From Streptomyces olivoverticillatus (GTDB taxonomy: Bacteria > Actinomycetota > Actinomycetes > Streptomycetales > Streptomycetaceae), in NCBI RefSeq assembly GCF_014203555.1, contig NZ_JACHJH010000002.1, positions 962,791 through 1,026,790 of the forward strand: a stretch of 64,000 nucleotides of DNA, read 5' to 3'. The notes beneath the pieces are model-generated. The model was not told where the DNA came from and did no database searches. It saw only the letters and a program-made list of their open reading frames with translations. Shown one piece after another: positions 1 to 64,000 of this stretch. How positions within the stretch are numbered: the first letter of the stretch is position 1; the number at the start of each line of letters is the position of its first letter. A program made the translations under genes and the position numbers.

Positions 1-78
1 GCCGTCGTCGCCGGAGGAAGAGCACCCGGCGACGAAGAGGGCGGCCACCGCCGCCAGCGCGGCGGCCGCCCTCTTCAT
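1..78 (-). CDS. Lipoprotein, N-terminal fragment (runs off window)
   Basis: Only the first 26 codons are inside the window. They encode a Met-Lys-Arg start, an Ala-rich hydrophobic stretch and a lipobox VAGC followed by SSSGDDG, so the product should be exported and lipid-anchored at Cys19. The ATG lies 5 bases after the stop of the DUF2334 gene on the same strand, so the two are probably cotranscribed. The function cannot be told from the signal peptide alone. Confidence 0.7.
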   Translation of the reverse strand, partial: MKRAAAALAAVAALFVAGCSSSGDDG

Positions 79-83
79 CGCGT

Positions 84-1919
84 TCACTGGTTCAGGTCCG
101 TGGGGCCGACGAAGGTGTAGCCGAGGGCACGGATGCCGTCGACCGTCTGCTGCAGCGGCGCCACGTCGTAGTACGGGTGGTAGAAGAAGCTCGCCACGCC
201 GTCACGGACCGCCAGGTTGACCTTGGCCGAGGCGATCAGGTCGGCCGGCAGCCGGGCCGGGTGGTTGTTGTAGGGCAGGGGCTCGTAGTTGCCGATGTTC
301 TCGGGGAGCACGGTCGTACCGTAGACGTCCTTCACCGCGTAGGGGAAGAACTGACCGATGTACCGGCCGGCGTTAACCGGCTGGCCGCTCAGGGTTCCGG
401 CGAAGTACAGCGACCGCTCCAGGCGTGCGCTGTAATTCTGGCCGAAAACCTTGTAGTCGGCGGCCGAGGCGGCGTAGTGCGGGGTCGTCCAGAGCGTGGG
501 CTTGGGCAGACCGGCCGCGGTGAAGGCGGCGAGGGCCGAGGTGACGCGGGACTGTGCCCAGACGGTGGAGTCCTCGGCGGGCGGCCCGTCGTAGATCACG
601 TTGTCCGAGGCGTCGACGTGGGCGCGGAAGAACTCGAAGTCGTCGCCCGTCACGCCCGTGTAGGGGTTGTTGACGTTGCTGTACTGGTGGGTGAAGCCGT
701 GGTTCATCAGGACCGCGCCGTGGGAGAGCATGTATTTCAGCGCGGAGACGACCTGTGGGGCCTGGGCGAGGCTGACCGTTTCGGCCTTCCCGTTGTTGTA
801 GACGCCCTTGGGGTCGGTGTAGACGGGGATGACGTTGATCCCGTAGGTGATCTTCTGCCCGTAGAGGTAGTCGGCCATGGTCCGCAGCTGCGTGGGGTCC
901 GACTTGGGGCTGATGTCCTCGAGCCGGACGAACGCCCGGTGGCGCTCGGCGGTCTGCGGGGCCAGGCCGTCGAAGAGCAGGTCCTCGAAGACGATGACGC
1001 GGTCGGACTCCGAGACGTAGGTGAAGGGGATCTCGCCCACGTACGTCAGGTTCCCGGAGCGGATCGCCCAGGGGCTGGTGGCGCCGTTGTTGGCGTCCGT
1101 GGCCTCGGCGAGCTGGGTGACCTGGGGGTAGCCGGCGCCGGTCAGGATGGCGGGGTGCAGCACTCCGCCGTCGTAGCCGGTGGGGATCTTCCGGGTCAGC
1201 TGCTGGCTCTTGTAGGTGACCTGGTTGATGTTCCCGACGCTGCCGCCGACCTCGTAGTACGAGTTGGTGGGGTCCCAGCCGTACTTCTGCTCGAAGGCCG
1301 GGATGCCGACCGTGTTGGCCATGGACCAGATGTTGTCGCCGATCCAGGTGACGGGCCGTGAACTGGCCTGTACATCCTGGTAGAAGGCGGCGGGGATGGC
1401 GTCCGGGACGGTGCCGCCGTAGTACGTGGAGCCGATGTAGACGGTGGCGGTGTACTGCTCGACCATGCCCTTGGTGTAGGCGGAGACGGGCTTGGAGGTG
1501 ACGGTGCCGAAGTGGCCGGCCAGGTTGGCGACCGCCATGGCGTAGAGCTCGCCCAGGTAGCCGTAGGGGCCGGTGGTGTCGTAGAGGACGAGGGCGGAGG
1601 TGCCGGGGGCCGGGGCCGCGAGCGCCTGGGTGGTGGCGGCCTTGGTCACCGGTGCCGGGGTGATGGCGAGGGTGCGGGACCGCCGTTTGACGTCATTGGC
1701 CAGCCGGGCGGCGGCCCAGGCCTTCAGATCGTTGGTGGCCGTCCCGGAGACCGATGCGGCGCCCACGCCTTTGAGGCCGTAGGAGGGGCGGGGTTTGACC
1801 GGCGCGGCTATCGAGGTCTCGGCACCGGCCGACAGTGCGAAGCCGCCCAAAAGGGCGGCGATAAGGGCGAGGACGAGAGAGACCCGGGAAAGCCCTGATC
1901 TCTTCCTCATTTGTTTCAT
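84..1919 (-). CDS. Secreted DUF2334 polysaccharide-deacetylase-like protein
   Basis: The 611-aa product starts MKQMRKRSG, has an export signal (hydrophobic core about residues 14-32, AGA near the cleavage site), and resembles the DUF2334 family, a divergent branch of the NodB/polysaccharide deacetylase fold. Visible motifs are FVRLEDISP (about residue 330), HGFTHQYS (about 406, likely metal-binding His), TTPHYAAS (about 475) and FFYHPYYD (about 577). The first about 300 residues are a separate extracellular region with a flavodoxin-like look. I chose the ATG at 1919 because a purine-rich GGGGGGAUC lies 5-11 bases upstream; the longer open frame upstream is promoter DNA. It is divergent from a glycosyltransferase/UDP-GlcNAc 2-epimerase operon, so it may de-N-acetylate or trim that polymer outside the cell. 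That role is inference. Confidence 0.8.
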   Translation of the reverse strand: MKQMRKRSGLSRVSLVLALIAALLGGFALSAGAETSIAAPVKPRPSYGLKGVGAASVSGTATNDLKAWAAARLANDVKRRSRTLAITPAPVTKAATTQALAAPAPGTSALVLYDTTGPYGYLGELYAMAVANLAGHFGTVTSKPVSAYTKGMVEQYTATVYIGSTYYGGTVPDAIPAAFYQDVQASSRPVTWIGDNIWSMANTVGIPAFEQKYGWDPTNSYYEVGGSVGNINQVTYKSQQLTRKIPTGYDGGVLHPAILTGAGYPQVTQLAEATDANNGATSPWAIRSGNLTYVGEIPFTYVSESDRVIVFEDLLFDGLAPQTAERHRAFVRLEDISPKSDPTQLRTMADYLYGQKITYGINVIPVYTDPKGVYNNGKAETVSLAQAPQVVSALKYMLSHGAVLMNHGFTHQYSNVNNPYTGVTGDDFEFFRAHVDASDNVIYDGPPAEDSTVWAQSRVTSALAAFTAAGLPKPTLWTTPHYAASAADYKVFGQNYSARLERSLYFAGTLSGQPVNAGRYIGQFFPYAVKDVYGTTVLPENIGNYEPLPYNNHPARLPADLIASAKVNLAVRDGVASFFYHPYYDVAPLQQTVDGIRALGYTFVGPTDLNQ

Positions 1920-2123
1920 TGTCGATCCCCCCTGGATGACGAGCAGTTGCCGGTCCCCACCGAATGGGCGGGGCCCGACAGTTGGCTGATTCTGGTGGGG
2001 TCCCGGAACGGTGTCAATAGAAAACCGCGGTCTGGAGCGGGCAAATAGCGACAGTCGAATTGGTGCAGACCTGTCGCCACATGCGTAACACAAGTGCGTC
2101 CAGCAGGCATAACTACCGGTTGG

Positions 2124-2151
2124 TTTCTATGAATTCATGATTCCGAACCAA
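2124..2151 (-). promoter_or_regulatory. Candidate promoter for the DUF2334 gene
   Basis: On the minus strand TTGGTT (2151-2146) and TAGAAA (2129-2124) are 16 bases apart, close to the vegetative sigma consensus. The spacer contains the palindrome ATGAATTCAT (2129-2138). The rest of the 1920-2240 gap holds only this and the divergent candidate promoter; I see no gene in it. Confidence 0.35.
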
Positions 2152-2166
2152 CAACTCTCACCATGT

Positions 2167-2195
2167 TTGACAACAGGCCGGGTTGGGTCTGGTAC
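2167..2195 (+). promoter_or_regulatory. Candidate promoter for the polysaccharide operon
   Basis: A perfect -35 box TTGACA (2167-2172) is followed after 17 bases by TGGTAC (2190-2195), a weak -10. It points at the 65-aa membrane protein gene 46 bases downstream. Confidence 0.35.
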
Positions 2196-2240
2196 CTTCC
2201 GACCGCACGCCTCAAGCGAGGCGGAATCCGGGGGGAACTC

Positions 2241-2438
2241 ATGTACGGAAAACCCGCACTGGGGACAGTCATGCCTTTGGCCGGGCTGACGGCAGCCCCA
2301 GAAGTACTGCCGGGCATACCCTTTGCCAGGGGGCTGCAGGAAGCGGCCGGCGCCGGCTTTCTGCTCTACTGCGCGATAGCCGCGGCATTGCTTTCGGCAA
2401 AGTTCTGGTTCGTCCTTCGAAGTTTCGGTGACCGGTAA
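2241..2438 (+). CDS. Small membrane protein, coupled to glycosyltransferase
   Basis: This 65-aa product has a GG(G)GGGAAC Shine-Dalgarno region just before the ATG and one clear transmembrane helix near its C terminus (about residues 40-60, GFLLYCAIAAALLSAKFWFV) followed by a short basic tail. Its TAA stop overlaps the ATG of the next gene (TAATG), so translation is probably coupled to the glycosyltransferase. I do not recognise a family. The arrangement suggests an accessory membrane subunit of the polymerase, as small partner proteins are known for other processive synthases; this is inference. An in-frame upstream ATG at 2163 would overlap the promoter and is less likely. Confidence 0.6.
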   Translation: MYGKPALGTVMPLAGLTAAPEVLPGIPFARGLQEAAGAGFLLYCAIAAALLSAKFWFVLRSFGDR

Positions 2439-3691
2439 TGATCACCGAAGTGATGCTCTGGTCGAGCATCGCCATCATCGTGATGGCCGGGTGTTACAAC
2501 TCCACCCTCTTCGCCCTCTCCAGGCGCCGCGTGAAACACGCCCGCGGCCCCCGCGCCGAACGGCTTTACATCTTCCTCCTCGCTTGTCTGAACGAGGAGA
2601 AGGTCCTCGCCGAGAGCCTGGCGCGCATCACCGCACTGCCGGCCGGAAACTTCCTGGCCCTCGTCATCGACGACGCGTCGGACGACCGCACGGCCGACAT
2701 CGCCCGAGCCGCCGACCCCCAGCGGGTCCGGCTCCTCCAGCGGCAGCTCCCCAACGCCCGCAAGGGCAAGGGCGCCGCCCTCAACGCCGGCATACGGCAC
2801 CTGCGCCAGTCCGGCGTCCTCGACGACTACCACCCGCGCGACGTCATCGTCTGCGTCGTGGACGCCGACGGCCGCCTCGACCCGCACGTCGTCCAGGCCG
2901 TCGACCCCTACTTCGACGATCCGCGCACCGGCGCCACCCAGATCGGCGTGCGGATGTACAACCGCAACAAGGGGCTGCTGGCCCGCCTCCAGGACATGGA
3001 ATTCGTCATCTACGGCGACATCTTCCAGAGCGCCCGCCGCTACATCGGCAGCGTGGGAATGGGCGGCAACGGCCAGTTCATGCGGCTCTCCGCGCTCGAC
3101 ACCCTCTGCGGGTACGACGGCAGCGGACCGTGGAGCGACTCCCTGACCGAAGACCTCGACCTCGGGGTGCGCCTGATCGCCCGCGGCTGGACCAACCAGC
3201 ACTGCACCACCGCCGCCGTCTCCCAGCAGGCCGTGCTCGACGTGCGCAGGCTGGTGCGGCAGCGCTCCCGCTGGTTCCAGGGCCACCTGCAGTCCGCCGG
3301 GCTGGTCCCGCTGATCCTGCGCGAAGTCCCCACCAGGGCCGCGGTGGATCTGCTCTACCACCTCTCCAGCCCCGTGCTGATCCTGCTGACCTCGCTGATG
3401 CCGCTGTCCTTCCTCGTCGCCACCGGGGGCACGGTCATCGGCTCGGTCGAGGCCGGACGGCTGCTCTTCTCGCCGATGTGGGTCATCGGCCCGTACGTCC
3501 TGTCCTTCACCGCCGCCTACGCCTACGGCTGGGTCTACTTCCGCCGCGAGCGGAACCTGGGACTCGCGCGTGCGGTCCTGCTCTCCCACGTCTTCGTCCT
3601 CTACGGCTACATCTGGTTCGCCGCCGGGTGGTGGGGCCTGTGGCGGATGCTCACAGGCAAGCAGACCTGGCTCAAGACGGCACGGACCTGA
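2438..3691 (+). CDS. Processive family 2 glycosyltransferase (membrane)
   Basis: The 417-aa protein has the GT2 architecture of cellulose/chitin/hyaluronan-type synthases: an N-terminal membrane helix (about 5-25), catalytic domain with DDASDD (about 77-82), the DxD-type DADGR (about 141), TEDLD (about 238, catalytic Asp) and QRSRW (about 274, the Q/RxxRW motif of processive enzymes), then three to four helices from about residue 305 to the end. It should polymerise a UDP-sugar at the cytoplasmic face and export the chain. It follows the 65-aa membrane protein with a 1-base overlap and precedes UDP-GlcNAc 2-epimerase, which points to a GlcNAc- or ManNAc-containing product. The exact polymer cannot be read from the sequence. 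Confidence 0.85.
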   Translation: MITEVMLWSSIAIIVMAGCYNSTLFALSRRRVKHARGPRAERLYIFLLACLNEEKVLAESLARITALPAGNFLALVIDDASDDRTADIARAADPQRVRLLQRQLPNARKGKGAALNAGIRHLRQSGVLDDYHPRDVIVCVVDADGRLDPHVVQAVDPYFDDPRTGATQIGVRMYNRNKGLLARLQDMEFVIYGDIFQSARRYIGSVGMGGNGQFMRLSALDTLCGYDGSGPWSDSLTEDLDLGVRLIARGWTNQHCTTAAVSQQAVLDVRRLVRQRSRWFQGHLQSAGLVPLILREVPTRAAVDLLYHLSSPVLILLTSLMPLSFLVATGGTVIGSVEAGRLLFSPMWVIGPYVLSFTAAYAYGWVYFRRERNLGLARAVLLSHVFVLYGYIWFAAGWWGLWRMLTGKQTWLKTART

Positions 3692-3766
3692 TTCGCGCCA
3701 CCGAATCGTTCATTCGCCAGCATGCACGCACCGTCCCGGCATGCGAGCACCTTCCTAGGGAGACCC

Positions 3767-4960
3767 GTGTCCCCGAACGTCATCACCACGCCCGTTCGCG
3801 CCATGCTCGTCCTGGGCACCCGGCCGGAGGCCATCAAACTCGCGCCCGTCGCCCGCGCCATGGCCGCCTCCCCGCTCTTCGAACCGATCGTCGTCACCAC
3901 CGGACAGCACCGCGAGATGCTCCACCAGATGCTGGAGCTCCTGCAGATCGAGGCCCGCACCGAACTCGACGTGATGCGCGATCGCCAGGAGCTCTCCACG
4001 CTCACCGCGCGCCTGGTGGACGGCCTCGGCGAGGTCGTCCGCGCCGAACACCCCGACGTCGTGGTCGTCCAGGGCGACACCACCACCGCCCTCACCGGCG
4101 CGCTCGCCGCCTTCTACGAACACATCCCCGTGGCCCACGTGGAGGCCGGGCTGCGCACCGGGGTGGCCGACAACCCCTTTCCCGAGGAGCTCAACCGCCG
4201 CCTCATCGGCCGCATGGCCCGCTGGCACTTCGCCCCCACGCCCCGCGCCGCCGAGCACCTCACCGGCGAAGGGGTGCCCGCCGCCGAGGTGTTCGTCACC
4301 GGCAACACCGTCATCGACAACCTGCTGTGGGTGCTCGGCGAAGGGGGCGGCCGCAATCACTTCGAGAGCGGCCTGCGGCGCGTTCTGGTCACCTTGCACC
4401 GCCGCGAGAACCAGGGCGACAAGATGCGCGCCATGGGCAGGACCCTGTGGCGGCTGGCCGACCGGGGCGACGTGGAGATCGTGCTGCCGCTGCACAAGAG
4501 CCCGGCCGTGCGCGAGGCCCTGCTGCCGGAGCTGACCGGCCACCCCAACATCCGCGTCGTGGAGCCCCTGGGCTACCTCGACTTCTCCGCCACCCTCGCC
4601 GGCTGCGACCTCGTCATGACCGACTCCGGCGGCATCCAGGAGGAGGCGCCCAGCCTCGGCAAGCCCGCCCTCGTCCTGCGGTCCACCACCGAGCGGCCCG
4701 AAGCGGTCGAGGCGGGCGCGGCGAAACTGGTGGGCACCGAGCCGGAGGCCATCCTCGCCGCGGCCGTCCAACTCCTCGACGACCGCGAGCTGTACGAGCG
4801 CATGGCGACGGCCGGTAATCCCTTCGGGGACGGTCACGCCACCGACCGGATCGTGGCCCAGATCGCCGAGGACTTCGGCGCCGATGCCGATGCGGCGGCC
4901 GCCGACGACGCGCTGGCCGTCCCGCAGTCCAACGGACCGGGGTCATACTCGACGGCATGA
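3767..4960 (+). CDS. wecB: UDP-N-acetylglucosamine 2-epimerase (non-hydrolysing)
   Basis: The 397-aa enzyme interconverts UDP-GlcNAc and UDP-ManNAc in the cytoplasm. Diagnostic segments are LGTRPEAIKL near the N terminus, HVEAGLRTG, FPEELNRRLIG, TLHRRENQG and MTDSGGIQEEAP, all typical of the WecB/MnaA family, and the length is normal. I chose GTG at 3767 because TAGGGAGA lies directly upstream; a longer frame begins at an ATG at 3722 but lacks an obvious ribosome-binding site. It sits between the glycosyltransferase and a lectin-fold gene, with a 4-base overlap to the latter, so it probably supplies the donor sugar for the locus polymer. Confidence 0.92.
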   Translation: MSPNVITTPVRAMLVLGTRPEAIKLAPVARAMAASPLFEPIVVTTGQHREMLHQMLELLQIEARTELDVMRDRQELSTLTARLVDGLGEVVRAEHPDVVVVQGDTTTALTGALAAFYEHIPVAHVEAGLRTGVADNPFPEELNRRLIGRMARWHFAPTPRAAEHLTGEGVPAAEVFVTGNTVIDNLLWVLGEGGGRNHFESGLRRVLVTLHRRENQGDKMRAMGRTLWRLADRGDVEIVLPLHKSPAVREALLPELTGHPNIRVVEPLGYLDFSATLAGCDLVMTDSGGIQEEAPSLGKPALVLRSTTERPEAVEAGAAKLVGTEPEAILAAAVQLLDDRELYERMATAGNPFGDGHATDRIVAQIAEDFGADADAAAADDALAVPQSNGPGSYSTA

Positions 4961-5625
4961 CGAGAGTTCGCCGGCTCCTCGCCCTCGCTGTGCTCGCGGC
5001 CGCCGTGCTGGCGGGTATCGCTTATGCGGTGAGCACGATCTGGGAAGACAGCGGGGAGCCGGAGCGGCCGTGGGCCGAGGGATCGGTCCACGGCCCGTGG
5101 CGGTCGGTCTTCGACGGCCACGGCGAGAACATCGGCCGCCCCGACGGCCTGGCCCTCTCCCCGAAACCGTCGAAGGAGGCGGGGGAGACGCACGCGGGCC
5201 TGATCGTCTCCACGCAGCAGTACACCGACGTCAACCTGCGGGCCAAGATGCGCACCCTCGCTCAGCTGCGCACCCCCAAGCCCAACCCCTGGGAAGTGCC
5301 GTGGCTGGTGTGGGGGTACAGCGACCCCGAGCACTTCTACTACATCACCCTCAAACCCAACGGCTGGGAGCTGGGCAAGCGCGATCCCGCCTACCCCGGC
5401 GGGCAGCGCTTCCTGATGACCGGCGGGGACCGCTTCCCGGTCGGCAAGACCTCGGACGTACGGGTGGGGCAGCGGGGCGCGCGGATGGAGGTGAGCGTGG
5501 ACGGCCGGGGCCTGGTCGCCTACGAGGACCGGGAGCGGCCGTACCTCAGGGGGAACGTCGGGGTGTACACCGAGGACGCACGCGTGGTGTTCAGCGCGAT
5601 CACGGCCGATGCACCGGAGGAGTGA
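4957..5625 (+). CDS. Membrane-anchored lectin/glucanase-fold protein
   Basis: The 222-aa product starts at an ATG overlapping the epimerase stop (ATGA). An N-terminal hydrophobic segment (about residues 6-26) with no clear cleavage site suggests an anchored extracellular domain. The remainder, with WRSVFDGHG, LRAKMRTLAQLR, PEHFYYITLKPNGWELGK and the terminal VGVYTEDARVVFSAI strand pattern, resembles concanavalin-A-like/DUF1080-type beta-sandwich domains that bind or cleave carbohydrates. No catalytic residues can be named with confidence. Being last in the polysaccharide operon, it may bind the nascent glycan at the cell surface. Confidence 0.6.
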   Translation: MTRVRRLLALAVLAAAVLAGIAYAVSTIWEDSGEPERPWAEGSVHGPWRSVFDGHGENIGRPDGLALSPKPSKEAGETHAGLIVSTQQYTDVNLRAKMRTLAQLRTPKPNPWEVPWLVWGYSDPEHFYYITLKPNGWELGKRDPAYPGGQRFLMTGGDRFPVGKTSDVRVGQRGARMEVSVDGRGLVAYEDRERPYLRGNVGVYTEDARVVFSAITADAPEE

Positions 5626-5649
5626 CCAGGGCGCTGCGGCTGCTCGCGG

Positions 5650-6525
5650 TCAGGTGTCGCACTCCAGCACCGATCCGCACAGCCCGCACCGCGCCCGGCA
5701 GCGCCCCCGCACCGGCACCCGGATCCGCTGCTGGCACGTGGGGCACGGGAAGCTCACCCGTGCCACCGGATCCCGCCCCTCGAAGGCGTACGCGGCCCCG
5801 GCTTCGGCCACTCCCGTCCGGCGGTCGCGCGCGTACCGGTGGCGGCCCAGCCGGCCGGCCGCGGCCAGCGGCGGCCTGCGGGCGTCGTGCCGGGCCTGCT
5901 CGCGGCCCCGTACGTACGCGTCGTAGGCCTGCGGGCTGGTGAACCAGGGGGAGGGGTCCTCTCCGAAGGCCTCGGCCCGCTTGGCGAGCACGTAGCCGAA
6001 CTCCTCCGGCGTGAGGTAGCCGAGCTTCTGCGTGGAGACCGACGACTCCCGGTAGGCGTCGAGCAGCAGCCAGCCCGCCCCCAGGTAGGCGGCGGCCGTG
6101 TCCGTGAGGATCTCGTTGTCCCGGGTGCCGGGGAACTCCAGGCCGAGCCGGTGCAGGAAGACGTGCATGACCTCGTGCGAGAGCGCGGCCCCGATGTCCT
6201 TGCGGTGGGACTTGAAGCGGGTGTTGAGCTCGATGAAGTACTCGGGCCCGGCGGCCAGTTCGATGCTTCCGGCGTGCCGCATCTCCCGGAAGCTGACGAT
6301 CATCCGGGCGTCGGGCAGCCGCAGGTGCCGGACCATCTCGCCCGCGATGCGCTGGACGCCCAGGTAGGGATCCTCGTCGTCGGAGAAGGCCACGTCGACC
6401 GGCGGCATGCTGAGGGCGAAGGCGCGCACGCCGTCGCAGGAGAGCCGCTTGTACAGCGCCGTGATGGCCGACCGCACGGTGGGAAGGTGCGGGAATCCAT
6501 GCACGATCCCGGCGTCCGAGCCCAT
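5650..6525 (-). CDS. HExxH zinc metallopeptidase-like protein with C-terminal zinc ribbon
   Basis: The 291-aa protein carries HEVMHVFLH about residues 125-133, a zinc protease signature, with downstream NEILTDTAAAYLG that probably supplies the third ligand. The last 35 residues form a CPTC...CGLC zinc-ribbon pair. No signal peptide or membrane segment is visible, so it should act in the cytoplasm. The start at 6525 is preceded by GGGGGUGG; two in-frame ATG/GTG codons further upstream are possible. It is a lone gene, divergent from a secreted trypsin. I recognise the fold signature but no named family, and the substrate is unknown. Confidence 0.6.
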   Translation of the reverse strand: MGSDAGIVHGFPHLPTVRSAITALYKRLSCDGVRAFALSMPPVDVAFSDDEDPYLGVQRIAGEMVRHLRLPDARMIVSFREMRHAGSIELAAGPEYFIELNTRFKSHRKDIGAALSHEVMHVFLHRLGLEFPGTRDNEILTDTAAAYLGAGWLLLDAYRESSVSTQKLGYLTPEEFGYVLAKRAEAFGEDPSPWFTSPQAYDAYVRGREQARHDARRPPLAAAGRLGRHRYARDRRTGVAEAGAAYAFEGRDPVARVSFPCPTCQQRIRVPVRGRCRARCGLCGSVLECDT

Positions 6526-6641
6526 GCGACCACCCCCGTCGGTGCCGGCTGCTTCCATCGTACGGGCGGTGGGGAGCCGTGGGCAGGGTGCCGGGATGGC
6601 CGAAAGGCCGTCCTTGTGACCGCCGTCGCCCGCTCTCATAA

Positions 6642-7541
<900 letters not shown>

Positions 7542-7604
7542 CGGCCACCGCCCGCCGGGGCGCCGGCTGACCCGTACGGACCAGCCCCGCCCCGGCCTTC
7601 CGAC

Positions 7605-7654
7605 GGCCCGTCCACGCCCCCGCCGGTATGACTCCGGTATGACGTGGACGGGCC
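7605..7654. terminator. Hairpin terminator after trypsin gene
   Basis: A perfect 12-bp inverted repeat, GGCCCGTCCACG (7605-7616) and CGTGGACGGGCC (7643-7654), encloses a 26-base loop that itself holds the direct repeat CCGGTATGA twice. There is no U-tract, as is common in Streptomyces. Confidence 0.55.
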
Positions 7655-7826
7655 CGCGTCATCCTTTCGGCCGAGACGGGAATGGTCGGACAGCCGAGGT
7701 GTGGAGCGCGTAAACGTCCGTAACGTAATGGGCATGATTGCAACTGTTCGGGACGAAGAGCGCCGGATATCCGGAAAACTGGCGGCGCCCACAGCCCGAG
7801 CCGCCCGTTATGGAAAGGCACCGCTC

Positions 7827-8495
7827 GTGTCCGTGCAGTCCCGACTCGCCGCCGTCGCCCTGCTCACCGCGGCCGCCGCTGCCGTGGTCTACCCGGCGGC
7901 GAGCGCCTTCGCGGCGGACAAGGACACCCGCCCCGGCCACCCGGCCGGCACCGTCCAGCAGGTGCAGCTCCCCGACGGCAGCCGGGCCCGCCTCAGCTCC
8001 GGCAGCGGCGGCACCACCGTGACCGTCAGCCGGCACGGCAAACAGCAGCGCACCCTGGACGCCGCGCACCCCACCGCCGACCTCGACCGCCTCCACCTGC
8101 GGATCATCGACGGCAACGGCACCCGCCCCACCCTGCGCGTCCAGCTCGACGGCTCCGGGCTGACCAACTACTACGACTTCGCCTCCGGCTCCCTGCGGCA
8201 CACCCCCGACGGCGACGGCACGGCCAAGGACCACCGCAAGAACCTCCACCGGACCCCCACCACCGCCCAGGGCGCGGGCGCCGGCACCTCCCGCCCCGCC
8301 GCCGCCCACGCCAAGCCGCCCCACGACTCCTCCGGCAACCCCGTCAAGCGCGTCGTCGAGGCCGGCCAGGTCATCAAGGACCGCCACGACCTCCTCACCC
8401 CCGCCCTCGCGGGCGGCACGGCGCTGCTCCTGGCGGGCGGCGGAGCCTACGGCGTGCACGTCGCACTGCGGCGCAACGGCCGCACGGACGACTGA
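7827..8495 (+). CDS. Exported protein with C-terminal membrane anchor, unknown function
   Basis: The 222-aa product begins at a GTG preceded by GGAAAGG. It has a signal peptide (LAAVALLTAAAAAVVYPAASAFA), a about 140-residue extracytoplasmic region rich in charged and Thr/Ser residues, a Pro/Ala/Gly-rich linker, and a C-terminal helix (ALAGGTALLLAGGGAYGVHVAL) followed by RRNGRTDD, the arrangement of a surface protein held by a C-terminal anchor. No LPxTG motif is present. I do not recognise the family. The 285-base gap upstream contains the trypsin terminator and the probable promoter. Confidence 0.6.
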   Translation: MSVQSRLAAVALLTAAAAAVVYPAASAFAADKDTRPGHPAGTVQQVQLPDGSRARLSSGSGGTTVTVSRHGKQQRTLDAAHPTADLDRLHLRIIDGNGTRPTLRVQLDGSGLTNYYDFASGSLRHTPDGDGTAKDHRKNLHRTPTTAQGAGAGTSRPAAAHAKPPHDSSGNPVKRVVEAGQVIKDRHDLLTPALAGGTALLLAGGGAYGVHVALRRNGRTDD

Positions 8496-8581
8496 GCCGG
8501 GCCGGGCCCGCTGCGGTTGCGGCGCCGGGGCACCCCCGGTGACATGAGATCCGAAGACCAGCGCGAAGGACGAGGCACGTC

Positions 8582-9265
8582 ATGGCGGTCAGCGTGATCA
8601 TCGCGGACGACCAGGAAATGGTCCGCACCGGATTCCGCATGATCCTCGAAAGCCAGCCCGACATCGACGTCGTCGCCGACGTCGTGGACGGCGAGGAGGC
8701 CCTGGAGGCGGTCGAGCGGCACCGCCCCGACGTCCTCCTCCTCGACATCCGCATGCCCAAGCTCGACGGCCTGGAAGTCACCCGCCGCCTGTCCGCCCTG
8801 GCCACCGCCCACCCCGAGCGCGGCGAACGCCCCCGCATCGTCATCGTCACCACCTTCGACCTCGACGAATACGTCCACACCGCGCTGCGCAACGGCGCCT
8901 CCGGCTTCCTGCTCAAGGACGCCAGCCCCGCCATGCTCGTCGAAGCCGTGCACGCCGCCGCCGTCGGCGACTCCCTCATCTCGCCCGCGATCACCGTCCG
9001 GCTGCTGCGCGACATGGCCCACACCGGCTCCGGCCCGCCCGAGCCCGTCAAGCAGCCCGCCGAGCCGCTGACCGACCGCGAGGCCGACGTCGTGCGCTGC
9101 GCCGCCCGCGGCGCCACCAACGCCGAGATCGCCGCCGAGCTCTACGTCTCGCTGTCCACGGTCAAGACCCACCTGGCCAACGTGCAGCTCAAGCTCGCCG
9201 CCCGCAACCGCGTCGAGATCGCCGCCTGGGCCTGGGAGAGCGGACTGGCCACGGGCGGCCCGTGA
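8582..9265 (+). CDS. NarL/LuxR-family response regulator
   Basis: The 227-aa protein has a receiver domain (acidic pair D9-D10, phospho-acceptor Asp55 in LLLDIRMPK, conserved Lys in FLLKDAS) and a C-terminal LuxR-type HTH starting LTDREADVVRCAARG with SLSTVKTHL as the recognition helix. It overlaps the downstream histidine kinase by 4 bases, so the pair is translationally coupled. GAAGGACGAGG upstream is the ribosome-binding site. Its target genes are unknown; the exported protein just upstream is the nearest candidate. Confidence 0.9.
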   Translation: MAVSVIIADDQEMVRTGFRMILESQPDIDVVADVVDGEEALEAVERHRPDVLLLDIRMPKLDGLEVTRRLSALATAHPERGERPRIVIVTTFDLDEYVHTALRNGASGFLLKDASPAMLVEAVHAAAVGDSLISPAITVRLLRDMAHTGSGPPEPVKQPAEPLTDREADVVRCAARGATNAEIAAELYVSLSTVKTHLANVQLKLAARNRVEIAAWAWESGLATGGP

Positions 9266-10413
9266 ACAGATGGGCCGGATGGGCCGTCCGGCACCCCCGC
9301 CGGGCCGTGGCGGCCAAGGCCGCCCTCGGGGCCTTCCTGCTCTGCCTGGTCGGCTTCGAGGGCGGCGCCCTGGCCCGCCAGCCCAGCAGACCGCACGCCG
9401 TCGTCCTCGCCGCCGGCGTGATCGTCTGCCTCTGCGCCGTCCCCTACCGCTGGATCCCGCTGAACCTCCGCGCGAGCATCGCCGTTGCCGTCTCCGGATC
9501 CGCCTCCATCCTCCTGATGACCGGACAGCACCCCACCGTCGTCTGGGGCATGGGCGAGGCCATCGCCCTGCTCGTCCTCCTCACCGCCGTCGTGCAGCAC
9601 TCCTCCCGCCGCGCCGTCGCCGTCCTCGGCCCGCTGCTCGCCCTGACCACCGCAGCGGCCCCCGTCCGCGACATCGACCCCGGCCGCTTCACCGTGCTCT
9701 TCGCGGTCCTCACCGTCGTCGTCGGCACCTACTCGCTGCTGCTGCGCAGCCAAGCCGTCCAGCGGATCCGCGACATGGCCGCCGTCCGCACCGCCGAGCG
9801 CCTCGAACTCGCCCGCGAACTGCACGACCTCGTCGCCCACCACGTCACCGGCATCGCGGTCCAGGCCCAGGCCGCCCGCTTCACCTCGCTGGACGGCCCC
9901 GCCGCGGCGCACGCCTTCGAACGGATCGAGACCTCGGCGAGCGAGGCGCTCGGCGCGATGCGCCGCCTGGTCGGCGTCCTGCGCGAAGGCGAAGCCGAGA
10001 CCGAGCCCGTCGCCGGCCTGCCCGAGGTCCGCGACCTGGCCGACTCCTTCGCCCGCACCGGCCCGCCCGTCGCCCTCTACATCGAAAAGGGCATGGACGC
10101 CTGGATCCCCGCCGAGGTCGCGGCCGGCGTCCACCGCGTCGTACGCGAATCGCTCACCAACATCCGCAAACACGCCGCCGACGCCACGGCCGTCCGCATC
10201 GGCGTGCGCGGCGTCGACGACGGCGTCGAGCTGCGCATCGCCGACGACGGCAGGCAGGCCGCGGCCCTCGCCGAACAGGCCCGGGGCGGCGGCTTCGGCC
10301 TCGTCGGCCTCGCCGAACGCGCCAAGGCCATGGGCGGCCGGCTGCACGCGGGCCCCGCCCCCGAGGGCGGCTGGCAGGTCACGGCGCTCTTCCCGGTCGA
10401 AGGGCGGCAGTAA
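9262..10413 (+). CDS. Sensor histidine kinase (HisKA_3 type)
   Basis: The 383-aa membrane kinase starts at GTG overlapping the regulator stop (GTGA). About five N-terminal transmembrane helices fill residues 15-165 with little extracellular loop. The dimerisation/phosphorylation helix ELARELHDLVAHHV carries the phospho-acceptor His near residue 189. The ATP-binding domain shows RESLTNIRKHA (N box), IADDGR (a degenerate G1 box) and GGFGLVGLAERA (G2). It phosphorylates the adjacent NarL-type regulator. Absence of a sensory loop suggests membrane- or envelope-stress sensing, which is inference. Confidence 0.9.
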   Translation: MNRWAGWAVRHPRRAVAAKAALGAFLLCLVGFEGGALARQPSRPHAVVLAAGVIVCLCAVPYRWIPLNLRASIAVAVSGSASILLMTGQHPTVVWGMGEAIALLVLLTAVVQHSSRRAVAVLGPLLALTTAAAPVRDIDPGRFTVLFAVLTVVVGTYSLLLRSQAVQRIRDMAAVRTAERLELARELHDLVAHHVTGIAVQAQAARFTSLDGPAAAHAFERIETSASEALGAMRRLVGVLREGEAETEPVAGLPEVRDLADSFARTGPPVALYIEKGMDAWIPAEVAAGVHRVVRESLTNIRKHAADATAVRIGVRGVDDGVELRIADDGRQAAALAEQARGGGFGLVGLAERAKAMGGRLHAGPAPEGGWQVTALFPVEGRQ

Positions 10414-10494
10414 GGCGGGACGTTCGCCCCGGGCTCAATTCGCCGACGGCACAAAGCGCTTGGGTCCAGGTGGAACGCTGGTTAGCGTCGGGAC

Positions 10495-11196
10495 ATGGAA
10501 ACATCACGCGTCAGCGACACCATCTGGATGCTGCGCTTCCCGGTCGGGCAGGCGTACGCGATACGGGGGAGCGCCGGATGGGCCCTGGTCGACACGGGGT
10601 CGGCCGGATTCGCCGCCGACATCCTCGAAGGTCTGCGGACGCTGGGCGCCCACCCGGGCGACCTGCGGGAGATCGTCCTGACCCACTCCCACAACGACCA
10701 CACCGGCTCCGCCGCGGCCCTGGCCGCCGCGACGGGAGCGAGGGTGCTCGCGGGCGCGGCCGACGCCCCCGTGATCCGCGGCGGGATCCCCGAAACCCCG
10801 CCGGTCCTCGAAGACTGGGAGCGCCCCCTCTACGACTTCGTCGCCTGCTCCCCGGCCCTGCCCCTGGCACCGCCGTGCCCGGTGGACCGCGAACTGTCCG
10901 ACGGGGACACGCTGGACTGGGGCGAGGAAGTGCGCATCATCCACGTCCCCGGCCACACGGCGGGCAGCATCGCCTGCCACCTGCCGGATTCGGGCGTGCT
11001 CTTCACCGGCGACACCGTCGCCAACGTCGGACAGCTCATGCTGGGGGTGTTCAACGTGGACCGGAAGCAGGCGGAGGCCTCGTTCCGCAAGCAGGCGGCT
11101 CTCGACGTCGAGACGGCCTGTTTCGGACACGGGGATCCGCTGATCGGCGGCGCCGGTCAGGCGCTGCGCAAGGTCGCGTTCAGCGCGCCTGCCTGA
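10495..11196 (+). CDS. MBL-fold metallohydrolase
   Basis: The 233-aa cytoplasmic protein has the metallo-beta-lactamase signature THSHNDHTG (residues 63-71), further ligands in VPGHTAGSIACHL and FTGDTVANVG, and CFGHGDPL near the C terminus, so a two-metal site is complete. The family covers glyoxalase II-like and lactonase-like hydrolases; the substrate here cannot be assigned. Its end overlaps the tail of a small membrane protein gene on the opposite strand by 17 bases. Confidence 0.8.
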   Translation: METSRVSDTIWMLRFPVGQAYAIRGSAGWALVDTGSAGFAADILEGLRTLGAHPGDLREIVLTHSHNDHTGSAAALAAATGARVLAGAADAPVIRGGIPETPPVLEDWERPLYDFVACSPALPLAPPCPVDRELSDGDTLDWGEEVRIIHVPGHTAGSIACHLPDSGVLFTGDTVANVGQLMLGVFNVDRKQAEASFRKQAALDVETACFGHGDPLIGGAGQALRKVAFSAPA

Positions 11197-11431
11197 ACCA
11201 CTCGGCGGACTCCTTGGCCAGGCAGTTGGCCAGCAGCATTGCACCGAGCGCCACCCCCACACCACCGGTGGCCTGCCCCATCACCAAAGCGACCAGCGCA
11301 TCGGCCACCATGAACCCGCCGATCACCATGGCTCCCGTGCGCACCCCCGGCCCCCCGGAAGCAAAGCGGGTCGCCACCACGAGCGAAGCTGCCGCGATCA
11401 CCAGGGACACGGCCCCCGTCGCACCCGTCAC
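11180..11431 (-). CDS. Small integral membrane protein, unknown
   Basis: An 83-aa reading from a GTG at 11431 gives a compact hydrophobic protein with about three helices (VSLVIAAASLVVATRF, AMVIGGFMVADALVALVM, VALGAMLLANCLA) and a charged C terminus. AAGGGGU lies about 11 bases upstream of the GTG. The longer frame upstream runs antisense through a PucR-type remnant and is not credible. The C terminus overlaps the MBL gene on the other strand. Function unknown. Confidence 0.45.
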   Translation of the reverse strand: MTGATGAVSLVIAAASLVVATRFASGGPGVRTGAMVIGGFMVADALVALVMGQATGGVGVALGAMLLANCLAKESAEWFRQAR

Positions 11432-11446
11432 CGCGGGCGGGGACCC

Positions 11447-11881
11447 CTTGCCGGCCGCCCCCACCCCGGCGCGGGCGGCGTCGTCCACTCCTACGAGGAA
11501 GCCCTGGGCGCCCTCGAACTCGGCGCGAAGGTGGCCCTGGACGCGCCGGTCCTGCGCACCGCCGACCTGCTGGTCTTCCCGGTCCTCACCCGCGACCGGC
11601 AGGCAATGGCCGACCTGGTGCGCAGCGCCCTGGGCCCCCTCCGGCAGGCGCGCGGCGGCGTGCAGCCGCTGCTGGAGACGCTGGTCGCCTACTTCGATTC
11701 GGGCTGCGTCGCCGCCGAGGCTGCCCGCCGGCTCTCCCTGAGCGTACGGGCCTTCACATACCGCCTGGAGCGGATCCACCAGTACACGGGGGCGGACCCC
11801 TCGGACCCCCTGCACCGCTACACCCTCCAGACGGCCGTCATCGGCGCGCGCCTGCTGGACTGGCCGACGCGCCCCCTCTGA
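11447..11881 (+). pseudogene. PucR/CdaR-family regulator, C-terminal remnant
   Basis: Only about 145 codons remain: GRPHPGAGGVVHSYEEALG, DLLVFPVLTRDRQAM and the C-terminal PucR-type HTH with LVAYFDSGCVAAEAARRLSLS, VRAFTYRLERI and GARLLDWP. These are typical of the last third of PucR-like regulators, normally 350-550 aa. No plausible start or N-terminal domain precedes it; upstream sequence instead reads as the small membrane protein on the other strand. A short product from GTG 11531 (116 aa) could still be made. I read it as a decayed gene. Confidence 0.65.
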
Positions 11882-11899
11882 ACGCGCGGACCGCCCGGC

Positions 11900-13114
11900 T
11901 CAGGCCGGCTCGTCGAGCAGCAGTTTCGCCGCCACCGCCACCCCGTCGGTGCGGATCGTGCCGGCCACGGCGGTCGCTCGTGCGCGGGTCTCGTCGGTCA
12001 GGGCGATGGTGAGCGCGGCCGACAGGGACTCGAAGGTCGGAGTCGGACCGTCGTGCGCCGCACCGATGCCCAGGTCGGCCACCCGGCCGGCCCAGTACGG
12101 CTGGTCCGCCGCCTGCGGTACCACCACCTGGGGCGCGCCGGCCCGGGTGGCCGTCGTCGTGGTGCCCGCGCCGCCGTGGTGCACGACGGCGGCCACCCGG
12201 CCGAACAGTGCCTGCTGATTGACCTCGTCGACGACGAAGCAGTCGTCCCGGTCGTCGATCGGGGACAGGCCGGCCCAGCCGCGCTTGACGAGTGCGCGGC
12301 GGCCCTGCGCACGGATCGCCTCGACGGCCACCTGGGCGACGTCCGTCGAGGAGCGCATGGGCATGCTGCCGAAGCCCACGAACACCGGCGGTTCACCGGC
12401 GTCCAGGAACTCCACCAGCTCGGCCGGGAGCGGGCGTTCGTCGGGCACGATCCACGCGCCGGTCTGGACGACGTCGAGGTACGCCGGTTCCCGCCACGGA
12501 TCAAGGACCGGGTCCGTCGCCAGCCACGGCCGGTCGCCGATGACGTAGTCGCGGACGTGGTCCACCGGCGGCAGGCCGATCGACGCCCGGTTCGTGTTGA
12601 GCGCCGCACCGAACAGGACGTTGATGCTCTGGGCGTCCAGGTCCCACAGCGCTTGGTTGTCGGTCACCTCCGGCGGGAACGGCCGGCCCGGATACGCCAG
12701 TGGCGCGTGGTGCGGAGACGGCAGGGTGAGCTGCTGGAACGTCACGGACACGGAGCGGATGCCCAGTTTCTCGGCCACCGACAGCGCGCCGGCCGCGGCA
12801 GGCATCATGCCGGTCGCCACCAGCACATCGCATCCCTCGGCCGCCGCGGGGATCACGTCGAACTGGCCGGCGATCAACGCGGCTGCGCGCTGGGGCAGGT
12901 TCGCCGCGGACGGCGGCGCTCCGGTCGTCAGCGCCCGCGCCGACGGGCCGACCGGCACCAACGGCACGCCGACACCGGTCAACCGCTCCGCGAAATCCTC
13001 GTCCGGCGGTGCGCACACCCGCACCTCGGCACCAAGCGCCCGCAACTGCACGGCGAGCCCCACCAACGGCTCGACGTCCCCGCGCGACCCATACGTCGAC
13101 AACAACACACGCAC
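11900..13114 (-). CDS. UDP-glycosyltransferase (GT1, antibiotic/sterol type)
   Basis: The 404-aa protein begins VRVLLSTYGSRGDVEPLVGLA, the signature N terminus of GT1 enzymes of the GtfA/vancomycin and MGT type. The C-terminal nucleotide-sugar domain has VFVGFGSMP, VVHHGGAGTTTTATRAG and PQAADQPYWAGRV, the expected donor-binding motif. GTG at 13114 follows UGGGAG by 8 bases. It transfers a sugar from a nucleotide donor to a lipophilic acceptor such as a macrolide, polyene, peptide or sterol. No biosynthetic genes are adjacent, so self-resistance or detoxification of a foreign compound is plausible but unproven. Confidence 0.85.
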   Translation of the reverse strand: MRVLLSTYGSRGDVEPLVGLAVQLRALGAEVRVCAPPDEDFAERLTGVGVPLVPVGPSARALTTGAPPSAANLPQRAAALIAGQFDVIPAAAEGCDVLVATGMMPAAAGALSVAEKLGIRSVSVTFQQLTLPSPHHAPLAYPGRPFPPEVTDNQALWDLDAQSINVLFGAALNTNRASIGLPPVDHVRDYVIGDRPWLATDPVLDPWREPAYLDVVQTGAWIVPDERPLPAELVEFLDAGEPPVFVGFGSMPMRSSTDVAQVAVEAIRAQGRRALVKRGWAGLSPIDDRDDCFVVDEVNQQALFGRVAAVVHHGGAGTTTTATRAGAPQVVVPQAADQPYWAGRVADLGIGAAHDGPTPTFESLSAALTIALTDETRARATAVAGTIRTDGVAVAAKLLLDEPA

Positions 13115-13231
13115 TTGGCGACTCCCACTTCGCAGATCCTTGCTCAGACCGGCGATTCTGCGCCACGCCGGGGGACTTGCCGCAAGCCCCCCGGTTCTGT
13201 CGTCCAAGATCACTGGATGCAGAATGCACGT

Positions 13232-13840
13232 ATGGCGATGACGAACATGCCCAAGACGGCAGTGACCGACGATGCCGCATCCATCAGCCGCTCTCTGGCC
13301 CGTGCCTTCGACGGTGACCCGATGATGCGCTGGTTCTTCCCCGACGACTCCTCGCGCGAGGGGTCGCTGGGCAGTTACTTCACCACGATCTTCACCCGGC
13401 AGTACGTCCACAACGGCGTGTGCGAGTGCACCGACGCGGCGGCCGCCTTCTGGGTACCTGCGGAGGCGCAGGACAAGGCCGTTCCCGACGCGGAAACCAT
13501 TCAGGAGCTGCTGAACATCCTCGGCGAGCGGGCCGGGCTGTTCAGGGACACCGTCGAGATGGCCGCCGCGCACGCGCCCCAGGAACCGCACTGGTCCCTC
13601 GCGTTGCTCGGCGCCGACCCCGCTGCCCAGGGCCAGGGGCATGGAGCCGCTCTGCTGCGCTCGGGCCTGGCCAAGGCCGATGCGGTGGGCCTGCCCGTCT
13701 ACCTGGAGTCCTCCAAGGCATCCAACCTCCCCTTCTACGAACACTTCGGCTTCACCGTGCGTGAGGAGCTGCAGCTGCCGGAGGACGGGCCGATGCTGTG
13801 GACGATGTGGCGCGAGCCGCGCCATCCGGTCAAGGCCTAG
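13232..13840 (+). CDS. GNAT-family N-acetyltransferase
   Basis: The roughly 202-aa protein ends in a GNAT core: LALLGADPAAQGQGHGAALL is the acetyl-CoA pyrophosphate-binding segment (Q/RxxGxG/A) and LESSKASNLPFYEHFGF is the typical C-terminal strand and helix. The start is uncertain, with in-frame ATGs at 13217, 13232 and 13238 and no strong ribosome-binding site. It is divergent from the glycosyltransferase and its 3' end overlaps the cupin gene by 11 bases. Substrate unknown. Confidence 0.8.
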   Translation: MAMTNMPKTAVTDDAASISRSLARAFDGDPMMRWFFPDDSSREGSLGSYFTTIFTRQYVHNGVCECTDAAAAFWVPAEAQDKAVPDAETIQELLNILGERAGLFRDTVEMAAAHAPQEPHWSLALLGADPAAQGQGHGAALLRSGLAKADAVGLPVYLESSKASNLPFYEHFGFTVREELQLPEDGPMLWTMWREPRHPVKA

Positions 13841-14327
13841 GCGTGTCCGACGGGACCTGGTAGGAGCTGGTCCCGTAGCGGCTGCGGAATTCGGCCAGCA
13901 GCTCGTCGGTTGCTTCGGCCCCGGCGCTCACGGCGGCGTGGACGTCGCGGAAGTAGTTCTCGTAGCCGGCGGGGGTGTAGAGGCACAGGGCGCGTGCGGG
14001 GACCGCGCCCGCGTTGCGAAAGCCGTGCGGGGTGCCGCGGGTTGCGGCGAGCAGATCCCCGGGGCGGGCCGTCACCTCGCCGTCCCCGGTGTGGAGCGTC
14101 AACTCGCCCTCCAGGACGTAGAAGTACTCGTCGTGCCCCTCGTGCACGTGCGGCCTGGCGCCGATGGTGCCGGGGGCGAGGCTGAACTCCTCGAAGGAGA
14201 AGTGCCCGCCCGTGTGCTCGCCGGTGAGCCGGAAGAAGTGTGCGACACCGGCGACGTCGATGAGCTCACCGTCCTGGGGGCGACGCAGCAGCGGACGGGC
14301 GGGAATGCGGGCCTGATCACCAGTCAT
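13830..14327 (-). CDS. Cupin-domain protein
   Basis: The 165-aa protein is a single-domain cupin: motif 1 is RPHVHEGHDEYFYVLEG (metal-binding His, His and Glu) and motif 2 is GDLLAATRGTPHGFRN (final His). The fold serves dioxygenases, isomerases and sugar epimerases as well as binding proteins, so no reaction is assigned. The ATG at 14327 is clear. It stands alone, convergent with the GNAT gene and divergent from the LysE exporter. Confidence 0.8.
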   Translation of the reverse strand: MTGDQARIPARPLLRRPQDGELIDVAGVAHFFRLTGEHTGGHFSFEEFSLAPGTIGARPHVHEGHDEYFYVLEGELTLHTGDGEVTARPGDLLAATRGTPHGFRNAGAVPARALCLYTPAGYENYFRDVHAAVSAGAEATDELLAEFRSRYGTSSYQVPSDTPRP

Positions 14328-14462
14328 GGAGGCATTGTGACCCAGGGCCTGCCCGACGGACCGTCGGCCGGGCCGGTTTCGGCATGTGGGCGATCCTGGA
14401 GCGGGCACGCCGCCACCTGCTTGTATGCCTCCTGAACAGCAACTTCAGGAGGTGGCGGGCCC

Positions 14463-15107
14463 ATGGTGTCCACGGAGAGCATTCTCGCGTTCGCGGCGGT
14501 GTCGCTGCTGGTGATCGTCATTCCGGGGCCGAGCGTACTGTTCGTGATCGGCAGAGCCCTCGCGCACGGCCGCCGCGCGGCGCTCGCGACGGTCCTCGGC
14601 AACCTGGTCGGTTCCTACGTCCTGGTGATCGCCGTGGCGTGGGGCCTCGGCGCGCTGGTGGAGAGCTCGGCGGCCGTGTTCACGGGCGTGAAGCTGGCCG
14701 GCGCGGCGTATCTCGTCCATCTGGGCGTCCAGGCGTTCCGGCACCGCAAGGAGATGCGCGCGGCGGACATGGGTGCCCCGGTCGGTGAGCGACGCGGTGA
14801 TCTGCGCACGATCGTGGACGGTGTGTTCGTGGGCGTCACCAACCCGAAGGGCCTCGTCTTCTTCGCTGCGGTGCTCCCGCAGTTCGTCGACCACTCGGCG
14901 GGCCGTGTCCCCTTCCAGATGATGGTGCTGGGCCTGGTCCCGGTCGCCATCGGCCTGATCACGGACACCCTGTGGGGCCTGGGCGCCTCGGCGGCCCGTT
15001 CCTGGTTCGCCCGCTCACCCCGCCGCCTGTCGATGATCGGCGGGGCGGGCGGCTTCGCGATGATCGGCCTGGGCGTGACGGTGGCGGCGACGGGCCGCGC
15101 CGACTGA
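14463..15107 (+). CDS. LysE/RhtB-family amino-acid exporter
   Basis: The 214-aa membrane protein has the LysE pattern: about six helices, the IPGPSVLFVIGRAL segment after the first helix, GRRAALATVLGNLVG, a cytoplasmic charged loop (HRKEMRA) and VGVTNPKGLVFFAAVLPQF. Members export basic amino acids, threonine or homoserine lactones. CAGGAGGUGG precedes the ATG by about 7 bases. It probably responds to a regulator nearby; a MarR-type remnant lies just downstream but is truncated. Confidence 0.88.
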   Translation: MVSTESILAFAAVSLLVIVIPGPSVLFVIGRALAHGRRAALATVLGNLVGSYVLVIAVAWGLGALVESSAAVFTGVKLAGAAYLVHLGVQAFRHRKEMRAADMGAPVGERRGDLRTIVDGVFVGVTNPKGLVFFAAVLPQFVDHSAGRVPFQMMVLGLVPVAIGLITDTLWGLGASAARSWFARSPRRLSMIGGAGGFAMIGLGVTVAATGRAD

Positions 15108-15258
15108 CGGTGCCGTTCTGGCCTTCGCCCCTGTCGGCTCCAACAGATTGCCGCCGTTGCCGGAGGGCGTGGACCCTGCGCGTGCGTGGTAGTCGGTCTG
15201 CATGCGCGGTGGCGCTGATCTGAACCTGCCTTGAAGGGAGGAGATCCGCGCTCTGGAC

Positions 15259-15516
15259 GTGCCCTACGGCATGGGCGCCCAGGTGATCGTCCACGCCGCC
15301 GACGCCCTCGTGCACCGGGGCTGGCTCGGCGTCGGCGCGGACGGCCGGCTGACCCTCACGGAACAGGGCCACGAGGGCCTGGCGTCGGGAAAGGAACGCA
15401 TGGACCGGGTGCGCGCGGAGCTCGTCGGCGCCATCACGGAGGGGGAGTACGCGACGGCGGTCTCCGTACTCCAGCACGTCATCGACAACCTCGCCTTGGC
15501 GATCACGAAGGCATGA
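15259..15516 (+). pseudogene. MarR-like winged-helix regulator, C-terminal remnant
   Basis: An 85-aa frame reads as the second half of a MarR-type regulator: the wing region VHRGWLGVGADGRLTLTEQG and a C-terminal dimerisation helix ending LQHVIDNLALAI. The N-terminal helices are missing and a TGA closes the frame 27 bases upstream, although GGGAGGAG is present at 15235-15243, so a short protein could be made. Its 3' end overlaps the DUF397 gene. The 15108-15258 interval between it and the exporter holds nothing else I can support. Confidence 0.5.
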
Positions 15517-15709
15517 TGCCGCGGTTCTTCACGGCGGCGACGAATGTGCGCCATGCGGCGGGCTCGAATGTGAGGGCGGGGCCGTCGGGGTGCTTGCTGT
15601 CGCGGACGGGGACCCCTCCGGGTGTGCCGTCGGCTATTTCAACGCACTCACCCTGGTTGCTGCCGCTGTAGCTGGACTTGCGCCATGCTGCGTCCGGGAT
15701 GCCAGTCAT
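15503..15709 (-). CDS. DUF397 domain protein
   Basis: This 68-aa protein has the DUF397 core WRKSSYSGSNQGECVEIA, VPVRDSKHPDGPALTF and the Trp-containing end AAWRTFVAAVKNR. Such proteins are small partners of Scr1-type HTH regulators in actinomycetes and can act as their antagonists (as described for some pairs). It overlaps the upstream HTH gene by 4 bases (ATGA), so the two are coupled. Confidence 0.88.
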   Translation of the reverse strand: MTGIPDAAWRKSSYSGSNQGECVEIADGTPGGVPVRDSKHPDGPALTFEPAAWRTFVAAVKNRGIMPS

Positions 15710-16536
15710 GAATAGCCGTCCTTCAAGATGGAGTCGATCAGGGGAGCGGACTTGTCCGGAGGCAACGCCATGGCCCTGAGCAGATCATAGGCATTGGCCG
15801 CTTGTGCCACGTGATCTGGCTCGGCCAGTACGTAGCCCTTGGGGAAGCCGTCGACGTGTACGACGTCGGAGCCTTCGCGGAAGGACAAGAGGCCGAATGG
15901 GCAGCCGGATCCCGGGTATGCCTGCACTGTTTGCGGGATGACCTGGACGACGTGGGGTGGGCTCTCGGCGAGCGTCCGAAGGCGCTCCAGTTGGGCCCGC
16001 ATGACTTGCGAGCCGCCGACCGGGCGTCGAAGGACACCCTCATCGAGGATCAGCCATAGCTTCGGTGGCGTGTCACGCGTCAGAACCCGCTGCCGCTCCA
16101 TCCGGGCAGTCACCAGGTCGTCCAGGTTCGCCGGCCGCTCGGTGCCCAGGATCGCGCGGGCGTAGACGTCGACTTGTGCGATTCCTGGCACGAGATGTGC
16201 GTTGAACATTCGGATTGCCGTGGCGGTCCACTCCAGTTCGACATACCTGCGGAACCAAGGCGGGAAGGCGTACCGCAAAGCCAGCGGCCGCAGCCTCGCA
16301 AAGCGCCCGTTGGCATGCGGGAACGCCGCATCGCAGGCTTCGGCGAATTCCAGCGTCGGCACGCGCTGGCCCGCCTCGATCTTTGCCACCAGCGAGTAGC
16401 CGCAGTGGGCCTTCTTGCCGAGCTCCTCCCGCGAGAGGCCGAGCCGCTCGCGCTCAAGCCGTACCTCTGCGCCGAAGTGCGCCAGCGGCGACACCGCAGG
16501 GTCGGCTGGGTCGACTTCATCGTGTTCGACGCTCAC
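15706..16536 (-). CDS. Scr1-family HTH (XRE) transcriptional regulator, DUF5753
   Basis: The 276-aa protein has an N-terminal XRE helix-turn-helix (about residues 20-75: GAEVRLERERLGLSREELG, KKAHCGYSLVAKIEAGQRVP) and the DUF5753 C-terminal domain seen in Scr1-like regulators (RYVELEWTATAIRMFNAH, VPGIAQ, DEGVLRRPVG, VQVIP, GCPFGLLSF). GTG at 16536 is preceded by GGGAG. Such genes are paired with DUF397 proteins and often control development or local genes. The inverted repeat at 16556-16575 in the upstream gap may be its site. Confidence 0.88.
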   Translation of the reverse strand: MSVEHDEVDPADPAVSPLAHFGAEVRLERERLGLSREELGKKAHCGYSLVAKIEAGQRVPTLEFAEACDAAFPHANGRFARLRPLALRYAFPPWFRRYVELEWTATAIRMFNAHLVPGIAQVDVYARAILGTERPANLDDLVTARMERQRVLTRDTPPKLWLILDEGVLRRPVGGSQVMRAQLERLRTLAESPPHVVQVIPQTVQAYPGSGCPFGLLSFREGSDVVHVDGFPKGYVLAEPDHVAQAANAYDLLRAMALPPDKSAPLIDSILKDGYS

Positions 16537-16555
16537 GCAAACTCCCGACGCTGGT

Positions 16556-16575
16556 TGGACAGTTGCGTCTGTCCA
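16556..16575. promoter_or_regulatory. Inverted repeat in divergent promoter region
   Basis: TGGACAG and CTGTCCA form a perfect 7-bp inverted repeat around TTGCGT, 20 bases upstream of the Scr1-type regulator start and about 100 bases upstream of the divergent 106-aa gene. Its size and place suit an operator. Confidence 0.35.
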
Positions 16576-16677
16576 GGCGGCCTACCTGTTCAGCGTACGA
16601 GCGCACGGCAACCCTGGAAGCACACCCCGTGAACATCGCTCGCGTGAGTGAGCGACGGCCAAACAGAGGTTGCCCCC

Positions 16678-16998
16678 ATGCCCCATACCCCCGAACAAAC
16701 CAGCGAAGCCCCCTACCAACCCGCCGTAGGCGACCTCGTCTGGGACGCCGCCAGCAAGCGCGTAGGCCAGGTCATGGACCACCGCTGGTCCCGCTACCAG
16801 CTCCGGCCCCCCGGCGGCGGCACCGAGTGGCACGCCGCACCCGAGAACGTCAGCCCGACCCAGGCGCGGCAAGCGCCCTGCCCGCAGTGCAGGAGGATCA
16901 AGGCCGAGCGGTACGAGGCGGAGCGCACCGGCGACCGGAAGGCTGCCGCCCATGCGGCCACCGAAATGGGCCTGCACCAGAGAGCGGCCCACTCATGA
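16678..16998 (+). CDS. Small protein with KOW/Tudor-like N terminus and CxxC
   Basis: The 106-aa product contains PAVGDLVWDAASKRVGQV, a beta-barrel-like pattern seen in KOW or Tudor-like segments, and a CPQC pair in its C-terminal half followed by a charged helix. No signal or membrane segment is seen. The ATG at 16678 follows AGAGG; an in-frame GTG at 16648 is an alternative. It overlaps the next small gene by 4 bases and is divergent from the Scr1-type regulator, a neighbourhood typical of small actinomycete regulators. Function unknown. Confidence 0.6.
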   Translation: MPHTPEQTSEAPYQPAVGDLVWDAASKRVGQVMDHRWSRYQLRPPGGGTEWHAAPENVSPTQARQAPCPQCRRIKAERYEAERTGDRKAAAHAATEMGLHQRAAHS

Positions 16999-17171
16999 GC
17001 GGCCGCGCCAAGTGCGCGCACCCCGCAACCGGCTGGACCGTCACCCGCGGCATCGCCACCTGCACCGCATGCGGCGTGCGCCGCTTTCACCATTACGGAG
17101 CCCTGTGGCGGGACAACGGCGAGTATGTTCGGGGCCGTGGGCGCAAACAAACAGCGGATGCTGGCCGGTGA
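16995..17171 (+). CDS. Small zinc-ribbon-like protein (58 aa)
   Basis: The ATG overlaps the preceding stop (ATGA). The 58-aa product has a Cys/His set, CAH...CTACGVRRFHHYGAL, that can bind one zinc and resembles small DUF6255-like proteins of Streptomyces (recognition from memory, moderate certainty). Its 3' end overlaps the start of the acetyltransferase gene in another frame, which suggests a tight three-gene unit (106 aa, 58 aa, acetyltransferase). Confidence 0.55.
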   Translation: MSGRAKCAHPATGWTVTRGIATCTACGVRRFHHYGALWRDNGEYVRGRGRKQTADAGR

Positions 17172-17691
17172 CTGGTACCTGCCCGACGACCCCGAACTCG
17201 CGGCGGACACCCGGCGCCGCACCGAGCTGTGCGCCCGCTACAACGCGGCCACTGCCCCCGAGGAACGCCGCGCGGTCCTGGAGCAACTCCTGGGCGCCGC
17301 AGGCGAGAACGTCCGCATAAGAGCCCCGTTCCACTGCGACTTCGGCTACCACCTCCGCATCGGCTCCGGCACGTTCGTGAACTTCGGCGCCGTCTTCCTC
17401 GACGCGGCGCCGATCACGATCGGCGCGGACGTGCAGATCGGCCCGAACGTGCAACTGCTCACCCCGGAGCACGCACTGGACGCGGAGCGCCGCCGGGCGG
17501 GCTGGGAGCGGGCGCGCCCCGTGACGATCGGCGACAACGTCTGGCTGGGCGGCGGCGCCATCGTCTGCCCCGGGGTGAGCATCGGCGAGAACACCGTGGT
17601 CGGCGCGGGCGCCGTCGTCACCAAGGATCTGCCCGCCGGCGTCCTCGCCGTCGGCAACCCGGCCAAGGTCATCCGCACACTGGAGGCGTGA
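17125..17691 (+). CDS. Maltose/galactoside O-acetyltransferase-like (LbH hexapeptide)
   Basis: The 188-aa enzyme has the maltose acetyltransferase N-terminal domain (KQRMLAGDWYLPDDPEL, RRRTELCARYN) and the left-handed beta-helix C-terminal domain with repeated hexapeptides (ITIGADVQIGPNVQL, VTIGDNVWLGGGAIV, VSIGENTVVGAGAVV) and the end GNPAKVIR. The catalytic His is in LLTPEHAL. It transfers acetyl from acetyl-CoA to a sugar hydroxyl in the cytoplasm. The start overlaps the 58-aa gene by 47 bases; a GTG at 17137 is an alternative. Confidence 0.88.
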   Translation: MFGAVGANKQRMLAGDWYLPDDPELAADTRRRTELCARYNAATAPEERRAVLEQLLGAAGENVRIRAPFHCDFGYHLRIGSGTFVNFGAVFLDAAPITIGADVQIGPNVQLLTPEHALDAERRRAGWERARPVTIGDNVWLGGGAIVCPGVSIGENTVVGAGAVVTKDLPAGVLAVGNPAKVIRTLEA

Positions 17692-17696
17692 GCCGG

Positions 17697-18203
17697 TCAG
17701 GCCGGCGCCGCCCGGGAGACGGCCTGTTCGAGCAGTTGGTGCATGACCTCGGGGTGTCGGCTCTCGGCCTGAGCCCACAGGGCGCGTGCTTGGTTGCTGT
17801 CCAGCTGGATGAAGCAGGCCATCAGCAGCGTGCGCTCCTCGCGCTGGAGGAGCAGCTGGCCGTGCAGTCCGAGGGTGGGGTCGGCGGAGAGGAGCACGAT
17901 GTCGGGTGCGCTGTGCCGCACCGGCCAGCCGAGCACGAATCCGTCGGATCGGGCCGGCCCGAGTTGCAGGCCCAGCGAAGTCCACCCCTGCGTGAGGGCC
18001 TGCCGCGTGTCGGCGGGTGCGTCTTCCATGACGGCTCGCGCCCATTGCTCGGCGGTGCGGTCCCCAGCAGCCGGGCCGACGTCGGCGAGCAAGGCGTTGG
18101 CGTAGTCGATCCGGGCGAGCGTGCTGAGCGCCTGCGCGGCGGGTGGCACCGGGACATGGCGCACTCCGTGCGGGGCCCGCCCATGGGACGTGGAATCAAC
18201 CAT
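17697..18203 (-). CDS. Conserved hypothetical protein paired with TetR
   Basis: The 168-aa protein contains LSTLARIDYANALLAD, DRTAEQWARAVMEDAP, LGWPVRHSAPDIVLLSAD and ERTLLMACFIQLDS. I recall this pattern from actinobacterial proteins found next to TetR regulators, with an SRPBCC-like strand arrangement in the second half, but I cannot name the family securely. It is divergent from the TetR gene, and a perfect palindrome sits 10 bases upstream of its ATG, so it is very likely the TetR target. Confidence 0.7.
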   Translation of the reverse strand: MVDSTSHGRAPHGVRHVPVPPAAQALSTLARIDYANALLADVGPAAGDRTAEQWARAVMEDAPADTRQALTQGWTSLGLQLGPARSDGFVLGWPVRHSAPDIVLLSADPTLGLHGQLLLQREERTLLMACFIQLDSNQARALWAQAESRHPEVMHQLLEQAVSRAAPA

Positions 18204-18212
18204 TGATGCTCC

Positions 18213-18238
18213 CCATCCATACAGTGATGTATGGATGG
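18213..18238. promoter_or_regulatory. Probable TetR operator (perfect palindrome)
   Basis: CCATCCATAC (18213-18222) and GTATGGATGG (18229-18238) are exact 10-bp inverted repeats separated by AGTGAT. The element lies in the 102-base gap between the divergent TetR and hypothetical genes, where autoregulatory TetR operators are normally found. Confidence 0.8.
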
Positions 18239-18305
18239 ACGGTAGCAGTCACGCAGCGGAAGGGGCAGGCTCCGTGACGGATGCAACACCGACGAGGAGA
18301 AACTG

Positions 18306-18854
18306 ATGGCGGCACCGACGCGCACCCCCCGCAGCACGTGGATCGAAGCCGGGCTACGGGCCCTTGCCACGGGTGGTCCGGACGCCGTGCGGGTCGAGCC
18401 GCTGGCCAAAGAGCTGGGCGTGACCCGAGGCGGCTTCTACTGGCACTTCAAGGACCGGGGCGCGCTGCTGGAGGAGATGCTCGACACCTGGGAGAGGATG
18501 AGCACCGATGAGGCGATCGAGCGCGTCGAGACCGAGGGCGGTGATGCCAGGGACAAGGTACGGCGCGCGGGCGCGCTCACCTTCTCCGACACCCTGCTGC
18601 CGATCGACCTCGCCGTCCGCGACTGGGCCCGGCGCGATCCTGCGGTCGCCGAACGCCTCCGGCGCGTCGACAACCGCAGGATGGACTACGCGCGTTCGCT
18701 GTTCAGCACCTTCTGCGGCGACCAAGATGATGTCGAGGCCCGCAGCTTGCTCGCCTTCTCCCTCGCCGTCGGCAAACACTTCCTGGCCGCCGACCACGGC
18801 ACACGCAGCCGCGCCGACGTGCTCGACACGGCCACCCGGCTGCTCTTGGCCTGA
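18306..18854 (+). CDS. TetR-family transcriptional regulator
   Basis: The 182-aa protein has the TetR N-terminal HTH (STWIEAGLRALATGGPDAVR, VEPLAKELGVTRGGFYWHFK) over residues 8-57 and an all-helical C-terminal ligand domain. GACGAGGAG-like purines precede the ATG. It should repress the divergent 168-aa gene and itself through the palindrome 68-93 bases upstream. The inducer is unknown. Confidence 0.9.
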   Translation: MAAPTRTPRSTWIEAGLRALATGGPDAVRVEPLAKELGVTRGGFYWHFKDRGALLEEMLDTWERMSTDEAIERVETEGGDARDKVRRAGALTFSDTLLPIDLAVRDWARRDPAVAERLRRVDNRRMDYARSLFSTFCGDQDDVEARSLLAFSLAVGKHFLAADHGTRSRADVLDTATRLLLA

Positions 18855-18951
18855 CTAGTCCAACACCACGCGCCCCTTTGTCCATGTGCCGCCCCCTCCC
18901 GCCACCGCAAGGTGGCTGCCGTAGCAACCGGCACGAGGAGGAACGAGCAAC

Positions 18952-21900
18952 GTGCACCCCCACCCCACCCGGCGGACCGTCCTCGCCACCACGGCCCTGG
19001 CCGGAATCGGCATCGGCGCCGCGACCGGCCGCGCCACCGCAGCACCCCGCAGCGCGCCGGAAGCCGTCATCCGGTCCACCGCGCTCGACGTCCGCGTCGA
19101 CACCGCCTTCCCGCGGATCGTCTCGTACACCCACCGGGCCACGGGGGCCGTGCTGTACGGGCAGGAGGACCCGGTCACCTCGCTGCTCGTCGACGAAACC
19201 CCGCACACCCCGCACGTCACCTGCACCACCGCAGACGATCACGCCGCCTACACCCTCACCTTCACCGGCGGCACCCGCATCGACGTCGAGATCCGTGCCA
19301 CCGGCCCCCGCGTCGACTGGAAAGTCACCCGCATCGCCGACACCCCCGCCCTGCCCGTGGGCACCCTGCGGATCCCCGACCTTGCGCTGCTGAGCGTCCG
19401 CAGCACCCAGCCGGGAGCCACGCTGCTGGCCGCCCGCATCCAGCTGGACGCCGCCAAGAACGGCGACACGCTCCTGCGCGTCACACCGGACACCCCCGCC
19501 GAGGCCGAACCCACCGGCTGCGCCTACGCCGTCGTCTCCACCGACGCCCTCGCCGCCGCCATCGAGACGAACACCGTCTACGACCGGCCGACCGCGGCCA
19601 CCGCATGGGAGAACGGACGGCTGTGGCGGCAGACCCTCACCCGCCCCGGCTACACCAAAGCCCAGCTCACCTGCGGCCAGTGGACACACCGGGCCGCCAC
19701 CGCCCCCGTACACGACACCGAACCCCTGCCGCGCGCCACCGTCATCCTCACCCGGGACCGCAACGGCGACGGCAGAACCGACTGGCAGGACGCCGCGATC
19801 GCCCTGCGCGACATCATGACCAACCCGCCCGGCGCCGACGAACAGCACCTGCGCGTCGTCCCGCACATCGCCTTCAACTTCGCCAGCCAGGCCACCAACC
19901 CCTTCCTCGCCACCCTCGACAACGTCAAACGCATCCACCTGGCCACCGACGGACTGCGCCAGTTCACCCTCCTCAAGGGCTACCAGTCCGAAGGCCACGA
20001 CTCCGCCCACCCCGACTACGGCGGCAACCACAACACCGGAGCAGGCGGGCTGGACGACCTCAACACGCTGCTGCGCGCCGGAAAGAAGTGGAACAGCGAC
20101 TTCGCCGTGCACGTCAACACCACCGAGGCGTATCCGGTGGCACACGCCTTCTCCGAGAAGCTCGTCGACACCGGCGACCGGCAGTGGGACTGGCTGGACC
20201 AGTCCTACCGGATCAACGCCCGCCGCGACCTGGTCTCGGGCGACATCGCCCGCCGCTTCAAGCAGCTGCGCGAGGAAACCGACCCGGCTCTCAATACCCT
20301 TTACGTCGACGTCTTCCGCGAATCCGGCTGGAACTCCGACCGCCTCCAACGCATCCTGCGCGCACAGGGCTGGCACATCACCAGCGAATGGGGGCACGGC
20401 CTGGAACGCTCCAGCCTGTGGTCCCACTGGGCCACCGAAACCGACTACGGGCCCGACACCTCCCGCGGCATCAACTCACAGCTGATCCGCTTCCTCCGGC
20501 ACCACCAAAAGGACGTCTTCGCCGACAAATGGCCCCTCCTGGGCACCGCCAAACTCGGCAACTTCGAAGGCTGGCGCGGCAAAACCGACTGGAACGCCTT
20601 CTACCGGCAGCTGTGGACCGAAAACCTCCCCGCCAAATACCTGCAGGCCTTCCCCGTCCACACCTGGGACGAGCACACCATCACCCTCGCCGGACCCCAC
20701 GGCCTCATCACCACCGTCACCGACGCCGACGGCACCAGGAAGATCACCACCGACGGCCGGCTCGTCTGCACCGCAGGCACCTACCTCCTGCCCTGGGAAC
20801 CCCGCCACGCCACCGACCCCGCCAAGCTCTACCACTACAACCCCCATGGCGGCCCCACCACATGGACCCTGCCCCGCGCCTGGTCCCACCGCCGCACCGT
20901 CGTCCTGCACCGCCTCACCGACCACGGCCGCACCGACCCCGTCACCGTGCCCGTACGCCACGGCACCGTCACCCTGCACGCCGCACCCGCACAGCCCTAC
21001 GTCCTCACTCCCGCCCTCGCCCGCACACCCCCCGCCGACCCCGCCTGGGGCGAAGGCACCCCCCTGCGCGACCCCGGCTTCCACTCCGGCACCCTGCACG
21101 CCTGGCACGTCACCGGCCCCGCACACCTCGCCACCAGCCCCCTCGGCCACCCCGAACTGTGCATCCCCGCCGGGAGCGCCGCCACCGTCAGTCAACGCCT
21201 GGCCCGGCTGCGCCCCGGCACCTACGCCGCCTCCGTGCAGGTCGAGGTCGGCGCCGTCGCGGGGGAGCGGCGCAGGGCCGCGCTGGAAGTCCGTACCGCC
21301 GACGGCGTCACCGCCGCCAACTGGACGGACACCTCCACCGCCGTCAACTACGTGGCCGCCGACGCCCGGCACGGCACCCGCTTCCAGCGCATGTTCACCC
21401 ACTTCACCGTGCCCGGCACGGGCGGGCCCGTGACCCTGTCGCTGACCGTACGGGCCGGCCGGGCGCCCGTACGGTTCGCCGCCCTGCGCGTCGTACCCGC
21501 CCACCGCCCCGAACTGCCCCAAGGCACCCTCGTACACGAGGACTTCGAGCACGTACCCCAAGGCTGGGGACCCTTCGTCAAAGGCGACGCGGGCGGCGCC
21601 ACCGACCCGCGCACCCACATCGCCGAACGCCACGCCCTCTACACGCAGCGCGGCTGGAACGGCAAGGCCGTCGACGACGTCATCGACGGGACCCGGTCAC
21701 TGAAATCCCGCGGCGAGAACACCGGCCTCGTCTACCGCACCGTCCCCCACACGGTGCGCCTGAGACCCGGCCGCCGCTACCGGGTCTCGTTCCGCTACGA
21801 GAACGAACAGGCGGACCAGTACGCCTGGGTCACGGCCGTGGACGCCCCACACGCCCGCGAACTGTCCCGTACGCCCCTGCCGGCCGCCACCACGCCCACG

Positions 21901-22026
21901 ACGCACACCTACGAATTCACCACCCCCGCAACGGGAGAGGCGTGGGTGGGTCTGCGGAAGACAGGTGACAGTGGGACCGCCGAATTCTGTCTGGATGGCT
22001 TCACCGTGCACGAGCCAGGGCAATAG
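18952..22026 (+). CDS. Secreted endo-alpha-N-acetylgalactosaminidase (GH101)
   Basis: The 1024-aa protein starts at GTG after GAGGAGGAAC and carries a TAT signal (TRRTVLATTALAGIG). The catalytic barrel is recognised from FNFASQATNPFL, LLKGYQSEGHDSAHPDYGG, VHVNTTEAYP, WDWLDQSYRIN, and the pair D453 in LYVDVF and E479 in SEWGHG, matching nucleophile and acid/base of GH101 enzymes such as the pneumococcal Eng. After the barrel come beta-rich domains (about 620-700), a galactose-binding-like domain (about 715-850) and another (about 860-1020). GH101 enzymes release Gal-beta-1,3-GalNAc from Ser/Thr of mucin-type glycoproteins. The convergent GH35 gene would cleave the galactose. Confidence 0.88.
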   Translation: MHPHPTRRTVLATTALAGIGIGAATGRATAAPRSAPEAVIRSTALDVRVDTAFPRIVSYTHRATGAVLYGQEDPVTSLLVDETPHTPHVTCTTADDHAAYTLTFTGGTRIDVEIRATGPRVDWKVTRIADTPALPVGTLRIPDLALLSVRSTQPGATLLAARIQLDAAKNGDTLLRVTPDTPAEAEPTGCAYAVVSTDALAAAIETNTVYDRPTAATAWENGRLWRQTLTRPGYTKAQLTCGQWTHRAATAPVHDTEPLPRATVILTRDRNGDGRTDWQDAAIALRDIMTNPPGADEQHLRVVPHIAFNFASQATNPFLATLDNVKRIHLATDGLRQFTLLKGYQSEGHDSAHPDYGGNHNTGAGGLDDLNTLLRAGKKWNSDFAVHVNTTEAYPVAHAFSEKLVDTGDRQWDWLDQSYRINARRDLVSGDIARRFKQLREETDPALNTLYVDVFRESGWNSDRLQRILRAQGWHITSEWGHGLERSSLWSHWATETDYGPDTSRGINSQLIRFLRHHQKDVFADKWPLLGTAKLGNFEGWRGKTDWNAFYRQLWTENLPAKYLQAFPVHTWDEHTITLAGPHGLITTVTDADGTRKITTDGRLVCTAGTYLLPWEPRHATDPAKLYHYNPHGGPTTWTLPRAWSHRRTVVLHRLTDHGRTDPVTVPVRHGTVTLHAAPAQPYVLTPALARTPPADPAWGEGTPLRDPGFHSGTLHAWHVTGPAHLATSPLGHPELCIPAGSAATVSQRLARLRPGTYAASVQVEVGAVAGERRRAALEVRTADGVTAANWTDTSTAVNYVAADARHGTRFQRMFTHFTVPGTGGPVTLSLTVRAGRAPVRFAALRVVPAHRPELPQGTLVHEDFEHVPQGWGPFVKGDAGGATDPRTHIAERHALYTQRGWNGKAVDDVIDGTRSLKSRGENTGLVYRTVPHTVRLRPGRRYRVSFRYENEQADQYAWVTAVDAPHARELSRTPLPAATTPTTHTYEFTTPATGEAWVGLRKTGDSGTAEFCLDGFTVHEPGQ

Positions 22027-22058
22027 ACCATCACGGGGGTCCGTCCCGTTGGCCACCG

Positions 22059-23912
22059 TCATCGGCCGGTGACCAGCGGGCCGGGCGGCCCCCCGGGCAC
22101 ACGGGGCCGGCCCAGCGGCAGAGCGGGCTCGCCCGCCCGCTCGTACTCCAGCACCACCACCTCGTTCTCCCCCTCGCACAGCACCGGGCCCGGCACATAC
22201 AGCGACCGCTGCGGCCCCCGGTCCCAGTACCGGCCCAGACAGAAGCCGTTGACCCACACGAAGCCCCGCACCCAGCCCGGCAGCTCCAGCTCCGCATCCC
22301 CGGCACCCGCCACCCGTACCACCGCACGGTAGAGCCCCGCCGCCCCGGCAGGCGCCCCGCCCGCCGCCCGCCACGGCACCCTCTCCAGCGCCCCCGGCTC
22401 CTCCAGCGCCTCCAGCCGCAGCCCCCGCGCCCGCACCCCGTGCACATACTGCCGCTCGTGGAGCAGCCCGCCCGTCAGCCCCTTGGTCTCGCCCAGCCGC
22501 GGCCCGTAATTGACCCGGCCCAGCGACTCCACCCACACCTCCACCCGCGCCGGCCCCGGCACGTCCCCCGCACACCCCGCCTCCGTGCCCACCACGGCCG
22601 TACGCACCCCCTCCTCCCCGACGGCCTCCACCCGGACCACCGCCATATCCCGCAGCCCCGCCAGCCGCAGCGGATACGCCCGCCGCGGCCCCGCCACCTC
22701 GAAGCGGTAGCGCACCACGCCCCGCTCCACCCCCAGCTCCTCGAACGTCGGCGGCAGCGCCCCCTCGGCCTCCGCACCGCCGAGCACCTCCATCACCTCG
22801 CCCAGCGGCGCCCACCGGGCCACCTGCGCCCGCACCGGCGAGGCCAGCATCGGCGGCGCGGGCGGCAGAGCGGGCGGCGGCCCGTCACCGAACTCCGCCA
22901 GCACCTCCCGGAACGCCCAGAACTTCCGCGTCGGCCGCCCGAACTCGTCCACCGGAGCGTCGTAGTCGTACGACGTGAGCGTCGGACACAGCTCCCCCCG
23001 GTGATCGTCACCGGCCCGGTTGGCGCCCGACCACCCCCCGAAATTCGTGCCCCCGTGCGCCATGTAGAGATTCACGGACGCCCCGCACTCCACGATCTCC
23101 CGCAACGCCTCGGCCGCCTCCCCGGCCTCCCGCACCACCGGCTCCCGGCTGCCCCAGTGCGTAAACCATCCGCACCAGAACTCCATGCACATCAGCGGCC
23201 CCTTCGGCTGATGCCGCCGCAGCACCTCGAACGCCTCCCGCGCCCCCGACCCGAAGTTCACCGTCGCCAGCGCCCCCGGCACCGAACCACCCGACAGCAT
23301 GTGGTCCTCCGGCCCGTCCGACGTCACCAGCGGAACGCTCACCCCGCGCGCCCTCAGCCCGTCCGCCAGAGCCTGCAGGTACACCCCGTCGCTGCCGTAC
23401 GACCCGTACTCGTTCTCCACCTGCACCAACACCACCGGACCGCCCCGGTCGACCTGCCGCTCCACCACCTCGGGCAGCAGCCGGTCCCACCAGGCACCCA
23501 CCGCACGCAGGAACTCCTCGTCCCGCGTACGCACCCGCGCCCCCAGCCGCCCCGTCAGCCACGACGGCAGCCCGCCGTTCTCCCACTCCGCGCAGATGTA
23601 CGGCCCCGGCCGCACCACCGCATACAGCCCCGCCGCCGCCACCGCATCCAGGAAACGCCCCACGGCCCCCGGATCCCGCCACCGCCCCGGCGCCGGCTCG
23701 TGCCAGTTCCACGGCACATACGTCTCCGCACAGTTGAGACCCATGGCCCGCAGCAGCCCCAGCCGGTGCCCCCACAGCCCCTCGTGCACCCGGAAGTAAT
23801 GCAACGCCCCCGACAGCAGCCGCACCGGACGCCCGTCCACCTCGAACGAGCCGTCCCCCACCACGAACCGCGCCACAGCCCTCGCCCCCGCTCCCCGATA
23901 CGCCCCAGCCAT
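22059..23912 (-). CDS. Beta-galactosidase (GH35)
   Basis: The 617-aa enzyme has the GH35 catalytic barrel: SGALHYFRVHEGLWGHRL, NCAETYVPWNWHEP, RPGPYICAEWENGGLPSWL, VQVENEYGSYG (acid/base Glu near 165), LMCMEFWCGWF (nucleophile Glu near 245) and YMAHGGTNFGG. The C-terminal third is beta-sandwich with WVNGFCLGRYWDRGPQ. No signal peptide is evident from the ATG at 23912, which is preceded by AGGGGGCGAGG. It acts on terminal beta-galactose and pairs naturally with the secreted GH101, whose product is Gal-beta-1,3-GalNAc. It is divergent from an AraC regulator 86 bases away. Confidence 0.92.
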   Translation of the reverse strand: MAGAYRGAGARAVARFVVGDGSFEVDGRPVRLLSGALHYFRVHEGLWGHRLGLLRAMGLNCAETYVPWNWHEPAPGRWRDPGAVGRFLDAVAAAGLYAVVRPGPYICAEWENGGLPSWLTGRLGARVRTRDEEFLRAVGAWWDRLLPEVVERQVDRGGPVVLVQVENEYGSYGSDGVYLQALADGLRARGVSVPLVTSDGPEDHMLSGGSVPGALATVNFGSGAREAFEVLRRHQPKGPLMCMEFWCGWFTHWGSREPVVREAGEAAEALREIVECGASVNLYMAHGGTNFGGWSGANRAGDDHRGELCPTLTSYDYDAPVDEFGRPTRKFWAFREVLAEFGDGPPPALPPAPPMLASPVRAQVARWAPLGEVMEVLGGAEAEGALPPTFEELGVERGVVRYRFEVAGPRRAYPLRLAGLRDMAVVRVEAVGEEGVRTAVVGTEAGCAGDVPGPARVEVWVESLGRVNYGPRLGETKGLTGGLLHERQYVHGVRARGLRLEALEEPGALERVPWRAAGGAPAGAAGLYRAVVRVAGAGDAELELPGWVRGFVWVNGFCLGRYWDRGPQRSLYVPGPVLCEGENEVVVLEYERAGEPALPLGRPRVPGGPPGPLVTGR

Positions 23913-23998
23913 CCTCGCCCCCTGGCGGCCCCGGGAGCCATGGACGAAGATCGGCGCTGATTGGACGAAGCAGGCGGCGCCCCGAAAGGCAGGCACGC

Positions 23999-24889
23999 GT
24001 GTACCACACCTGGATGCGCTACTTCACCCCCGGACCGGTCCACCACCGCCTCGGCCTCGTCTGCCTCGGCGTCGGCCTCCAGCACGGCGCCCTGCCCCCC
24101 GTCGGCCCCCGCACCCTCGACCACCACGTGGCCGTCGTCATCAGCGCCGGCACCGGCTGGCTGCAGACCCCCGACGGCCACACCCACTCCGTCACCGCCC
24201 CCGCCCTCCTCTGGCTCACCCCCGGCATCCCCCACCACTACGGCGCCGCCCCCGGCAGCGGCTGGGACGAAGCCTTCGCCGACTTCACCGGCACCGCCGT
24301 CACCGCCTACACCGAACTCGGCTACATCCAGCCCGACCACCCCCTCGTCCCCCTCGCCGACACCACCGCGGCCCGCACCGCCATCGCCCGCATCGCCCGT
24401 GCCGCCCGCCGCGGCAACCCCCTCCTCGAAGTCGAAACCTCCGCCGCCGTCCACGAACTCCTCGTCGCCCTGCGCCGCGCCCGCACCACGACCGGCCCCG
24501 ACACCGACCCCGTCCTTACGGCCCTCGCCCGCGACGCCTTCCTGCCCCTGTCCGTCACCCAGCACGCCGCACGCCACGGCATGACCCCCGCCGAGCTGCG
24601 CACCGCCGTCCGCCGCAGCGCCGGCTGCAGCCCCAAGGACTACCTCCTCGGCATCCGCCTGGGCCGCGCCAAGGAACTCCTCGCCGCCACCGAGCTGCCC
24701 GTCGCCGCCGTCGCCCGCCGCGTCGGCTACGACGACCCCGCCTACTTCAGCCGCCTCTTCACCCGGAGGGTGGGCACCGCCCCCATCCGCTTCCGGCAAC
24801 GCCAAGGCCAGGCGGTGCCCGGCGGCTGGAGCCACCACATCCCCGATCCGGAGCACCCACCGGTCATACGATCGCGCCCGTACGCATAG
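23999..24889 (+). CDS. AraC-family transcriptional regulator
   Basis: The 296-aa protein has an N-terminal cupin-like sensor domain (DHHVAVVISAGTGWLQTPDG, LLWLTPGIPHHYG) of sugar-responsive AraC regulators and a C-terminal pair of helix-turn-helix motifs (LGRAKELLAATELPVAAVAR, RVGYDDPAYFSRLFTRRVG, TAPIRFRQ). It starts at a GTG and is divergent from the GH35 gene, so regulation of the GH35/GH101 pair by a galactose- or GalNAc-containing sugar is likely. It is followed within 11 bases by chorismate mutase. Confidence 0.88.
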   Translation: MYHTWMRYFTPGPVHHRLGLVCLGVGLQHGALPPVGPRTLDHHVAVVISAGTGWLQTPDGHTHSVTAPALLWLTPGIPHHYGAAPGSGWDEAFADFTGTAVTAYTELGYIQPDHPLVPLADTTAARTAIARIARAARRGNPLLEVETSAAVHELLVALRRARTTTGPDTDPVLTALARDAFLPLSVTQHAARHGMTPAELRTAVRRSAGCSPKDYLLGIRLGRAKELLAATELPVAAVARRVGYDDPAYFSRLFTRRVGTAPIRFRQRQGQAVPGGWSHHIPDPEHPPVIRSRPYA

Positions 24890-24900
24890 GCTCGGTACTC

Positions 24901-25221
24901 ATGAGCACCAGTGCCCACGACAGCAACACCACCGACGAGGCCGTCAGCGCCGAGCTGAGCCGACTGCGCGACAGCATCGACAACATCGACGCCGCAGTGA
25001 TCCACATGCTCGCCGAGCGGTTCAAGTGCACCCAGCAGGTCGGCCACCTCAAGGCCGCCCACAAGATGCCGCCCGCCGACCCGGCCCGCGAAGCCCGCCA
25101 GATCGCCCGCCTGCGACAGCTCGCGGAGAACGCGAAGCTGGACCCCGCCTTCGCCGAGAAGTTCCTGAACTTCATCATCGCCGAGGTCATCCGCCACCAC
25201 GAGACGATCGCACGGGCGTAG
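24901..25221 (+). CDS. Chorismate mutase (AroQ type)
   Basis: The 106-aa protein has the AroQ helical pattern: LRDSIDNIDAAVIHMLAER, KCTQQVGHLKAAH (the Arg/Lys active-site helix) and EKFLNFIIAEVIRHH. It converts chorismate to prephenate for phenylalanine and tyrosine synthesis in the cytoplasm. No signal peptide is seen, so it is the biosynthetic rather than the secreted form. It lies 11 bases after the AraC gene and 74 bases before pepN; whether it is cotranscribed with either is unclear. Confidence 0.9.
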   Translation: MSTSAHDSNTTDEAVSAELSRLRDSIDNIDAAVIHMLAERFKCTQQVGHLKAAHKMPPADPAREARQIARLRQLAENAKLDPAFAEKFLNFIIAEVIRHHETIARA

Positions 25222-25295
25222 CGGACCGACCCGTCCTGGGACCGGGGGCACCGCCCCGGTTACAGGACGCAGCGGGTCAGGGCAGGATGCCACCC

Positions 25296-27791
25296 ATGCC
25301 CGCACTCACACGCGACGAAGCGCAGACCCGAGCCCGACTCCTCGACGTTCACCACTACGACATCGAGCTCGACCTCACCACCGGCGACGACCACTTCCGG
25401 TCCGCCACCACCATCCGCTTCACCGCCCGCACCGCCGGCACCACCTTCGTCGAACTCAAACCCGCCACCCTCCACCGCGTCACGCTCGACGGACAGCCCC
25501 TCGACCCCGCGGCCCTCGACGACAACCGCCTCCCGCTCACCCTCACCCCCGGCGGACACGAGCTGCACGCCGAAGCCGACATGCCCTACTCACGCACCGG
25601 CGAAGGCATGCACCGCTTCACCGACCCCGAGGACGGCGAGACCTACCTCTACACCCAGCTGTTCATGGACGACGTCCAGCGCGTCTTCACCGCCTTCGAC
25701 CAGCCGGACCTCAAGGCCGTCTTCGCGCTCACCGTCACCGCGCCGCCCGCCTGGACCGTCCTCGGCAACGGCATCGCCCACCCCCTCGGCGACGGCCGCT
25801 GGCGCCTCGCCGAGACCCCGCTGATCAGCACCTACCTCGTCGCCGTCGCCGCCGGACCCTGGCACTCCGTCCGCACCGAACACGACGGCCGCCCCTTCGG
25901 CCTGCACTGCCGCCGCTCCCTCGCCCCCTACCTCGACGCCGACGCCGAGGAAATCCTCGGCATCACCCGCGCCTGCTACGACCGCTACCACGAGAAATTC
26001 ACCGAGCCCTACCCCTTCGACTCCTACGACCAGGCGTTCGTCCCCGAATTCAACGCCGGCGCCATGGAAAACCCCGGCCTCGTCACCTTCCGCGACGAAT
26101 TCGTCTACCGCTCCGCCGTCACCGACACCGAACGCCAGACCCGCGCCATGGTCGTCGCCCACGAAATGGCCCACATGTGGTTCGGCGACCTCGTCACCCT
26201 CCAATGGTGGGACGACATCTGGCTCAACGAGTCCTTCGCCGAATACATGGGCTTCCAGACCCTCACCGAAGCCACCGCCTTCCGCGACACCTGGACCGAC
26301 TTCGGCGTCAACCGCAAGGGCTGGGGCTACGACGCCGACCAGCGCCCCTCCACCCACGCCGTCGCCCCCCACCCCGACGCCGTCCCCGACACCGCCTCCG
26401 CCCTGCTGAACTTCGACGGCATCTCCTACGCCAAGGGCGCCTCCGCCCTGCGCCAACTTGTCGCCTGGCTCGGCGAAAAGGACTTCCTCGCCGGCATCAA
26501 CGACCACTTCACCCGCCACCGCTTCGGCAACGCCACCCTCGCCGACTTCCTCGACTCCCTCGCCCGCACCACCAGCCGCGACGTGCACACGTGGGCCGCC
26601 CACTGGCTGCGCACCACCGGCGTCGACACCCTCACCCCCCAGGTCACCACCGCCGACGACCAGTGGCAGCTCACCGTCGACCACGACGGCACCCGGCCCC
26701 ACCACATCGCCCTCGGCCTCTACGACCACGACCCCGCCGACCCCACACGGCTCGTCCCCCGCGAACGCGCCGAGCTCGACCTGCCCGCCGAAGGCACCGC
26801 CCACCCCCTCACCCTCACCGGCCCCCGCCCCGACCTGCTCCTGCTCAACGACGACGACCTCACCTACGCCAAGGTCCGCCTCGACCCGGCCTCCTGGGAC
26901 ACCGCCCTGCGCGCCCTGTCCGGCCTCCCCGAACCCCTCACCCGCGCCGTCCTCTGGAACGCCGCCCGCGACATGGTCCGCGACGGCGAGCTCGCCCCCA
27001 CCGCCTACCTCGACGCCGCCCGCACCCACCTGCCCCACGAAACCGACAACGCCCTCGTCCAAGGCGTCCTGTCCTTCGCCCGCACCCAGATCGCCGACCT
27101 CTACCTCACCGGCACCGCCCGCACCCGGGCCCTCGCCACCCTCGACGCCCTCTGCCGCGACATCCTCGACCGCACCACACCCGGCCAGGGCCCCCGCCTC
27201 ACCGCCGTCCGCGCCCTCGTCAGCAGCGCCACCACCCCCACCACCCTGCGCACCTGGCTCGACGCCGGCACCGTCCCCGACGGCCCCGCCCTCGACCCCG
27301 AACTGCGCTGGCGCATCCTCGCCCGCCTCGCTGTCCTCGGCGCCACCGACCACACCGAAATCGACGCCGAACTCACCCGCGACCCCAGCGCCACCGGCCG
27401 CGAAGGCGCCGCCCGCTGCCACGCCGCCCTCCCCGACCCCGCGGCCAAGGAAGCCGCCTGGCACGCCATGTTCGCCACCGACGACCTGTCCAACTACCTC
27501 TTCACCGCCACCGCCACCGGCTTCTGGCAGCCCGAACAGCGCGACATCCTCACCCCCTACCTCACCCGCTACTTCCCCGACGCCATCGCCCTCGCCGCCC
27601 GCCGCGGCCCCGCCCTCGCCGACGCCGCCGGCCGCTACGCCTTCCCCCTCGCCCTCGCCGACGACACCACCCTGAGCCTGGGCGAAGAGAGCCTGCACCA
27701 CCCCGACATCACCCCCGCGCTGCGCCGCAAACTCACCGACCAGCTCGACGACCTGCGCCGCGCCCTGACCATCCGGGCCGCCCACGCCTGA
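25296..27791 (+). CDS. pepN: Aminopeptidase N (M1 family)
   Basis: The 831-aa enzyme has the M1 exopeptidase motif GAMEN (about residue 255), the zinc site HEMAH (about 289) with the third ligand Glu in NESFAEY (about 311), and the substrate-binding tail of an ERAP-like C-terminal domain (LHHPDITPALRRKLTDQLD). Length agrees with Streptomyces PepN, and there is no signal peptide. It removes N-terminal residues from peptides in the cytoplasm. ATG at 25296 follows AGGA by about 8 bases; longer upstream frames would run through chorismate mutase. A strong hairpin closes the gene. Confidence 0.95.
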   Translation: MPALTRDEAQTRARLLDVHHYDIELDLTTGDDHFRSATTIRFTARTAGTTFVELKPATLHRVTLDGQPLDPAALDDNRLPLTLTPGGHELHAEADMPYSRTGEGMHRFTDPEDGETYLYTQLFMDDVQRVFTAFDQPDLKAVFALTVTAPPAWTVLGNGIAHPLGDGRWRLAETPLISTYLVAVAAGPWHSVRTEHDGRPFGLHCRRSLAPYLDADAEEILGITRACYDRYHEKFTEPYPFDSYDQAFVPEFNAGAMENPGLVTFRDEFVYRSAVTDTERQTRAMVVAHEMAHMWFGDLVTLQWWDDIWLNESFAEYMGFQTLTEATAFRDTWTDFGVNRKGWGYDADQRPSTHAVAPHPDAVPDTASALLNFDGISYAKGASALRQLVAWLGEKDFLAGINDHFTRHRFGNATLADFLDSLARTTSRDVHTWAAHWLRTTGVDTLTPQVTTADDQWQLTVDHDGTRPHHIALGLYDHDPADPTRLVPRERAELDLPAEGTAHPLTLTGPRPDLLLLNDDDLTYAKVRLDPASWDTALRALSGLPEPLTRAVLWNAARDMVRDGELAPTAYLDAARTHLPHETDNALVQGVLSFARTQIADLYLTGTARTRALATLDALCRDILDRTTPGQGPRLTAVRALVSSATTPTTLRTWLDAGTVPDGPALDPELRWRILARLAVLGATDHTEIDAELTRDPSATGREGAARCHAALPDPAAKEAAWHAMFATDDLSNYLFTATATGFWQPEQRDILTPYLTRYFPDAIALAARRGPALADAAGRYAFPLALADDTTLSLGEESLHHPDITPALRRKLTDQLDDLRRALTIRAAHA

Positions 27792-27814
27792 GACGTCCGA
27801 AAAGCAGGCATGCA

Positions 27815-27850
27815 AACGGCCCCGCACCCTTTCCAGGGTGCGGGGCCGTT
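27815..27850. terminator. Strong bidirectional hairpin terminator
   Basis: A perfect 16-bp stem, AACGGCCCCGCACCCT paired with AGGGTGCGGGGCCGTT, closes a TTCC tetraloop between pepN and the convergent ATP-synthase-b-like gene. The A-rich 5' and U-rich 3' ends suit termination from both sides. Confidence 0.9.
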
Positions 27851-27878
27851 CGTACGGATCTTAAGGACCGGGAAACGG

Positions 27879-28418
27879 TCAGTCGCGCGCCTCGGGCGCC
27901 GCCGCCTCCGCCGTACGCAGCTCCTCCAGGAAGCGGTCGACGATCCCGCTCTCCCGCGCGTAGTCCGCCATGGACTCGCCGACGATCTTGCCCGCCAGCT
28001 CCGTCGCCAGCGCACCGACCTGCTCGCGCAGCTCGGCCTCGGCGACCGCACGCTCGGCGTCGATCACCGCGTGACCGGCGGAGATGATCTCCTCACGCTG
28101 CCGCTGGCCCTCGGCCCGCAGCTCCGCGATGATCGCCGTGCCCTGCTCCACCGACTCCTGACGCAGCCGGGCCGCCTCATGACGGGCCTCGGCCAGCAGC
28201 GCCTGGTACTCGGCGTGGACCCGCGCCGCCTCGGCGCGCGTCTCCTCGGCCTCCTCGAAACGACCCTCGGTGGCCTTCTCGCGCTGCACCAGGACCTTGT
28301 TGATCCGGGGCAGGATCACCTTCGCCATCACCGCGAAGACGACGAAGAAGAGGACGAACCCGAGCACGAGCGGCGCGGGCTCGGGCTTGAGCGGTCCGAC
28401 GTCGATAGCAAAGTTCAT
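27879..28418 (-). CDS. Orphan ATP synthase subunit b-like protein
   Basis: The 179-aa product looks like F0 subunit b: a short N terminus (MNFAIDVGPLKPEPAP), one transmembrane helix (LVLGFVLFFVVFAVMAKVIL, residues about 17-36), then PRINKVLVQREKATEGRFE and a long charged coiled-coil rich in Ala, Glu and Arg. No other atp genes are within 20 kb on either side, so it is a stand-alone copy; the main atp operon must be elsewhere. It may be a paralogue with a different role, or a membrane-anchored coiled-coil protein annotated by similarity. It is divergent from the desA-like gene and convergent with pepN. Confidence 0.7.
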   Translation of the reverse strand: MNFAIDVGPLKPEPAPLVLGFVLFFVVFAVMAKVILPRINKVLVQREKATEGRFEEAEETRAEAARVHAEYQALLAEARHEAARLRQESVEQGTAIIAELRAEGQRQREEIISAGHAVIDAERAVAEAELREQVGALATELAGKIVGESMADYARESGIVDRFLEELRTAEAAAPEARD

Positions 28419-28634
28419 GGGTGCAGGGTACCCCGAAGCCCGACCGCACCCGGGCCCGGCACCCACCGAACATCCCAACTCCGCCCCGCCACAAGGCATG
28501 AACCCGGGCGATACCACCATCGGGCGAACCCTTCCCCACTCGAGGTCACACAGCGTGCACAGCCGGTAGCTTGGGCGGCCGGTGTCGGCCCGGACCCGCC
28601 ACCACCAGGAAATCAACAAAAAAGGGGCACACCC

Positions 28635-30053
28635 ATGCCTGCGCCGCCCTCAGCCCACCCCGCACCCACGGCACTCGCGGGCGGTACCCAAGGCACCCAC
28701 GCCCTGCGCCCCCTCCTCGACACCACCCTCCACGCCCTCGCCCGCGGCGCAACCGCCCGCGGCGGCCCCCTGCCCACCGGCGGCCCCGACGCCGTCGCCG
28801 CCCGCGTCCAAGCCGCCGCCACCCCCGTCCTCCCCGAACACGGCACCGGCCCCGACGAAGCCCTCCACACCCTCGTCCAAACCCTCGCCGAAGGCGCCGC
28901 CGACCCCGCCGACCCCCGCTGCGCCGCTCACCTCCACGGCCCGCCCCTCGCACTCGCCACCGCAGCCGACCTCGCCGCCGGAGCGCTCAACCCCTCTCTC
29001 GACTCCTGGGACCAGGCACCCTCCGCCACCGCACTGGAAGCCCTCACCACCCGGGCCCTCGCCGCCCTCGCCTACCCCGACCACCCCACGGCCGACGCCC
29101 TCGTCACCACCGGCGGCACCGAGTCCAACCAGCTCGCCCTCCTCCTCGCCCGCGAAGCCGCCCGCACCACCACCCACACCCCCCTCCAGATCATCTGCGG
29201 AGCCAACGCCCACCACAGCATCCACCGCTCCGCCTGGCTCCTCGGCCTCCCCGCCCCCCACGCCATCCCCACCCCCACCGGCACCCTCGACCCCGCCGAC
29301 CTCCACACCGCCCTCACCCGCCTCCACGCCACCCCCACCCTCGTCATCGCCACCGCCGGCACCACCGACACCGGCAGCATCGACCCCCTCCCACAGATCG
29401 CCGACCTCTGCGACACCCACCACACCCCCCTCCATATCGACGCCGCCTACGGCGGACCACTCCTCTTCAGCCACACCCTCAAAACCGCCCTCACCGGCCT
29501 CGACCGCGCCACCACCGTCACCCTCGACCTCCACAAACTCGGCTGGCAGCCCATCTCCGCCGGCCTCCTCGCCCTCCCCGACACCACCCCCCTCCACCAC
29601 CACCTCACCCATCAAGCCGACTACCTCAACGCCCCCGACGACACCGAAGCCGGCCTTCCCAACCTCCTCCACCGCTCCCTACGCACCACCCGCCGCCCCG
29701 ACATCTTCAAAATCACCGTCACCCTCCGCGCCCTCGGCCGCCGCGGCATCGCCGACCTCGTCGAACGCGTCTGCGCCACCGCCCACCACCTCGCCGACCT
29801 CATCGACGCCCGCCCCACCCTCGAACTCCACTCCCGCCCCACCATCAGCACCGTCCTCTTCCGCCCCAAAGGCGCCGACGACCGCACCACCGCCCGCACC
29901 CGACGCCGCCTCCTACGCACCGGCCACGCCGTCCTCGGCCGCACCACCACCCCCCAAGGCCTCTGGCTCAAAGCCACCCTCCTCAACCCCCACACCCGCA
30001 CCGAAGACCTCCAGCACCTCCTGAACCTCGTGGAAGGCCACACCCCTCGATGA
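28635..30053 (+). CDS. PLP-dependent amino-acid decarboxylase (DesA/lysine decarboxylase-like)
   Basis: The 472-aa group II decarboxylase has TTGGTESNQLALL, HHSIHRSAWLLG (stacking His), TAGTTDTGSIDPL, HIDAAYGGPLL (PLP-nitrogen Asp) and LDLHKLGWQP with the PLP-lysine about residue 301. Its closest known relatives in Streptomyces are DesA-type lysine decarboxylases that make cadaverine for desferrioxamine; 2,4-diaminobutyrate- or other decarboxylases look similar. It overlaps the next gene, an N-hydroxylase, by 4 bases. The acyltransferase and NIS synthetase genes that normally complete the des operon are absent, and I see no iron-box sequence upstream. Confidence 0.8.
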   Translation: MPAPPSAHPAPTALAGGTQGTHALRPLLDTTLHALARGATARGGPLPTGGPDAVAARVQAAATPVLPEHGTGPDEALHTLVQTLAEGAADPADPRCAAHLHGPPLALATAADLAAGALNPSLDSWDQAPSATALEALTTRALAALAYPDHPTADALVTTGGTESNQLALLLAREAARTTTHTPLQIICGANAHHSIHRSAWLLGLPAPHAIPTPTGTLDPADLHTALTRLHATPTLVIATAGTTDTGSIDPLPQIADLCDTHHTPLHIDAAYGGPLLFSHTLKTALTGLDRATTVTLDLHKLGWQPISAGLLALPDTTPLHHHLTHQADYLNAPDDTEAGLPNLLHRSLRTTRRPDIFKITVTLRALGRRGIADLVERVCATAHHLADLIDARPTLELHSRPTISTVLFRPKGADDRTTARTRRRLLRTGHAVLGRTTTPQGLWLKATLLNPHTRTEDLQHLLNLVEGHTPR

Positions 30054-31477
30054 CCACCCCCCAGCCCGCCGCCTCCGCCGTCGACCAACCCCTCGACCTC
30101 GTCGGCATCGGCATCGGCCCCTTCAACCTCTCCCTCGCAGCCCTCGCCGCGCCCCTCGGAGAGCTCCGCACCGCCTTCTACGACCAGAACCCCGCCTTCC
30201 ACTGGCACCCCGGCCTCCTCATCGACGGCACCACCCTCCAGGTCGCCCACCTCGCCGACCTCGTCACCCTCGCCGACCCCACCAGCCCCTGGAGCTTCCT
30301 CAACTACCTCAAAACACGCGAACGCCTCTTCCCCTTCTACTTCGCCGAGCGCCACCACATCCATCGCGCCGAATACGACGCCTACTGCCGCTGGGTCAGC
30401 CAGAACCTCACCGGCCTCCACTTCAACCACCACATCGACGCCGTCCGCTGGAACCCCGAACGCGTCCTCTTCGAAATCGACTACACCCAGCTCGACCCCG
30501 AAGGCGAAGCCGACGCCCTCGGCCGCGCCTACACCCGCAACCTCGTCCTCGGCGTCGGCACCGCCCCCTACATCCCCGAACCCCTGCGCCCCCTCGCCGA
30601 AGCCCCCGGCGTCCCCGTCGTCCACTCCGCCGACTACCTCGACCATCGCGAGAAACTCCTCGCGGCCGAACACATCACCGTCATCGGCGCCGGACAATCA
30701 GGCGCCGAGGTCTTCCTCGACCTCCTGCGCCACCGCCCCGAAGGCCGCGAAAAGCTCCACTGGCTCGCCCGCAGCCCCGCCTTCGCCCCCATGGAATACA
30801 GCAAGCTCGGCCTCGAACACTTCACGCCGGACTACACCCACTACTTCCGCGCACTCCCCGAATCCGTACGCGACCAGGTCCTGCCCCGGCAATGGCAGCT
30901 CCACCAAGGCATCGACGCCCACACCATCGCCGCCATCCACGACGAGCTCTACCGCCGCAGCCTCCACGGCGGCTGGCCCGACACCGTCCTCACCCCAGGA
31001 GTCTTCGTCCGCACCGCAGGCCGCGTCGGCACCACCCGCGTCGAACTCCACATCGAACACACCCAGCAAGGCACCCGCTCCCGCCTCACCACCGACGCCG
31101 TCGTCCTCGCCACCGGCTACCGCGAACGCCGCGTCGACACCCTGCTCGCCGCCCTCGACCCCTACATCCGCCGCGACTCGGGCGGCCGCCCCCGCATCGA
31201 CGAACACCACCGGCTCGTCCTCGACCCCTCCGTCAAGGGAGCCGTCCACGTCCAGAACGCCGAAACCCACACCCACGGCGTCGGCGCCCCCGACCTCGGC
31301 CTCGCCGCCTGGCGCAGCGCCGTCATCCTCAACGCCATCACGGGCAAAGACCCCTACCCCCTGCCCGACCGCACCGCCTTCACCACCTTCGGCCTGGAGC
31401 CGCGGCCACAGCCACGGCCCCAGAACCACACCTCAGAAAACCGGCACACCATCCCGCGTCAGCTTCCAGTCCACTGA
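30050..31477 (+). CDS. Lysine/ornithine-type N-monooxygenase (DesB-like)
   Basis: The 475-aa flavoprotein has the FAD motif GIGIGPFNLS (about residues 20-29), the NADPH motif GAGQSGAE (about 212), and the ATGYRER signature (about 352) of SidA/IucD/PvdA microbial N-hydroxylating monooxygenases. It uses NADPH and O2 to hydroxylate a primary amine, probably cadaverine or lysine, given the DesA-like gene directly upstream (ATGA overlap). Its 3' end overlaps the convergent nucleotidase gene by 45 bases. It should feed a hydroxamate product, but the downstream assembly enzymes are not in this window. Confidence 0.85.
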   Translation: MTTPQPAASAVDQPLDLVGIGIGPFNLSLAALAAPLGELRTAFYDQNPAFHWHPGLLIDGTTLQVAHLADLVTLADPTSPWSFLNYLKTRERLFPFYFAERHHIHRAEYDAYCRWVSQNLTGLHFNHHIDAVRWNPERVLFEIDYTQLDPEGEADALGRAYTRNLVLGVGTAPYIPEPLRPLAEAPGVPVVHSADYLDHREKLLAAEHITVIGAGQSGAEVFLDLLRHRPEGREKLHWLARSPAFAPMEYSKLGLEHFTPDYTHYFRALPESVRDQVLPRQWQLHQGIDAHTIAAIHDELYRRSLHGGWPDTVLTPGVFVRTAGRVGTTRVELHIEHTQQGTRSRLTTDAVVLATGYRERRVDTLLAALDPYIRRDSGGRPRIDEHHRLVLDPSVKGAVHVQNAETHTHGVGAPDLGLAAWRSAVILNAITGKDPYPLPDRTAFTTFGLEPRPQPRPQNHTSENRHTIPRQLPVH

Positions 31478-33241
31478 CGCAAACGTCCCCACGTCAATGG
31501 CCCCCTTCGCCTTCACCCAAGCGATGATCGTGTTACGGATCTCCTCGGAGTTCGCCCACACCTGCTTGGCCCGCGCCACATGCGGGAAATTACCGCCACC
31601 ACTCGCCCGGTAGTTGTTCACCGCCAGCACGAACTGCGCGGAATCCACCAGCGGCTTCCCGTCGAACGAAAGATTCACGATGCGCGAACCCGGCGCCTTC
31701 GCGATGTCGATCTCGTACGAGAGGCCGCTGACCGCATCGTAATTGAAGTCCGGAATGCTCTCCGCATTCGTCAGCTTCGCCGGATCCACCGGCGCACCCG
31801 CCGGCGTCTGCACATAGTAATGAGCCGAGAACTCCAGATACGCACGCAGCTGCGCACCCGTCAACAGCCGCGCCTCCAGGGTGTTCTCGAACGGATACAG
31901 ACCGGCCACCTCGCGGATCGTGACCTTGCCCGCCGGAATCCCCGCGGTCCGTGAGAAGCACGAGGCCTGCGACACCACCGGCAGCGAAGCGTAGGCCGTA
32001 CCCGCCAGCGCCGCCTTCACCGTCTCGGCCTGCACATGATTGATGAAATCGATCACCGGGGTGTCCTTGTACGCCGCCTCCGCCGCGCTCATCGCCGCCG
32101 ACGACGTACCGATCACCTGGTTCACATACGTCACGACCTTGCGATGCTGATCCCGCAGCAACCCCGTGATCTTCGGGTCCTCCGCCACCGTATTGGAATT
32201 CAGCACCTTCGCCGACACCGACTCCACCTGCCAGCGCCCCCGGTCCCACACCAGGGCGAAGTCGAACAGCGTCAGCCGCTGCCCCCACTTCAACGGCTCC
32301 GACAGCACCACCTGCTTGCCGGTCTTCTTGTTCGCCACCCGGTACTCGGGAATCTCCGTGTGCGCATGCCCCACCAGAATCGCATCGATGCCGGGCACCT
32401 GCTCCGCCACCAACGCCGCGGAATTCTCGATGTACGGCAACTGGTCACCGTACGACGACGTACCGCTCGCACCCGCATGCGCGGCCACGATCACCACGTC
32501 CGCCCCCATCGAGCGAAGCTTCGGCACCCACTTCGCCGCCTGCTCCTCCAGGCCCGGGAACACCATCTTCCCCTGCACATTCGCCTTGTCCCAGATCGCG
32601 ATACCGGGATTCGTCAGCCCCAGGATCGCCACCCGCACATCACGGCCGTGCGGCGTGTGCACCTTCTTGATCACATACGGCGGGAACGCCGGCCGCAACG
32701 TCTTCGCGTCCAGGGCGTTCGCCCCCAGGATCGGGAAGTGGCACTGCTCCTCGAACTTCCGCAGCGTCGGAATGCCGTAGTTGAACTCGTGATTCCCCAG
32801 GGCCGCCGCGTCGTAGCCGATCGCATTCATCGCCCGCGCCATCGGATGCACCGGACCGTGCGCCCGCGTGATCGGATCCACCCGGGCGTAGTAGTACGAC
32901 AGCTGCGTACCCTGAATCGTGTCACCTGCATCGATGAGCAGGGTGTTATGGCGCCCCTTCTCCGCACGCACCTTGTTCACCAGCGTGGAAATCTTTGCCA
33001 GGCCCACATCGTTGTGCGCCTTGTCGTCGAACTCCGCATCGGTGAAATAATCCCAGTTCAGGGCATTGCCGTGCAGATCCGTAGTACCCATGACCGTAAA
33101 GGAATAGCGCTTCTTCCGCCGGGCCGCGGGCTCCGCGGCCCCCGCAGCCTCGGCAGAGCCGGCACCCACCGTCCCGGCAAGAGCCACCCCCGCACCCGTC
33201 ACCGCGGTACTCCCCAGGAAATTCCTCCGGTTGAGCGGCAT
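31433..33241 (-). CDS. Secreted 5'-nucleotidase/2',3'-cyclic phosphodiesterase (metallophosphatase)
   Basis: The 602-aa protein starts at an ATG after GGGGAGAA and has a TAT signal (NRRNFLGSTAVTGAGVALA). The calcineurin-like metallophosphatase domain shows TTDLHGNAL, DAGDTIQG, GNHEFNYG, VAAHAGASG and GHAHTEIP; the C-terminal 5'-nucleotidase domain has YPFENTLEARLLTGAQL and FNYDAVSGLSYEID. It releases phosphate or nucleosides from extracellular nucleotides. PhoP control would be expected but I see no clear PHO box. Confidence 0.92.
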   Translation of the reverse strand: MPLNRRNFLGSTAVTGAGVALAGTVGAGSAEAAGAAEPAARRKKRYSFTVMGTTDLHGNALNWDYFTDAEFDDKAHNDVGLAKISTLVNKVRAEKGRHNTLLIDAGDTIQGTQLSYYYARVDPITRAHGPVHPMARAMNAIGYDAAALGNHEFNYGIPTLRKFEEQCHFPILGANALDAKTLRPAFPPYVIKKVHTPHGRDVRVAILGLTNPGIAIWDKANVQGKMVFPGLEEQAAKWVPKLRSMGADVVIVAAHAGASGTSSYGDQLPYIENSAALVAEQVPGIDAILVGHAHTEIPEYRVANKKTGKQVVLSEPLKWGQRLTLFDFALVWDRGRWQVESVSAKVLNSNTVAEDPKITGLLRDQHRKVVTYVNQVIGTSSAAMSAAEAAYKDTPVIDFINHVQAETVKAALAGTAYASLPVVSQASCFSRTAGIPAGKVTIREVAGLYPFENTLEARLLTGAQLRAYLEFSAHYYVQTPAGAPVDPAKLTNAESIPDFNYDAVSGLSYEIDIAKAPGSRIVNLSFDGKPLVDSAQFVLAVNNYRASGGGNFPHVARAKQVWANSEEIRNTIIAWVKAKGAIDVGTFASVDWKLTRDGVPVF

Positions 33242-33397
33242 ATGTTCTGTTCTCCCCACTTGGAAACTGATGGTCAGTCAGATCAGCGTTGTTGCATACC
33301 AACGCGCGTAGATTCTGACCTCCCGAGCCGCACCCGCAACAGCCTTGCAAGGTTGCGATCCGATGACCTCCGACACAGCCTCTGAGACGCTGATCCC

Positions 33398-34096
33398 ATG
33401 ACCACACCCAGCCAACCCCTGCCCTACGGAACCCCCGACGCCCCCCGCGTCGCCGTCCGCGGCGAAGCCCGCCTCGAAGTCGACCCCGAAATCGCCCGCA
33501 TCACCATCACTGTCAACGCCCGCAACACCGACCGCCGCAACACCCTCGAAGACCTCACCAACCGCAACAACCACGTCCTCAACCTCATCCGCACCTACGG
33601 CCACGCCGTCGAAAAACTCGAAACCGGCACCTTCTCCATCACCCCCCAACTCACCGAAAAAGGCCGCCACGAACGCATCCGCGCCTACCACGGCACCGTC
33701 CGCCTCACCGCCACCCTCAACGACTTCACCGCCCTCGGCGAACTCACCACCCGCCTCGCCGACCTCGACCTCACCGGCGTCGACGGACCCTGGTGGACAC
33801 TGCGCCCCGACTCGCCGGCCCACCGCGAAGCCCGGCAGCAAGCCGTACGCGAAGCCGTCCAGCGTGCCCGCGAATACGCCGCCGCGCTCGGCGCCGAACT
33901 CGCGGCCGTCGTAGAAATCGCCGACACCGGCGCCGAAAACGCCGTCCCCGGCCTGCCGCCCGCCCCCGGCGGAATGATGCGCGCCGCATACGGCGGAGCC
34001 GCCGCCCCCGCGCCCGCCCTCGATCTCGAACCCCAGCGCCAGACCGTCTACGCCCACGTCAACGCCCGCTTTACGATGACCCGGCCCACTCTCTGA
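33398..34096 (+). CDS. SIMPL-domain (DUF541) protein
   Basis: The 232-aa protein has the SIMPL/BMP26-like pattern: VAVRGEARLEVDPEIARITI at the start, then RNTLEDLTNRNNHVL, SITPQLTEKGR and YHGTVRLTATLND, and a C-terminal half with AREYAAALGAEL. No signal peptide is seen, unlike most periplasmic relatives. The role of this family is poorly known. It is divergent from the nucleotidase gene and ends at a hairpin. Confidence 0.85.
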   Translation: MTTPSQPLPYGTPDAPRVAVRGEARLEVDPEIARITITVNARNTDRRNTLEDLTNRNNHVLNLIRTYGHAVEKLETGTFSITPQLTEKGRHERIRAYHGTVRLTATLNDFTALGELTTRLADLDLTGVDGPWWTLRPDSPAHREARQQAVREAVQRAREYAAALGAELAAVVEIADTGAENAVPGLPPAPGGMMRAAYGGAAAPAPALDLEPQRQTVYAHVNARFTMTRPTL

Positions 34097-34111
34097 ACCA
34101 GCCGCGGCGAA

Positions 34112-34151
34112 GGGTGCTCCCGGCGCCTTCCGGATGCTCATCGGAGCACCC
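34112..34151 (+). terminator. Hairpin after SIMPL gene
   Basis: GGGTGCTCC (34112-34120) pairs exactly with GGAGCACCC (34143-34151); the loop holds the smaller stem CCGG...CCGG. No clear U-tract. Confidence 0.6.
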
Positions 34152-34253
34152 CTCTGCACGTTTCACAAGGTGTCAACAAGCTTTCACTCAACGGACGTTG
34201 GCGAGATACGGCAGGCCAATTCTCTACTCGCCGGTAGGTCATAAGGTCGAGAC

Positions 34254-35678
34254 ATGCGCCGAGCCAAAATCGTCTGCACCCTGGGCCCCGCGACCGACTC
34301 ATACGAGCAGATCAAGGCCCTCGTCGAAGCCGGCATGGACGTTGCCCGCTTCAACCTCAGCCATGGCACCTACGCCGCCCACGAGGCCCGGTACGAGCGA
34401 GTACGCAAGGCGGCCGAGGAGACCGGCCGCAACATCGGCATCCTCGCCGACCTTCAAGGCCCGAAGATCCGCCTCGGGCGATTCCGCGAAGGCCCCGTAC
34501 TCCTTGAACGCGGCGACGAATTCACCATCACCGTCGAGGAGATCGAAGGCGACCGCCACCGCTGCGGCACCACCTACGACGGACTGGCCGCCGACGTCAC
34601 CAAGGGCGAACGCATCCTCGTCGACGACGGCCGCGTCACCCTGGAGGTCGTGGAGGTCAGCGGCCCACGCGTCAAAACGCTCGTCCTCGAAGGAGGCATG
34701 GTCTCCGACCACAAGGGCCTCAACCTCCCGGGCGTCGCCGTCTCCGTCCCCGCCCTCTCCGCAAAGGACGTCGAAGACCTCCGCTGGGCCATCACCACCG
34801 GCGCCGACATCATCGCCCTCTCCTTCGTCCGCAGCGCCGCGGACATCGCCGACGTCCACCGCGTCATGGACGACGAAGGCCGCCGCCTGCCCGTCATCGC
34901 CAAGATCGAAAAGCCGCAGGCGGTCGAGAACCTCGACGGCATCGTCGCCGCGTTCGACGGCATCATGGTCGCCCGCGGTGACCTGGGCGTCGAAATGCCC
35001 CTGGAAATGGTCCCGATCGTTCAAAAACGCGCCATCAAGCTGGCCAAGCGCAATGCGAAGCCGGTCATCGTGGCCACCCAGATGCTCGACTCGATGATCG
35101 ACGTATCCCGCCCCACCCGGGCCGAGGCCTCGGACGTCGCCAACGCGGTCATCGACGGCACGGATGCGGTGATGCTCAGCGGCGAGACGAGCGTCGGCAA
35201 GTACCCCGTCGAGACCGTCAAGACCATGGGCCGCATCGTGGCCGCGGCGGAGGAGGACGTCTTGGCCAAGGGCCTCCCACCGCTGACCGAACGCAGCAAG
35301 CCCCGCACCCAGGGCGGCGCCGTCGCCCGCGCCGCCGCGGAGATGGGCGACTTCCTCGGCGCGAAGTTCCTGGTCGCCTTCACTCAATCCGGTGACACGG
35401 TCCGCCGCCTCTCGCGCTACCGCTCGCCGATCCCCCTGCTGGCCTTCACCCCCGAGCCGGCGACGCGCTCGCAGCTCAACCTGACGTGGGGTGTGGAGAC
35501 ATTCCTGGGCCCCATGGTCCAGACGACGGACGAGATGGTCGACCAGGTCGACGAATACCTCCTCCGCATCGGGCGCTGCCGCAAGGGCGACATGGTGATC
35601 ATCACAGCGGGCTCCCCGCCGGGGATGGCGGGCACGACGAACCTGGTGCGGGTGCACCACATCGGGGAAGGGGACTAG
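34254..35678 (+). CDS. pyk: Pyruvate kinase
   Basis: The 474-aa glycolytic enzyme begins RRAKIVCTLGPA and shows FNLSHGTY, the substrate-binding KIEKPQAVENLDGI (catalytic Lys), MVARGDLGVEMP (metal-binding) and ATQMLDSM, with the allosteric C-terminal domain ending GMAGTTNLVRVH. It transfers phosphate from phosphoenolpyruvate to ADP. The stop overlaps the stop of a remnant gene on the other strand. Its neighbours (ANTAR regulator, liv operon) match Streptomyces pyk1 context as I remember it. Confidence 0.97.
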   Translation: MRRAKIVCTLGPATDSYEQIKALVEAGMDVARFNLSHGTYAAHEARYERVRKAAEETGRNIGILADLQGPKIRLGRFREGPVLLERGDEFTITVEEIEGDRHRCGTTYDGLAADVTKGERILVDDGRVTLEVVEVSGPRVKTLVLEGGMVSDHKGLNLPGVAVSVPALSAKDVEDLRWAITTGADIIALSFVRSAADIADVHRVMDDEGRRLPVIAKIEKPQAVENLDGIVAAFDGIMVARGDLGVEMPLEMVPIVQKRAIKLAKRNAKPVIVATQMLDSMIDVSRPTRAEASDVANAVIDGTDAVMLSGETSVGKYPVETVKTMGRIVAAAEEDVLAKGLPPLTERSKPRTQGGAVARAAAEMGDFLGAKFLVAFTQSGDTVRRLSRYRSPIPLLAFTPEPATRSQLNLTWGVETFLGPMVQTTDEMVDQVDEYLLRIGRCRKGDMVIITAGSPPGMAGTTNLVRVHHIGEGD

Positions 35679-36112
35679 AACTTCGGGCCGACGTGGGCGT
35701 CCATGAGGGCGACGGAGGCGCGGCGGGCTACGGAGATGTTGAATGGGTCGCTGCCGCGTCGGGTCATCTTCCACTCGACGCCGACCTTGTCCAGGGTGTC
35801 GGAGTGCAGCTTCCGGATGTCGTCGGACTTGTTGGTGAAGAAGTACCGCGGGTACTCGTAGCGCTTGCGCTCGCCGCCGACCAGGCGTGTGGTCCAGTTG
35901 GTGATCCGGCAGCCGTCGGAGTGGAAGAGACCGCGTATGAACTCCCAGGGGTACGCGTCGACGATCTCCTGCTGCCAGGGCTCCAGGACGATGCGCCGCT
36001 CATGCTTCTTGCCGGGGCCGTGCTGGGGGAACATGCACGGCCAGTGCTGGCTGTAGGACTTCACCTCGGCGCAGCCCTGCTTCTGCCGACGCTTCACGCT
36101 GGGCATCGGCAT
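35675..36112 (-). pseudogene. LAGLIDADG-like/HTH protein, C-terminal remnant
   Basis: The C-terminal about 130 residues read VKSYSQHWPCMFPQHGPGKK, EFIRGLFHSDGCR, YPRYFFTNKSDDIRKL and SVARRASVALMDAHVGPK, a pattern I know from Streptomyces proteins of about 240-300 aa that combine an HTH with a homing-endonuclease-like (LAGLIDADG-type) fold. The N-terminal HTH and first LAGLIDADG-like motif are missing; upstream of 36112 the sequence changes to unrelated DNA and then a tRNA. I read it as a truncated gene, though a shortened product is possible. Confidence 0.6.
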
Positions 36113-36227
36113 CACCGCCCCCGCGAGCTTGGCTGGAACGCTGCCATCACGGGCCGATTCGAAGGGTTGTTCATCAAGGCGAGTGAAGATCGCCAAGCAT
36201 TCCCCGACCTTCGAAATGAAGGTAAAG

Positions 36228-36300
36228 TGCCCCGGGTGGGATTCGAACCCACGCTGTCGGTGGTTTGAGCACCGTGTCTCTCCCGCTGGACTACCGAGGC
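36228..36300 (-). tRNA. tRNA with CAA anticodon, class I (short variable loop)
   Basis: On the minus strand a 73-nt cloverleaf folds: acceptor GCCTCGG paired with CCGGGGC (one U-G), D arm GTC...GAC, anticodon stem CGGTG/CACCG with loop CTCAAAC (anticodon CAA, Leu UUG), a 5-nt variable loop ACAGC, T arm GTGGG-TTCGAAT-CCCAC, discriminator A and no encoded CCA. Leucine tRNAs are normally class II with a long variable arm, so either charging is unusual or the gene is degenerate or of another specificity. A 6-bp hairpin (36207-36223) follows it as a possible terminator. Confidence 0.85.
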
Positions 36301-36399
36301 TGGCCTATGAAACCAAGGTTAGCGTAACTAGGTCGTGTATCAAACCTACAGGACGTAGGTAGGCTCGTGGGGCACCACCTTCCCTTAAAGAGGAGTCCC

Positions 36400-37056
36400 G
36401 TGACCGCCGCCGAGCCCCAGCCGCCCGTCGACGACGAGCCGCAGCACACCCCTCCGCACACCACCCGTGTCGTGATCGCCGAGGACGAGGCCCTGATCCG
36501 GCTCGACCTCAAGGAGATGCTCGAAGAAGAGGGCTACTCCGTCGTGGGCGAGGCGGGCGACGGCGAGACGGCCGTGGCGCTGGCGCGGGAGCACCAGCCT
36601 GACCTGGTCATCCTCGATGTGAAGATGCCGGTGCTCGACGGGATCTCCGCCGCGGAGCGGATCGCGGCCGATTCGATCGCCCCCGTCCTGATGCTCACCG
36701 CCTTCTCGCAGCGCGACCTCGTCGAGCGTGCCCGGGACGCGGGTGCGATGGCGTACCTGGTGAAGCCGTTCAGCAAGAGCGACGTCGTGCCGGCGATCGA
36801 GATGGCCGTCTCGCGCTTCACGGAGATGAAGGCGCTGGAGAGGGAGATCGCCGATCTTTCCCAGCGGCTGGAGACGCGCAAGCTGGTGGACCGCGCGAAG
36901 AGCATTCTGCAGACGCAGTACGGGCTGACCGAGCCCGCCGCGTTCCGGTGGATCCAGAAGACGTCGATGGATCGCCGGATGTCGATGCAGCAGGTGGCCG
37001 AGGCGGTCATCGAGGATGCGCAGGAGAAGCAGGACAAGAAGGCCAAGGAGCAGTAG
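36400..37056 (+). CDS. pdtaR: ANTAR-domain response regulator (PdtaR-like)
   Basis: The 218-aa protein has a receiver domain (IAEDEALIRLDLKEML, phospho-Asp in LVILDVKMP, Lys in YLVKPFSK) and a C-terminal ANTAR RNA-binding domain (KLVDRAKSILQTQYGLTEP, AFRWIQKTSMDRRMSM, QQVAEAVI). This is the AmiR/NasT/PdtaR architecture: phosphorylation promotes dimerisation and binding to dual hexaloop RNA hairpins, which prevents terminators forming. GTG at 36400 follows AAAGAGGAG. The cognate kinase gene is not adjacent. It is followed by a strong terminator. Confidence 0.93.
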   Translation: MTAAEPQPPVDDEPQHTPPHTTRVVIAEDEALIRLDLKEMLEEEGYSVVGEAGDGETAVALAREHQPDLVILDVKMPVLDGISAAERIAADSIAPVLMLTAFSQRDLVERARDAGAMAYLVKPFSKSDVVPAIEMAVSRFTEMKALEREIADLSQRLETRKLVDRAKSILQTQYGLTEPAAFRWIQKTSMDRRMSMQQVAEAVIEDAQEKQDKKAKEQ

Positions 37057-37078
37057 CCGCCTCGGCCGGAGTTTCAAG

Positions 37079-37112
37079 GGGTCCGCGTCCCGTTCGGGGC
37101 GCGGGCCCTTTT
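37079..37112 (+). terminator. Intrinsic terminator after ANTAR regulator
   Basis: GGGTCCGCGTCCC pairs with GGGGCGCGGGCCC (two G-U pairs) around GTTC and is followed directly by TTTT, a textbook intrinsic terminator; also positioned to stop the convergent livF transcript. Confidence 0.9.
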
Positions 37113-37140
37113 CGTTTTCGTTTCCGGGTGTGGGCCGGGG

Positions 37141-37863
37141 TCAGTCCTCGCCGAGGTAGGCCTTGCGGACGGATTCGTTGTGGAGGAGTTCGGCTCCGGT
37201 GCCGGAGAGGGCGATGGTGCCGGTTTCCATGACGTGGCCTTGGTCGGCGAGGGTGAGTGCCGCCTGGGCGTTCTGTTCCACGAGGAGGATGGTGGTGCCG
37301 TTCGCCTTGAGTTCGGCAATGGTGGTCATGATTTTCTGCATCATGATCGGCGAGAGACCCATGGAGGGTTCGTCGAGCATGAGGAGTTTGGGGCGGGACA
37401 TCAGGGCGCGGCCCATGGCGAGCATTTGCTGTTCGCCGCCGGAGAGGGTGCCTGCGGCTTGTTTGGCGCGTTCGCCGAGGATGGGGAAGAGGTCGTAGGC
37501 GCGTTGGATGTCCTGGGTTATTCCGTGAGTGTCCTTGCGGAGGAATGCGCCTAGTTGGAGGTTTTCGGCGATGGTGAGGCGGGGGAATATGTGTCGTCCT
37601 TCGGGGGAGTGGGCGAGGCCGAGGGCGACGATGCGGTGGGCGGGGATTCCGGTGATGGGGCGGCCGTCGAAGTGGATGGTGCCGGCGAGTGGGGTGAGGA
37701 GTCCGGAGAGGGTGCGGAGGGTGGTTGTCTTTCCTGCGCCGTTGGTGCCGATGAGGGTGACGACCTGTCCGGTGTGGACGGTGAAGGAGATTCCTTTGAC
37801 GGCTTCGATTTTTCCGTAGGCGATGCGGAGGTCTTTGACTTCCAGAAGTGCGGTGCCGGTCAT
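37141..37863 (-). CDS. livF: Branched-chain amino acid ABC transporter ATPase LivF
   Basis: The 240-aa ATPase has Walker A GTNGAGKTTT, the signature LSGGEQQMLAMGRAL, Walker B LLMLDEPSMGLSP and the LivF-type C-terminal MMQKIMTTIAELKANG. It powers import with LivG. It overlaps livG by 4 bases and is the last gene of the livK-H-M-G-F cluster. Confidence 0.95.
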   Translation of the reverse strand: MTGTALLEVKDLRIAYGKIEAVKGISFTVHTGQVVTLIGTNGAGKTTTLRTLSGLLTPLAGTIHFDGRPITGIPAHRIVALGLAHSPEGRHIFPRLTIAENLQLGAFLRKDTHGITQDIQRAYDLFPILGERAKQAAGTLSGGEQQMLAMGRALMSRPKLLMLDEPSMGLSPIMMQKIMTTIAELKANGTTILLVEQNAQAALTLADQGHVMETGTIALSGTGAELLHNESVRKAYLGED

Positions 37864-38690
37864 GTGGCGTCCCCCGTGGGGTCGGTGTCGTCGCCGGGTG
37901 GGTTTTCGAGGGGGGTGCCGAGGTAGGCGGCGATGACGCGTTCGTCGCTCTGGACGGTGTCGGGGGTGCCTTCGACGAGTTTTTGGCCTTGGACGAGGAC
38001 GGCGACGTGGTCGCAGAGGTTGAAGATGAAGCGCATGTCGTGCTCGATGACGAGGACGGCGGTGCCTTTTTCCCGGATGGCGAGGACGAGTTGTTCGGTG
38101 GTGCGGGTCTCGTGGGGGTTCATTCCGGCGGTGGGTTCGTCGAGGAGGAGCAGGCCGGGTTCGCTGGCGAGGGCGCGGGCGATTTCGAGTTTTCGTTGTT
38201 CGCCGTAGGGGAGGTTGCGGGCGAGGTGGTGGCGTTTGTTGGCGAGGCCGGTGAATTCGAGGAGTTCCATGGCGCGTTCTTCCGAGGTTTTTTCGGCGCG
38301 GTGGAAGCGGGGGCCGCGGAGGAGGGCGGCGAGGAGGCCTTCTTTGGTGCGGGTGTGGCGGCCGACGAGGACGTTTTCGAGGACGGTCATATTGGCGAAG
38401 AGGCGGATGTTCTGGAAGGTGCGGGCTATGCCTGCGGTGGTGACGAGGTGGGGTTTGGGGGGCAGGCGGGTGCCGCGGTAGGTGACGGTGCCTTCGGTGG
38501 GGGTGTAGAGGCCGGTGAGGCAGTTGAAGAAGGTGGTTTTTCCGGCGCCGTTGGGTCCGATGAGGCCGACGATTTGGTGGGGGTGGACGGTGAGGTCGAC
38601 GGCTCGTACGGCGGTGAGTCCGCCGAAGCGCATGGTGACGCCGGTGGCGGCGAGGAGGGGCGCGGCGGGGGCATCGGACGTGGTGGTCAT
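37860..38690 (-). CDS. livG: Branched-chain amino acid ABC transporter ATPase LivG
   Basis: The 276-aa ATPase has Walker A GPNGAGKTTFFN, the LivG-type signature LPYGEQRKLEIARAL, Walker B LLLLDEPTAGMNP and the C-terminal VQSDERVIAAYLG found in LivG. It forms the ATPase dimer with LivF and overlaps both neighbours by 4 bases. Confidence 0.95.
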   Translation of the reverse strand: MTTTSDAPAAPLLAATGVTMRFGGLTAVRAVDLTVHPHQIVGLIGPNGAGKTTFFNCLTGLYTPTEGTVTYRGTRLPPKPHLVTTAGIARTFQNIRLFANMTVLENVLVGRHTRTKEGLLAALLRGPRFHRAEKTSEERAMELLEFTGLANKRHHLARNLPYGEQRKLEIARALASEPGLLLLDEPTAGMNPHETRTTEQLVLAIREKGTAVLVIEHDMRFIFNLCDHVAVLVQGQKLVEGTPDTVQSDERVIAAYLGTPLENPPGDDTDPTGDAT

Positions 38691-40411
38691 GAGGTCTGTG
38701 CCTCCGCCTTGGGGGCCGGTGGGGTGGCGGTGGTGGTGGGTTCGTGGAATTCGAGTTGTTGTCGACGGTTGGGGATGATGCCTTCGGGGCGGAATCGCAT
38801 GAGGAGGATGAGGGCGATACCGAAGGTGAGGAGTTGGTAGTCCTGGAGGAATTGGAGTTTGGCGGGGATGAGGTAGAGGAGGGCGGCGCCGAGGAGGGGG
38901 CCGGTGATGGTGCCCATGCCGCCGAGGATGACGGCGGCGAGGAGGAAGGCGGAGTTGGGGGGTACGGGGCCGGCGAATACGTACTGTTCGGGGACGACGG
39001 TGTAGGCGACGTGGGCCTGTACGGTGCCGGCGAGTCCGGCGAGGGTGGCGCCGAGGGCGAAGGCGAGGAGTTTGAGGCGGAATCCGTTGATGCCCATGGC
39101 GGTGGCTGCGGTTTCGTCTTCGCGGATGGCGATCCAGGCGCGGCCTATGCGGGAGTTTCCTGCGCGGCTGAAGACGAGGACGACGAGGACGGTGACGAGG
39201 AGCATGAGGAGGTAGTAGTTGGCGAAGGGGTTGAGGGTGATGAAGCCGAGTTTTTGTTTTTCTCCGAAGTTGTAGTTGCCGATGGCGAGGTCTGGGATGT
39301 TGGGAATTCCGTTGGGGCCGTTGGTGAGTGAGGGTCCGGATTCGCCGTTGAGGTTGCCGACGGTGATGCGGAAGATTTCTCCGAAGCCGAGGGTGACGAT
39401 GGCCAGGTAGTCGCCGCGCAGGCGGAGGGTGGGTGCGCCGATGACGACGCCGAAGACGAGGGAGGCTGCGGCGCCGGTGAGGACGGCGGCCCAGAAGGGG
39501 AAGTGGATGTGGAGGGTGGAGGCGGTGGAGCCGGAGACGAGGGCTGCGGTGTAGGCGCCGACGCCGAGGAAGGCGACGTAGCCGAGGTCGAGGAGTCCGG
39601 CGAGGCCGACGACGACGTTGAGGCCGAGGGCGACGGTGGAGAAGATCAGGATGTTGACGACGATGAGGGTGTATTCGTCGGTGTCCTGGGTGAGGGGGAA
39701 TGCGGCGGCGGCGATGAAGGCCGCGGTGACGGTGATGTTGCGGTGTTTGTGGGTGAGGGCGGAGAGCCGGGTGATGAGGCCGGCGGCGAAGAGGGCGGCG
39801 GTGGCGAAGCCGGTGAGCAGGAGGAAGCCGGTGAAGAGTTCTCCGTAGGCGGTGCCGATGCCGTAGGTGAGGACGCTGAGTGCGAGGGCGAACGCCGCGG
39901 CGATGATGAGGATTTCGGCCCAGGCGGGCAGGGGGCGCGGTGGAGGGAGGGGGGTGCGGGCGGCGTGGGTGGGGCGGCGTTCGAAGGGGAGGGCGAGGGC
40001 GCCGGCGAGGGTGAGGAGTGCGGCGGCTGCGGCGAGGTATCCGCCGGGTTCGAGGTTGGCGAGGCCGCCGAGTTGTACGGAGATGGCGATGAGGGTGTAC
40101 CAGGTGGTGGCGAGGGTGCCTGCGGCGAGGTAGGTGGTGGGGGTGTGGCTGCGGGTGGGGCTGAGCCAGCGGAGTCCGGGGGTGTTCCAGGTGGCGAGGA
40201 GTTGGATGAGGGTGAGGAGGGCTCCGGTGAGGGTGAGGAGTTGGAGTCCGCCTGGGTAGCCGGTGACGGTGAGGTTGCCGGGGAAGGCTTTGGTCCAGGT
40301 CCAGGCGAGGAAGGTGGAGAGGGCGGTGAGGGCGGCGCCTGCGGTGGTGAGGGCGCGGGCGATGGTGAGGGGGAGGGGTATGAGGGGAGTGGCTGGTGTG
40401 GGTGTGGTCAT
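38687..40411 (-). CDS. livM: Branched-chain amino acid ABC transporter permease LivM (extended)
   Basis: The 574-aa permease has the LivM core in its last 340 residues: NVVVGLAGLLDLGYVAFLGV, GAPTLRLRGDYLAIVTLGFG, RAWIAIREDETAATAMGING and FRPEGIIPNRRQ. About 230 extra N-terminal residues with five to six additional hydrophobic segments precede it, a size I associate with actinobacterial LivM. ATG at 40411 is likely; a GTG at 40420 would overlap the livH stop (GTGA) and is a good alternative. Confidence 0.93.
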   Translation of the reverse strand: MTTPTPATPLIPLPLTIARALTTAGAALTALSTFLAWTWTKAFPGNLTVTGYPGGLQLLTLTGALLTLIQLLATWNTPGLRWLSPTRSHTPTTYLAAGTLATTWYTLIAISVQLGGLANLEPGGYLAAAAALLTLAGALALPFERRPTHAARTPLPPPRPLPAWAEILIIAAAFALALSVLTYGIGTAYGELFTGFLLLTGFATAALFAAGLITRLSALTHKHRNITVTAAFIAAAAFPLTQDTDEYTLIVVNILIFSTVALGLNVVVGLAGLLDLGYVAFLGVGAYTAALVSGSTASTLHIHFPFWAAVLTGAAASLVFGVVIGAPTLRLRGDYLAIVTLGFGEIFRITVGNLNGESGPSLTNGPNGIPNIPDLAIGNYNFGEKQKLGFITLNPFANYYLLMLLVTVLVVLVFSRAGNSRIGRAWIAIREDETAATAMGINGFRLKLLAFALGATLAGLAGTVQAHVAYTVVPEQYVFAGPVPPNSAFLLAAVILGGMGTITGPLLGAALLYLIPAKLQFLQDYQLLTFGIALILLMRFRPEGIIPNRRQQLEFHEPTTTATPPAPKAEAQTS

Positions 40412-40416
40412 GGGTT

Positions 40417-41349
40417 TCACGCCCGATCCGCGACGCGTTCGCCGAGCAGGCCCTGGGGCCTGACGAGGAGGACGACGATGAGGAGGACGAAGGCCCAGAC
40501 GTCTTTCCAGCCTCCGCCGCCGAGTTGCTGCATTCCGGGGATGTCCTGGATGTAGGTGGTGGAGGCGGTTTCGGCGATGCCGAGGACGACTCCGCCGAGC
40601 ATGGCGCCGTAGATGTTGCCGATGCCGCCGAGCACGGCGGCGGTGAAGGCTTTGAGGCCGAGGATGAAGCCCATTTCGAAGTTGATCTGGCCTGCGCGGA
40701 GTCCTTGGGCGACGGCGGCGACGGCGGCGAAGGCGCCGCCGATGGCGAAGGCCAGGACGATGATGCGGTCGGTGTTGACGCCCATGAGTCTGGCGGTGTC
40801 GGGGTCCTGGGCGGTGGCTTGCATGGCGCGGCCGGTGCGGCTTTTGGCGACGAAGAATCCGAGGGCGAGCATGCACAGGGGTGCGGCGATGAGGACGAAG
40901 AGGTCGTCGCGTTGTATGTGGATGTTGCCGGTTATTTCGAAGGCGTCGCCGCCGAACTGGGGGAAGCTGCGGGATTTCTTGGCGTCGGGGTAGAAGGCCC
41001 AGACGATTTGCTGGAGTGCGATGGACAGGCCGATGGCGGTGATGAGGGGGGCGAGGCGGGGTGCGCCTCGCAGGGGGCGGTAGGCGAAGCGTTCGGCGGC
41101 GGTGGCGACGGCGACGGAGGTGAGGGCGCCGCCGAGGAGCATCAGGGGCAGGGCGGCGCCGAGGGGGACGGAGCCGGGGAGCCAGAGGCGGATGGTGAGG
41201 GCGCCGAAGCCTCCGATCATGACGATCTCGCCGTGGGCGAAGTTGATGAGCTGGACGATGCCGTAGACCATGGTGTACCCGATGGCGATGAGGCCGTAGA
41301 GGGCACCGAGGGCGAGTCCGCTGACGAGCGTTTGCGGCAGTTCGTGCAC
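40417..41349 (-). CDS. livH: Branched-chain amino acid ABC transporter permease LivH
   Basis: The 310-aa membrane protein has the LivH pattern: LALGALYGLIAIGYTMVYGI, INFAHGEIVMIG, RPLRGAPRLAPLITAIGLSI, QATAQDPDTARLMGVNTDRI and LGGIGNIYGAMLGG. With LivM it forms the channel. A perfect hairpin lies between it and livK, so expression of the permease/ATPase genes may be lower than that of the binding protein. Confidence 0.95.
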   Translation of the reverse strand: MHELPQTLVSGLALGALYGLIAIGYTMVYGIVQLINFAHGEIVMIGGFGALTIRLWLPGSVPLGAALPLMLLGGALTSVAVATAAERFAYRPLRGAPRLAPLITAIGLSIALQQIVWAFYPDAKKSRSFPQFGGDAFEITGNIHIQRDDLFVLIAAPLCMLALGFFVAKSRTGRAMQATAQDPDTARLMGVNTDRIIVLAFAIGGAFAAVAAVAQGLRAGQINFEMGFILGLKAFTAAVLGGIGNIYGAMLGGVVLGIAETASTTYIQDIPGMQQLGGGGWKDVWAFVLLIVVLLVRPQGLLGERVADRA

Positions 41350-41383
41350 CGCGGCCTCCCCGTTGAGGGTGTGGGATGTGGCG

Positions 41384-41415
41384 CCGCGCGAGGGCCTTCG
41401 GGGGTCCTCGCGCGG
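41384..41415 (-). terminator. Intergenic hairpin between livK and livH
   Basis: CCGCGCGAGG (41384-41393) and CCTCGCGCGG (41406-41415) form a perfect 10-bp stem with a 12-base loop in the 106-base gap. No U-tract follows on the minus strand. It may attenuate read-through or protect the livK transcript end. Confidence 0.5.
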
Positions 41416-41455
41416 GGTGTGGTGGTGTACGGGCGGTGCCGGTGGGGCGGTGGCG

Positions 41456-42703
41456 TCAGTCCTGGAAGGTGGCGCTCTTCACCGATTTCCAGACGCCGCC
41501 CACGACCTGGTAGACGGTGAGCTGTTTGTTGGTGGTGTCGCCGTACTGGTCGAAGGAGACCTTGCCGGTGACGCCGTCGAAGGAGATCTTGCTCATGGCG
41601 TCGACGACCGCGGCGCGGGCGTTGGAGGGGAGTTTTCCGTTGTTGTCCTCGACGGCTTTCTTCACGGCCTGGATGATGGCCCAGGCGGCGTCGTAGGAGT
41701 AGCCGCCGTAGGCGGCGTAGGGGTCTTTGTAGCCCGCGGCCTGGTAGTTCTTGACGAAGGTCTGGGCGGAGGGGAGTTGTTCGACGGGGTAACCGACGGA
41801 GGTGCCGAGGTCGCCGTCGTTGCTTTCGCCGGAGGCGCTGATGAAGCCGGGGTCGTAGATGCCGTCGCCGCCCATGAGGGGTATGTGGGCGCCGGCTTTC
41901 TTGACCTGGTCGGAGAGGAGACCGCCTTCGGGGAACTGGCCGCCGAAGTAGACTGAGTCGGCGCCGGAGTTCTTGATTTTGTTGGCGATGCCGGAGAAGT
42001 CGGTTTCTTTGACGGTGAGATGGTCGGTGCCGACGACCTCGCCGCCGAGGCGTTTGAATTCCTGGGTGAAGATGGTGGCGAGTCCGGCGCCGTAGGTCTG
42101 TTTGTCGTCGACGACGAAGACCTTCTGTTTCTTGGCGTCGTTGTGGTAGTACTGCGCGGCGAAGCGGCCTTGGATGACGTCGGTGGTGGCGGTGCGGAAG
42201 TAGGTTTTGAAGGGGCGGTTCTTCTCGCCCTTGGCCCAGTTGTCGCCCTGGCTGAGGGCGGGGTTGGTGTTGGCGGGGGAGACCTCGGTGAGGCCGGCTT
42301 TGGCGAAGACGCCCTGCATGGACTGGGCGACGCCGGAGTTGAGGGGGCCGACGACGCCGAGGACGTTCTTGTCGGCGACGAGTTTGGTGGCGTTCTGCTG
42401 GCCCGTGCCGGGGACGGCCTGGTCGTCGAGGGGCCCGGTGGTGAAGGTGACGCCCTTGACCTCGTTGTTCTTGTTGGCGGTCTTGGCCGCGAGGTCGACG
42501 GAGTTCTTGATGCCTTGGCCGAGGGCGGAGAGCGAGCCGGTGAGCGGTGCGTCGACGCCTATCACCACGGTGGTCTTCGAGCCCCCGCCGTTGTCGTTGC
42601 TGTCCTTGCCGTCGTCGCGTGATCCGCAGGCCGTGAGGGTGAGGGCTCCGGTGGCGAGTGCGGTGGTGAGGAGGAGGAAGGAACGGTGTTTCACGAGGTG
42701 CAC
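41456..42703 (-). CDS. livK: Branched-chain amino acid-binding lipoprotein LivK
   Basis: The 415-aa binding protein starts at GTG after AGGGAAAGGA, has a lipoprotein signal ending LTLTAC (lipid Cys about 26), and the periplasmic-binding-protein type 1 fold (VVIGVDAPLTGSLSALGQGI, LGVVGPLNSGVAQSMQGVFA, VSPANTNPAL, VYFGGQFPEGG, YSYDAAWAIIQAV). It captures leucine, isoleucine, valine or related ligands for LivHMGF. The 42704-42906 gap upstream should hold the promoter, but no clear boxes are visible. Confidence 0.95.
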   Translation of the reverse strand: MHLVKHRSFLLLTTALATGALTLTACGSRDDGKDSNDNGGGSKTTVVIGVDAPLTGSLSALGQGIKNSVDLAAKTANKNNEVKGVTFTTGPLDDQAVPGTGQQNATKLVADKNVLGVVGPLNSGVAQSMQGVFAKAGLTEVSPANTNPALSQGDNWAKGEKNRPFKTYFRTATTDVIQGRFAAQYYHNDAKKQKVFVVDDKQTYGAGLATIFTQEFKRLGGEVVGTDHLTVKETDFSGIANKIKNSGADSVYFGGQFPEGGLLSDQVKKAGAHIPLMGGDGIYDPGFISASGESNDGDLGTSVGYPVEQLPSAQTFVKNYQAAGYKDPYAAYGGYSYDAAWAIIQAVKKAVEDNNGKLPSNARAAVVDAMSKISFDGVTGKVSFDQYGDTTNKQLTVYQVVGGVWKSVKSATFQD

Positions 42704-42906
42704 GGTGAATCCTTTCCCTGGCGCGGCGGCCGCTGCTTGGGGGTGCCGTGTCGCTCGCCGGGCACAGGGAGGGATGCGGTGATGGGTGGGTGAGCCGCCC
42801 GGCGGGGTCGTGATGGGGCGTGACTCTAGGGGGGTGGGGCGATTCGGGGCAGAGGTGCCGACGATGATGTGACTGTCTTGTTATGACGCAGATCACGTTC
42901 CGCTTG

Positions 42907-43296
42907 TCAGTCGGGCGGACGCCAGTTCTCTGAGCTGTAGGTGGCGCCGTCGGTGTCCTTGCAGCGCTGGGCGGACTGACGCTGGATCAATGTCCGGGCG
43001 GCGGCGGTGCCGTGGCGGCCCTGTTCGGTGCGGGCGGCCTTGACGATGTCGTCGTAGAGCTCGTACTGGGCGTTGGACAGGCCCTTCTGTTCCCAGTCGA
43101 GTCCGGCCCATTTGCCGTTGGTGATGGTCTGGTCGGCCCAGTAGGAGACGAGGTTGGTGCACAGCTGGACGGGTGAGTCGGTGTGCTGTGCGGGGCCGGC
43201 TGCGGAATGGCCGCAGCCGGCCAGGGTGTTGACGGCGGTCAACAGTGCGGCGGCGCAGGCGAGGCGCCTTGGGGTGGTGCGGTGCGCGGCCCTCAT
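42907..43296 (-). CDS. Small lipoprotein, unknown function
   Basis: The 129-aa product has a signal peptide with lipobox LAGC (Cys about 28), then a soluble domain of about 100 residues with three further Cys (one in QLCTNLVSYWAD, one in QRCKD) and a charged helix. I do not recognise a domain. It lies 203 bases upstream of livK on the same strand and 39 bases after the thioesterase. Confidence 0.65.
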   Translation of the reverse strand: MRAAHRTTPRRLACAAALLTAVNTLAGCGHSAAGPAQHTDSPVQLCTNLVSYWADQTITNGKWAGLDWEQKGLSNAQYELYDDIVKAARTEQGRHGTAAARTLIQRQSAQRCKDTDGATYSSENWRPPD

Positions 43297-43335
43297 GACG
43301 GCACGTTAGGGCGGGCCGTCGGGGGAGGGAAGGCG

Positions 43336-43797
43336 TCAGGCTGCTTCTGCCGTGCGGATGAGGCAGGTCAGGCGGGCGGAGCAGACGCGCTTGTCCTGTT
43401 CGTCGGTGATGACGATCTCGTAGGTGGCGGTGGTGCGGCCCCGGTGGACGGGGGTGGCGACGCCGGTGACCAGGCCGGAGCGTACGCCGCGGTGGTGGGT
43501 GCAGTTGAGGTCGACGCCGACGGCGATCCGGCCGGGGCCGCCGTGCAGCATGGCGCCGACGGAGCCGAGGGTTTCGGCGAGCACGGCGGAGGCGCCACCG
43601 TGCAGGAGTCCGTAGGGCTGGGTGTTGCCTTCGACGGGCATGGTGCCGACGACGCGCTCGGGGGAGGCTTCGACGACGGTGACGCTCATGCGTTCGCCGA
43701 GGTGCCCGGCGGAGAAGAGGGCGCTCAGGTCGAGGCCGCTGTCCGCCCATTGGTCCAGGATTTCCTGCGGGAACCTGGTCTTGCTGTGCTCGCCCAT
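43336..43797 (-). CDS. PaaI-family hotdog thioesterase
   Basis: The 153-aa protein has the hotdog-fold pattern of PaaI/YbgC thioesterases: PYGLLHGGASAVLAETLGS (the HGG motif with the catalytic Glu), VDLNCTHHRGVRSGLVTG and TATYEIVITDEQDKRVC. It probably hydrolyses an aryl- or acyl-CoA. A good -35 TTGACA is present upstream on the minus strand at 43878-43873 but the matching -10 is weak. The neighbouring FdhF-like gene is a separate unit. Confidence 0.9.
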   Translation of the reverse strand: MGEHSKTRFPQEILDQWADSGLDLSALFSAGHLGERMSVTVVEASPERVVGTMPVEGNTQPYGLLHGGASAVLAETLGSVGAMLHGGPGRIAVGVDLNCTHHRGVRSGLVTGVATPVHRGRTTATYEIVITDEQDKRVCSARLTCLIRTAEAA

Positions 43798-43912
43798 GCG
43801 TCGCGGCTCCGTTCGTCCTCGGTGGCTCGTGTGGTGTGTGCGCCTTGAACGTTTGTTGCCGGGTGATCGTCCTGTCAACGTGATGAACGTCCCTCGGCCC
43901 TTGGGGGCTTGC

Positions 43913-46198
43913 TCAGGCGGGGGCCTGCTGGGGTTCGAGGCGGACGACGAGAGATTTGCTGGCCGGGGTGTTGCTGGTGTCGGCGGTGTGGTCCAGGGGG
44001 ACGAGGACGTTGGTCTCGGGGTAGTAGGCGGCGGCGCAGCCCCGGGCGGTGGGGTAGTGCACGACGCGGAAGCCGGGGGCGCGGCGTTCGCTGCCGTCGG
44101 TCCATTCGCTGACGAGGTCGGCGTAGGTGCCGTCGGGCAGTCCGAGGGCGGTGGCGTCGTCGGGGTGGACGAGGACGACGCGGCGGCCGTTCTTGATGCC
44201 GCGGTAGCGGTCGTCGAGGCCGTAGATGGTGGTGTTGTACTGGTCGTGGGAGCGCAGGGTCTGCAGCAGGAGGCGGCCTTCGGGGGCGGTGGGGTATTCG
44301 ACGGGGGCGGCGGTGAAGTTGGCCTTGCCGGTGGTGGTGGGGAAGGTGCGGTTGTCGCGGGGGGCGTGGGGGAGGGTGAAGCCGCCGGGGCGGGCCACAC
44401 GGGTGTTGAAGTCGTGGAAGCCGGGGACGACGCGGGAGATGCGGTCGCGGATGGCGGCGTAGTCGTTCTCGAAGTCTTCCCACGGGGTGGTGCTGGTGGG
44501 GCCGAGGGCGCGGCGGGCGAGGCGGCAGACGATGGCCGGTTCGGAGAGCAGGTGGGGGCTTGCGGGGGCGAGGCGTCCGCGGGAGGCGTGGACCATGCCC
44601 ATGGAGTCCTCGACGGTGACGAACTGTTCGCCGGTGTGCTGCCGGTCGCGCTCGGTGCGGCCGAGGGTGGGCAGGATCAGGGCGTGGGCGCCGGTGATGA
44701 CGTGGGACCGGTTGAGCTTGGTGGAGACGTGCACGGTGAGGCGGGCCCGGCGGACGGCGGCTTCGGTGACGTCGGTGTCGGGGGTGGCGGAGACGAAGTT
44801 GCCGCCCATGGCGAAGAAGACCTTCGCCTGGCCGTCGCGGAGTGCGCGGATGGCGCGGACGACGTCGAGGCCGTGTTCGCGGGGCGGGGCGAAGCCGAAT
44901 TCCTTCTCGAGGGCGTCGAGGAAGGCGGGGGCGGGGCGCTCGAAGATGCCCATGGTGCGGTCGCCCTGGACGTTGCTGTGGCCGCGTACGGGGCAGACGC
45001 CGGCGCCGGGGCGGCCGATGTTGCCGCGCAGGAGCAGGAAGTTGACGACTTCCTTGATGGTGGGGACGGCGTGTTTGTGCTGGGTGAGGCCCATGGCCCA
45101 GCAGACGATGGTGCGCCGGGAGGCGAGGATCATGCGCAGCGCGGATTCGATCTCTTCGCGGCGCAGTCCGGTGGCGCGCAGGGTCTCGTCCCAGTCGGCG
45201 GTGCGGGCGGTGCGCTCGAAGTCGGCGTAGCCGTGGGTGTGCTCGGCGATGAAGGCGGTGTCGACGGCGCCTTCGGTTTCGAGGACGAGGCGGTTGAGGA
45301 GGCGGAAGAGGGCCTGGTCGCCGCCGAGGCGGATCTGGAGGAAGAGGTCGGTGAGGGCGGTGCCGCCGCCGGCGAGGCCGCGGACGTTCTGGGGGTTCTT
45401 GAAGCGCTCCAGGCCGGCTTCGGGCAGCGGGTTGACCGTGATGATCTTCGTGCCGCCGGCTTTGGCCTTTTCCAGGGCGCTGAGCATGCGGGGGTGGTTG
45501 GTGCCGGGGTTCTGTCCGGCGACGATGATCAGGTCGGCCTTGTAGAGGTCCTCCAGCAGGACGCTGCCCTTGCCGATGCCGATGGTCTCGGTGAGTGCGG
45601 AGCCGGAGGACTCGTGGCACATGTTGGAGCAGTCGGGGAGGTTGTTGGTGCCGAATTCGCGGGCGAAGAGCTGGTAGAGGAAGGCTGCTTCGTTGCTGGT
45701 GCGGCCGGAGGTGTAGAAGACGGCCTGGTCGGGGGTGGTGAGGGCCTGGAGTTCGCCGGCGATGACGTCGAAGGCGCGGTCCCAGGTGACGGGCTCGTAG
45801 CGGTCGGCGCCTTCGGCCAGGTACATGGGCTGGGTGAGGCGGCCTTGCTGGCCGAGCCAGTAGCCGCTGCGCTCGGCGAGGTCGGCGACGGGGTGTTCGG
45901 CGAAGAAGGCGGGGGTGACCCGGCGGAGGGTGGCTTCCTCGGCGACGGCCTTGGCGCCGTTCTCGCAGAATTCGGCGGCGTGGCGCTTGTCGGGCTCGGG
46001 CCAGGCGCAGCCGGGGCAGTCGAAGCCGTCCTTCTGGTTGACCTTGAGGAGGGTGAGCGCGGTGCGGCGCACGCCCATCTGCTCGTGGGCTACGCGCAGT
46101 GAGTGGGCGATGGCGGGGAGCCCGGCGGCGGCGTGCTGCGGGGCGGTGACGTCGGGTGCGTCCTGTACGGGATCACCGGTGGGCGGCTTGCCTGCCAT
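43913..46198 (-). CDS. FdhF/YdeP-family molybdopterin oxidoreductase
   Basis: The 761-aa enzyme resembles the FdhF/YdeP branch of the DMSO-reductase superfamily: FDCPGCAWPEPDKRHAAEFC near the N terminus holds three Cys for a small iron-sulfur cluster, then CSNMCHESSGSALTETIGIG, GQNPGTNHPRMLSALEKAK, VRGHSNVQGDRTMGI, FFAMGGNFVSATPD and the C-terminal domain with YNTTIYGLDDRYRG. It should bind bis-MGD molybdenum. Physiological substrate is not established for this family; acid resistance and formate oxidation have been suggested for relatives. No fdhD or partner subunits are adjacent. Confidence 0.9.
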   Translation of the reverse strand: MAGKPPTGDPVQDAPDVTAPQHAAAGLPAIAHSLRVAHEQMGVRRTALTLLKVNQKDGFDCPGCAWPEPDKRHAAEFCENGAKAVAEEATLRRVTPAFFAEHPVADLAERSGYWLGQQGRLTQPMYLAEGADRYEPVTWDRAFDVIAGELQALTTPDQAVFYTSGRTSNEAAFLYQLFAREFGTNNLPDCSNMCHESSGSALTETIGIGKGSVLLEDLYKADLIIVAGQNPGTNHPRMLSALEKAKAGGTKIITVNPLPEAGLERFKNPQNVRGLAGGGTALTDLFLQIRLGGDQALFRLLNRLVLETEGAVDTAFIAEHTHGYADFERTARTADWDETLRATGLRREEIESALRMILASRRTIVCWAMGLTQHKHAVPTIKEVVNFLLLRGNIGRPGAGVCPVRGHSNVQGDRTMGIFERPAPAFLDALEKEFGFAPPREHGLDVVRAIRALRDGQAKVFFAMGGNFVSATPDTDVTEAAVRRARLTVHVSTKLNRSHVITGAHALILPTLGRTERDRQHTGEQFVTVEDSMGMVHASRGRLAPASPHLLSEPAIVCRLARRALGPTSTTPWEDFENDYAAIRDRISRVVPGFHDFNTRVARPGGFTLPHAPRDNRTFPTTTGKANFTAAPVEYPTAPEGRLLLQTLRSHDQYNTTIYGLDDRYRGIKNGRRVVLVHPDDATALGLPDGTYADLVSEWTDGSERRAPGFRVVHYPTARGCAAAYYPETNVLVPLDHTADTSNTPASKSLVVRLEPQQAPA

Positions 46199-46339
46199 CT
46201 CGCTCCCCCTTGAGCGGTCGGTGGTGCGCGGAGGTGGTACGGGCCGATCCTGTCACGGGGGTCCGACAGCGGGTGTGGGGAGGGTGACCCTGTCCTGCGG
46301 CGGTCGGGATTGTCAGTGGGCCGTGGCAGGATCGGGGGC

Positions 46340-49075
46340 GTGGCAGCAAAGGCATCGAAGACGAACGAACCGACCGGCACCGAGGCAGCGGAGGGAGGGC
46401 GTCCCCGTCTGCTGTTGATGGACGGGCACTCGATGGCGTACCGGGCGTTCTTCGCGCTGCCCGTGGAGAATTTCACCACCGCCGGGGGCCAGCCGACGAA
46501 CGCGGTGTACGGCTTCGCGTCGATGCTGGCGAACACGTTGCGTGACGAGCGGCCGTCGCATTTCGCGGTGGCCTTCGATGTGTCGCGCAAGACGTGGCGG
46601 TCGGAGGAGTTCCCGGAGTACAAGGCGACGCGTTCGAAGACGCCGGACGAGTTCAAGGGCCAGGTCGAGCTGATCGGCGAGCTGCTGGACACGATGAGCG
46701 TGCCGCGGTTCGCCGTGGACGGTTTCGAGGCCGACGATGTGATCGCCACGCTGGCCACGCAGGCCGAGGCGGAGGGTTTCGAGGTCTCGATCGTCACGGG
46801 TGACCGTGACTCCTTCCAGCTGGTCAGCGATGCGGTCACGGTGCTGTATCCGACCAAGGGCGTCTCGGAGCTGACGCGTTTCACGCCCGAGAAGGTGCTG
46901 GAGAAGTACGGGCTGTCGGCGCAGCAGTATCCGGACTTCGCGGCGCTGCGCGGTGACCCGTCGGACAACCTTCCGGGCATCCCGGGCGTGGGTGAGAAGA
47001 CGGCCGCGAAGTGGATCAATCAGTTCGGTTCGTTCGCGGAGCTGGTCGAGCGGGTCGAGGAGGTCAAGGGCAAGGCCGGGCAGAATCTGCGCGACCACCT
47101 GGAGTCGGTCAAGCTCAACCGCCGCCTGACCGAGATGGTGCGGGATGTGGAGCTGTCCACGGGCCCTGCGGGTCTGGTGCGTGCGGCCTACGACCGGTTG
47201 GCGCTGGCGTCTTTCCTGGAGCGGCTGGAGATCCGTAACCAGGGGCTGCGGGACCGGCTGCTGGCTGCCGACCCGGGTGCGGAGTCCGCCGAGGAGGCGC
47301 CGCCTGCTGCCGGGGCCGAGGTGGAGGGCGAGGTGCTGGCCACGGGTGAGGTGGCCGCGTGGCTGGCCGAGCACGGCGGTCGGACGCTGGGTGTGGCGGT
47401 GGTCGACAGCTGGTCGCGGGGCAGCGGCCGGGTGGCCGAGATCGCGCTGGCCACGGACGAGGGGCCTGCGGCCTGGATCGACCCGGCCGAGCTGGACGAG
47501 GCCGATGAGCGGGCGTTCGCCGCGTGGATCGCGGATGCCGGCCGGCACAAGGTGATCCATGACGCGAAGTCCGTGATGCGGGTCTTCGCCGAGCACGGCT
47601 GGTCGGTGGGCGGGGTGACCATGGATACGGCGCTGGCCGCGTATCTGGTCAAGCCCGGCCGCCGCTCGTTCGCTCTGGATGCGCTGTCGGTGGAGTATCT
47701 GGGCCGTGAGCTGGCGACGGCCGCCGCGAGTGACGGGCAGCTGGCCTTCGGTGCCGATGAGCAGGCCGAGGCGGATGCGCTGATGGGCCAGGCCCGTACC
47801 GTCCTCGACCTGGGGTCCGCGTTCGAGGCACGGCTCAAGGACGTGGGTGCGGCCGGGCTGCTGGCGGATGTGGAGCTGCCGACGAGCGCCATGCTGGCCG
47901 GTCTGGAGCGGGCGGGCATCGCCGCCGACCGGGGCTGGCTGGAGCGCATGGAGCAGCAGTTCGCGGCCGCCGTGCAGCAGGCCGTGCAGGAGGCGCACCT
48001 GGCCGCGGGCCGGGAGTTCAACCTGGGCTCGCCCAAGCAGCTGCAGGAGGTGCTCTTCGGCGAGCTGGGGCTGCCGAAGACGAAGAAGACGAAGACCGGT
48101 TACACCACGGATGCCGATGCGCTGGCGTGGCTGGCCGCGCAGACGGAGAACGAGCTGCCGGTGATCATGCTGCGTCACCGTGAGCAGTCCAAGCTGCGTT
48201 CCACGGTCGAGGGCCTGATCAAGTGCATCACTGCGGACGGGCGGATCCACACCACCTTCAACCAGACGGTGGCGGCGACGGGCCGGCTGTCCTCCACGGA
48301 TCCGAATCTGCAGAACATCCCGGTGCGCACGGACGAGGGCCGGGCGATCCGCCGCGGCTTCGTCGTCGGCGAGGGCTACGAGTCGCTGATGACCGCCGAC
48401 TACAGCCAGATCGAGCTGCGGGTGATGGCCCACCTCTCGGAGGACGAGGGCCTGATCGAGGCGTTCACCTCGGGTGAGGACCTGCACACGACGGTCGCCT
48501 CGCAGGTCTTCGGCGTCGCCAAGAGCGAGGTCGATCCCGAGATGCGCCGCAAGATCAAGGCCATGTCGTACGGCCTGGCGTACGGCCTGTCGGCGTTCGG
48601 GCTCTCGCAGCAGCTGAACATCATGCCGGACGAGGCGCGGCGTCTGATGGACACGTTCTTCGAGCGGTTCGGCGGGGTCCGCGACTATCTGCAGCGCGTG
48701 GTGGAGGAGGCCCGTGCCACGGGCTACACCGAGACGATGCTCGGCCGCCGCCGCTATCTGCCGGACCTCAACAGCGACAACCGCCAGCGCCGGGAGATGG
48801 CCGAGCGGATGGCGCTCAACGCGCCGATCCAGGGCACTGCCGCGGACATCGTGAAGATCGCGATGCTGCGGGTGGCGGAGGCGCTGCGCGCACAGGAGCT
48901 GTCCTCGCGGATGCTGCTGCAGGTGCACGACGAAATCGTGCTGGAGATCGCGCCGGGGGAGCGGGAGAAGGTCGAGGAGCTGGTCCGCCGGGAGATGGCG
49001 GGGGCCGTGCAGCTGCGCGCTCCGCTGGATGTGTCGGTGGGTGTCGGCGGCGACTGGGAGTCCGCCGCGCACTGA
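46340..49075 (+). CDS. polA: DNA polymerase I
   Basis: The 911-aa protein has an N-terminal 5' nuclease (LLLMDGHSMAYRAFFALPVE, VDGFEADDVIATLA, GDRDSFQL, PGVGEKTAAKWI), a degenerate middle exonuclease domain lacking the DxE site (GVAVVDSW in its place, MDTALAAYLVKPGRRSFALD later), and the family A polymerase: SSTDPNLQNIPVR, TADYSQIELRVMAHLSEDEG, RRKIKAMSYGLAYGLSAFG and LLQVHDEIVLE. Proofreading is therefore probably absent, as in other actinobacteria. GTG at 46340 follows AGGAUCGGGGG. It is divergent from the FdhF-like gene and ends at a hairpin. Confidence 0.97.
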   Translation: MAAKASKTNEPTGTEAAEGGRPRLLLMDGHSMAYRAFFALPVENFTTAGGQPTNAVYGFASMLANTLRDERPSHFAVAFDVSRKTWRSEEFPEYKATRSKTPDEFKGQVELIGELLDTMSVPRFAVDGFEADDVIATLATQAEAEGFEVSIVTGDRDSFQLVSDAVTVLYPTKGVSELTRFTPEKVLEKYGLSAQQYPDFAALRGDPSDNLPGIPGVGEKTAAKWINQFGSFAELVERVEEVKGKAGQNLRDHLESVKLNRRLTEMVRDVELSTGPAGLVRAAYDRLALASFLERLEIRNQGLRDRLLAADPGAESAEEAPPAAGAEVEGEVLATGEVAAWLAEHGGRTLGVAVVDSWSRGSGRVAEIALATDEGPAAWIDPAELDEADERAFAAWIADAGRHKVIHDAKSVMRVFAEHGWSVGGVTMDTALAAYLVKPGRRSFALDALSVEYLGRELATAAASDGQLAFGADEQAEADALMGQARTVLDLGSAFEARLKDVGAAGLLADVELPTSAMLAGLERAGIAADRGWLERMEQQFAAAVQQAVQEAHLAAGREFNLGSPKQLQEVLFGELGLPKTKKTKTGYTTDADALAWLAAQTENELPVIMLRHREQSKLRSTVEGLIKCITADGRIHTTFNQTVAATGRLSSTDPNLQNIPVRTDEGRAIRRGFVVGEGYESLMTADYSQIELRVMAHLSEDEGLIEAFTSGEDLHTTVASQVFGVAKSEVDPEMRRKIKAMSYGLAYGLSAFGLSQQLNIMPDEARRLMDTFFERFGGVRDYLQRVVEEARATGYTETMLGRRRYLPDLNSDNRQRREMAERMALNAPIQGTAADIVKIAMLRVAEALRAQELSSRMLLQVHDEIVLEIAPGEREKVEELVRREMAGAVQLRAPLDVSVGVGGDWESAAH

Positions 49076-49096
49076 GCCGCCGGTGGTGCTGCGTTC

Positions 49097-49137
49097 CGGG
49101 CCCGTCTCCCGCGGTGTGTGCCGTGGGGGCGGGCCCG
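49097..49137 (+). terminator. Hairpin terminator after polA
   Basis: CGGGCCCG (49097-49104) and CGGGCCCG (49130-49137) are the base of a longer imperfect stem that also pairs CCCGCGG with CCGTGGG around TGTGTG. No U-tract. Confidence 0.65.
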
Positions 49138-49229
49138 TCCGACGTGTTCTCATCTGCGGCCGCTGTTGCTAGCGTGCCCCTCTATTCCTGACGCAGCGTC
49201 AGCTCTGTCGTGCACGGGAAAGGACGGGC

Positions 49230-49364
49230 ATGCGCGCACTGGCCGCCGCGGCCATCGGACTGGCCGCCGCCCTCACCCTCGTCTTCGCCGTCACCGCCAT
49301 CGGCCCGCCCCGCGGCACGACCTCCCCCGAACCCCTGCTCACCTCCGCTCCCGCCCACCCCTAG
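49230..49364 (+). CDS. Small membrane protein (SPW_0924-like, 44 aa)
   Basis: The 44-aa product MRALAAAAIGLAAALTLVFA continues as a single hydrophobic helix and ends TTSPEPLLTSAPAHP. It resembles the SPW_0924 small-protein family of Streptomyces, which I recall beside DUF3068 genes. GGAAAGGAC lies about 4 bases upstream of the ATG. It is 15 bases from the DUF3068 gene and probably cotranscribed with it. Function unknown; it may be a secreted peptide or a membrane subunit. Confidence 0.65.
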   Translation: MRALAAAAIGLAAALTLVFAVTAIGPPRGTTSPEPLLTSAPAHP

Positions 49365-49379
49365 CGGCGGGACGCCACC

Positions 49380-50414
49380 GTGCGCCGCAGGGCGAGCCTG
49401 GTGCTCCTGGCTCTGGCCGTGTTCCTCACCGCACTGGCGCCGCTGCTGCGCTGGTACGTCTTCCCGCGCATGGCCAAGGTCCCGGCGGGCCGCTACCAGG
49501 CCGTCGTCCTGGAGGCGAAGGACGCCACCCTCATCGACTACGCGACGCTCGAGCCGCGGCGGGTCTCCCGCCTCACCATGATCCAGACGCTCAAGGGCAA
49601 CGTCGGCCAGGCCGACAAGGTCAAGGAGGCCACCGGCCGCGACGTCGTCGTCTGGGACACCCTCACCTACGCGGCCGGGCCGGACGGGCGGATGGTCACC
49701 CGCATCCCCGAGCGCTATGTCTTCGACGCCCACACCCAGCAGCCGGTGCACGCGGGCGGCGAGAACGTCGACGGGACACCGGTGCGGCGCGACGGCATCG
49801 AGTACAAGTGGCCGTTCCTCGTCGAAAAGCGCGACTACCGCTACTTCGACATGATGACCCGCACCACCGCCCCCATCCACTACCGGGGGACCCGCTCCTT
49901 CCACGGCCTGGACGTCTACTACTTCGAGCAGACGATCCCCTGGACCCAGGTGCCCCTGCCGCGGCAGCTGCCGCTGGGCATCAGCCCCGACACCGTCCGG
50001 CAGCTGGGCCTGGAGCGCTGGTACACCACCCAGCGCATGTTCTGGGTCGACCCCGTCACCGGCGCCCCCGTCAACGGCGAGGAGATCCACCGCGAGGAGA
50101 TGCGCTGGACCGGCCACCCGGAGAAGAAACCGATCACCGCCTTCGACGGGCACGTGAGGATGCGGCCGGACTACGTCGACGCCGCCGTCAGCCTCGTGAA
50201 ATCCCAGCGGCAGCTGGTGCTCCTGCTCACCGACTATCTGCCGTGGGCCTTCGCGGGCCTGGGCACGGGCCTGCTCGCCCTCTCCCTCGTCCTCGAAGCA
50301 CGCGGCCGGAGCCGAGATCGTCGTGCGTTCGGCGGGAAAAGGGCACACGATGGAGGGAAACCCGCACGGCCGGCCCCCGCCGGGGAGCCGCTGAGCAGAG
50401 GAGGCTCGCCGTGA
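49380..50414 (+). CDS. DUF3068 (PorA-like) membrane protein
   Basis: The 344-aa protein starts at GTG, has an N-terminal membrane helix (LVLLALAVFLTALAPLLRW), a large extracellular region with the family features LRWYVFPRMAKVPAG, VVWDTLTYAAGPDG, IPERYVFDAHTQQPVHAGGE and FHGLDVYYFEQ, and a C-terminal helix (WAFAGLGTGLLALSLVLEA) before a basic Arg/Lys tail. DUF3068 is conserved in actinobacteria and annotated as PorA-related or an envelope protein of unknown role. Its stop overlaps the next small gene. Confidence 0.88.
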   Translation: MRRRASLVLLALAVFLTALAPLLRWYVFPRMAKVPAGRYQAVVLEAKDATLIDYATLEPRRVSRLTMIQTLKGNVGQADKVKEATGRDVVVWDTLTYAAGPDGRMVTRIPERYVFDAHTQQPVHAGGENVDGTPVRRDGIEYKWPFLVEKRDYRYFDMMTRTTAPIHYRGTRSFHGLDVYYFEQTIPWTQVPLPRQLPLGISPDTVRQLGLERWYTTQRMFWVDPVTGAPVNGEEIHREEMRWTGHPEKKPITAFDGHVRMRPDYVDAAVSLVKSQRQLVLLLTDYLPWAFAGLGTGLLALSLVLEARGRSRDRRAFGGKRAHDGGKPARPAPAGEPLSRGGSP

Positions 50415-50602
50415 AGGAGAGTCCCGAGGAGCAGTCCACCACGTCCAGGCCACGCCGCCTCTTCACCGGAAGCGAGCGGCCGTTCGATCCCGAGGACCTG
50501 GTCATGGCCTCCGGCCGTGACGTGACCCCGGAACGGGTAGAGATGGCCAAGCGCCTCATGGAGGAGAAGGGGGCCGCGGCCATAGAGCGCTACCTCCCCT
50601 GA
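50411..50602 (+). CDS. Small conserved protein (63 aa)
   Basis: A GTG overlapping the DUF3068 stop (GTGA) opens a 63-aa frame: charged, Pro-containing N terminus, then PFDPEDLVMASGRDVTPERV and the terminal helix MAKRLMEEKGAAAIERYLP. AGAGGAGGC lies directly upstream. No family is recognised, but codon use and coupling indicate a real gene. It makes a three-gene unit with the 44-aa and DUF3068 genes. Confidence 0.7.
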   Translation: MKESPEEQSTTSRPRRLFTGSERPFDPEDLVMASGRDVTPERVEMAKRLMEEKGAAAIERYLP

Positions 50603-50699
50603 GCCGGGCTTCCCAGAACCCTTGCCGCCGCGGCCGGCCGGAAACCACCGCGGCGGTGAGGCATGACGGCCGCAGGGATCAGGGCTGCTGGGGCATGGC

Positions 50700-53234
50700 C
50701 TAGCGGCGTGCGTTTGTGCGCCGTGTTGCCACCGCTGTGGTCGGGTCCTCCGGCCAGGGGTGCCTCGGGTAGCGGCCGCGCAGTTCCGCCCGTACCGAGC
50801 GGTAGCCGTCCTTCCAGAACGACGCCAGATCCGCCGTCACGGCCGCGGGCCGCCCCGCGGGCGAGAGCAGGTGGACGAGCACGGGCACCCGGCCGCCCGC
50901 GACCCGCGGCGTGCGCTCCATCCCGAAGAGCTCCTGCAGCTTCACCGCCAGCACCGGCTGCTCCCCGCCGTACTCCACCCGCACCCGCGAACCGCTCGGC
51001 ACCTCGATCCGCTCCGGCGCCAGCTCCTCCAGCCGCGCCGCGTCACCGCTCGCCCACGGCAGCAGCCGCTCCAGCGCCTTCCCCGCGTCCACCCGCTCCA
51101 GATCGCTCCGTCTGCCCGCCCGCTCCAGCTCCCAGCCGAGCCACTCCTCGACGCGTTCGAGCAGGGCCGCCTCCGACACGTCCGGCCAGGGTTCCCCCTG
51201 CGCACGGTGGAGGAACGCCAGCCGCTGCCGGAGCCCGGCCGCCTGCTCGCTCCACCGCAGCAGCCCCGTGCCCTCGCGCCGCAGGCCCTCCACCAGTGCC
51301 GCCCGTACGAGGACGGGGTCCGGCGCCGGCAGCGCACCGGCGGTCAGCTCCACGGCGCCCAGCCGCTGCACGCGCCGGGCCACCACGTCCCGCCGCTCCT
51401 CGGACCAGCGCACCTCCTCGCCCTCGGCGAACAGCGCACCCGCGGCCAGCCGCGCCGTCTCCTCGTCGATCACCGCGCCCAGCCGCACCCGCGCCGAAGC
51501 CGCCGCCACCGGCCGGTCCGCGACCGCCACCGCCAGCCACGGCGCACCCGCCAGGTGGGACCCGTCTGCCAGCTCGGCCCGCGTCCCCGACACCATCAGA
51601 CAGGAGCGCTCACCCCGCGCCCGCGCCACCCGCTCGGGGAACGCCAGAGCGGCGACCAGCCCGGCCGCGAGATCATCGCCGACCGCGCCGCGGCCGGCAG
51701 GCGCTCCCTCGCGCACCTCCGCGCGTACCGCTCGCTCCAGGCGCTGCACCTCCGCCCGCCAGCGCCCCGCGTAGGCGTCACCGCCGCGGCGTGCCGCCCG
51801 CCAGGCAGCCGCCAGATCGTCGCCGTACTCCCTCGGGGGCTCCTCGCTCAGCAGAGCCACGACCTCGGCCGCACGGCGCGCGCCTATCTCCCGCGCGCCG
51901 TCGAGCAGCGCACGCGCCAGTCGCGGGTGTACGCCCATGCGCCCCATCGCCCGGCCGCGCTCCGTCGGACGGCCGTCGGGGCCGATCGCGCCCGTGGCCG
52001 TCAGCACCGTCCTGGCCGCCGCGAGGGCACCCGGCGGGGGAGGGTCGAGCAGTGCGAGGCCGGAGGCGTCCGGATCGCCCCAGCACGCCGTCTGCAAGGC
52101 GAACGCCGTCAGATCGGCCACCGTGATCTCCGCGGCCGGGAACGCGGGCAGCCGCGCTTCCTCCGCCTGCGCCCAGCAGCGGTACACCGTTCCCGGCGCC
52201 TCGCGCCCCGCCCGGCCCGCCCGCTGCCGGGCCGAGGCCCGGGAGGCCCGTACGGTCGTCAGCGCGCTCAGCCCCCGCGCATGGTCGGTACGTGGCTCGC
52301 GGGCCAGGCCCGAGTCCACCACGACCCGCACCCCCGGCACCGTCAGGCTCGACTCCGCCACCGACGTCGCCAGCACCACCCGTCGCACCCCGCGGCCGCC
52401 CTCCAGCACCGCGTCCTGCACGGCCGCCGGAGCCCGGCCGTGCACCTGGAGCACCTCGGCGTCCACGGAGGCCAGCAGCCCGGCCACCCGGCCGATCTCG
52501 CCGACGCCGGGCAGGAAGCACAGCACATCGCCCTGCTGCTCGCGCAGCGCCCGCCGGACGACCGCGGCGACGTGGTCGAGCAGCACGGGATCCACGCGCA
52601 GGCCGTGCGGCGGCCGTACGGGCCGCTCCGGCGGCGCCCACGCCACGCCCACCGGGTGCGAGACCGACTGCGCCTCGACCACCGGCGCGCCGCCCAGCAG
52701 CCGCGCCCAGCCCTCGGCGTCGGTGGTCGCGGAGGCCGCCACCAGGCGCAGCTCCGGCCGCAGGGCCGCCCGCACGTCCAGCAGGAACGCGGCGGCGGTG
52801 TCGGCGTCCAGATGCCTCTCGTGGCACTCGTCGAGGACGACGACGTCGACCCCGGCGAGCTCGGGATCGCGCTGGAGGCGCTGCAGCAGGACGCCGGTGG
52901 TGACGACCTCGACCACGGTCGAGGCCCCCGCGCGGCGCTCCCCGCGCACGGTGAAGCCGACGCTGCGGCCGACCTCCTCGCCGAGCAGCCACGCCATCCG
53001 GCGGGCGGCGGCGCGGGCGGCGATGCGGCGGGGCTCGGCGACCAGCACCCGTCGTACGGGCCCCTGCCCGGCGCCGGCTCCCGTCAGCCCGGCGAGGGCG
53101 AGCGGGACCAGCGTCGTCTTGCCGGTGCCGGGCGGCGCGCACAGTACTACTGCGCCGTGCTCGTCCAGGGCGCGCGTGAGCGCGGGCAGGGCGGTCCGTA
53201 CGGGCAGTTGTGCGAGGGCGTCGGTGCGGTTCAC
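50700..53234 (-). CDS. hrpB: ATP-dependent helicase HrpB
   Basis: The 844-aa protein is a DEAH-box helicase of the HrpA/HrpB group: Walker A APPGTGKTT (motif I), VLVAEPRRIAARA (Ia), VVLDECHERH (II, DECH), VAASATTDAEG (III), FLPGVGEIG (IV), VVLATSVAESSLTVPGVRVV (V) and QRAGRAGREAPGTVYR (VI). The C-terminal HrpB domain has WPEDPTTAVATRR at the end and LQELFGMERTPRV. It likely unwinds RNA or RNA-DNA hybrids. GTG at 53234 is the first sensible start. Confidence 0.95.
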   Translation of the reverse strand: MNRTDALAQLPVRTALPALTRALDEHGAVVLCAPPGTGKTTLVPLALAGLTGAGAGQGPVRRVLVAEPRRIAARAAARRMAWLLGEEVGRSVGFTVRGERRAGASTVVEVVTTGVLLQRLQRDPELAGVDVVVLDECHERHLDADTAAAFLLDVRAALRPELRLVAASATTDAEGWARLLGGAPVVEAQSVSHPVGVAWAPPERPVRPPHGLRVDPVLLDHVAAVVRRALREQQGDVLCFLPGVGEIGRVAGLLASVDAEVLQVHGRAPAAVQDAVLEGGRGVRRVVLATSVAESSLTVPGVRVVVDSGLAREPRTDHARGLSALTTVRASRASARQRAGRAGREAPGTVYRCWAQAEEARLPAFPAAEITVADLTAFALQTACWGDPDASGLALLDPPPPGALAAARTVLTATGAIGPDGRPTERGRAMGRMGVHPRLARALLDGAREIGARRAAEVVALLSEEPPREYGDDLAAAWRAARRGGDAYAGRWRAEVQRLERAVRAEVREGAPAGRGAVGDDLAAGLVAALAFPERVARARGERSCLMVSGTRAELADGSHLAGAPWLAVAVADRPVAAASARVRLGAVIDEETARLAAGALFAEGEEVRWSEERRDVVARRVQRLGAVELTAGALPAPDPVLVRAALVEGLRREGTGLLRWSEQAAGLRQRLAFLHRAQGEPWPDVSEAALLERVEEWLGWELERAGRRSDLERVDAGKALERLLPWASGDAARLEELAPERIEVPSGSRVRVEYGGEQPVLAVKLQELFGMERTPRVAGGRVPVLVHLLSPAGRPAAVTADLASFWKDGYRSVRAELRGRYPRHPWPEDPTTAVATRRTNARR

Positions 53235-53274
53235 GGGTCCCAGTCTGGAGGAGGGGCGCCGTGGAGGGGTGCGG

Positions 53275-54078
53275 CTACCCCCGCTCGCAGACGAAGATCG
53301 CCGTCCCCGGGATCAGGTGTCCGCGCAGCGGGGACCAGCCGCCCCACTCCTGCTGGTTCCATTCCGGCCACTCCGGCTCGACCAGGTCGATCAGGCGGAA
53401 CCCGGCGGTCACCACGTCGCGCACCCGGTCGCCCAGCGTCCGGTGGTGCTCGACGTAGACGGCGCGTCCCGTCTCGTCCTGCTCCACATAGGGCGTGCGG
53501 TCGAAGTAGGAGGCGGCGACCGACAGGCCCTCCGGGCCGGGCTCGTCCGGGAACGCCCAGCGGATGGGGTGGGTGACCGAGAAGACCCAGCGTCCGCCGG
53601 GCCGCAGCACCCGGTGCACCTCACGCATCACCTGTACCGGGTCGGCCACGAAGGGCACGGCGCCGTAGGCCGAGCACGCCAGGTCGAAGGAGGCGTCGGC
53701 GAAGGGCAGCGCCCCGGCATCGGCCTCCACCAGCGGAAAGCCGGTGCCGATGCGCAGGGCGTGCTGGAGCTGCCGGTGGGAGAGGTCCAGGGCCACGGGT
53801 CGTGCACCCTGCGCGGCCAGCCAGCGCGAGCACTGGGCCGCGCCGGCGCCGATCTCGAGCACATCGAGGCCGCGCAGGCCGCTGGCCGGGCCCAGCAGGG
53901 CCGCATCCGCCTCGTCCAGCCCCTCGGGGCCCCAGACGAAGCGGTCGTCGCCGAGGAAGCCGCCGTGCTCGGTCTGGTATTCGTCCGCGTTGCGGTCCCA
54001 CCAGCCGCGGCTGGCCCGGCTGCTCTCCGCATCTCCGGTGTCGCGGCGGGTCGCTTCCGGTTCGTACTCTTGGATCAC
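53275..54078 (-). CDS. Class I SAM-dependent methyltransferase
   Basis: The 267-aa protein has the Rossmann methyltransferase motif I (VLEIGAGAAQCSRWLA), motif II (PVALDLSHRQL), FADASFDLACSAYGAVPFV and VLRPGGRWVFSVTHPIRW, typical of the Methyltransf_11 type. The N-terminal part includes DRNADEYQTEHGGFLGDDRF. It starts at GTG. Substrate unknown. It lies 40 bases upstream of hrpB on the same strand, and divergent from rpsA. Confidence 0.88.
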   Translation of the reverse strand: MIQEYEPEATRRDTGDAESSRASRGWWDRNADEYQTEHGGFLGDDRFVWGPEGLDEADAALLGPASGLRGLDVLEIGAGAAQCSRWLAAQGARPVALDLSHRQLQHALRIGTGFPLVEADAGALPFADASFDLACSAYGAVPFVADPVQVMREVHRVLRPGGRWVFSVTHPIRWAFPDEPGPEGLSVAASYFDRTPYVEQDETGRAVYVEHHRTLGDRVRDVVTAGFRLIDLVEPEWPEWNQQEWGGWSPLRGHLIPGTAIFVCERG

Positions 54079-54179
54079 GAACCGGCACTTTACGGGGTCC
54101 GGCGGGGCCCTCGTGGCCTCGCAAAACCTAAGTTGTGCCGGATTCGAGGTGTTTTATCCCTGGTGTGCGCCTTCGCGCA

Positions 54180-54208
54180 TTGACCGTGTCCGGCTGCCCC
54201 CGTATGCT
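54180..54208 (+). promoter_or_regulatory. Vegetative-type promoter for rpsA
   Basis: TTGACC (54180-54185), a 17-base spacer and TATGCT (54203-54208) match the HrdB-type consensus well. Initiation about 54215 would leave a 5' leader of about 220 bases before the rpsA ATG. The whole 54079-54433 gap contains no gene; this promoter and leader account for it. Confidence 0.75.
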
Positions 54209-54433
54209 ACAAGTTGCGCTGCGAGCCTGCGCGCCTCAGACGGAGCAGGCCGCGCTCGCACTTGTTGTATGTCCCCTCGGTCGTCGAGGCGTTCCCGGTT
54301 TCTTCGGATCTTCGGGCTCTTTCCGGAATTCCGGAAGGTGCGCCTCCAAGGCTGTCCGGCTTCGGCGGTGCGATACGGGCTCTCGGCGTAGCAGTACCTA
54401 CGACTCAATGTCCGTACCGGAGCCCTTTCCCAC

Positions 54434-55939
54434 ATGACGAGCAGCACCGAGACCACCGCCACCACCCCGCAGGTTGCGGTCAACGACATCGGTAACGAGG
54501 AAGCCTTCCTCGCCGCGATCGACGAGACGATCAAGTACTTCAACGACGGCGACATCGTCGACGGCGTCATCGTGAAGGTCGACCGGGACGAGGTCCTGCT
54601 CGACATCGGTTACAAGACCGAGGGTGTCATCCCCTCCCGCGAGCTGTCGATCAAGCACGACGTCGACCCGAACGAGGTCGTCAAGGTCGGCGACGAGATC
54701 GAGGCCCTGGTTCTCCAGAAGGAGGACAAGGAAGGCCGCCTGATCCTCTCGAAGAAGCGCGCCCAGTACGAGCGCGCCTGGGGCACCATCGAGAAGATCA
54801 AGGAAGAGGACGGGATCGTCACCGGTACCGTCATCGAGGTCGTCAAGGGTGGTCTCATCCTCGACATCGGCCTCCGTGGCTTCCTGCCGGCCTCCCTGGT
54901 CGAGATGCGCCGCGTGCGCGACCTCCAGCCCTACGTGGGCAAGGAGCTCGAGGCCAAGATCATCGAGCTGGACAAGAACCGCAACAACGTGGTCCTGTCC
55001 CGCCGTGCCTGGCTGGAGCAGACCCAGAGCGAGGTCCGCCAGACCTTCCTCACCACCCTGCAGAAGGGTCAGGTGCGCTCCGGCGTCGTCTCCTCCATCG
55101 TCAACTTCGGTGCCTTCGTGGACCTGGGCGGCGTCGACGGTCTCGTCCACGTCTCCGAGCTGTCCTGGAAGCACATCGACCACCCCTCCGAGGTCGTCGA
55201 GGTCGGCCAGGAGGTCACGGTCGAGGTCCTCGACGTCGACATGGACCGCGAGCGCGTCTCCCTGTCGCTCAAGGCGACCCAGGAAGACCCGTGGCAGCAG
55301 TTCGCCCGGACCCACCAGATCGGTCAGGTCGTCCCGGGTAAGGTCACCAAGCTCGTTCCGTTCGGTGCGTTCGTCCGCGTCGACGAGGGCATCGAGGGCC
55401 TGGTCCACATCTCCGAGCTGGCCGAGCGCCACGTGGAGATCCCGGAGCAGGTCGTCCAGGTCAACGACGAGATCTTCGTCAAGGTCATCGACATCGACCT
55501 CGAGCGCCGTCGCATCAGCCTCTCGCTGAAGCAGGCCAACGAGTCCTTCGGTGCCGACCCGTCCGTGGTCGAGTTCGACCCGACCCTGTACGGCATGGCC
55601 GCGTCCTACGACGACCAGGGCAACTACATCTACCCCGAGGGCTTCGACCCCGAGGCCAACGACTGGCTCGAGGGCTACGAGAAGCAGCGCGAGGAGTGGG
55701 AGCGCCAGTACGCCGAGGCGCAGCAGCGCTTCGAGCAGCACCAGGCGCAGGTCATCAAGTCCCGCGAGGCCGACGAGCAGGCCGCTGCCGAGGGCGCTGC
55801 CGCTCCGGCCGCCGCCTCGGGTGCCGGCACCGTCTCCGGCGGCTCGTACTCCTCGGAGTCGGCCGACACCTCCGGCGCCCTGGCGTCGGACGAGGCGCTC
55901 GCCGCGCTCCGCGAGAAGCTCGCCGGCGGCCAGAGCTGA
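54434..55939 (+). CDS. rpsA: 30S ribosomal protein S1
   Basis: The 501-aa protein has four S1 RNA-binding repeats (about residues 35-105, 120-185, 205-275, 290-360; for example VDGVIVKVDRDEVLLDIGYK, VVKGGLILDIGLRGFLPASL, VSSIVNFGAFVDLGGVDGLV, VTKLVPFGAFVRVDEGIEGL), the actinobacterial motif DPSVVEFDPTLYGM and an acidic, Gln/Ala-rich tail. It helps load mRNA onto the 30S subunit. Codon use shifts to GGT, GTC and GAG as expected for a highly expressed gene. A strong terminator follows. Confidence 0.98.
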   Translation: MTSSTETTATTPQVAVNDIGNEEAFLAAIDETIKYFNDGDIVDGVIVKVDRDEVLLDIGYKTEGVIPSRELSIKHDVDPNEVVKVGDEIEALVLQKEDKEGRLILSKKRAQYERAWGTIEKIKEEDGIVTGTVIEVVKGGLILDIGLRGFLPASLVEMRRVRDLQPYVGKELEAKIIELDKNRNNVVLSRRAWLEQTQSEVRQTFLTTLQKGQVRSGVVSSIVNFGAFVDLGGVDGLVHVSELSWKHIDHPSEVVEVGQEVTVEVLDVDMDRERVSLSLKATQEDPWQQFARTHQIGQVVPGKVTKLVPFGAFVRVDEGIEGLVHISELAERHVEIPEQVVQVNDEIFVKVIDIDLERRRISLSLKQANESFGADPSVVEFDPTLYGMAASYDDQGNYIYPEGFDPEANDWLEGYEKQREEWERQYAEAQQRFEQHQAQVIKSREADEQAAAEGAAAPAAASGAGTVSGGSYSSESADTSGALASDEALAALREKLAGGQS

Positions 55940-55974
55940 GGCTCTGACCGGCAGCAGCTGACAGCTGACTGATG

Positions 55975-56006
55975 TAAGGCCCGCTCTCCTTGGAGAGCGG
56001 GCCTTA
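55975..56006 (+). terminator. Terminator after rpsA
   Basis: A perfect 15-bp stem, TAAGGCCCGCTCTCC and GGAGAGCGGGCCTTA, with a two-base TT loop, lies 36 bases after the rpsA stop. Confidence 0.92.
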
Positions 56007-56116
56007 CTCATGCCCGGACTCATGCCCGGCGTTTCCCGTGTTCCCGGCGCGCCGCGGGAATGGCCGGCCCCCTCAAGGACGTTCCCCCGTACGGAACATG
56101 AGGAGGAGCGGTCACT

Positions 56117-57061
56117 GTGTTGGATCCGCAGGGTTTGTACGAATGGGAGCCCAAGGGGCTCGCCGTGGCCGACCTGGCCCTGGCCCAGGACACGGCCGGT
56201 CTGGTCATGCTCTACCACTTCGACGGGTACATCGACGCGGGTGAGGCGGGCGACCAGATCGTCAAGCGGCTGCTGGACGGCCTGCCGCACCAGGTCGTCG
56301 CTCGCTTCGACCACGACAGGCTCATCGACTACCGGGCGCGCCGTCCCCTGCTGACCTTCCAGCGCGACCGCTGGAGCGCCTACGAGACGCCGAAGATCGA
56401 GCTGTACCTGGTGCAGGACACCACGGGCGCGCCGTTCCTGCTGCTCACCGGCCCCGAGCCGGATGTGGAGTGGGAGCGCTTCGCGGCGGCGGTGCGGCAG
56501 CTGGTGGAGCGGCTCGGGGTGCGGCTGTCCGTCAACTTCCACGGCATCCCCATGGGCGTGCCCCACACCCGCCCCGTGGGTATCACGCCGCACGGCAATC
56601 GCACGGACCTGATGCCGGGGCACCGCAGCTACTTCGACGAGGCGCAGGTGCCCGGCAGCGCGGAGTCGCTGGTGGAGTACCGCTTGGCGGAGGCGGGGCA
56701 GGATGTGCTGGGCGTCGCCGCGCACGTCCCGCACTACGTGGCCCGCTCGCCGTATCCGGACGCGGCCCTGACGGCCCTGGAGGCGGTCACCGCCGCCACC
56801 GGTCTGGTCCTGCCGAACGTCGCACACGCGCTGCGCACGGACGCCCTGCGGACGCAGGAGGAGATCGAGCGGCAGCTCGCCGAGGGCGACGAGGAGCTGG
56901 TCGCCCTGGTCCGGGGCCTTGAGCACCAGTACGACGCCGTGGCCGGTGCCGAGACGCGCGGCAATCTCGTCGCCGAGCCGGTCGACCTGCCGTCCGCCGA
57001 TGAACTGGGCGCGGAATTCGAGCGCTTCCTTGCCGACAGGGAGGGCGACGGCGGCCGCTGA
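56117..57061 (+). CDS. PAC2-family protein
   Basis: The 314-aa protein has the PAC2 (proteasome assembly chaperone 2-like) pattern: [91 protein letters not shown] and [20 protein letters not shown]. The family is common in actinobacteria, often beside proteasome or core genes; its bacterial function is not settled. The GTG follows AGGAGGAGCGG. It ends 25 bases before coaE. Confidence 0.9.
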
Positions 57062-57086
57062 CCGCCGGCCCGATAGCGTGGGGCCC

Positions 57087-57701
57087 ATGCTGAAGGTGGG
57101 CCTCACGGGCGGAATCGGTGCGGGCAAGAGCGAGGTGTCGCGGCTGCTCGCTTGGTACGGGGCGGTCGTCGTCGATGCCGACAAGATCGCGCGCGAAGTG
57201 GTGGAGCCGGGCACGCCCGGACTGGCGGCGGTGGTCGCCGAGTTCGGCCCCGGTGTCCTGACGCCGCAGGGCGCCCTGGACCGCCCCAAGCTCGGCGCGA
57301 TCGTCTTCGCCGACGAGTCGCGCCTTGCGGCGCTCAACGCGATCGTCCACCCCCTGGTCCGCGCCCGCTCCGCGGAGCTGGAATCGGCCGCGGCCGACGA
57401 TGCGGTGGTCGTCCACGACGTCCCCCTCCTGGCGGAGAACGGCCTGGCCCCGCTCTACGACCTGGTGGTGGTCGTGGACGCCTCCGCGGAAACCCGCCTG
57501 GAGCGCCTGGTCGGCCTTCGCGGCATGACCCCCGCCGAGGCCCGGGCCCGTATGGCCGCCCAGGCGACGCGCGAGGCCCGGTTGTCGGTCGCGGACATCG
57601 TCATCGACAACGACGGACCGTTGGAGGCTCTCGAACCCCGGGTCCGCGAGGTGTGGGAAGGGCTGCGGGGGCGGGCCTCGGACGGCCGGAGCGAAGCCTG
57701 A
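57087..57701 (+). CDS. coaE: Dephospho-CoA kinase
   Basis: The 204-aa enzyme catalyses the last step of coenzyme A synthesis. It has the P-loop [43 protein letters not shown] and the lid and adenine-binding regions ([43 protein letters not shown]). The ATG at 57087 is clear. Actinobacterial CoaE is sometimes longer (with a C-terminal UPF0157 domain); this one is the short form. It is convergent with a small membrane gene 3 bases away. Confidence 0.95.
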
Positions 57702-57704
57702 CCG

Positions 57705-58049
57705 TCAGATGAGGAGGCGGGTGAGGGCCATTCCGCCGGCGGCCAGGGCGAGAGCGACCCAGGTGGCCGCGGCGCGTTGACGGCGCCTGCCGTACCGGGC
57801 CGAGCCGTGGCCCGCTCCGCAGATCACGAAGCCGGCAACGGCCTGCCACCGGATTGCGCCGCCGAGCGCCACGCCGATCAACGTGACGTTCAGGAACATG
57901 ACGGCGAGGAAGGCCGTGCCCCACAGCGCACTTCCTTCGATCGAGTGAAGGAACTTTGCGCGGAGCTCCCGCTTCCGTTCCTCCTCAGGAGTGGTCAGGA
58001 AGAGCAACCGCCTGCCCTCGGCGTCCAGCTCCGGGTGCCTGTCGAGCAT
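57705..58049 (-). CDS. Small membrane protein, unknown function
   Basis: The 114-aa product starts at an ATG with UUAGGAG 6 bases upstream. The N-terminal third is charged and helical (RHPELDAEGRRLLFLTTPEE), followed by two transmembrane helices (about 40-60 and 63-78) and one at the C terminus (AATWVALALAAGGMALTRLL). I do not recognise a family. It is divergent from the WXG100-type operon with 116 bases between. Confidence 0.6.
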   Translation of the reverse strand: MLDRHPELDAEGRRLLFLTTPEEERKRELRAKFLHSIEGSALWGTAFLAVMFLNVTLIGVALGGAIRWQAVAGFVICGAGHGSARYGRRRQRAAATWVALALAAGGMALTRLLI

Positions 58050-58165
58050 GAGCGCTCCTAACATTTCGCGGGCAGCCGGGAACGTTCCGTGTCCGGCCGG
58101 TGTCGCTCGGTTGTTAGCATGCCGCGCCGTCGGCACTCGACAATCACGGAAGCGGAGGCCACCGG

Positions 58166-58477
58166 ATGGACCTGCGGGTCACGGCAGGCGACTTGGAGAG
58201 TTTCGCGCGACTGGTGCGCCGCGCCGCGGACGACACGACGGAGGCACGGGCCTACGTCGGAAAGCACGGTGCGATCGGGTTCTTCGATCAAGGCCTGTTC
58301 ACCAGGCTCATCGATCTCCACGGTGAACTCGAGGAGACGGTGACGCAGACGCTGCGACGGCTGCAGGAACTCTTGGCGGCCTCGGCCGACGAGGTCGTCG
58401 AAGCGGCTCGCTATTACCGGCGGACCGACCTCGCGGAGGCGGCGAAGATGGACGCCGTCTATCGGGGCCCGCGGTGA
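58166..58477 (+). CDS. EspC/WXG100-like type VII secretion protein
   Basis: The 103-aa product is helical with the pattern of small ESX-associated proteins: LESFARLVRRAADDTTEARA, a FFDQGLF turn, then LHGELEETVTQTLRRLQELL and ADEVVEAARYYRRTDLAEAA. YYRRTD with following acidic residues resembles the YxxxD/E secretion signal. It overlaps the next gene by 4 bases. The assignment is by pattern, not by a search. Confidence 0.65.
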   Translation: MDLRVTAGDLESFARLVRRAADDTTEARAYVGKHGAIGFFDQGLFTRLIDLHGELEETVTQTLRRLQELLAASADEVVEAARYYRRTDLAEAAKMDAVYRGPR

Positions 58478-59211
58478 CGGGCTTCCATGACGAGGCCCGC
58501 CCCGTCAGTCGGTTGACACCCCCTGCCGCTCCCGAGGAATTCGCATCGCCGCTGAAGGTGCTCAACGACGCGGGAGACCTCGTCAGCCCGACGTCCTGGG
58601 CGGCGAAGGCCGTGAGGCTCGTCTTCGAGTGCGACCCGATGGAAACGGCGGAAAAGTGGTTCGCCGGGGACTGGGAGGCGTACGCCCGATGCGCCGAAGT
58701 GTGGGGAAACCTGGGAAAGTTCTGCGCCGATCTCGCCGCCAACATCGATGCGGGCAATCGCGAACTGGACACGACGTGGGACGGCCGGGCCGCGGACGCC
58801 GCCTACGCCTACTTCCAGGCGATGCAGGGAAACCTGCGCGACATCCAGCACTCGCTGGAGGAGATGCGCAGGGAGTACCTGGTGGCGTCCCACGGCATTT
58901 GGTCGACCGCCGAGGCCGTCGGTCAAGTACTTGGGGAGATCGGCGACTGTGCGGCGACCGTGGCCGTCTCCTGGGCGGTCGGCGCCTGTGCCTCCTGGAC
59001 CGGAATGGGAGCCGCGGCCGGCTATGCGGTGGGCGCCGCGGAATTGATGCGCATGGCCGAACTCTGGGGCGAGGCGACCGCATTGGTGAACGCCCTGCAA
59101 CTCAAAATCGACGCAGCCTACGGACAGGTGGCGAACCTGGGGGGCGAAATGACCGGTGCGCTGAACGGATTCCCGCTGCCGCGATCCGCCTACGACCACC
59201 CCGCCGTCTGA
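58474..59211 (+). CDS. WXG100-domain protein
   Basis: The 245-aa product has a short N terminus rich in Pro, then about residues 65-150 a WXG100-like hairpin: LAANIDAGNRELDTTWDGRA (WDG as the W-x-G turn) followed by ADAAYAYFQAMQGNLRDIQ. A hydrophobic stretch with many Ala and Gly (CAATVAVSWAVGACASWTGM, about 165-195) follows, and the last 60 residues are helical with no recognised toxin domain. It probably travels through a type VII secretion system or partners with the 103-aa protein. ATG overlaps the previous stop. Confidence 0.75.
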   Translation: MTGFHDEARPVSRLTPPAAPEEFASPLKVLNDAGDLVSPTSWAAKAVRLVFECDPMETAEKWFAGDWEAYARCAEVWGNLGKFCADLAANIDAGNRELDTTWDGRAADAAYAYFQAMQGNLRDIQHSLEEMRREYLVASHGIWSTAEAVGQVLGEIGDCAATVAVSWAVGACASWTGMGAAAGYAVGAAELMRMAELWGEATALVNALQLKIDAAYGQVANLGGEMTGALNGFPLPRSAYDHPAV

Positions 59212-59236
59212 GTCCCGAGGCGGAAAGGCAACGCGC

Positions 59237-59557
59237 ATGCGTGAACGAGAAGTGGGACACGAGGAGTTCCTCGCCCCGGGCCGCGGTCCGTCCCGGGCCC
59301 GGGTGGTCCACGAGGCGCTTCGGCAGCTGTCCGACGGCGCGGGCGGGCCCGTCCTCAAGGAGATGGCGCGTGAAGTCCTCTCCGGCCGGATCGGTCTGAA
59401 GGACGCCATGCGCATGCGTGCATACGCCGATGAGCTCGGCGAACGCGTGGAGACCGCCTTCGCCGAGTGGGAGCGCATCCCGGCCCCCGAGCGTGAACGA
59501 CAGGTGGCACAGGCCCGCCGCTTCCTGGACACCGACGACGGACGCCACACCCGGTAA
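59237..59557 (+). CDS. Small helical protein of the WXG100 operon
   Basis: The 106-aa product follows 25 bases after the WXG100 gene with GAGGCGGAAAGG upstream. It is soluble and mostly helical: VVHEALRQLSDGAGGPVLKE, REVLSGRIGLKDAMRMRAYA and ERIPAPERERQVAQARRFLD. No family recognised. It could be a chaperone or a second substrate of the same secretion module. The 3' half overlaps the antisense tail of the shared-domain gene. Confidence 0.7.
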   Translation: MREREVGHEEFLAPGRGPSRARVVHEALRQLSDGAGGPVLKEMAREVLSGRIGLKDAMRMRAYADELGERVETAFAEWERIPAPERERQVAQARRFLDTDDGRHTR

Positions 59558-60173
59558 GGGCACCGCACCTGGTAAATGCGGCCACCCTCACCTCACCCCG
59601 TCCCCGCTCCGGGGGGGGGTATGCGTGTGTGGCCGGTCGCAACAGGTCCGCCGAGCCCGCCACCTCCGCCAGTGCCTTCGCCAGCTCCACCAGGACGCCG
59701 CGGACGCGGGAGATCTCCTCGCGGAGTTCCTGCGCGTGCTCCCAGCCCCGCTCGTAGGCCACCGGGTCCACGTCCGACGGGCGCAGCGCCTCGTACGCCG
59801 CCAGGCGGGGGTGCCAGGCGGCGAGGAGGGGGCGCAGGGCCTGGTTGAGGACCGTCACCGCCAGGGCGCCGAAGGTGATGTGGTCCGGGCCGCGGCGCGG
59901 GGCGACGTCGGGGCCGTAGCGGCGCAGGATGTCGCGGGTGGTGGCGAAGAGGCTGTAGAAGGAGGTGAGGGCCTCCCTCAGGAAGCCCTCGCCGGGGCCG
60001 AGCTCGACCGTCGAGACGCGGGTGGCCAGTTCCGCGTAGAGCTCCCAGGCGGCCTTGCGCTCGGCTTCGACCGGTTCCCACAGGCCCGTGACCTCGCCGA
60101 GCATCGGGATCGTCACCCGCACGGTGATCTGCTTCGGCCTGGCCCGCCCCGCGGCGTTGCGTATACGTCGCAT
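59355..60173 (-). CDS. Stand-alone copy of the TIR-STAND C-terminal domain
   Basis: From the ATG at 60173 (GGGGAGGAAGAUC upstream) the protein has a basic N terminus (RRIRNAAGRARPKQ), then residues about 44-180 align with the C-terminal domain of the divergent TIR-NB-ARC protein: ELATRVSTVELGPG..LREAL, then WHPRLAAYEALRP (120-132) against WHPRLAAHEALRP (652-664) there, with 55-56 residues between LREAL and WHPRL in both. As written the frame continues to 59355 through low-quality sequence antisense to the 106-aa gene. One extra base in the C9 run (59611-59619) would end it at 59593 as a 193-aa protein, which I think is the true form. Confidence 0.75.
   Translation of the reverse strand: MRRIRNAAGRARPKQITVRVTIPMLGEVTGLWEPVEAERKAAWELYAELATRVSTVELGPGEGFLREALTSFYSLFATTRDILRRYGPDVAPRRGPDHITFGALAVTVLNQALRPLLAAWHPRLAAYEALRPSDVDPVAYERGWEHAQELREEISRVRGVLVELAKALAEVAGSADLLRPATHAYPPPERGRGEVRVAAFTRCGALTGCGVRRRCPGSGGPVPPVVHARGPGCAPTRRRRSPRVRRAHRRMHACAWRPSDRSGRRGLHAPSP
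59611..59619. repeat. Homopolymer G9 tract inside shared-domain gene
   Basis: Nine consecutive G on the plus strand (C9 on the coding strand) lie right after the conserved domain. A 10th base would switch the frame to an immediate stop at 59593. Confidence 0.9.
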
Positions 60174-60257
60174 GATCTTCCTCCCCGAGCCCCCACAGTA
60201 GGGTAGGACCCGCCTGCGCGGGCAAGGGAGCGGCGAGGAAGCGAAGGAGATACGGGC

Positions 60258-62411
60258 GTGGAGGGACAGGACTCCCGTGTCTGGGACGTGTTCCTCAGCT
60301 ACAGCCGCGGCGACGCCCACCGCATCGCGCCCCTGCGCCACCGACTCCTCGCCTCCGGGCTGCGGGTCTTCATCGACGAGGTCACCGTCGCCGGGTTCGC
60401 CGGCATCAGCGACGCCATCCGGGACGGCCTGGCCCGCTCCAGGGCCCTGCTGGCCTGTTACTCCGCCGCATACCCCGAGCGGCAGGCCTGCCAGTGGGAG
60501 CTGACCGCCGCCTACCTGGCGGGTCTGCGCGAGGGCGACCCCCGCCGCCGGGTGATGGTCGTCAACCCCGAGCCGACGGCCGATCACATCCATCCTGTGG
60601 AACTGCGCGACGCGAAACACTGGCCTCTCCCGGCCGGTGAAGCGGCCCTGGACGCTCTCGTCGCGGACGTACGCGCACACGTCGCCGGCCTCACGGGCCC
60701 CATCGGAGCCACGGAACCATCCCCGGCCCCCTACTGGCTCCCCGGCCCGGCGCCCTCGCCCGCCCCCGCCTTCACGGGGCGGCTGCCCGCCCTGTGGCAG
60801 GTGCACAGCTCCCTGCACCGGCACGCCGCGCCCCTGACCACCGGTCACACCGCCGCCCGGCCGGTGCAGATCCGCGGCATGGCGGGCATCGGCAAGACGC
60901 TGCTCGCCCAGGAGTACGCGACGCGGTTCGCCGCCGCCCACCCCAGCGGCATCCACTGGCTGGCCCGCGACGCAGGCACCGGCGCCGAGGGCCCGTACGA
61001 GCCGTACCAGCCCTACGAGCAGGCGCTGCGCGCCGTCGCCGCCGCCCACGGCCTGCCGGACGGAGGCACCGCCGAGGACGTCGTCGCCCGGCTGCGCGCC
61101 CACTTCGCCCACGACGGGCGGCCCTTCCTGTGGGTCGTCGACGACCTGCCCGACCAGCTGACCACCCAGCAGGTGGCCAGGCTCTGCGCCCCGCATCCCC
61201 TCGGCCGCACCCTGCTCACCACCCGCAGCCGCCGCTACGACGCCTTCGCCACCCCCGTGGAGCTCGGCCCGCTCGCCGCGGACGAGTCCTACGCCCTGCT
61301 CACCCACGACTCCGAACCGGCCGCCGCCGACGAGCGCGCGGCCGCCGAGGCGCTGTGCGCGGCGGTCGCCGGACACCCCCTCGCGCTGGCCCTGCTGGCG
61401 TCGGCGGCCGACGACGGCTACACCGCGCTGCACGACCGCTTCCACACGCCCGGCCGCTCACTGCTGGACGTGCTCGCCCGCGGCTGTGTCCTGCCGACCG
61501 GGTATCCGGCCGCGGTGACGGCCGCCCTCGTCCGGGACGTACCGTCCGCCGGGCGCAGCGCCATGGACGCCCTCCGGCTCGCCGCGGCGTTTTCGCCAAC
61601 CCCGCTGACCAGGGACGACGCGGTGCGGGCCCTGTCGTTGGCGGCCACCGTGCCCGACATCGCCACCGCCCGGCGCCTCGACACCGGCATCGCCGCGCTC
61701 CGCGGCCGCGGCCTGCTGGTGCCCGCCGGCAGCCGCGCCTGGTCGGCCCACCCGCTGACCGTCCACGCCTGGCTGCGCCACGACCCCGAACCGGCCCGCG
61801 CCGAGCAGCTGCGCCACGCCGTGATGAAGACCCTGCGCACCGACGGCGCCACTACTCTGGGCCGCATCGGAGCCCGCCCCGGCAGGACCGGCACGAGTAC
61901 GAGGGAGCCGCAGATGAAGTCCCGGACGACCGCGCCCCTGGACAGCGCGCCCAGTGAGCTGGAACGCATGGCCGCCTTCGACATCCAGGTCGAACTCGCC
62001 ACCCGCATCGGCGTCCAGGAGCTCGCTCCGGGCAGCGGGAGCCTGCGCGAGGCGCTGGGCTCCCTGCACGCGATGTTCGAGTTCACGCGCACCACGCTGC
62101 GGCAGTACAGCATCAACCTCGCCGACCAGCCCGCCGCGCCGGGCACCCCGACCGTGCACGCGATCGCCTACGAGCTGCTGAACGGGACCCTGCGGCCGTT
62201 CACCAGCGAGTGGCACCCCCGCCTCGCCGCCCACGAGGCGCTGCGGCCCGAGGGGACGAGCCCCGTCGCCCACGAACAGTCCTGGCCCGATGCGCCCGCG
62301 ATGCGGGCGGCGCTCGCCGGGCTGCGTACGCCCTTGCTGCGGATCGTCGGTGACCTCGCCACGATCTCGGGGGCGGATTTCGGTCTTCCGCCGACGAGCC
62401 GCGCCAGCTAG
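60258..62411 (+). CDS. TIR-NB-ARC (STAND/NLR-like) protein with extra C-terminal domain
   Basis: The 717-aa protein starts at GTG after GAAGGAGA. Residues 8-140 are a TIR domain (VWDVFLSYSRGDAHRIAPLR; putative NADase Glu81 in CQWEL). Residues about 180-420 are an NB-ARC/STAND ATPase: P-loop GMAGIGKT (207-214), Walker B FLWVVDDLPD (about 290-298), RTLLTTRS and GHPLALALLA (about 372). A winged-helix-like segment follows (about 430-540), and residues about 575-710 are a domain shared with the divergent neighbour. There are no WD40 or TPR repeats. TIR-STAND proteins sense a trigger, oligomerise and deplete NAD+ in known bacterial systems; the same role here is inference. Confidence 0.88.
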   Translation: MEGQDSRVWDVFLSYSRGDAHRIAPLRHRLLASGLRVFIDEVTVAGFAGISDAIRDGLARSRALLACYSAAYPERQACQWELTAAYLAGLREGDPRRRVMVVNPEPTADHIHPVELRDAKHWPLPAGEAALDALVADVRAHVAGLTGPIGATEPSPAPYWLPGPAPSPAPAFTGRLPALWQVHSSLHRHAAPLTTGHTAARPVQIRGMAGIGKTLLAQEYATRFAAAHPSGIHWLARDAGTGAEGPYEPYQPYEQALRAVAAAHGLPDGGTAEDVVARLRAHFAHDGRPFLWVVDDLPDQLTTQQVARLCAPHPLGRTLLTTRSRRYDAFATPVELGPLAADESYALLTHDSEPAAADERAAAEALCAAVAGHPLALALLASAADDGYTALHDRFHTPGRSLLDVLARGCVLPTGYPAAVTAALVRDVPSAGRSAMDALRLAAAFSPTPLTRDDAVRALSLAATVPDIATARRLDTGIAALRGRGLLVPAGSRAWSAHPLTVHAWLRHDPEPARAEQLRHAVMKTLRTDGATTLGRIGARPGRTGTSTREPQMKSRTTAPLDSAPSELERMAAFDIQVELATRIGVQELAPGSGSLREALGSLHAMFEFTRTTLRQYSINLADQPAAPGTPTVHAIAYELLNGTLRPFTSEWHPRLAAHEALRPEGTSPVAHEQSWPDAPAMRAALAGLRTPLLRIVGDLATISGADFGLPPTSRAS
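61901..61916 (+). promoter_or_regulatory. Possible internal ribosome-binding site and start
   Basis: GAGGGAG (61901-61907) lies 6 bases before an in-frame ATG (61914-61916, Met553). Translation there would give a 165-aa protein made only of the shared domain, the same size class as the divergent gene product. Confidence 0.4.
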
Positions 62412-62421
62412 TCAAGGTGGA

Positions 62422-62697
62422 CTAGGTAGGCGGTCGTTTGTGTTCGTCGACGGGCTCGTAGGGCGGCACGTCGCGCCCCGGCTGGTAGTGCGGTCCCTGG
62501 CGGATGTGGCGTACGACCACGGCCAGGTCCACGGCGGTCACCAGGGCCAGGAATCCGCAGGCCAGGGCCCATCCTGTGCGGCCCGCCAGCGCGAACAGCG
62601 CCGTGCCGCCCGCGGTGCACACCAGACCCCAGGAGGCGAGCGCGCACCGGAGCCGCAGCGGGCTGCGTGCGGTCATCGGTTCATTGCCGGTACGCAA
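62422..62697 (-). CDS. DUF6343-like small membrane protein
   Basis: The 91-aa protein reads RTGNEPMTARSPLRLRCALA, two transmembrane helices (about 22-40 and 44-60), then VVVRHIRQGPHYQPGRDVPP, the pattern of DUF6343 proteins in Streptomyces (from memory). TTG at 62697 is supported by GAGGAG upstream; an ATG at 62676 is an alternative. Function unknown. Confidence 0.75.
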   Translation of the reverse strand: MRTGNEPMTARSPLRLRCALASWGLVCTAGGTALFALAGRTGWALACGFLALVTAVDLAVVVRHIRQGPHYQPGRDVPPYEPVDEHKRPPT

Positions 62698-62742
62698 GGC
62701 ACACCATCTCCTCGCCCCCAGGATCCACCCGCGGGGCGGATG

Positions 62743-63321
62743 TCAGAAGAGGGGCTCGGGCAGGAACCCTTCCAGGGCCAGCAGCTTGCGCTTGACCTCC
62801 AGTCCGGGGCCGAAGCCGCCCAGGCCGCCGCCGCTCTCGACGACGCGGTGGCAGGGCACGACGAGGGGCAGCGGATTGGCGCCCATGGCCACGCCGACGG
62901 CGCGGGCGGCGCCGGGCTCGCCGACGAGGTTGGCGAGGTCCTGGTAGGCGACCACGGTGCCGTAGGGGACGTGTTCGAGCAGTTCGCGCTGGACGCGCCG
63001 GTTGAAGCCGGTGGTGAGGGACCAGTCCAGGGGCAGCGAGAAGGTCCTCAGGCGGCCCGCGAAGTATGCCTGGACCTGGGCCGTGGCCTCGGTGAGCAGG
63101 TCGTGGCAGGGCGCGGCGGGGCCGTCGGCAGGTGCGGCGCCGAGTTGGCGGGTCAGGCGGGCTCGGGCCTGCTCCGCGGTGCGCTCACCACCGGTGTGGA
63201 AGACGACGTTGAGCAGGCCGGTGGGCGTGGCCGCCATGCCTATGGAGCAGACAGGCGTGTCGACCGCGGCCCAGGCCCAGGCCGTGGGATCGCCCGGAAG
63301 GGGGCGCTGGGAGTCCGTCAC
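62743..63321 (-). CDS. ogt: Methylated-DNA-protein-cysteine methyltransferase
   Basis: The 192-aa protein repairs O6-alkylguanine by irreversible transfer to its own Cys. The C-terminal domain has VPYGTVVAYQDLANLVG, GAARAVGVAMGANPLPLVV and the active site PCHRVVESGGGLGGFG, followed by KRKLLALEG. The N-terminal about 100 residues are the family-specific cap. It starts at GTG 63321. No Ada-type regulator is adjacent. Confidence 0.95.
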   Translation of the reverse strand: MTDSQRPLPGDPTAWAWAAVDTPVCSIGMAATPTGLLNVVFHTGGERTAEQARARLTRQLGAAPADGPAAPCHDLLTEATAQVQAYFAGRLRTFSLPLDWSLTTGFNRRVQRELLEHVPYGTVVAYQDLANLVGEPGAARAVGVAMGANPLPLVVPCHRVVESGGGLGGFGPGLEVKRKLLALEGFLPEPLF

Positions 63322-63408
63322 GCGTCCAGCGTAGAGCGTGCCCTGCCGGTGGCTGCGGCCGTGCCCTGCGGGCCCTTACGGGCTCGCAGGGGCTTCGGGC
63401 CTTACGGG

Positions 63409-64000
63409 TCAGGGCGCTTTACGCAGGGACGGCAGGGCGCTGCCGAACAAGTCGGTGCCCGTCTGCACGTCGGTGTCCTGGTCGCTGTCGCTCAGGAAGG
63501 ACGGGTCGTCCGAGTCCTCGTCCAGGGCGTCGGCGATGTCGTGCGCGGAGTTGCTGATGATGCCGTCCACGCCGAGCCGCGCCAGGGCGACCGCCCGATC
63601 GCCGTCGTCCACCGTCCACGCGGAGATCTCCAGCCGCCTGCCGTGCGGTCCCTTGAGCGCGTGGACGGCGCGGACCCAGGTGGGGGTGACCTTCTCGTAG
63701 CTGGGGTTGATCTGGTCGACGAAGGCCGCGTAGGAGCGGAGCTCCGTGGCCTTGGGGGCACCCAAAAAGCCCTCCTTGAGGTCCGGGCGGAGGTGATGGA
63801 GCGTCTTCAGGGACGTCGCGTTGAAGCTCTGGACCACCAGGCCGCCTTGGACGTGGCGCTGGTCGAGCCATCCGGCGCGCCGCAGTCCGTCCACTATCTG
63901 CCGCTCGATGCCCGGGTACAGCTCGGGCGCCTTCATCTCCAGCAGCAGCTTCTGCCGGTTGTGGTCGACCCGGCGCAGATAGCGGTCCAGGGTGGGCACC
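63409..64000 (-). CDS. Glycerophosphodiester phosphodiesterase, C-terminal part (runs off window)
   Basis: The N terminus lies outside the window. The visible 196 residues cover the second half of a GDPD barrel: KLLLEMKAPELYPGIERQIV (catalytic-loop Glu), VVQSFNATSLKTLHHLRPDL, VDQINPSYEKVTPTWVRAVH and ISAWTVDDGDRAVALARLGV, DGIISNSAHDI. The tail is acidic (DEDSDDPSFLSDSDQDTD). It hydrolyses glycerophosphodiesters to glycerol-3-phosphate. Whether it is secreted cannot be told. Confidence 0.9.
   Translation of the reverse strand, partial: VPTLDRYLRRVDHNRQKLLLEMKAPELYPGIERQIVDGLRRAGWLDQRHVQGGLVVQSFNATSLKTLHHLRPDLKEGFLGAPKATELRSYAAFVDQINPSYEKVTPTWVRAVHALKGPHGRRLEISAWTVDDGDRAVALARLGVDGIISNSAHDIADALDEDSDDPSFLSDSDQDTDVQTGTDLFGSALPSLRKAP

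Follow-up and report, generated by a model that had tools for sequence, protein, structure and literature searches.

The window analysed here is a stretch of 64,000 nucleotides from Streptomyces olivoverticillatus (contig NZ_JACHJH010000002.1, positions 962,791 to 1,026,790). It contains two divergent genes whose starts are separated by 84 bases, in the positions where the first-pass annotation had placed them (Table 1). One encodes a TIR-NB-ARC protein of 717 amino acids, the other a small protein. In the clade of the window the locus has a fixed place between rpsA/PAC2 and ogt.

Table 1. Features of the divergent gene pair (positions in the window).
Feature	Position	Strand	Remarks
Stand-alone WHP gene	59355..60173	-	ATG at 60173; conserved protein approximately residues 1-186
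WHP domain of the small protein, residues 13-178	59640..60137	-	AlphaFold2 model
GGAGGAA, ribosome-binding-like	just upstream of the small-gene ATG (60173)	-	read from the sequence
Intergenic region between divergent starts, 84 bases	60174..60257		
TIR-NB-ARC-WHP protein, 717 aa	60258..62411	+	GTG start
TIR domain, residues 11-119	60288..60614	+	TIR_2, E 7.7e-15
Glu81	60498..60500	+	aligned with the conserved glutamate of solved bacterial TIRs
NB-ARC ATPase, residues 203-383	60864..61406	+	Pfam, E 5.9e-7
Walker A GMAGIGKT	60876-60899	+	within NB-ARC of the 717-aa protein
Linker, residues 521-563	61818..61946	+	mostly pLDDT under 50 in a weak model
C-terminal WHP domain, residues 564-717	61947..62408	+	no beta-hairpin

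The larger protein combines a TIR domain that retains the conserved glutamate with an NB-ARC domain that retains Walker A, and is thus a TIR-STAND protein. The glutamate, which we take to be the catalytic residue of the solved bacterial TIRs, had been pointed out as Glu81 from the sequence, and the alignment bears this out. It is a glutamate in 104 of 106 TIR domains neighbouring WHP genes (the other two have a gap) and also in 41 of 42 other TIRs from the same loci, so its conservation is not special to WHP neighbours. The window TIR alone matched no PDB sequence at E 0.01 in a single-sequence search, whereas a profile of 18 TIRs did find matches. The order TIR then NB-ARC is common to bacterial TIR-NB-ARC-TPR (AP-ATPase/STAND) proteins, which carry repeats at the C-terminus. 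Pfam gave no match up to E 1 to such sensor repeats (TPR, LRR, WD40) in the 717-aa protein, where the WHP domain occupies their place, and the best named NCBIfam match, FxSxx_TPR, was far below cut-off. The model of the full-length protein is poor (pLDDT 63.6, pTM 0.46) and too weak for domain contacts to be read from it. In the linker that precedes the C-terminal domain dN exceeds dS in five of six comparisons.

The small reading frame is open down to 59355, giving 272 amino acids. Nine close relatives share only approximately VAGSADLLRPATxPYPP, after which their ends differ (192 to 287 aa), and therefore the last 85 or so residues of the frame probably do not belong to the conserved protein. 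This tail partly overlaps a reading frame on the opposite strand (59237-59557). A consensus scan of 59900-60500, covering the intergenic region, found no sigma-70-like promoter.

The WHP domain

The C-terminal domain of the 717-aa protein and the small protein are homologous, as the first-pass annotation had claimed. BLASTP aligned them at 43% identity over 152 aa with 114 bits (E 2e-36 for this one comparison). The motifs ELATR, Glu-Leu-x-Pro-Gly, LREAL and WHPRLAAxEALRP listed there occur in both; the length of the shared stretch, given as about 135 residues, is nearer 145 to 150. With the small protein as query, a search of the genome to which the window belongs (16 contigs, 93.8% complete) recovered the query itself (2.4e-114), the C-terminal part of the TIR protein (1.1e-31) and nothing else, so the similarity greatly exceeds what chance would give. 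We name this domain WHP. Both window genes are under purifying selection, the two WHP copies having dN/dS of approximately 0.12-0.22.

AlphaFold2 predicts the WHP domain of the small protein to be a beta-hairpin followed by a four-helix bundle (mean pLDDT 87.9, pTM 0.83). The hairpin comprises residues 16-22/26-32 and the helices residues 36-52, 65-90, 101-129, 137-142 (short) and 147-172. The fused copy lacks the N-terminal hairpin and its main helices span residues 567-586, 596-616, 633-661 and 679-688/690-704. A set of polar residues (R52, R80, N110, W120, H121, E128, E141, W144 and R151) is conserved in the solo, membrane and fused kinds of WHP.

Searches of Pfam, NCBIfam, PADLOC and PHROGs with a limit of E 1 gave no match to either window copy. 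Among 85 homologues, Pfam returned weak matches alone (19 families with at most three members each, best E 0.0013) and PADLOC none. The best match to PDB sequences had E 0.45, and Foldseek found no significant fold match (best E 0.56 in the PDB and 0.097 among viral structures). Among the matches listed, VIA-align gave Z scores up to 8.9 to assorted helical bundles; this is within the range that the tool calls common, and therefore we claim no fold relative.

Most stand-alone WHP proteins outside the streptomycetes are approximately 165 aa long and lack an output domain. Some members carry N-terminal membrane segments or a hairpin (identified by a hydropathy script or by eye), others a C-terminal patatin-like domain, the latter seen in rhizobial relatives only. 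A single stand-alone frame in Nocardia (L050) holds two WHP units. The domain was present in only six of 394 genomes drawn from the class, five of them from the genus of the window. A search of 50,697 phage records with a cyanobacterial query found no phage-encoded WHP at E 1e-3. In IMG/VR, 20 sequences matched the pattern, of which one (L037) is a WHP.

Association of WHP with TIR genes

A TIR domain lies within 500 bp of the stand-alone WHP gene in 63 of 79 loci (80 of 81 relatives kept, found with one motif) compared with 33 of the 3256 control points taken from these loci, about 1%; the TIR profile used for this tally was trained on WHP neighbours and somewhat favours them over control TIRs. 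The linkage, 80% in the full set, drops to 65% and less once near-copies are removed, with 22 of 34 loci at 86% identity, 9 of 16 at 70% and 6 of 10 at 60%. The Pfam family TIR_2 was matched by all 20 neighbouring genes scanned in a first set, 12 of which have the fused form. These comprise 18 of the 19 divergent partner genes longer than 500 aa together with L050 and L052, added by hand; L063, with spacing and length as in L062, was left out. TIR_2 was also matched by 32 of 34 genes in a second set, made up of 32 of 36 downstream genes plus L034 and L035 by hand (L051, L061, L115 and the duplicate L072 were omitted); in L034 the TIR gene scanned does not directly adjoin WHP. Among 65 streptomycete regions the nearest TIR is 500-4000 bp from WHP in nine, and there is no TIR within 4 kb in 13, some of which are fragments or lie at contig ends. 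For comparison with toxin-antitoxin operons, in which the partner gene is upstream, WHP lies 5' of the TIR gene in 33 of 35 same-strand pairs within 500 bp (8 of 10 without near-copies); the window pair is divergent.

The constant feature of WHP partners is the TIR domain, the remainder of these proteins varying between NB-ARC-TPR, GUN4, WD40 and ThsB-type architectures. The TIR protein has no WHP of its own in about 50 of the 63 close-TIR loci; 12 of the rest have the fused form and a further one is truncated at the end of its contig. An archaeal MAG, an actinobacterium, two rhizobia, Vibrio and Aureispira have ThsB-type TIRs next to WHP or close by. The few non-TIR partners seen, L069 (nucleoside deoxyribosyltransferase-like) and L130 (SLOG), are relatives of the TIR fold (PMC7159879). 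WHP is found beside TIRs in cyanobacteria, actinobacteria, proteobacteria, Bacteroidota and an archaeal MAG, the archaeal and Omnitrophota cases being MAG contigs for which mis-binning is possible. These neighbourhoods suggest that WHP is probably a dedicated partner of TIR enzymes and is best read as a TIR-coupling module. In membrane anchoring, WHP and its TIR partner match in some pairs and not in others, and the pairs are related, so we make no claim of matched anchoring.

The first-pass annotation had made recurrence of the two-gene arrangement in related genomes a condition of its reading, and the arrangement does recur. A separate stand-alone WHP gene lies within about 4 kb of 29 of 31 fused genes from two overlapping genome samples, 7 of the 29 pairs being judged by frame length and spacing only. 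L117 and L118 are the two without one nearby, and L161, a broken fused gene, was not counted as an intact pair. The stand-alone neighbours are drawn from two distant WHP clades. In a tree of 96 sequences (168 before near-copies above 86% were dropped) fused and solo WHP form separate groups, and adjacent copies are not each other's closest relatives.

The first-pass annotation had likened the shared domain to effector-associated domains (EADs), which Kaur et al. described (2020/2021; PMC7159879, PMC8195603). EADs are small, mostly helical, apparently non-catalytic domains found in an NTPase and an adjacent gene, and occur in filamentous actinobacteria and cyanobacteria, as does WHP. The arrangement of one copy on an NTPase core and one in the adjacent gene is present in the window if NB-ARC, which is not a published core, is taken as such. 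In its logic the pair resembles EADs. The likeness fails in that adjacent EAD copies are closer to each other than to others, unlike adjacent WHP copies. In addition, an effector or signalling domain is attached to the second copy of an EAD, whereas the second WHP of the window stands alone without an effector, and most TIR proteins neighbouring WHP have no WHP. WHP also differs in its beta-hairpin and long four-helix bundle without a convincing Pfam match; no EAD is among the 19 weakly matched families, although Pfam may not include every EAD.

The EACC1-caspase system (PMC7159879) resembles WHP-TIR pairs in having a small constant gene 5' of an effector gene whose product begins with a constant enzyme and varies in its C-terminal parts. 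There the enzyme is a caspase or cyclase, here a TIR, and EACC1 is a single conserved transmembrane helix, which WHP is not. Pfam found no caspase or cyclase in the window proteins and no match of any kind in the small protein. Thoeris (ThsB TIR and ThsA; PMC11204291) is likewise a two-gene TIR module, and some WHP neighbours are ThsB_TIR by Pfam. Its SIR2-SLOG or macro effector ThsA is absent from the window pair, in which TIR_2 is fused to NB-ARC, and no ThsA was found among the scanned or annotated genes, covering part of the regions, of relatives with ThsB_TIR near WHP. The TIR-like DUF4062 NADases of preprint PMC13174449 are a different system. No description of a WHP-like domain beside TIR genes was found among the titles and abstract openings listed from the open-licence PMC literature.

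Possible roles of WHP

Filamentous bacteria commonly have TIR proteins with NB-ARC, WD40, TPR or GUN4 parts, and little is known of how these are restrained and read out. WHP, hitherto unnamed, travels with TIRs across phyla and has been built into a TIR-NLR without replacing the separate partner. It may offer a handle on TIR control, whether as restrainer, adaptor or signal receptor, and a WHP profile would mark many pairs of a hypothetical protein and a TIR as one system. The linkage in relatives is the new part of this analysis, and the reading given in the first-pass annotation is partly supported.

We tentatively favour, as a plausible reading, a two-protein TIR immune module in which WHP would dock on the TIR domain of its partner and hold, place or switch it. 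The 717-aa protein would carry a WHP in cis on a flexible linker of about 40 residues, in the place taken by TPR repeats in related TIR-NB-ARC partners, with a copy in trans coming from the divergent small gene. At rest the WHP copies may keep the TIR domains apart, restraint being inferred here in preference to activation; a trigger, probably phage-related, would displace them, the NB-ARC part would oligomerise and the TIR would then consume NAD+. Evidence consistent with docking includes the linkage to TIRs (63/79), the constant TIR among varying architectures, the ThsB-type and TIR-fold-relative neighbours, the separate WHP kept by 29 of 31 fused genes, the low dN/dS and the polar residues common to all WHP kinds. 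Counting against it are the patatin-like and membrane-fused forms, which fit an adaptor or receptor as well as a restrainer, the poor full-length model, L117 and L118, the regions in which TIRs are distant, the weaker linkage after de-duplication and the bias of the TIR profile.

A possible though somewhat unlikely alternative is that WHP is a receptor for a nucleotide made by the TIR from NAD+, as in Thoeris. The product would bind the conserved Arg/Trp/His/Glu cluster and change WHP. This would drive an output, which could be a membrane hairpin or a patatin-like phospholipase; in the window it would be the NB-ARC protein itself. The cluster is conserved across all WHP kinds, and membrane and patatin-like outputs are typical of signal-driven systems. 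ThsB-type TIR-only genes beside or near WHP in six distant organisms, and the deoxyribosyltransferase-like and SLOG partners, also point this way; the lack of an output domain in most stand-alone WHP proteins outside the streptomycetes argues against it. It is rather doubtful that WHP is an unrecognised receptor with interchangeable outputs throughout cyanobacteria, actinobacteria, proteobacteria and Bacteroidota, and perhaps archaea. If it were, this would be a TIR signalling class beside Thoeris, and the TIR-NLR of the window would carry its own signal receptor, shared with a separate gene.

The first-pass annotation proposed that the small protein could be tethered to the TIR-NB-ARC protein by homotypic WHP-WHP contact, as EADs are, which we consider unlikely. 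Most WHP-TIR pairs have one WHP only, so such contact between the partners is impossible there, and the absence of WHP from the TIR protein in about 50 of 63 loci means that tethering is not the general job of the domain. That adjacent copies are not closest relatives also tells against it. Tethering may still apply to the fused lineage, whose genes keep a stand-alone WHP though its kind differs between lineages, and in which the conserved polar positions are present in both copies; the double unit in Nocardia is also in keeping with it.

It is very improbable that WHP is an RNase of the HEPN kind and the small protein a second toxin beside the TIR. The four-helix bundle bears R114-x6-H121 (helix 3) in most members, and HEPN families with changed motifs exist (PMC3710099). 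R114, however, is replaced by A or G in 8 of 20 membrane WHP proteins and in 3 of 55 soluble ones. It is followed by proline (P115), at a position where HEPN domains typically have a polar residue (PMC3710099); we therefore rejected this candidate on its Rx4-6H motif. The fold search gave it no supported match, returning assorted helical bundles with one HEPN-MNT chain at rank 49 (E 3.1).

An accidental neighbourhood, with WHP a housekeeping protein near TIR genes in defence-rich regions, would suit the fixed place between rpsA/PAC2 and ogt and the 13 of 65 streptomycete regions without a TIR within 4 kb, but has scarcely any likelihood and is already disfavoured by the contrast between 63 of 79 loci and about 1% of control points, the fusions to TIR-NB-ARC and patatin-like domains and the recurrence of TIR adjacency from cyanobacteria to an archaeal MAG.

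The WHP domain and its two copies

The two divergent ORFs described in the first-pass annotation were found where it placed them, separated by 84 bases. The larger encodes a TIR_2 domain (Pfam, E 7.7e-15) followed by an NB-ARC domain (E 5.9e-7), and the proposal that its C-terminal part is shared with the small protein is borne out by 43% identity across 152 residues. We call this shared domain WHP after its W-H-P motif, this is not a database name. A similarity search of the assembly found these two copies and no third at E 0.001. In nine close relatives conservation of the small protein ends at about 'LRPATxPYPP' and the frames then stop anywhere, at 192–287 aa, so the tail of the ORF is probably not a conserved part of the protein.

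Location of the two genes, their domains and associated features (L numbers are fetched loci of relatives)
Feature	Location	Strand
717-aa ORF, TIR-NB-ARC-WHP	window 60258-62411	+
Small divergent ORF, WHP, formal length 272 aa	ATG at window 60173	-
Tail of small ORF, probably not conserved	window, about 59355-59615	
Two small ESX/WXG100-like genes	window 58166-59211	
TIR_2	717-aa protein, residues 11-119	
NB-ARC	717-aa protein, residues 203-383	
Linker before fused WHP	717-aa protein, residues 521-563	
Three WHP-TIR pairs, Nostoc sp. LPT	L076:3287-11566	
Broken fused remnant	L161:3267-4163	
Double-WHP frame, Nocardia alni	L050:9552-10534	
GFRVV-type TIR protein end, Dolichospermum	L075:10425-11807	
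WHP-patatin-like clusters, rhizobial plasmids	L182 1-12330; L184 1-12276	
ThsB_TIR-WHP cluster, Thermoplasmata archaeon MAG	L114:9441-14842	

Neither window copy matched in Pfam, NCBIfam, PADLOC or PHROGs up to E 1. Compared with Pfam, 85 WHP homologues gave 19 weak families of at most three members each (best E 0.0013), and with PADLOC zero matches. A search of open-access papers found no description of the domain, though an unnamed mention elsewhere is possible. AlphaFold2, using the 85-homologue alignment, gave a confident model of the small-protein WHP (pLDDT 87.9, pTM 0.83), with a hairpin (16-22/26-32), helices at 36-52, 65-90, 101-129 and 147-172 and a short helix at 137-142. With this model Foldseek returned no significant match and a structural aligner only assorted helical bundles. 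In a model that is weak overall (pTM 0.46) the fused copy has the same main helices, lacks the hairpin and is preceded by a linker of low confidence. Eleven residues, R52, R66, S71, R80, N110, W120, H121, E128, E141, W144 and R151, each show conservation of 96% or more among 96 non-redundant sequences, and all 11 persist whether the copy is stand-alone, membrane-anchored or fused.

Association of WHP with TIR proteins

Scanning a collection with one genome per species for a motif yielded 79 loci, a sample shaped strongly by the use of one motif and by the share of cyanobacteria and close streptomycetes. Of the 79, 63 have a stand-alone WHP no more than 500 bp from a TIR domain, compared with 33 of 3256 control points in the same loci at least 3.5 kb from WHP; WHP neighbours served as training set for the TIR profile, which somewhat favours them. 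Without near-copies the linkage is 22/34 (at 86% identity), 9/16 (70%) and 6/10 (60%). In the linked loci WHP precedes TIR on the same strand 33 times, the genes diverge 27 times, TIR precedes WHP twice and one pair is convergent; without near-copies at 86% the order is 8 WHP-first, 2 TIR-first and 12 divergent. The next gene does carry a TIR in four of the 16 misses (L083, L096, L107 with a weak match of 4e-5, and L114 with ThsB_TIR), lying more than 500 bp away or being of a type undetected by the profile; in the others the TIR is some kb off, it is absent or WHP is truncated. In Nostoc sp. LPT each TIR frame of the three pairs begins 3 bases after WHP.

TIR_2 was matched in 20/20 proteins of one adjacent-gene set, 12 of them the fused form, and in 32/34 of a second set, composed of 32 of 36 downstream genes and two chosen by hand. 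The remainder of these proteins is variable (NB-ARC in 14/20, TPR or WD40 in some, GUN4 in 18/34). Only 12 of the 79 loci are fused and one further locus is cut by a contig end, which leaves about 50 of the 63 neighbouring TIR proteins without WHP. The end of a WHP-paired Dolichospermum TIR protein is GFRVV-type, which we take to resemble the variable region of diversity-generating retroelement targets. The TIR glutamate is present in 104/106 WHP-neighbouring TIRs (two gaps) and speaks for active TIRs; it is nothing special to the pair, because 41/42 other TIRs of these loci keep it. Among solved structures the TIR profile best matched 7uxr (a TIR domain protein), Cat1 and AbTIR, whose entry is named NAD(+) hydrolase; the window TIR alone as query found no solved relative.

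ThsB-type TIRs lie 5 bases (Thermoplasmata MAG), 41 bases (Aureispira) and about 300 bases (Vibrio) upstream of WHP and 235 bases downstream (Mesorhizobium), and in a small-genome actinobacterium the two frames abut. In Sinorhizobium the scanned ThsB-type TIR is some 2.7 kb away, a nearer gene being TIR by annotation only. A nucleoside deoxyribosyltransferase-like gene starts one base after WHP in one locus (L069) and a SLOG gene adjoins it in another (L130). Some WHP proteins bear an N-terminal membrane segment, judged by hydropathy or by eye. A C-terminal patatin-like domain is above the Pfam cut-off in Mesorhizobium, just under it in Sinorhizobium and assigned by frame length only in Rhizobium. 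On two rhizobial plasmids the WHP-patatin-like gene is surrounded by several TIR genes and Nmad2-type proteins (Pfam for one), with thymidylate synthase, uracil-DNA glycosylase and NTP pyrophosphohydrolase annotated in one or the other; these clusters look like a DNA-modification-linked conflict system.

The fused form and its stand-alone neighbour

WHP is present in 60 of 394 Streptomycetaceae genomes. The 65 regions fetched from this family contain fused and stand-alone genes in divergent (13) or co-directional (9) arrangement, a fused gene only (2), or a stand-alone gene with a TIR within 500 bp (19), at 500–4000 bp (9) or unmatched within 4 kb (13). One co-directional region is a broken remnant (L161), where fragments of TIR and WHP lie together in one short frame and the divergent stand-alone WHP is open. 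Counting the window's own genome there are 24 intact fused genes, and 22 are near a stand-alone WHP (14 divergent, 8 co-directional; the exceptions are L117 and L118), which in one genome (G365) has an internal stop. Another sample of 391 genomes from the order, which overlaps the first and has WHP in 59, added seven long-frame copies (635–755 aa), all partnered, giving 29/31 overall, seven of these by frame length and spacing only. In Nocardia alni one stand-alone frame beside a fused gene has two WHP units.

A tree of 96 sequences unites the fused copies in a single group (SH-aLRT 87, short of the 95 mark). The stand-alone copies next to them belong to two groups far from each other, one soluble and divergent, the other co-directional with a membrane hairpin; a long branch (support 98) separates the two, a place where the tool warns of long branches. 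Because one fused group pairs with two distant stand-alone groups, the fused lineage has retained a separate WHP neighbour while the neighbour's kind changed, which is the strongest evidence here that the fused and stand-alone forms work together.

Within its own clade the window pair is a settled chromosomal pair, since its flanking genes are constant across nine close relatives (L038-L046): PAC2 and rpsA lie to one side of the small gene in 9/9, and the opposite side carries DUF6343, ogt and a GPD gene in 8/9, L044 ending early. Two ESX/WXG100-like genes downstream of the small gene, with weak, under-cut-off Pfam matches to EspC and WXG100, are kept in 9/9 at only 36–55% identity, the adjoining rpsA and PAC2 at >90%. 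Compared with seven close relatives the small WHP has dN 0.06–0.09 and dS 0.35–0.60; compared with six, the fused WHP has dN 0.08–0.13 and dS 0.53–0.70, similar in dN to TIR (0.05–0.10) and NB-ARC (0.11–0.14). For the linker, dN is higher than dS in 5/6 comparisons.

Possible roles of WHP

Coupling between WHP and TIR, as a single property, would explain all architectures: WHP alone would be a regulator; a membrane segment would make it an anchor or an output, and a patatin-like domain an output; in cis on the TIR-NB-ARC protein it would provide autoinhibition together with a partner in trans. None of the results separates the three readings that follow, which only our own estimates of probability rank. 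We tentatively place first the docking of WHP on a protein partner, at somewhat below an even chance. That WHP is a receptor for TIR products is less probable, and pure WHP-WHP tethering is less probable still. NADase activity, a trigger and phage defence may be expected from the families involved.

Effector-associated domains (EADs) and the EACC1-caspase pair come closest in logic (PMC7159879, PMC8195603). As described there, EADs have a second copy fused to an effector, which the window WHP lacks, and adjacent copies that are closest to each other, which the WHP tree does not reproduce. The window pair also does not match the EACC1 system (PMC7159879). Thoeris is the nearest known system for the ThsB-type relatives of the pair; its ThsA-type domain is absent from the window pair. 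In the Thermoplasmata MAG, three frames (430, 629 and 330 aa) come after ThsB_TIR and WHP and may constitute a single operon, possibly an archaeal Thoeris-like system provided the contig is correctly binned.
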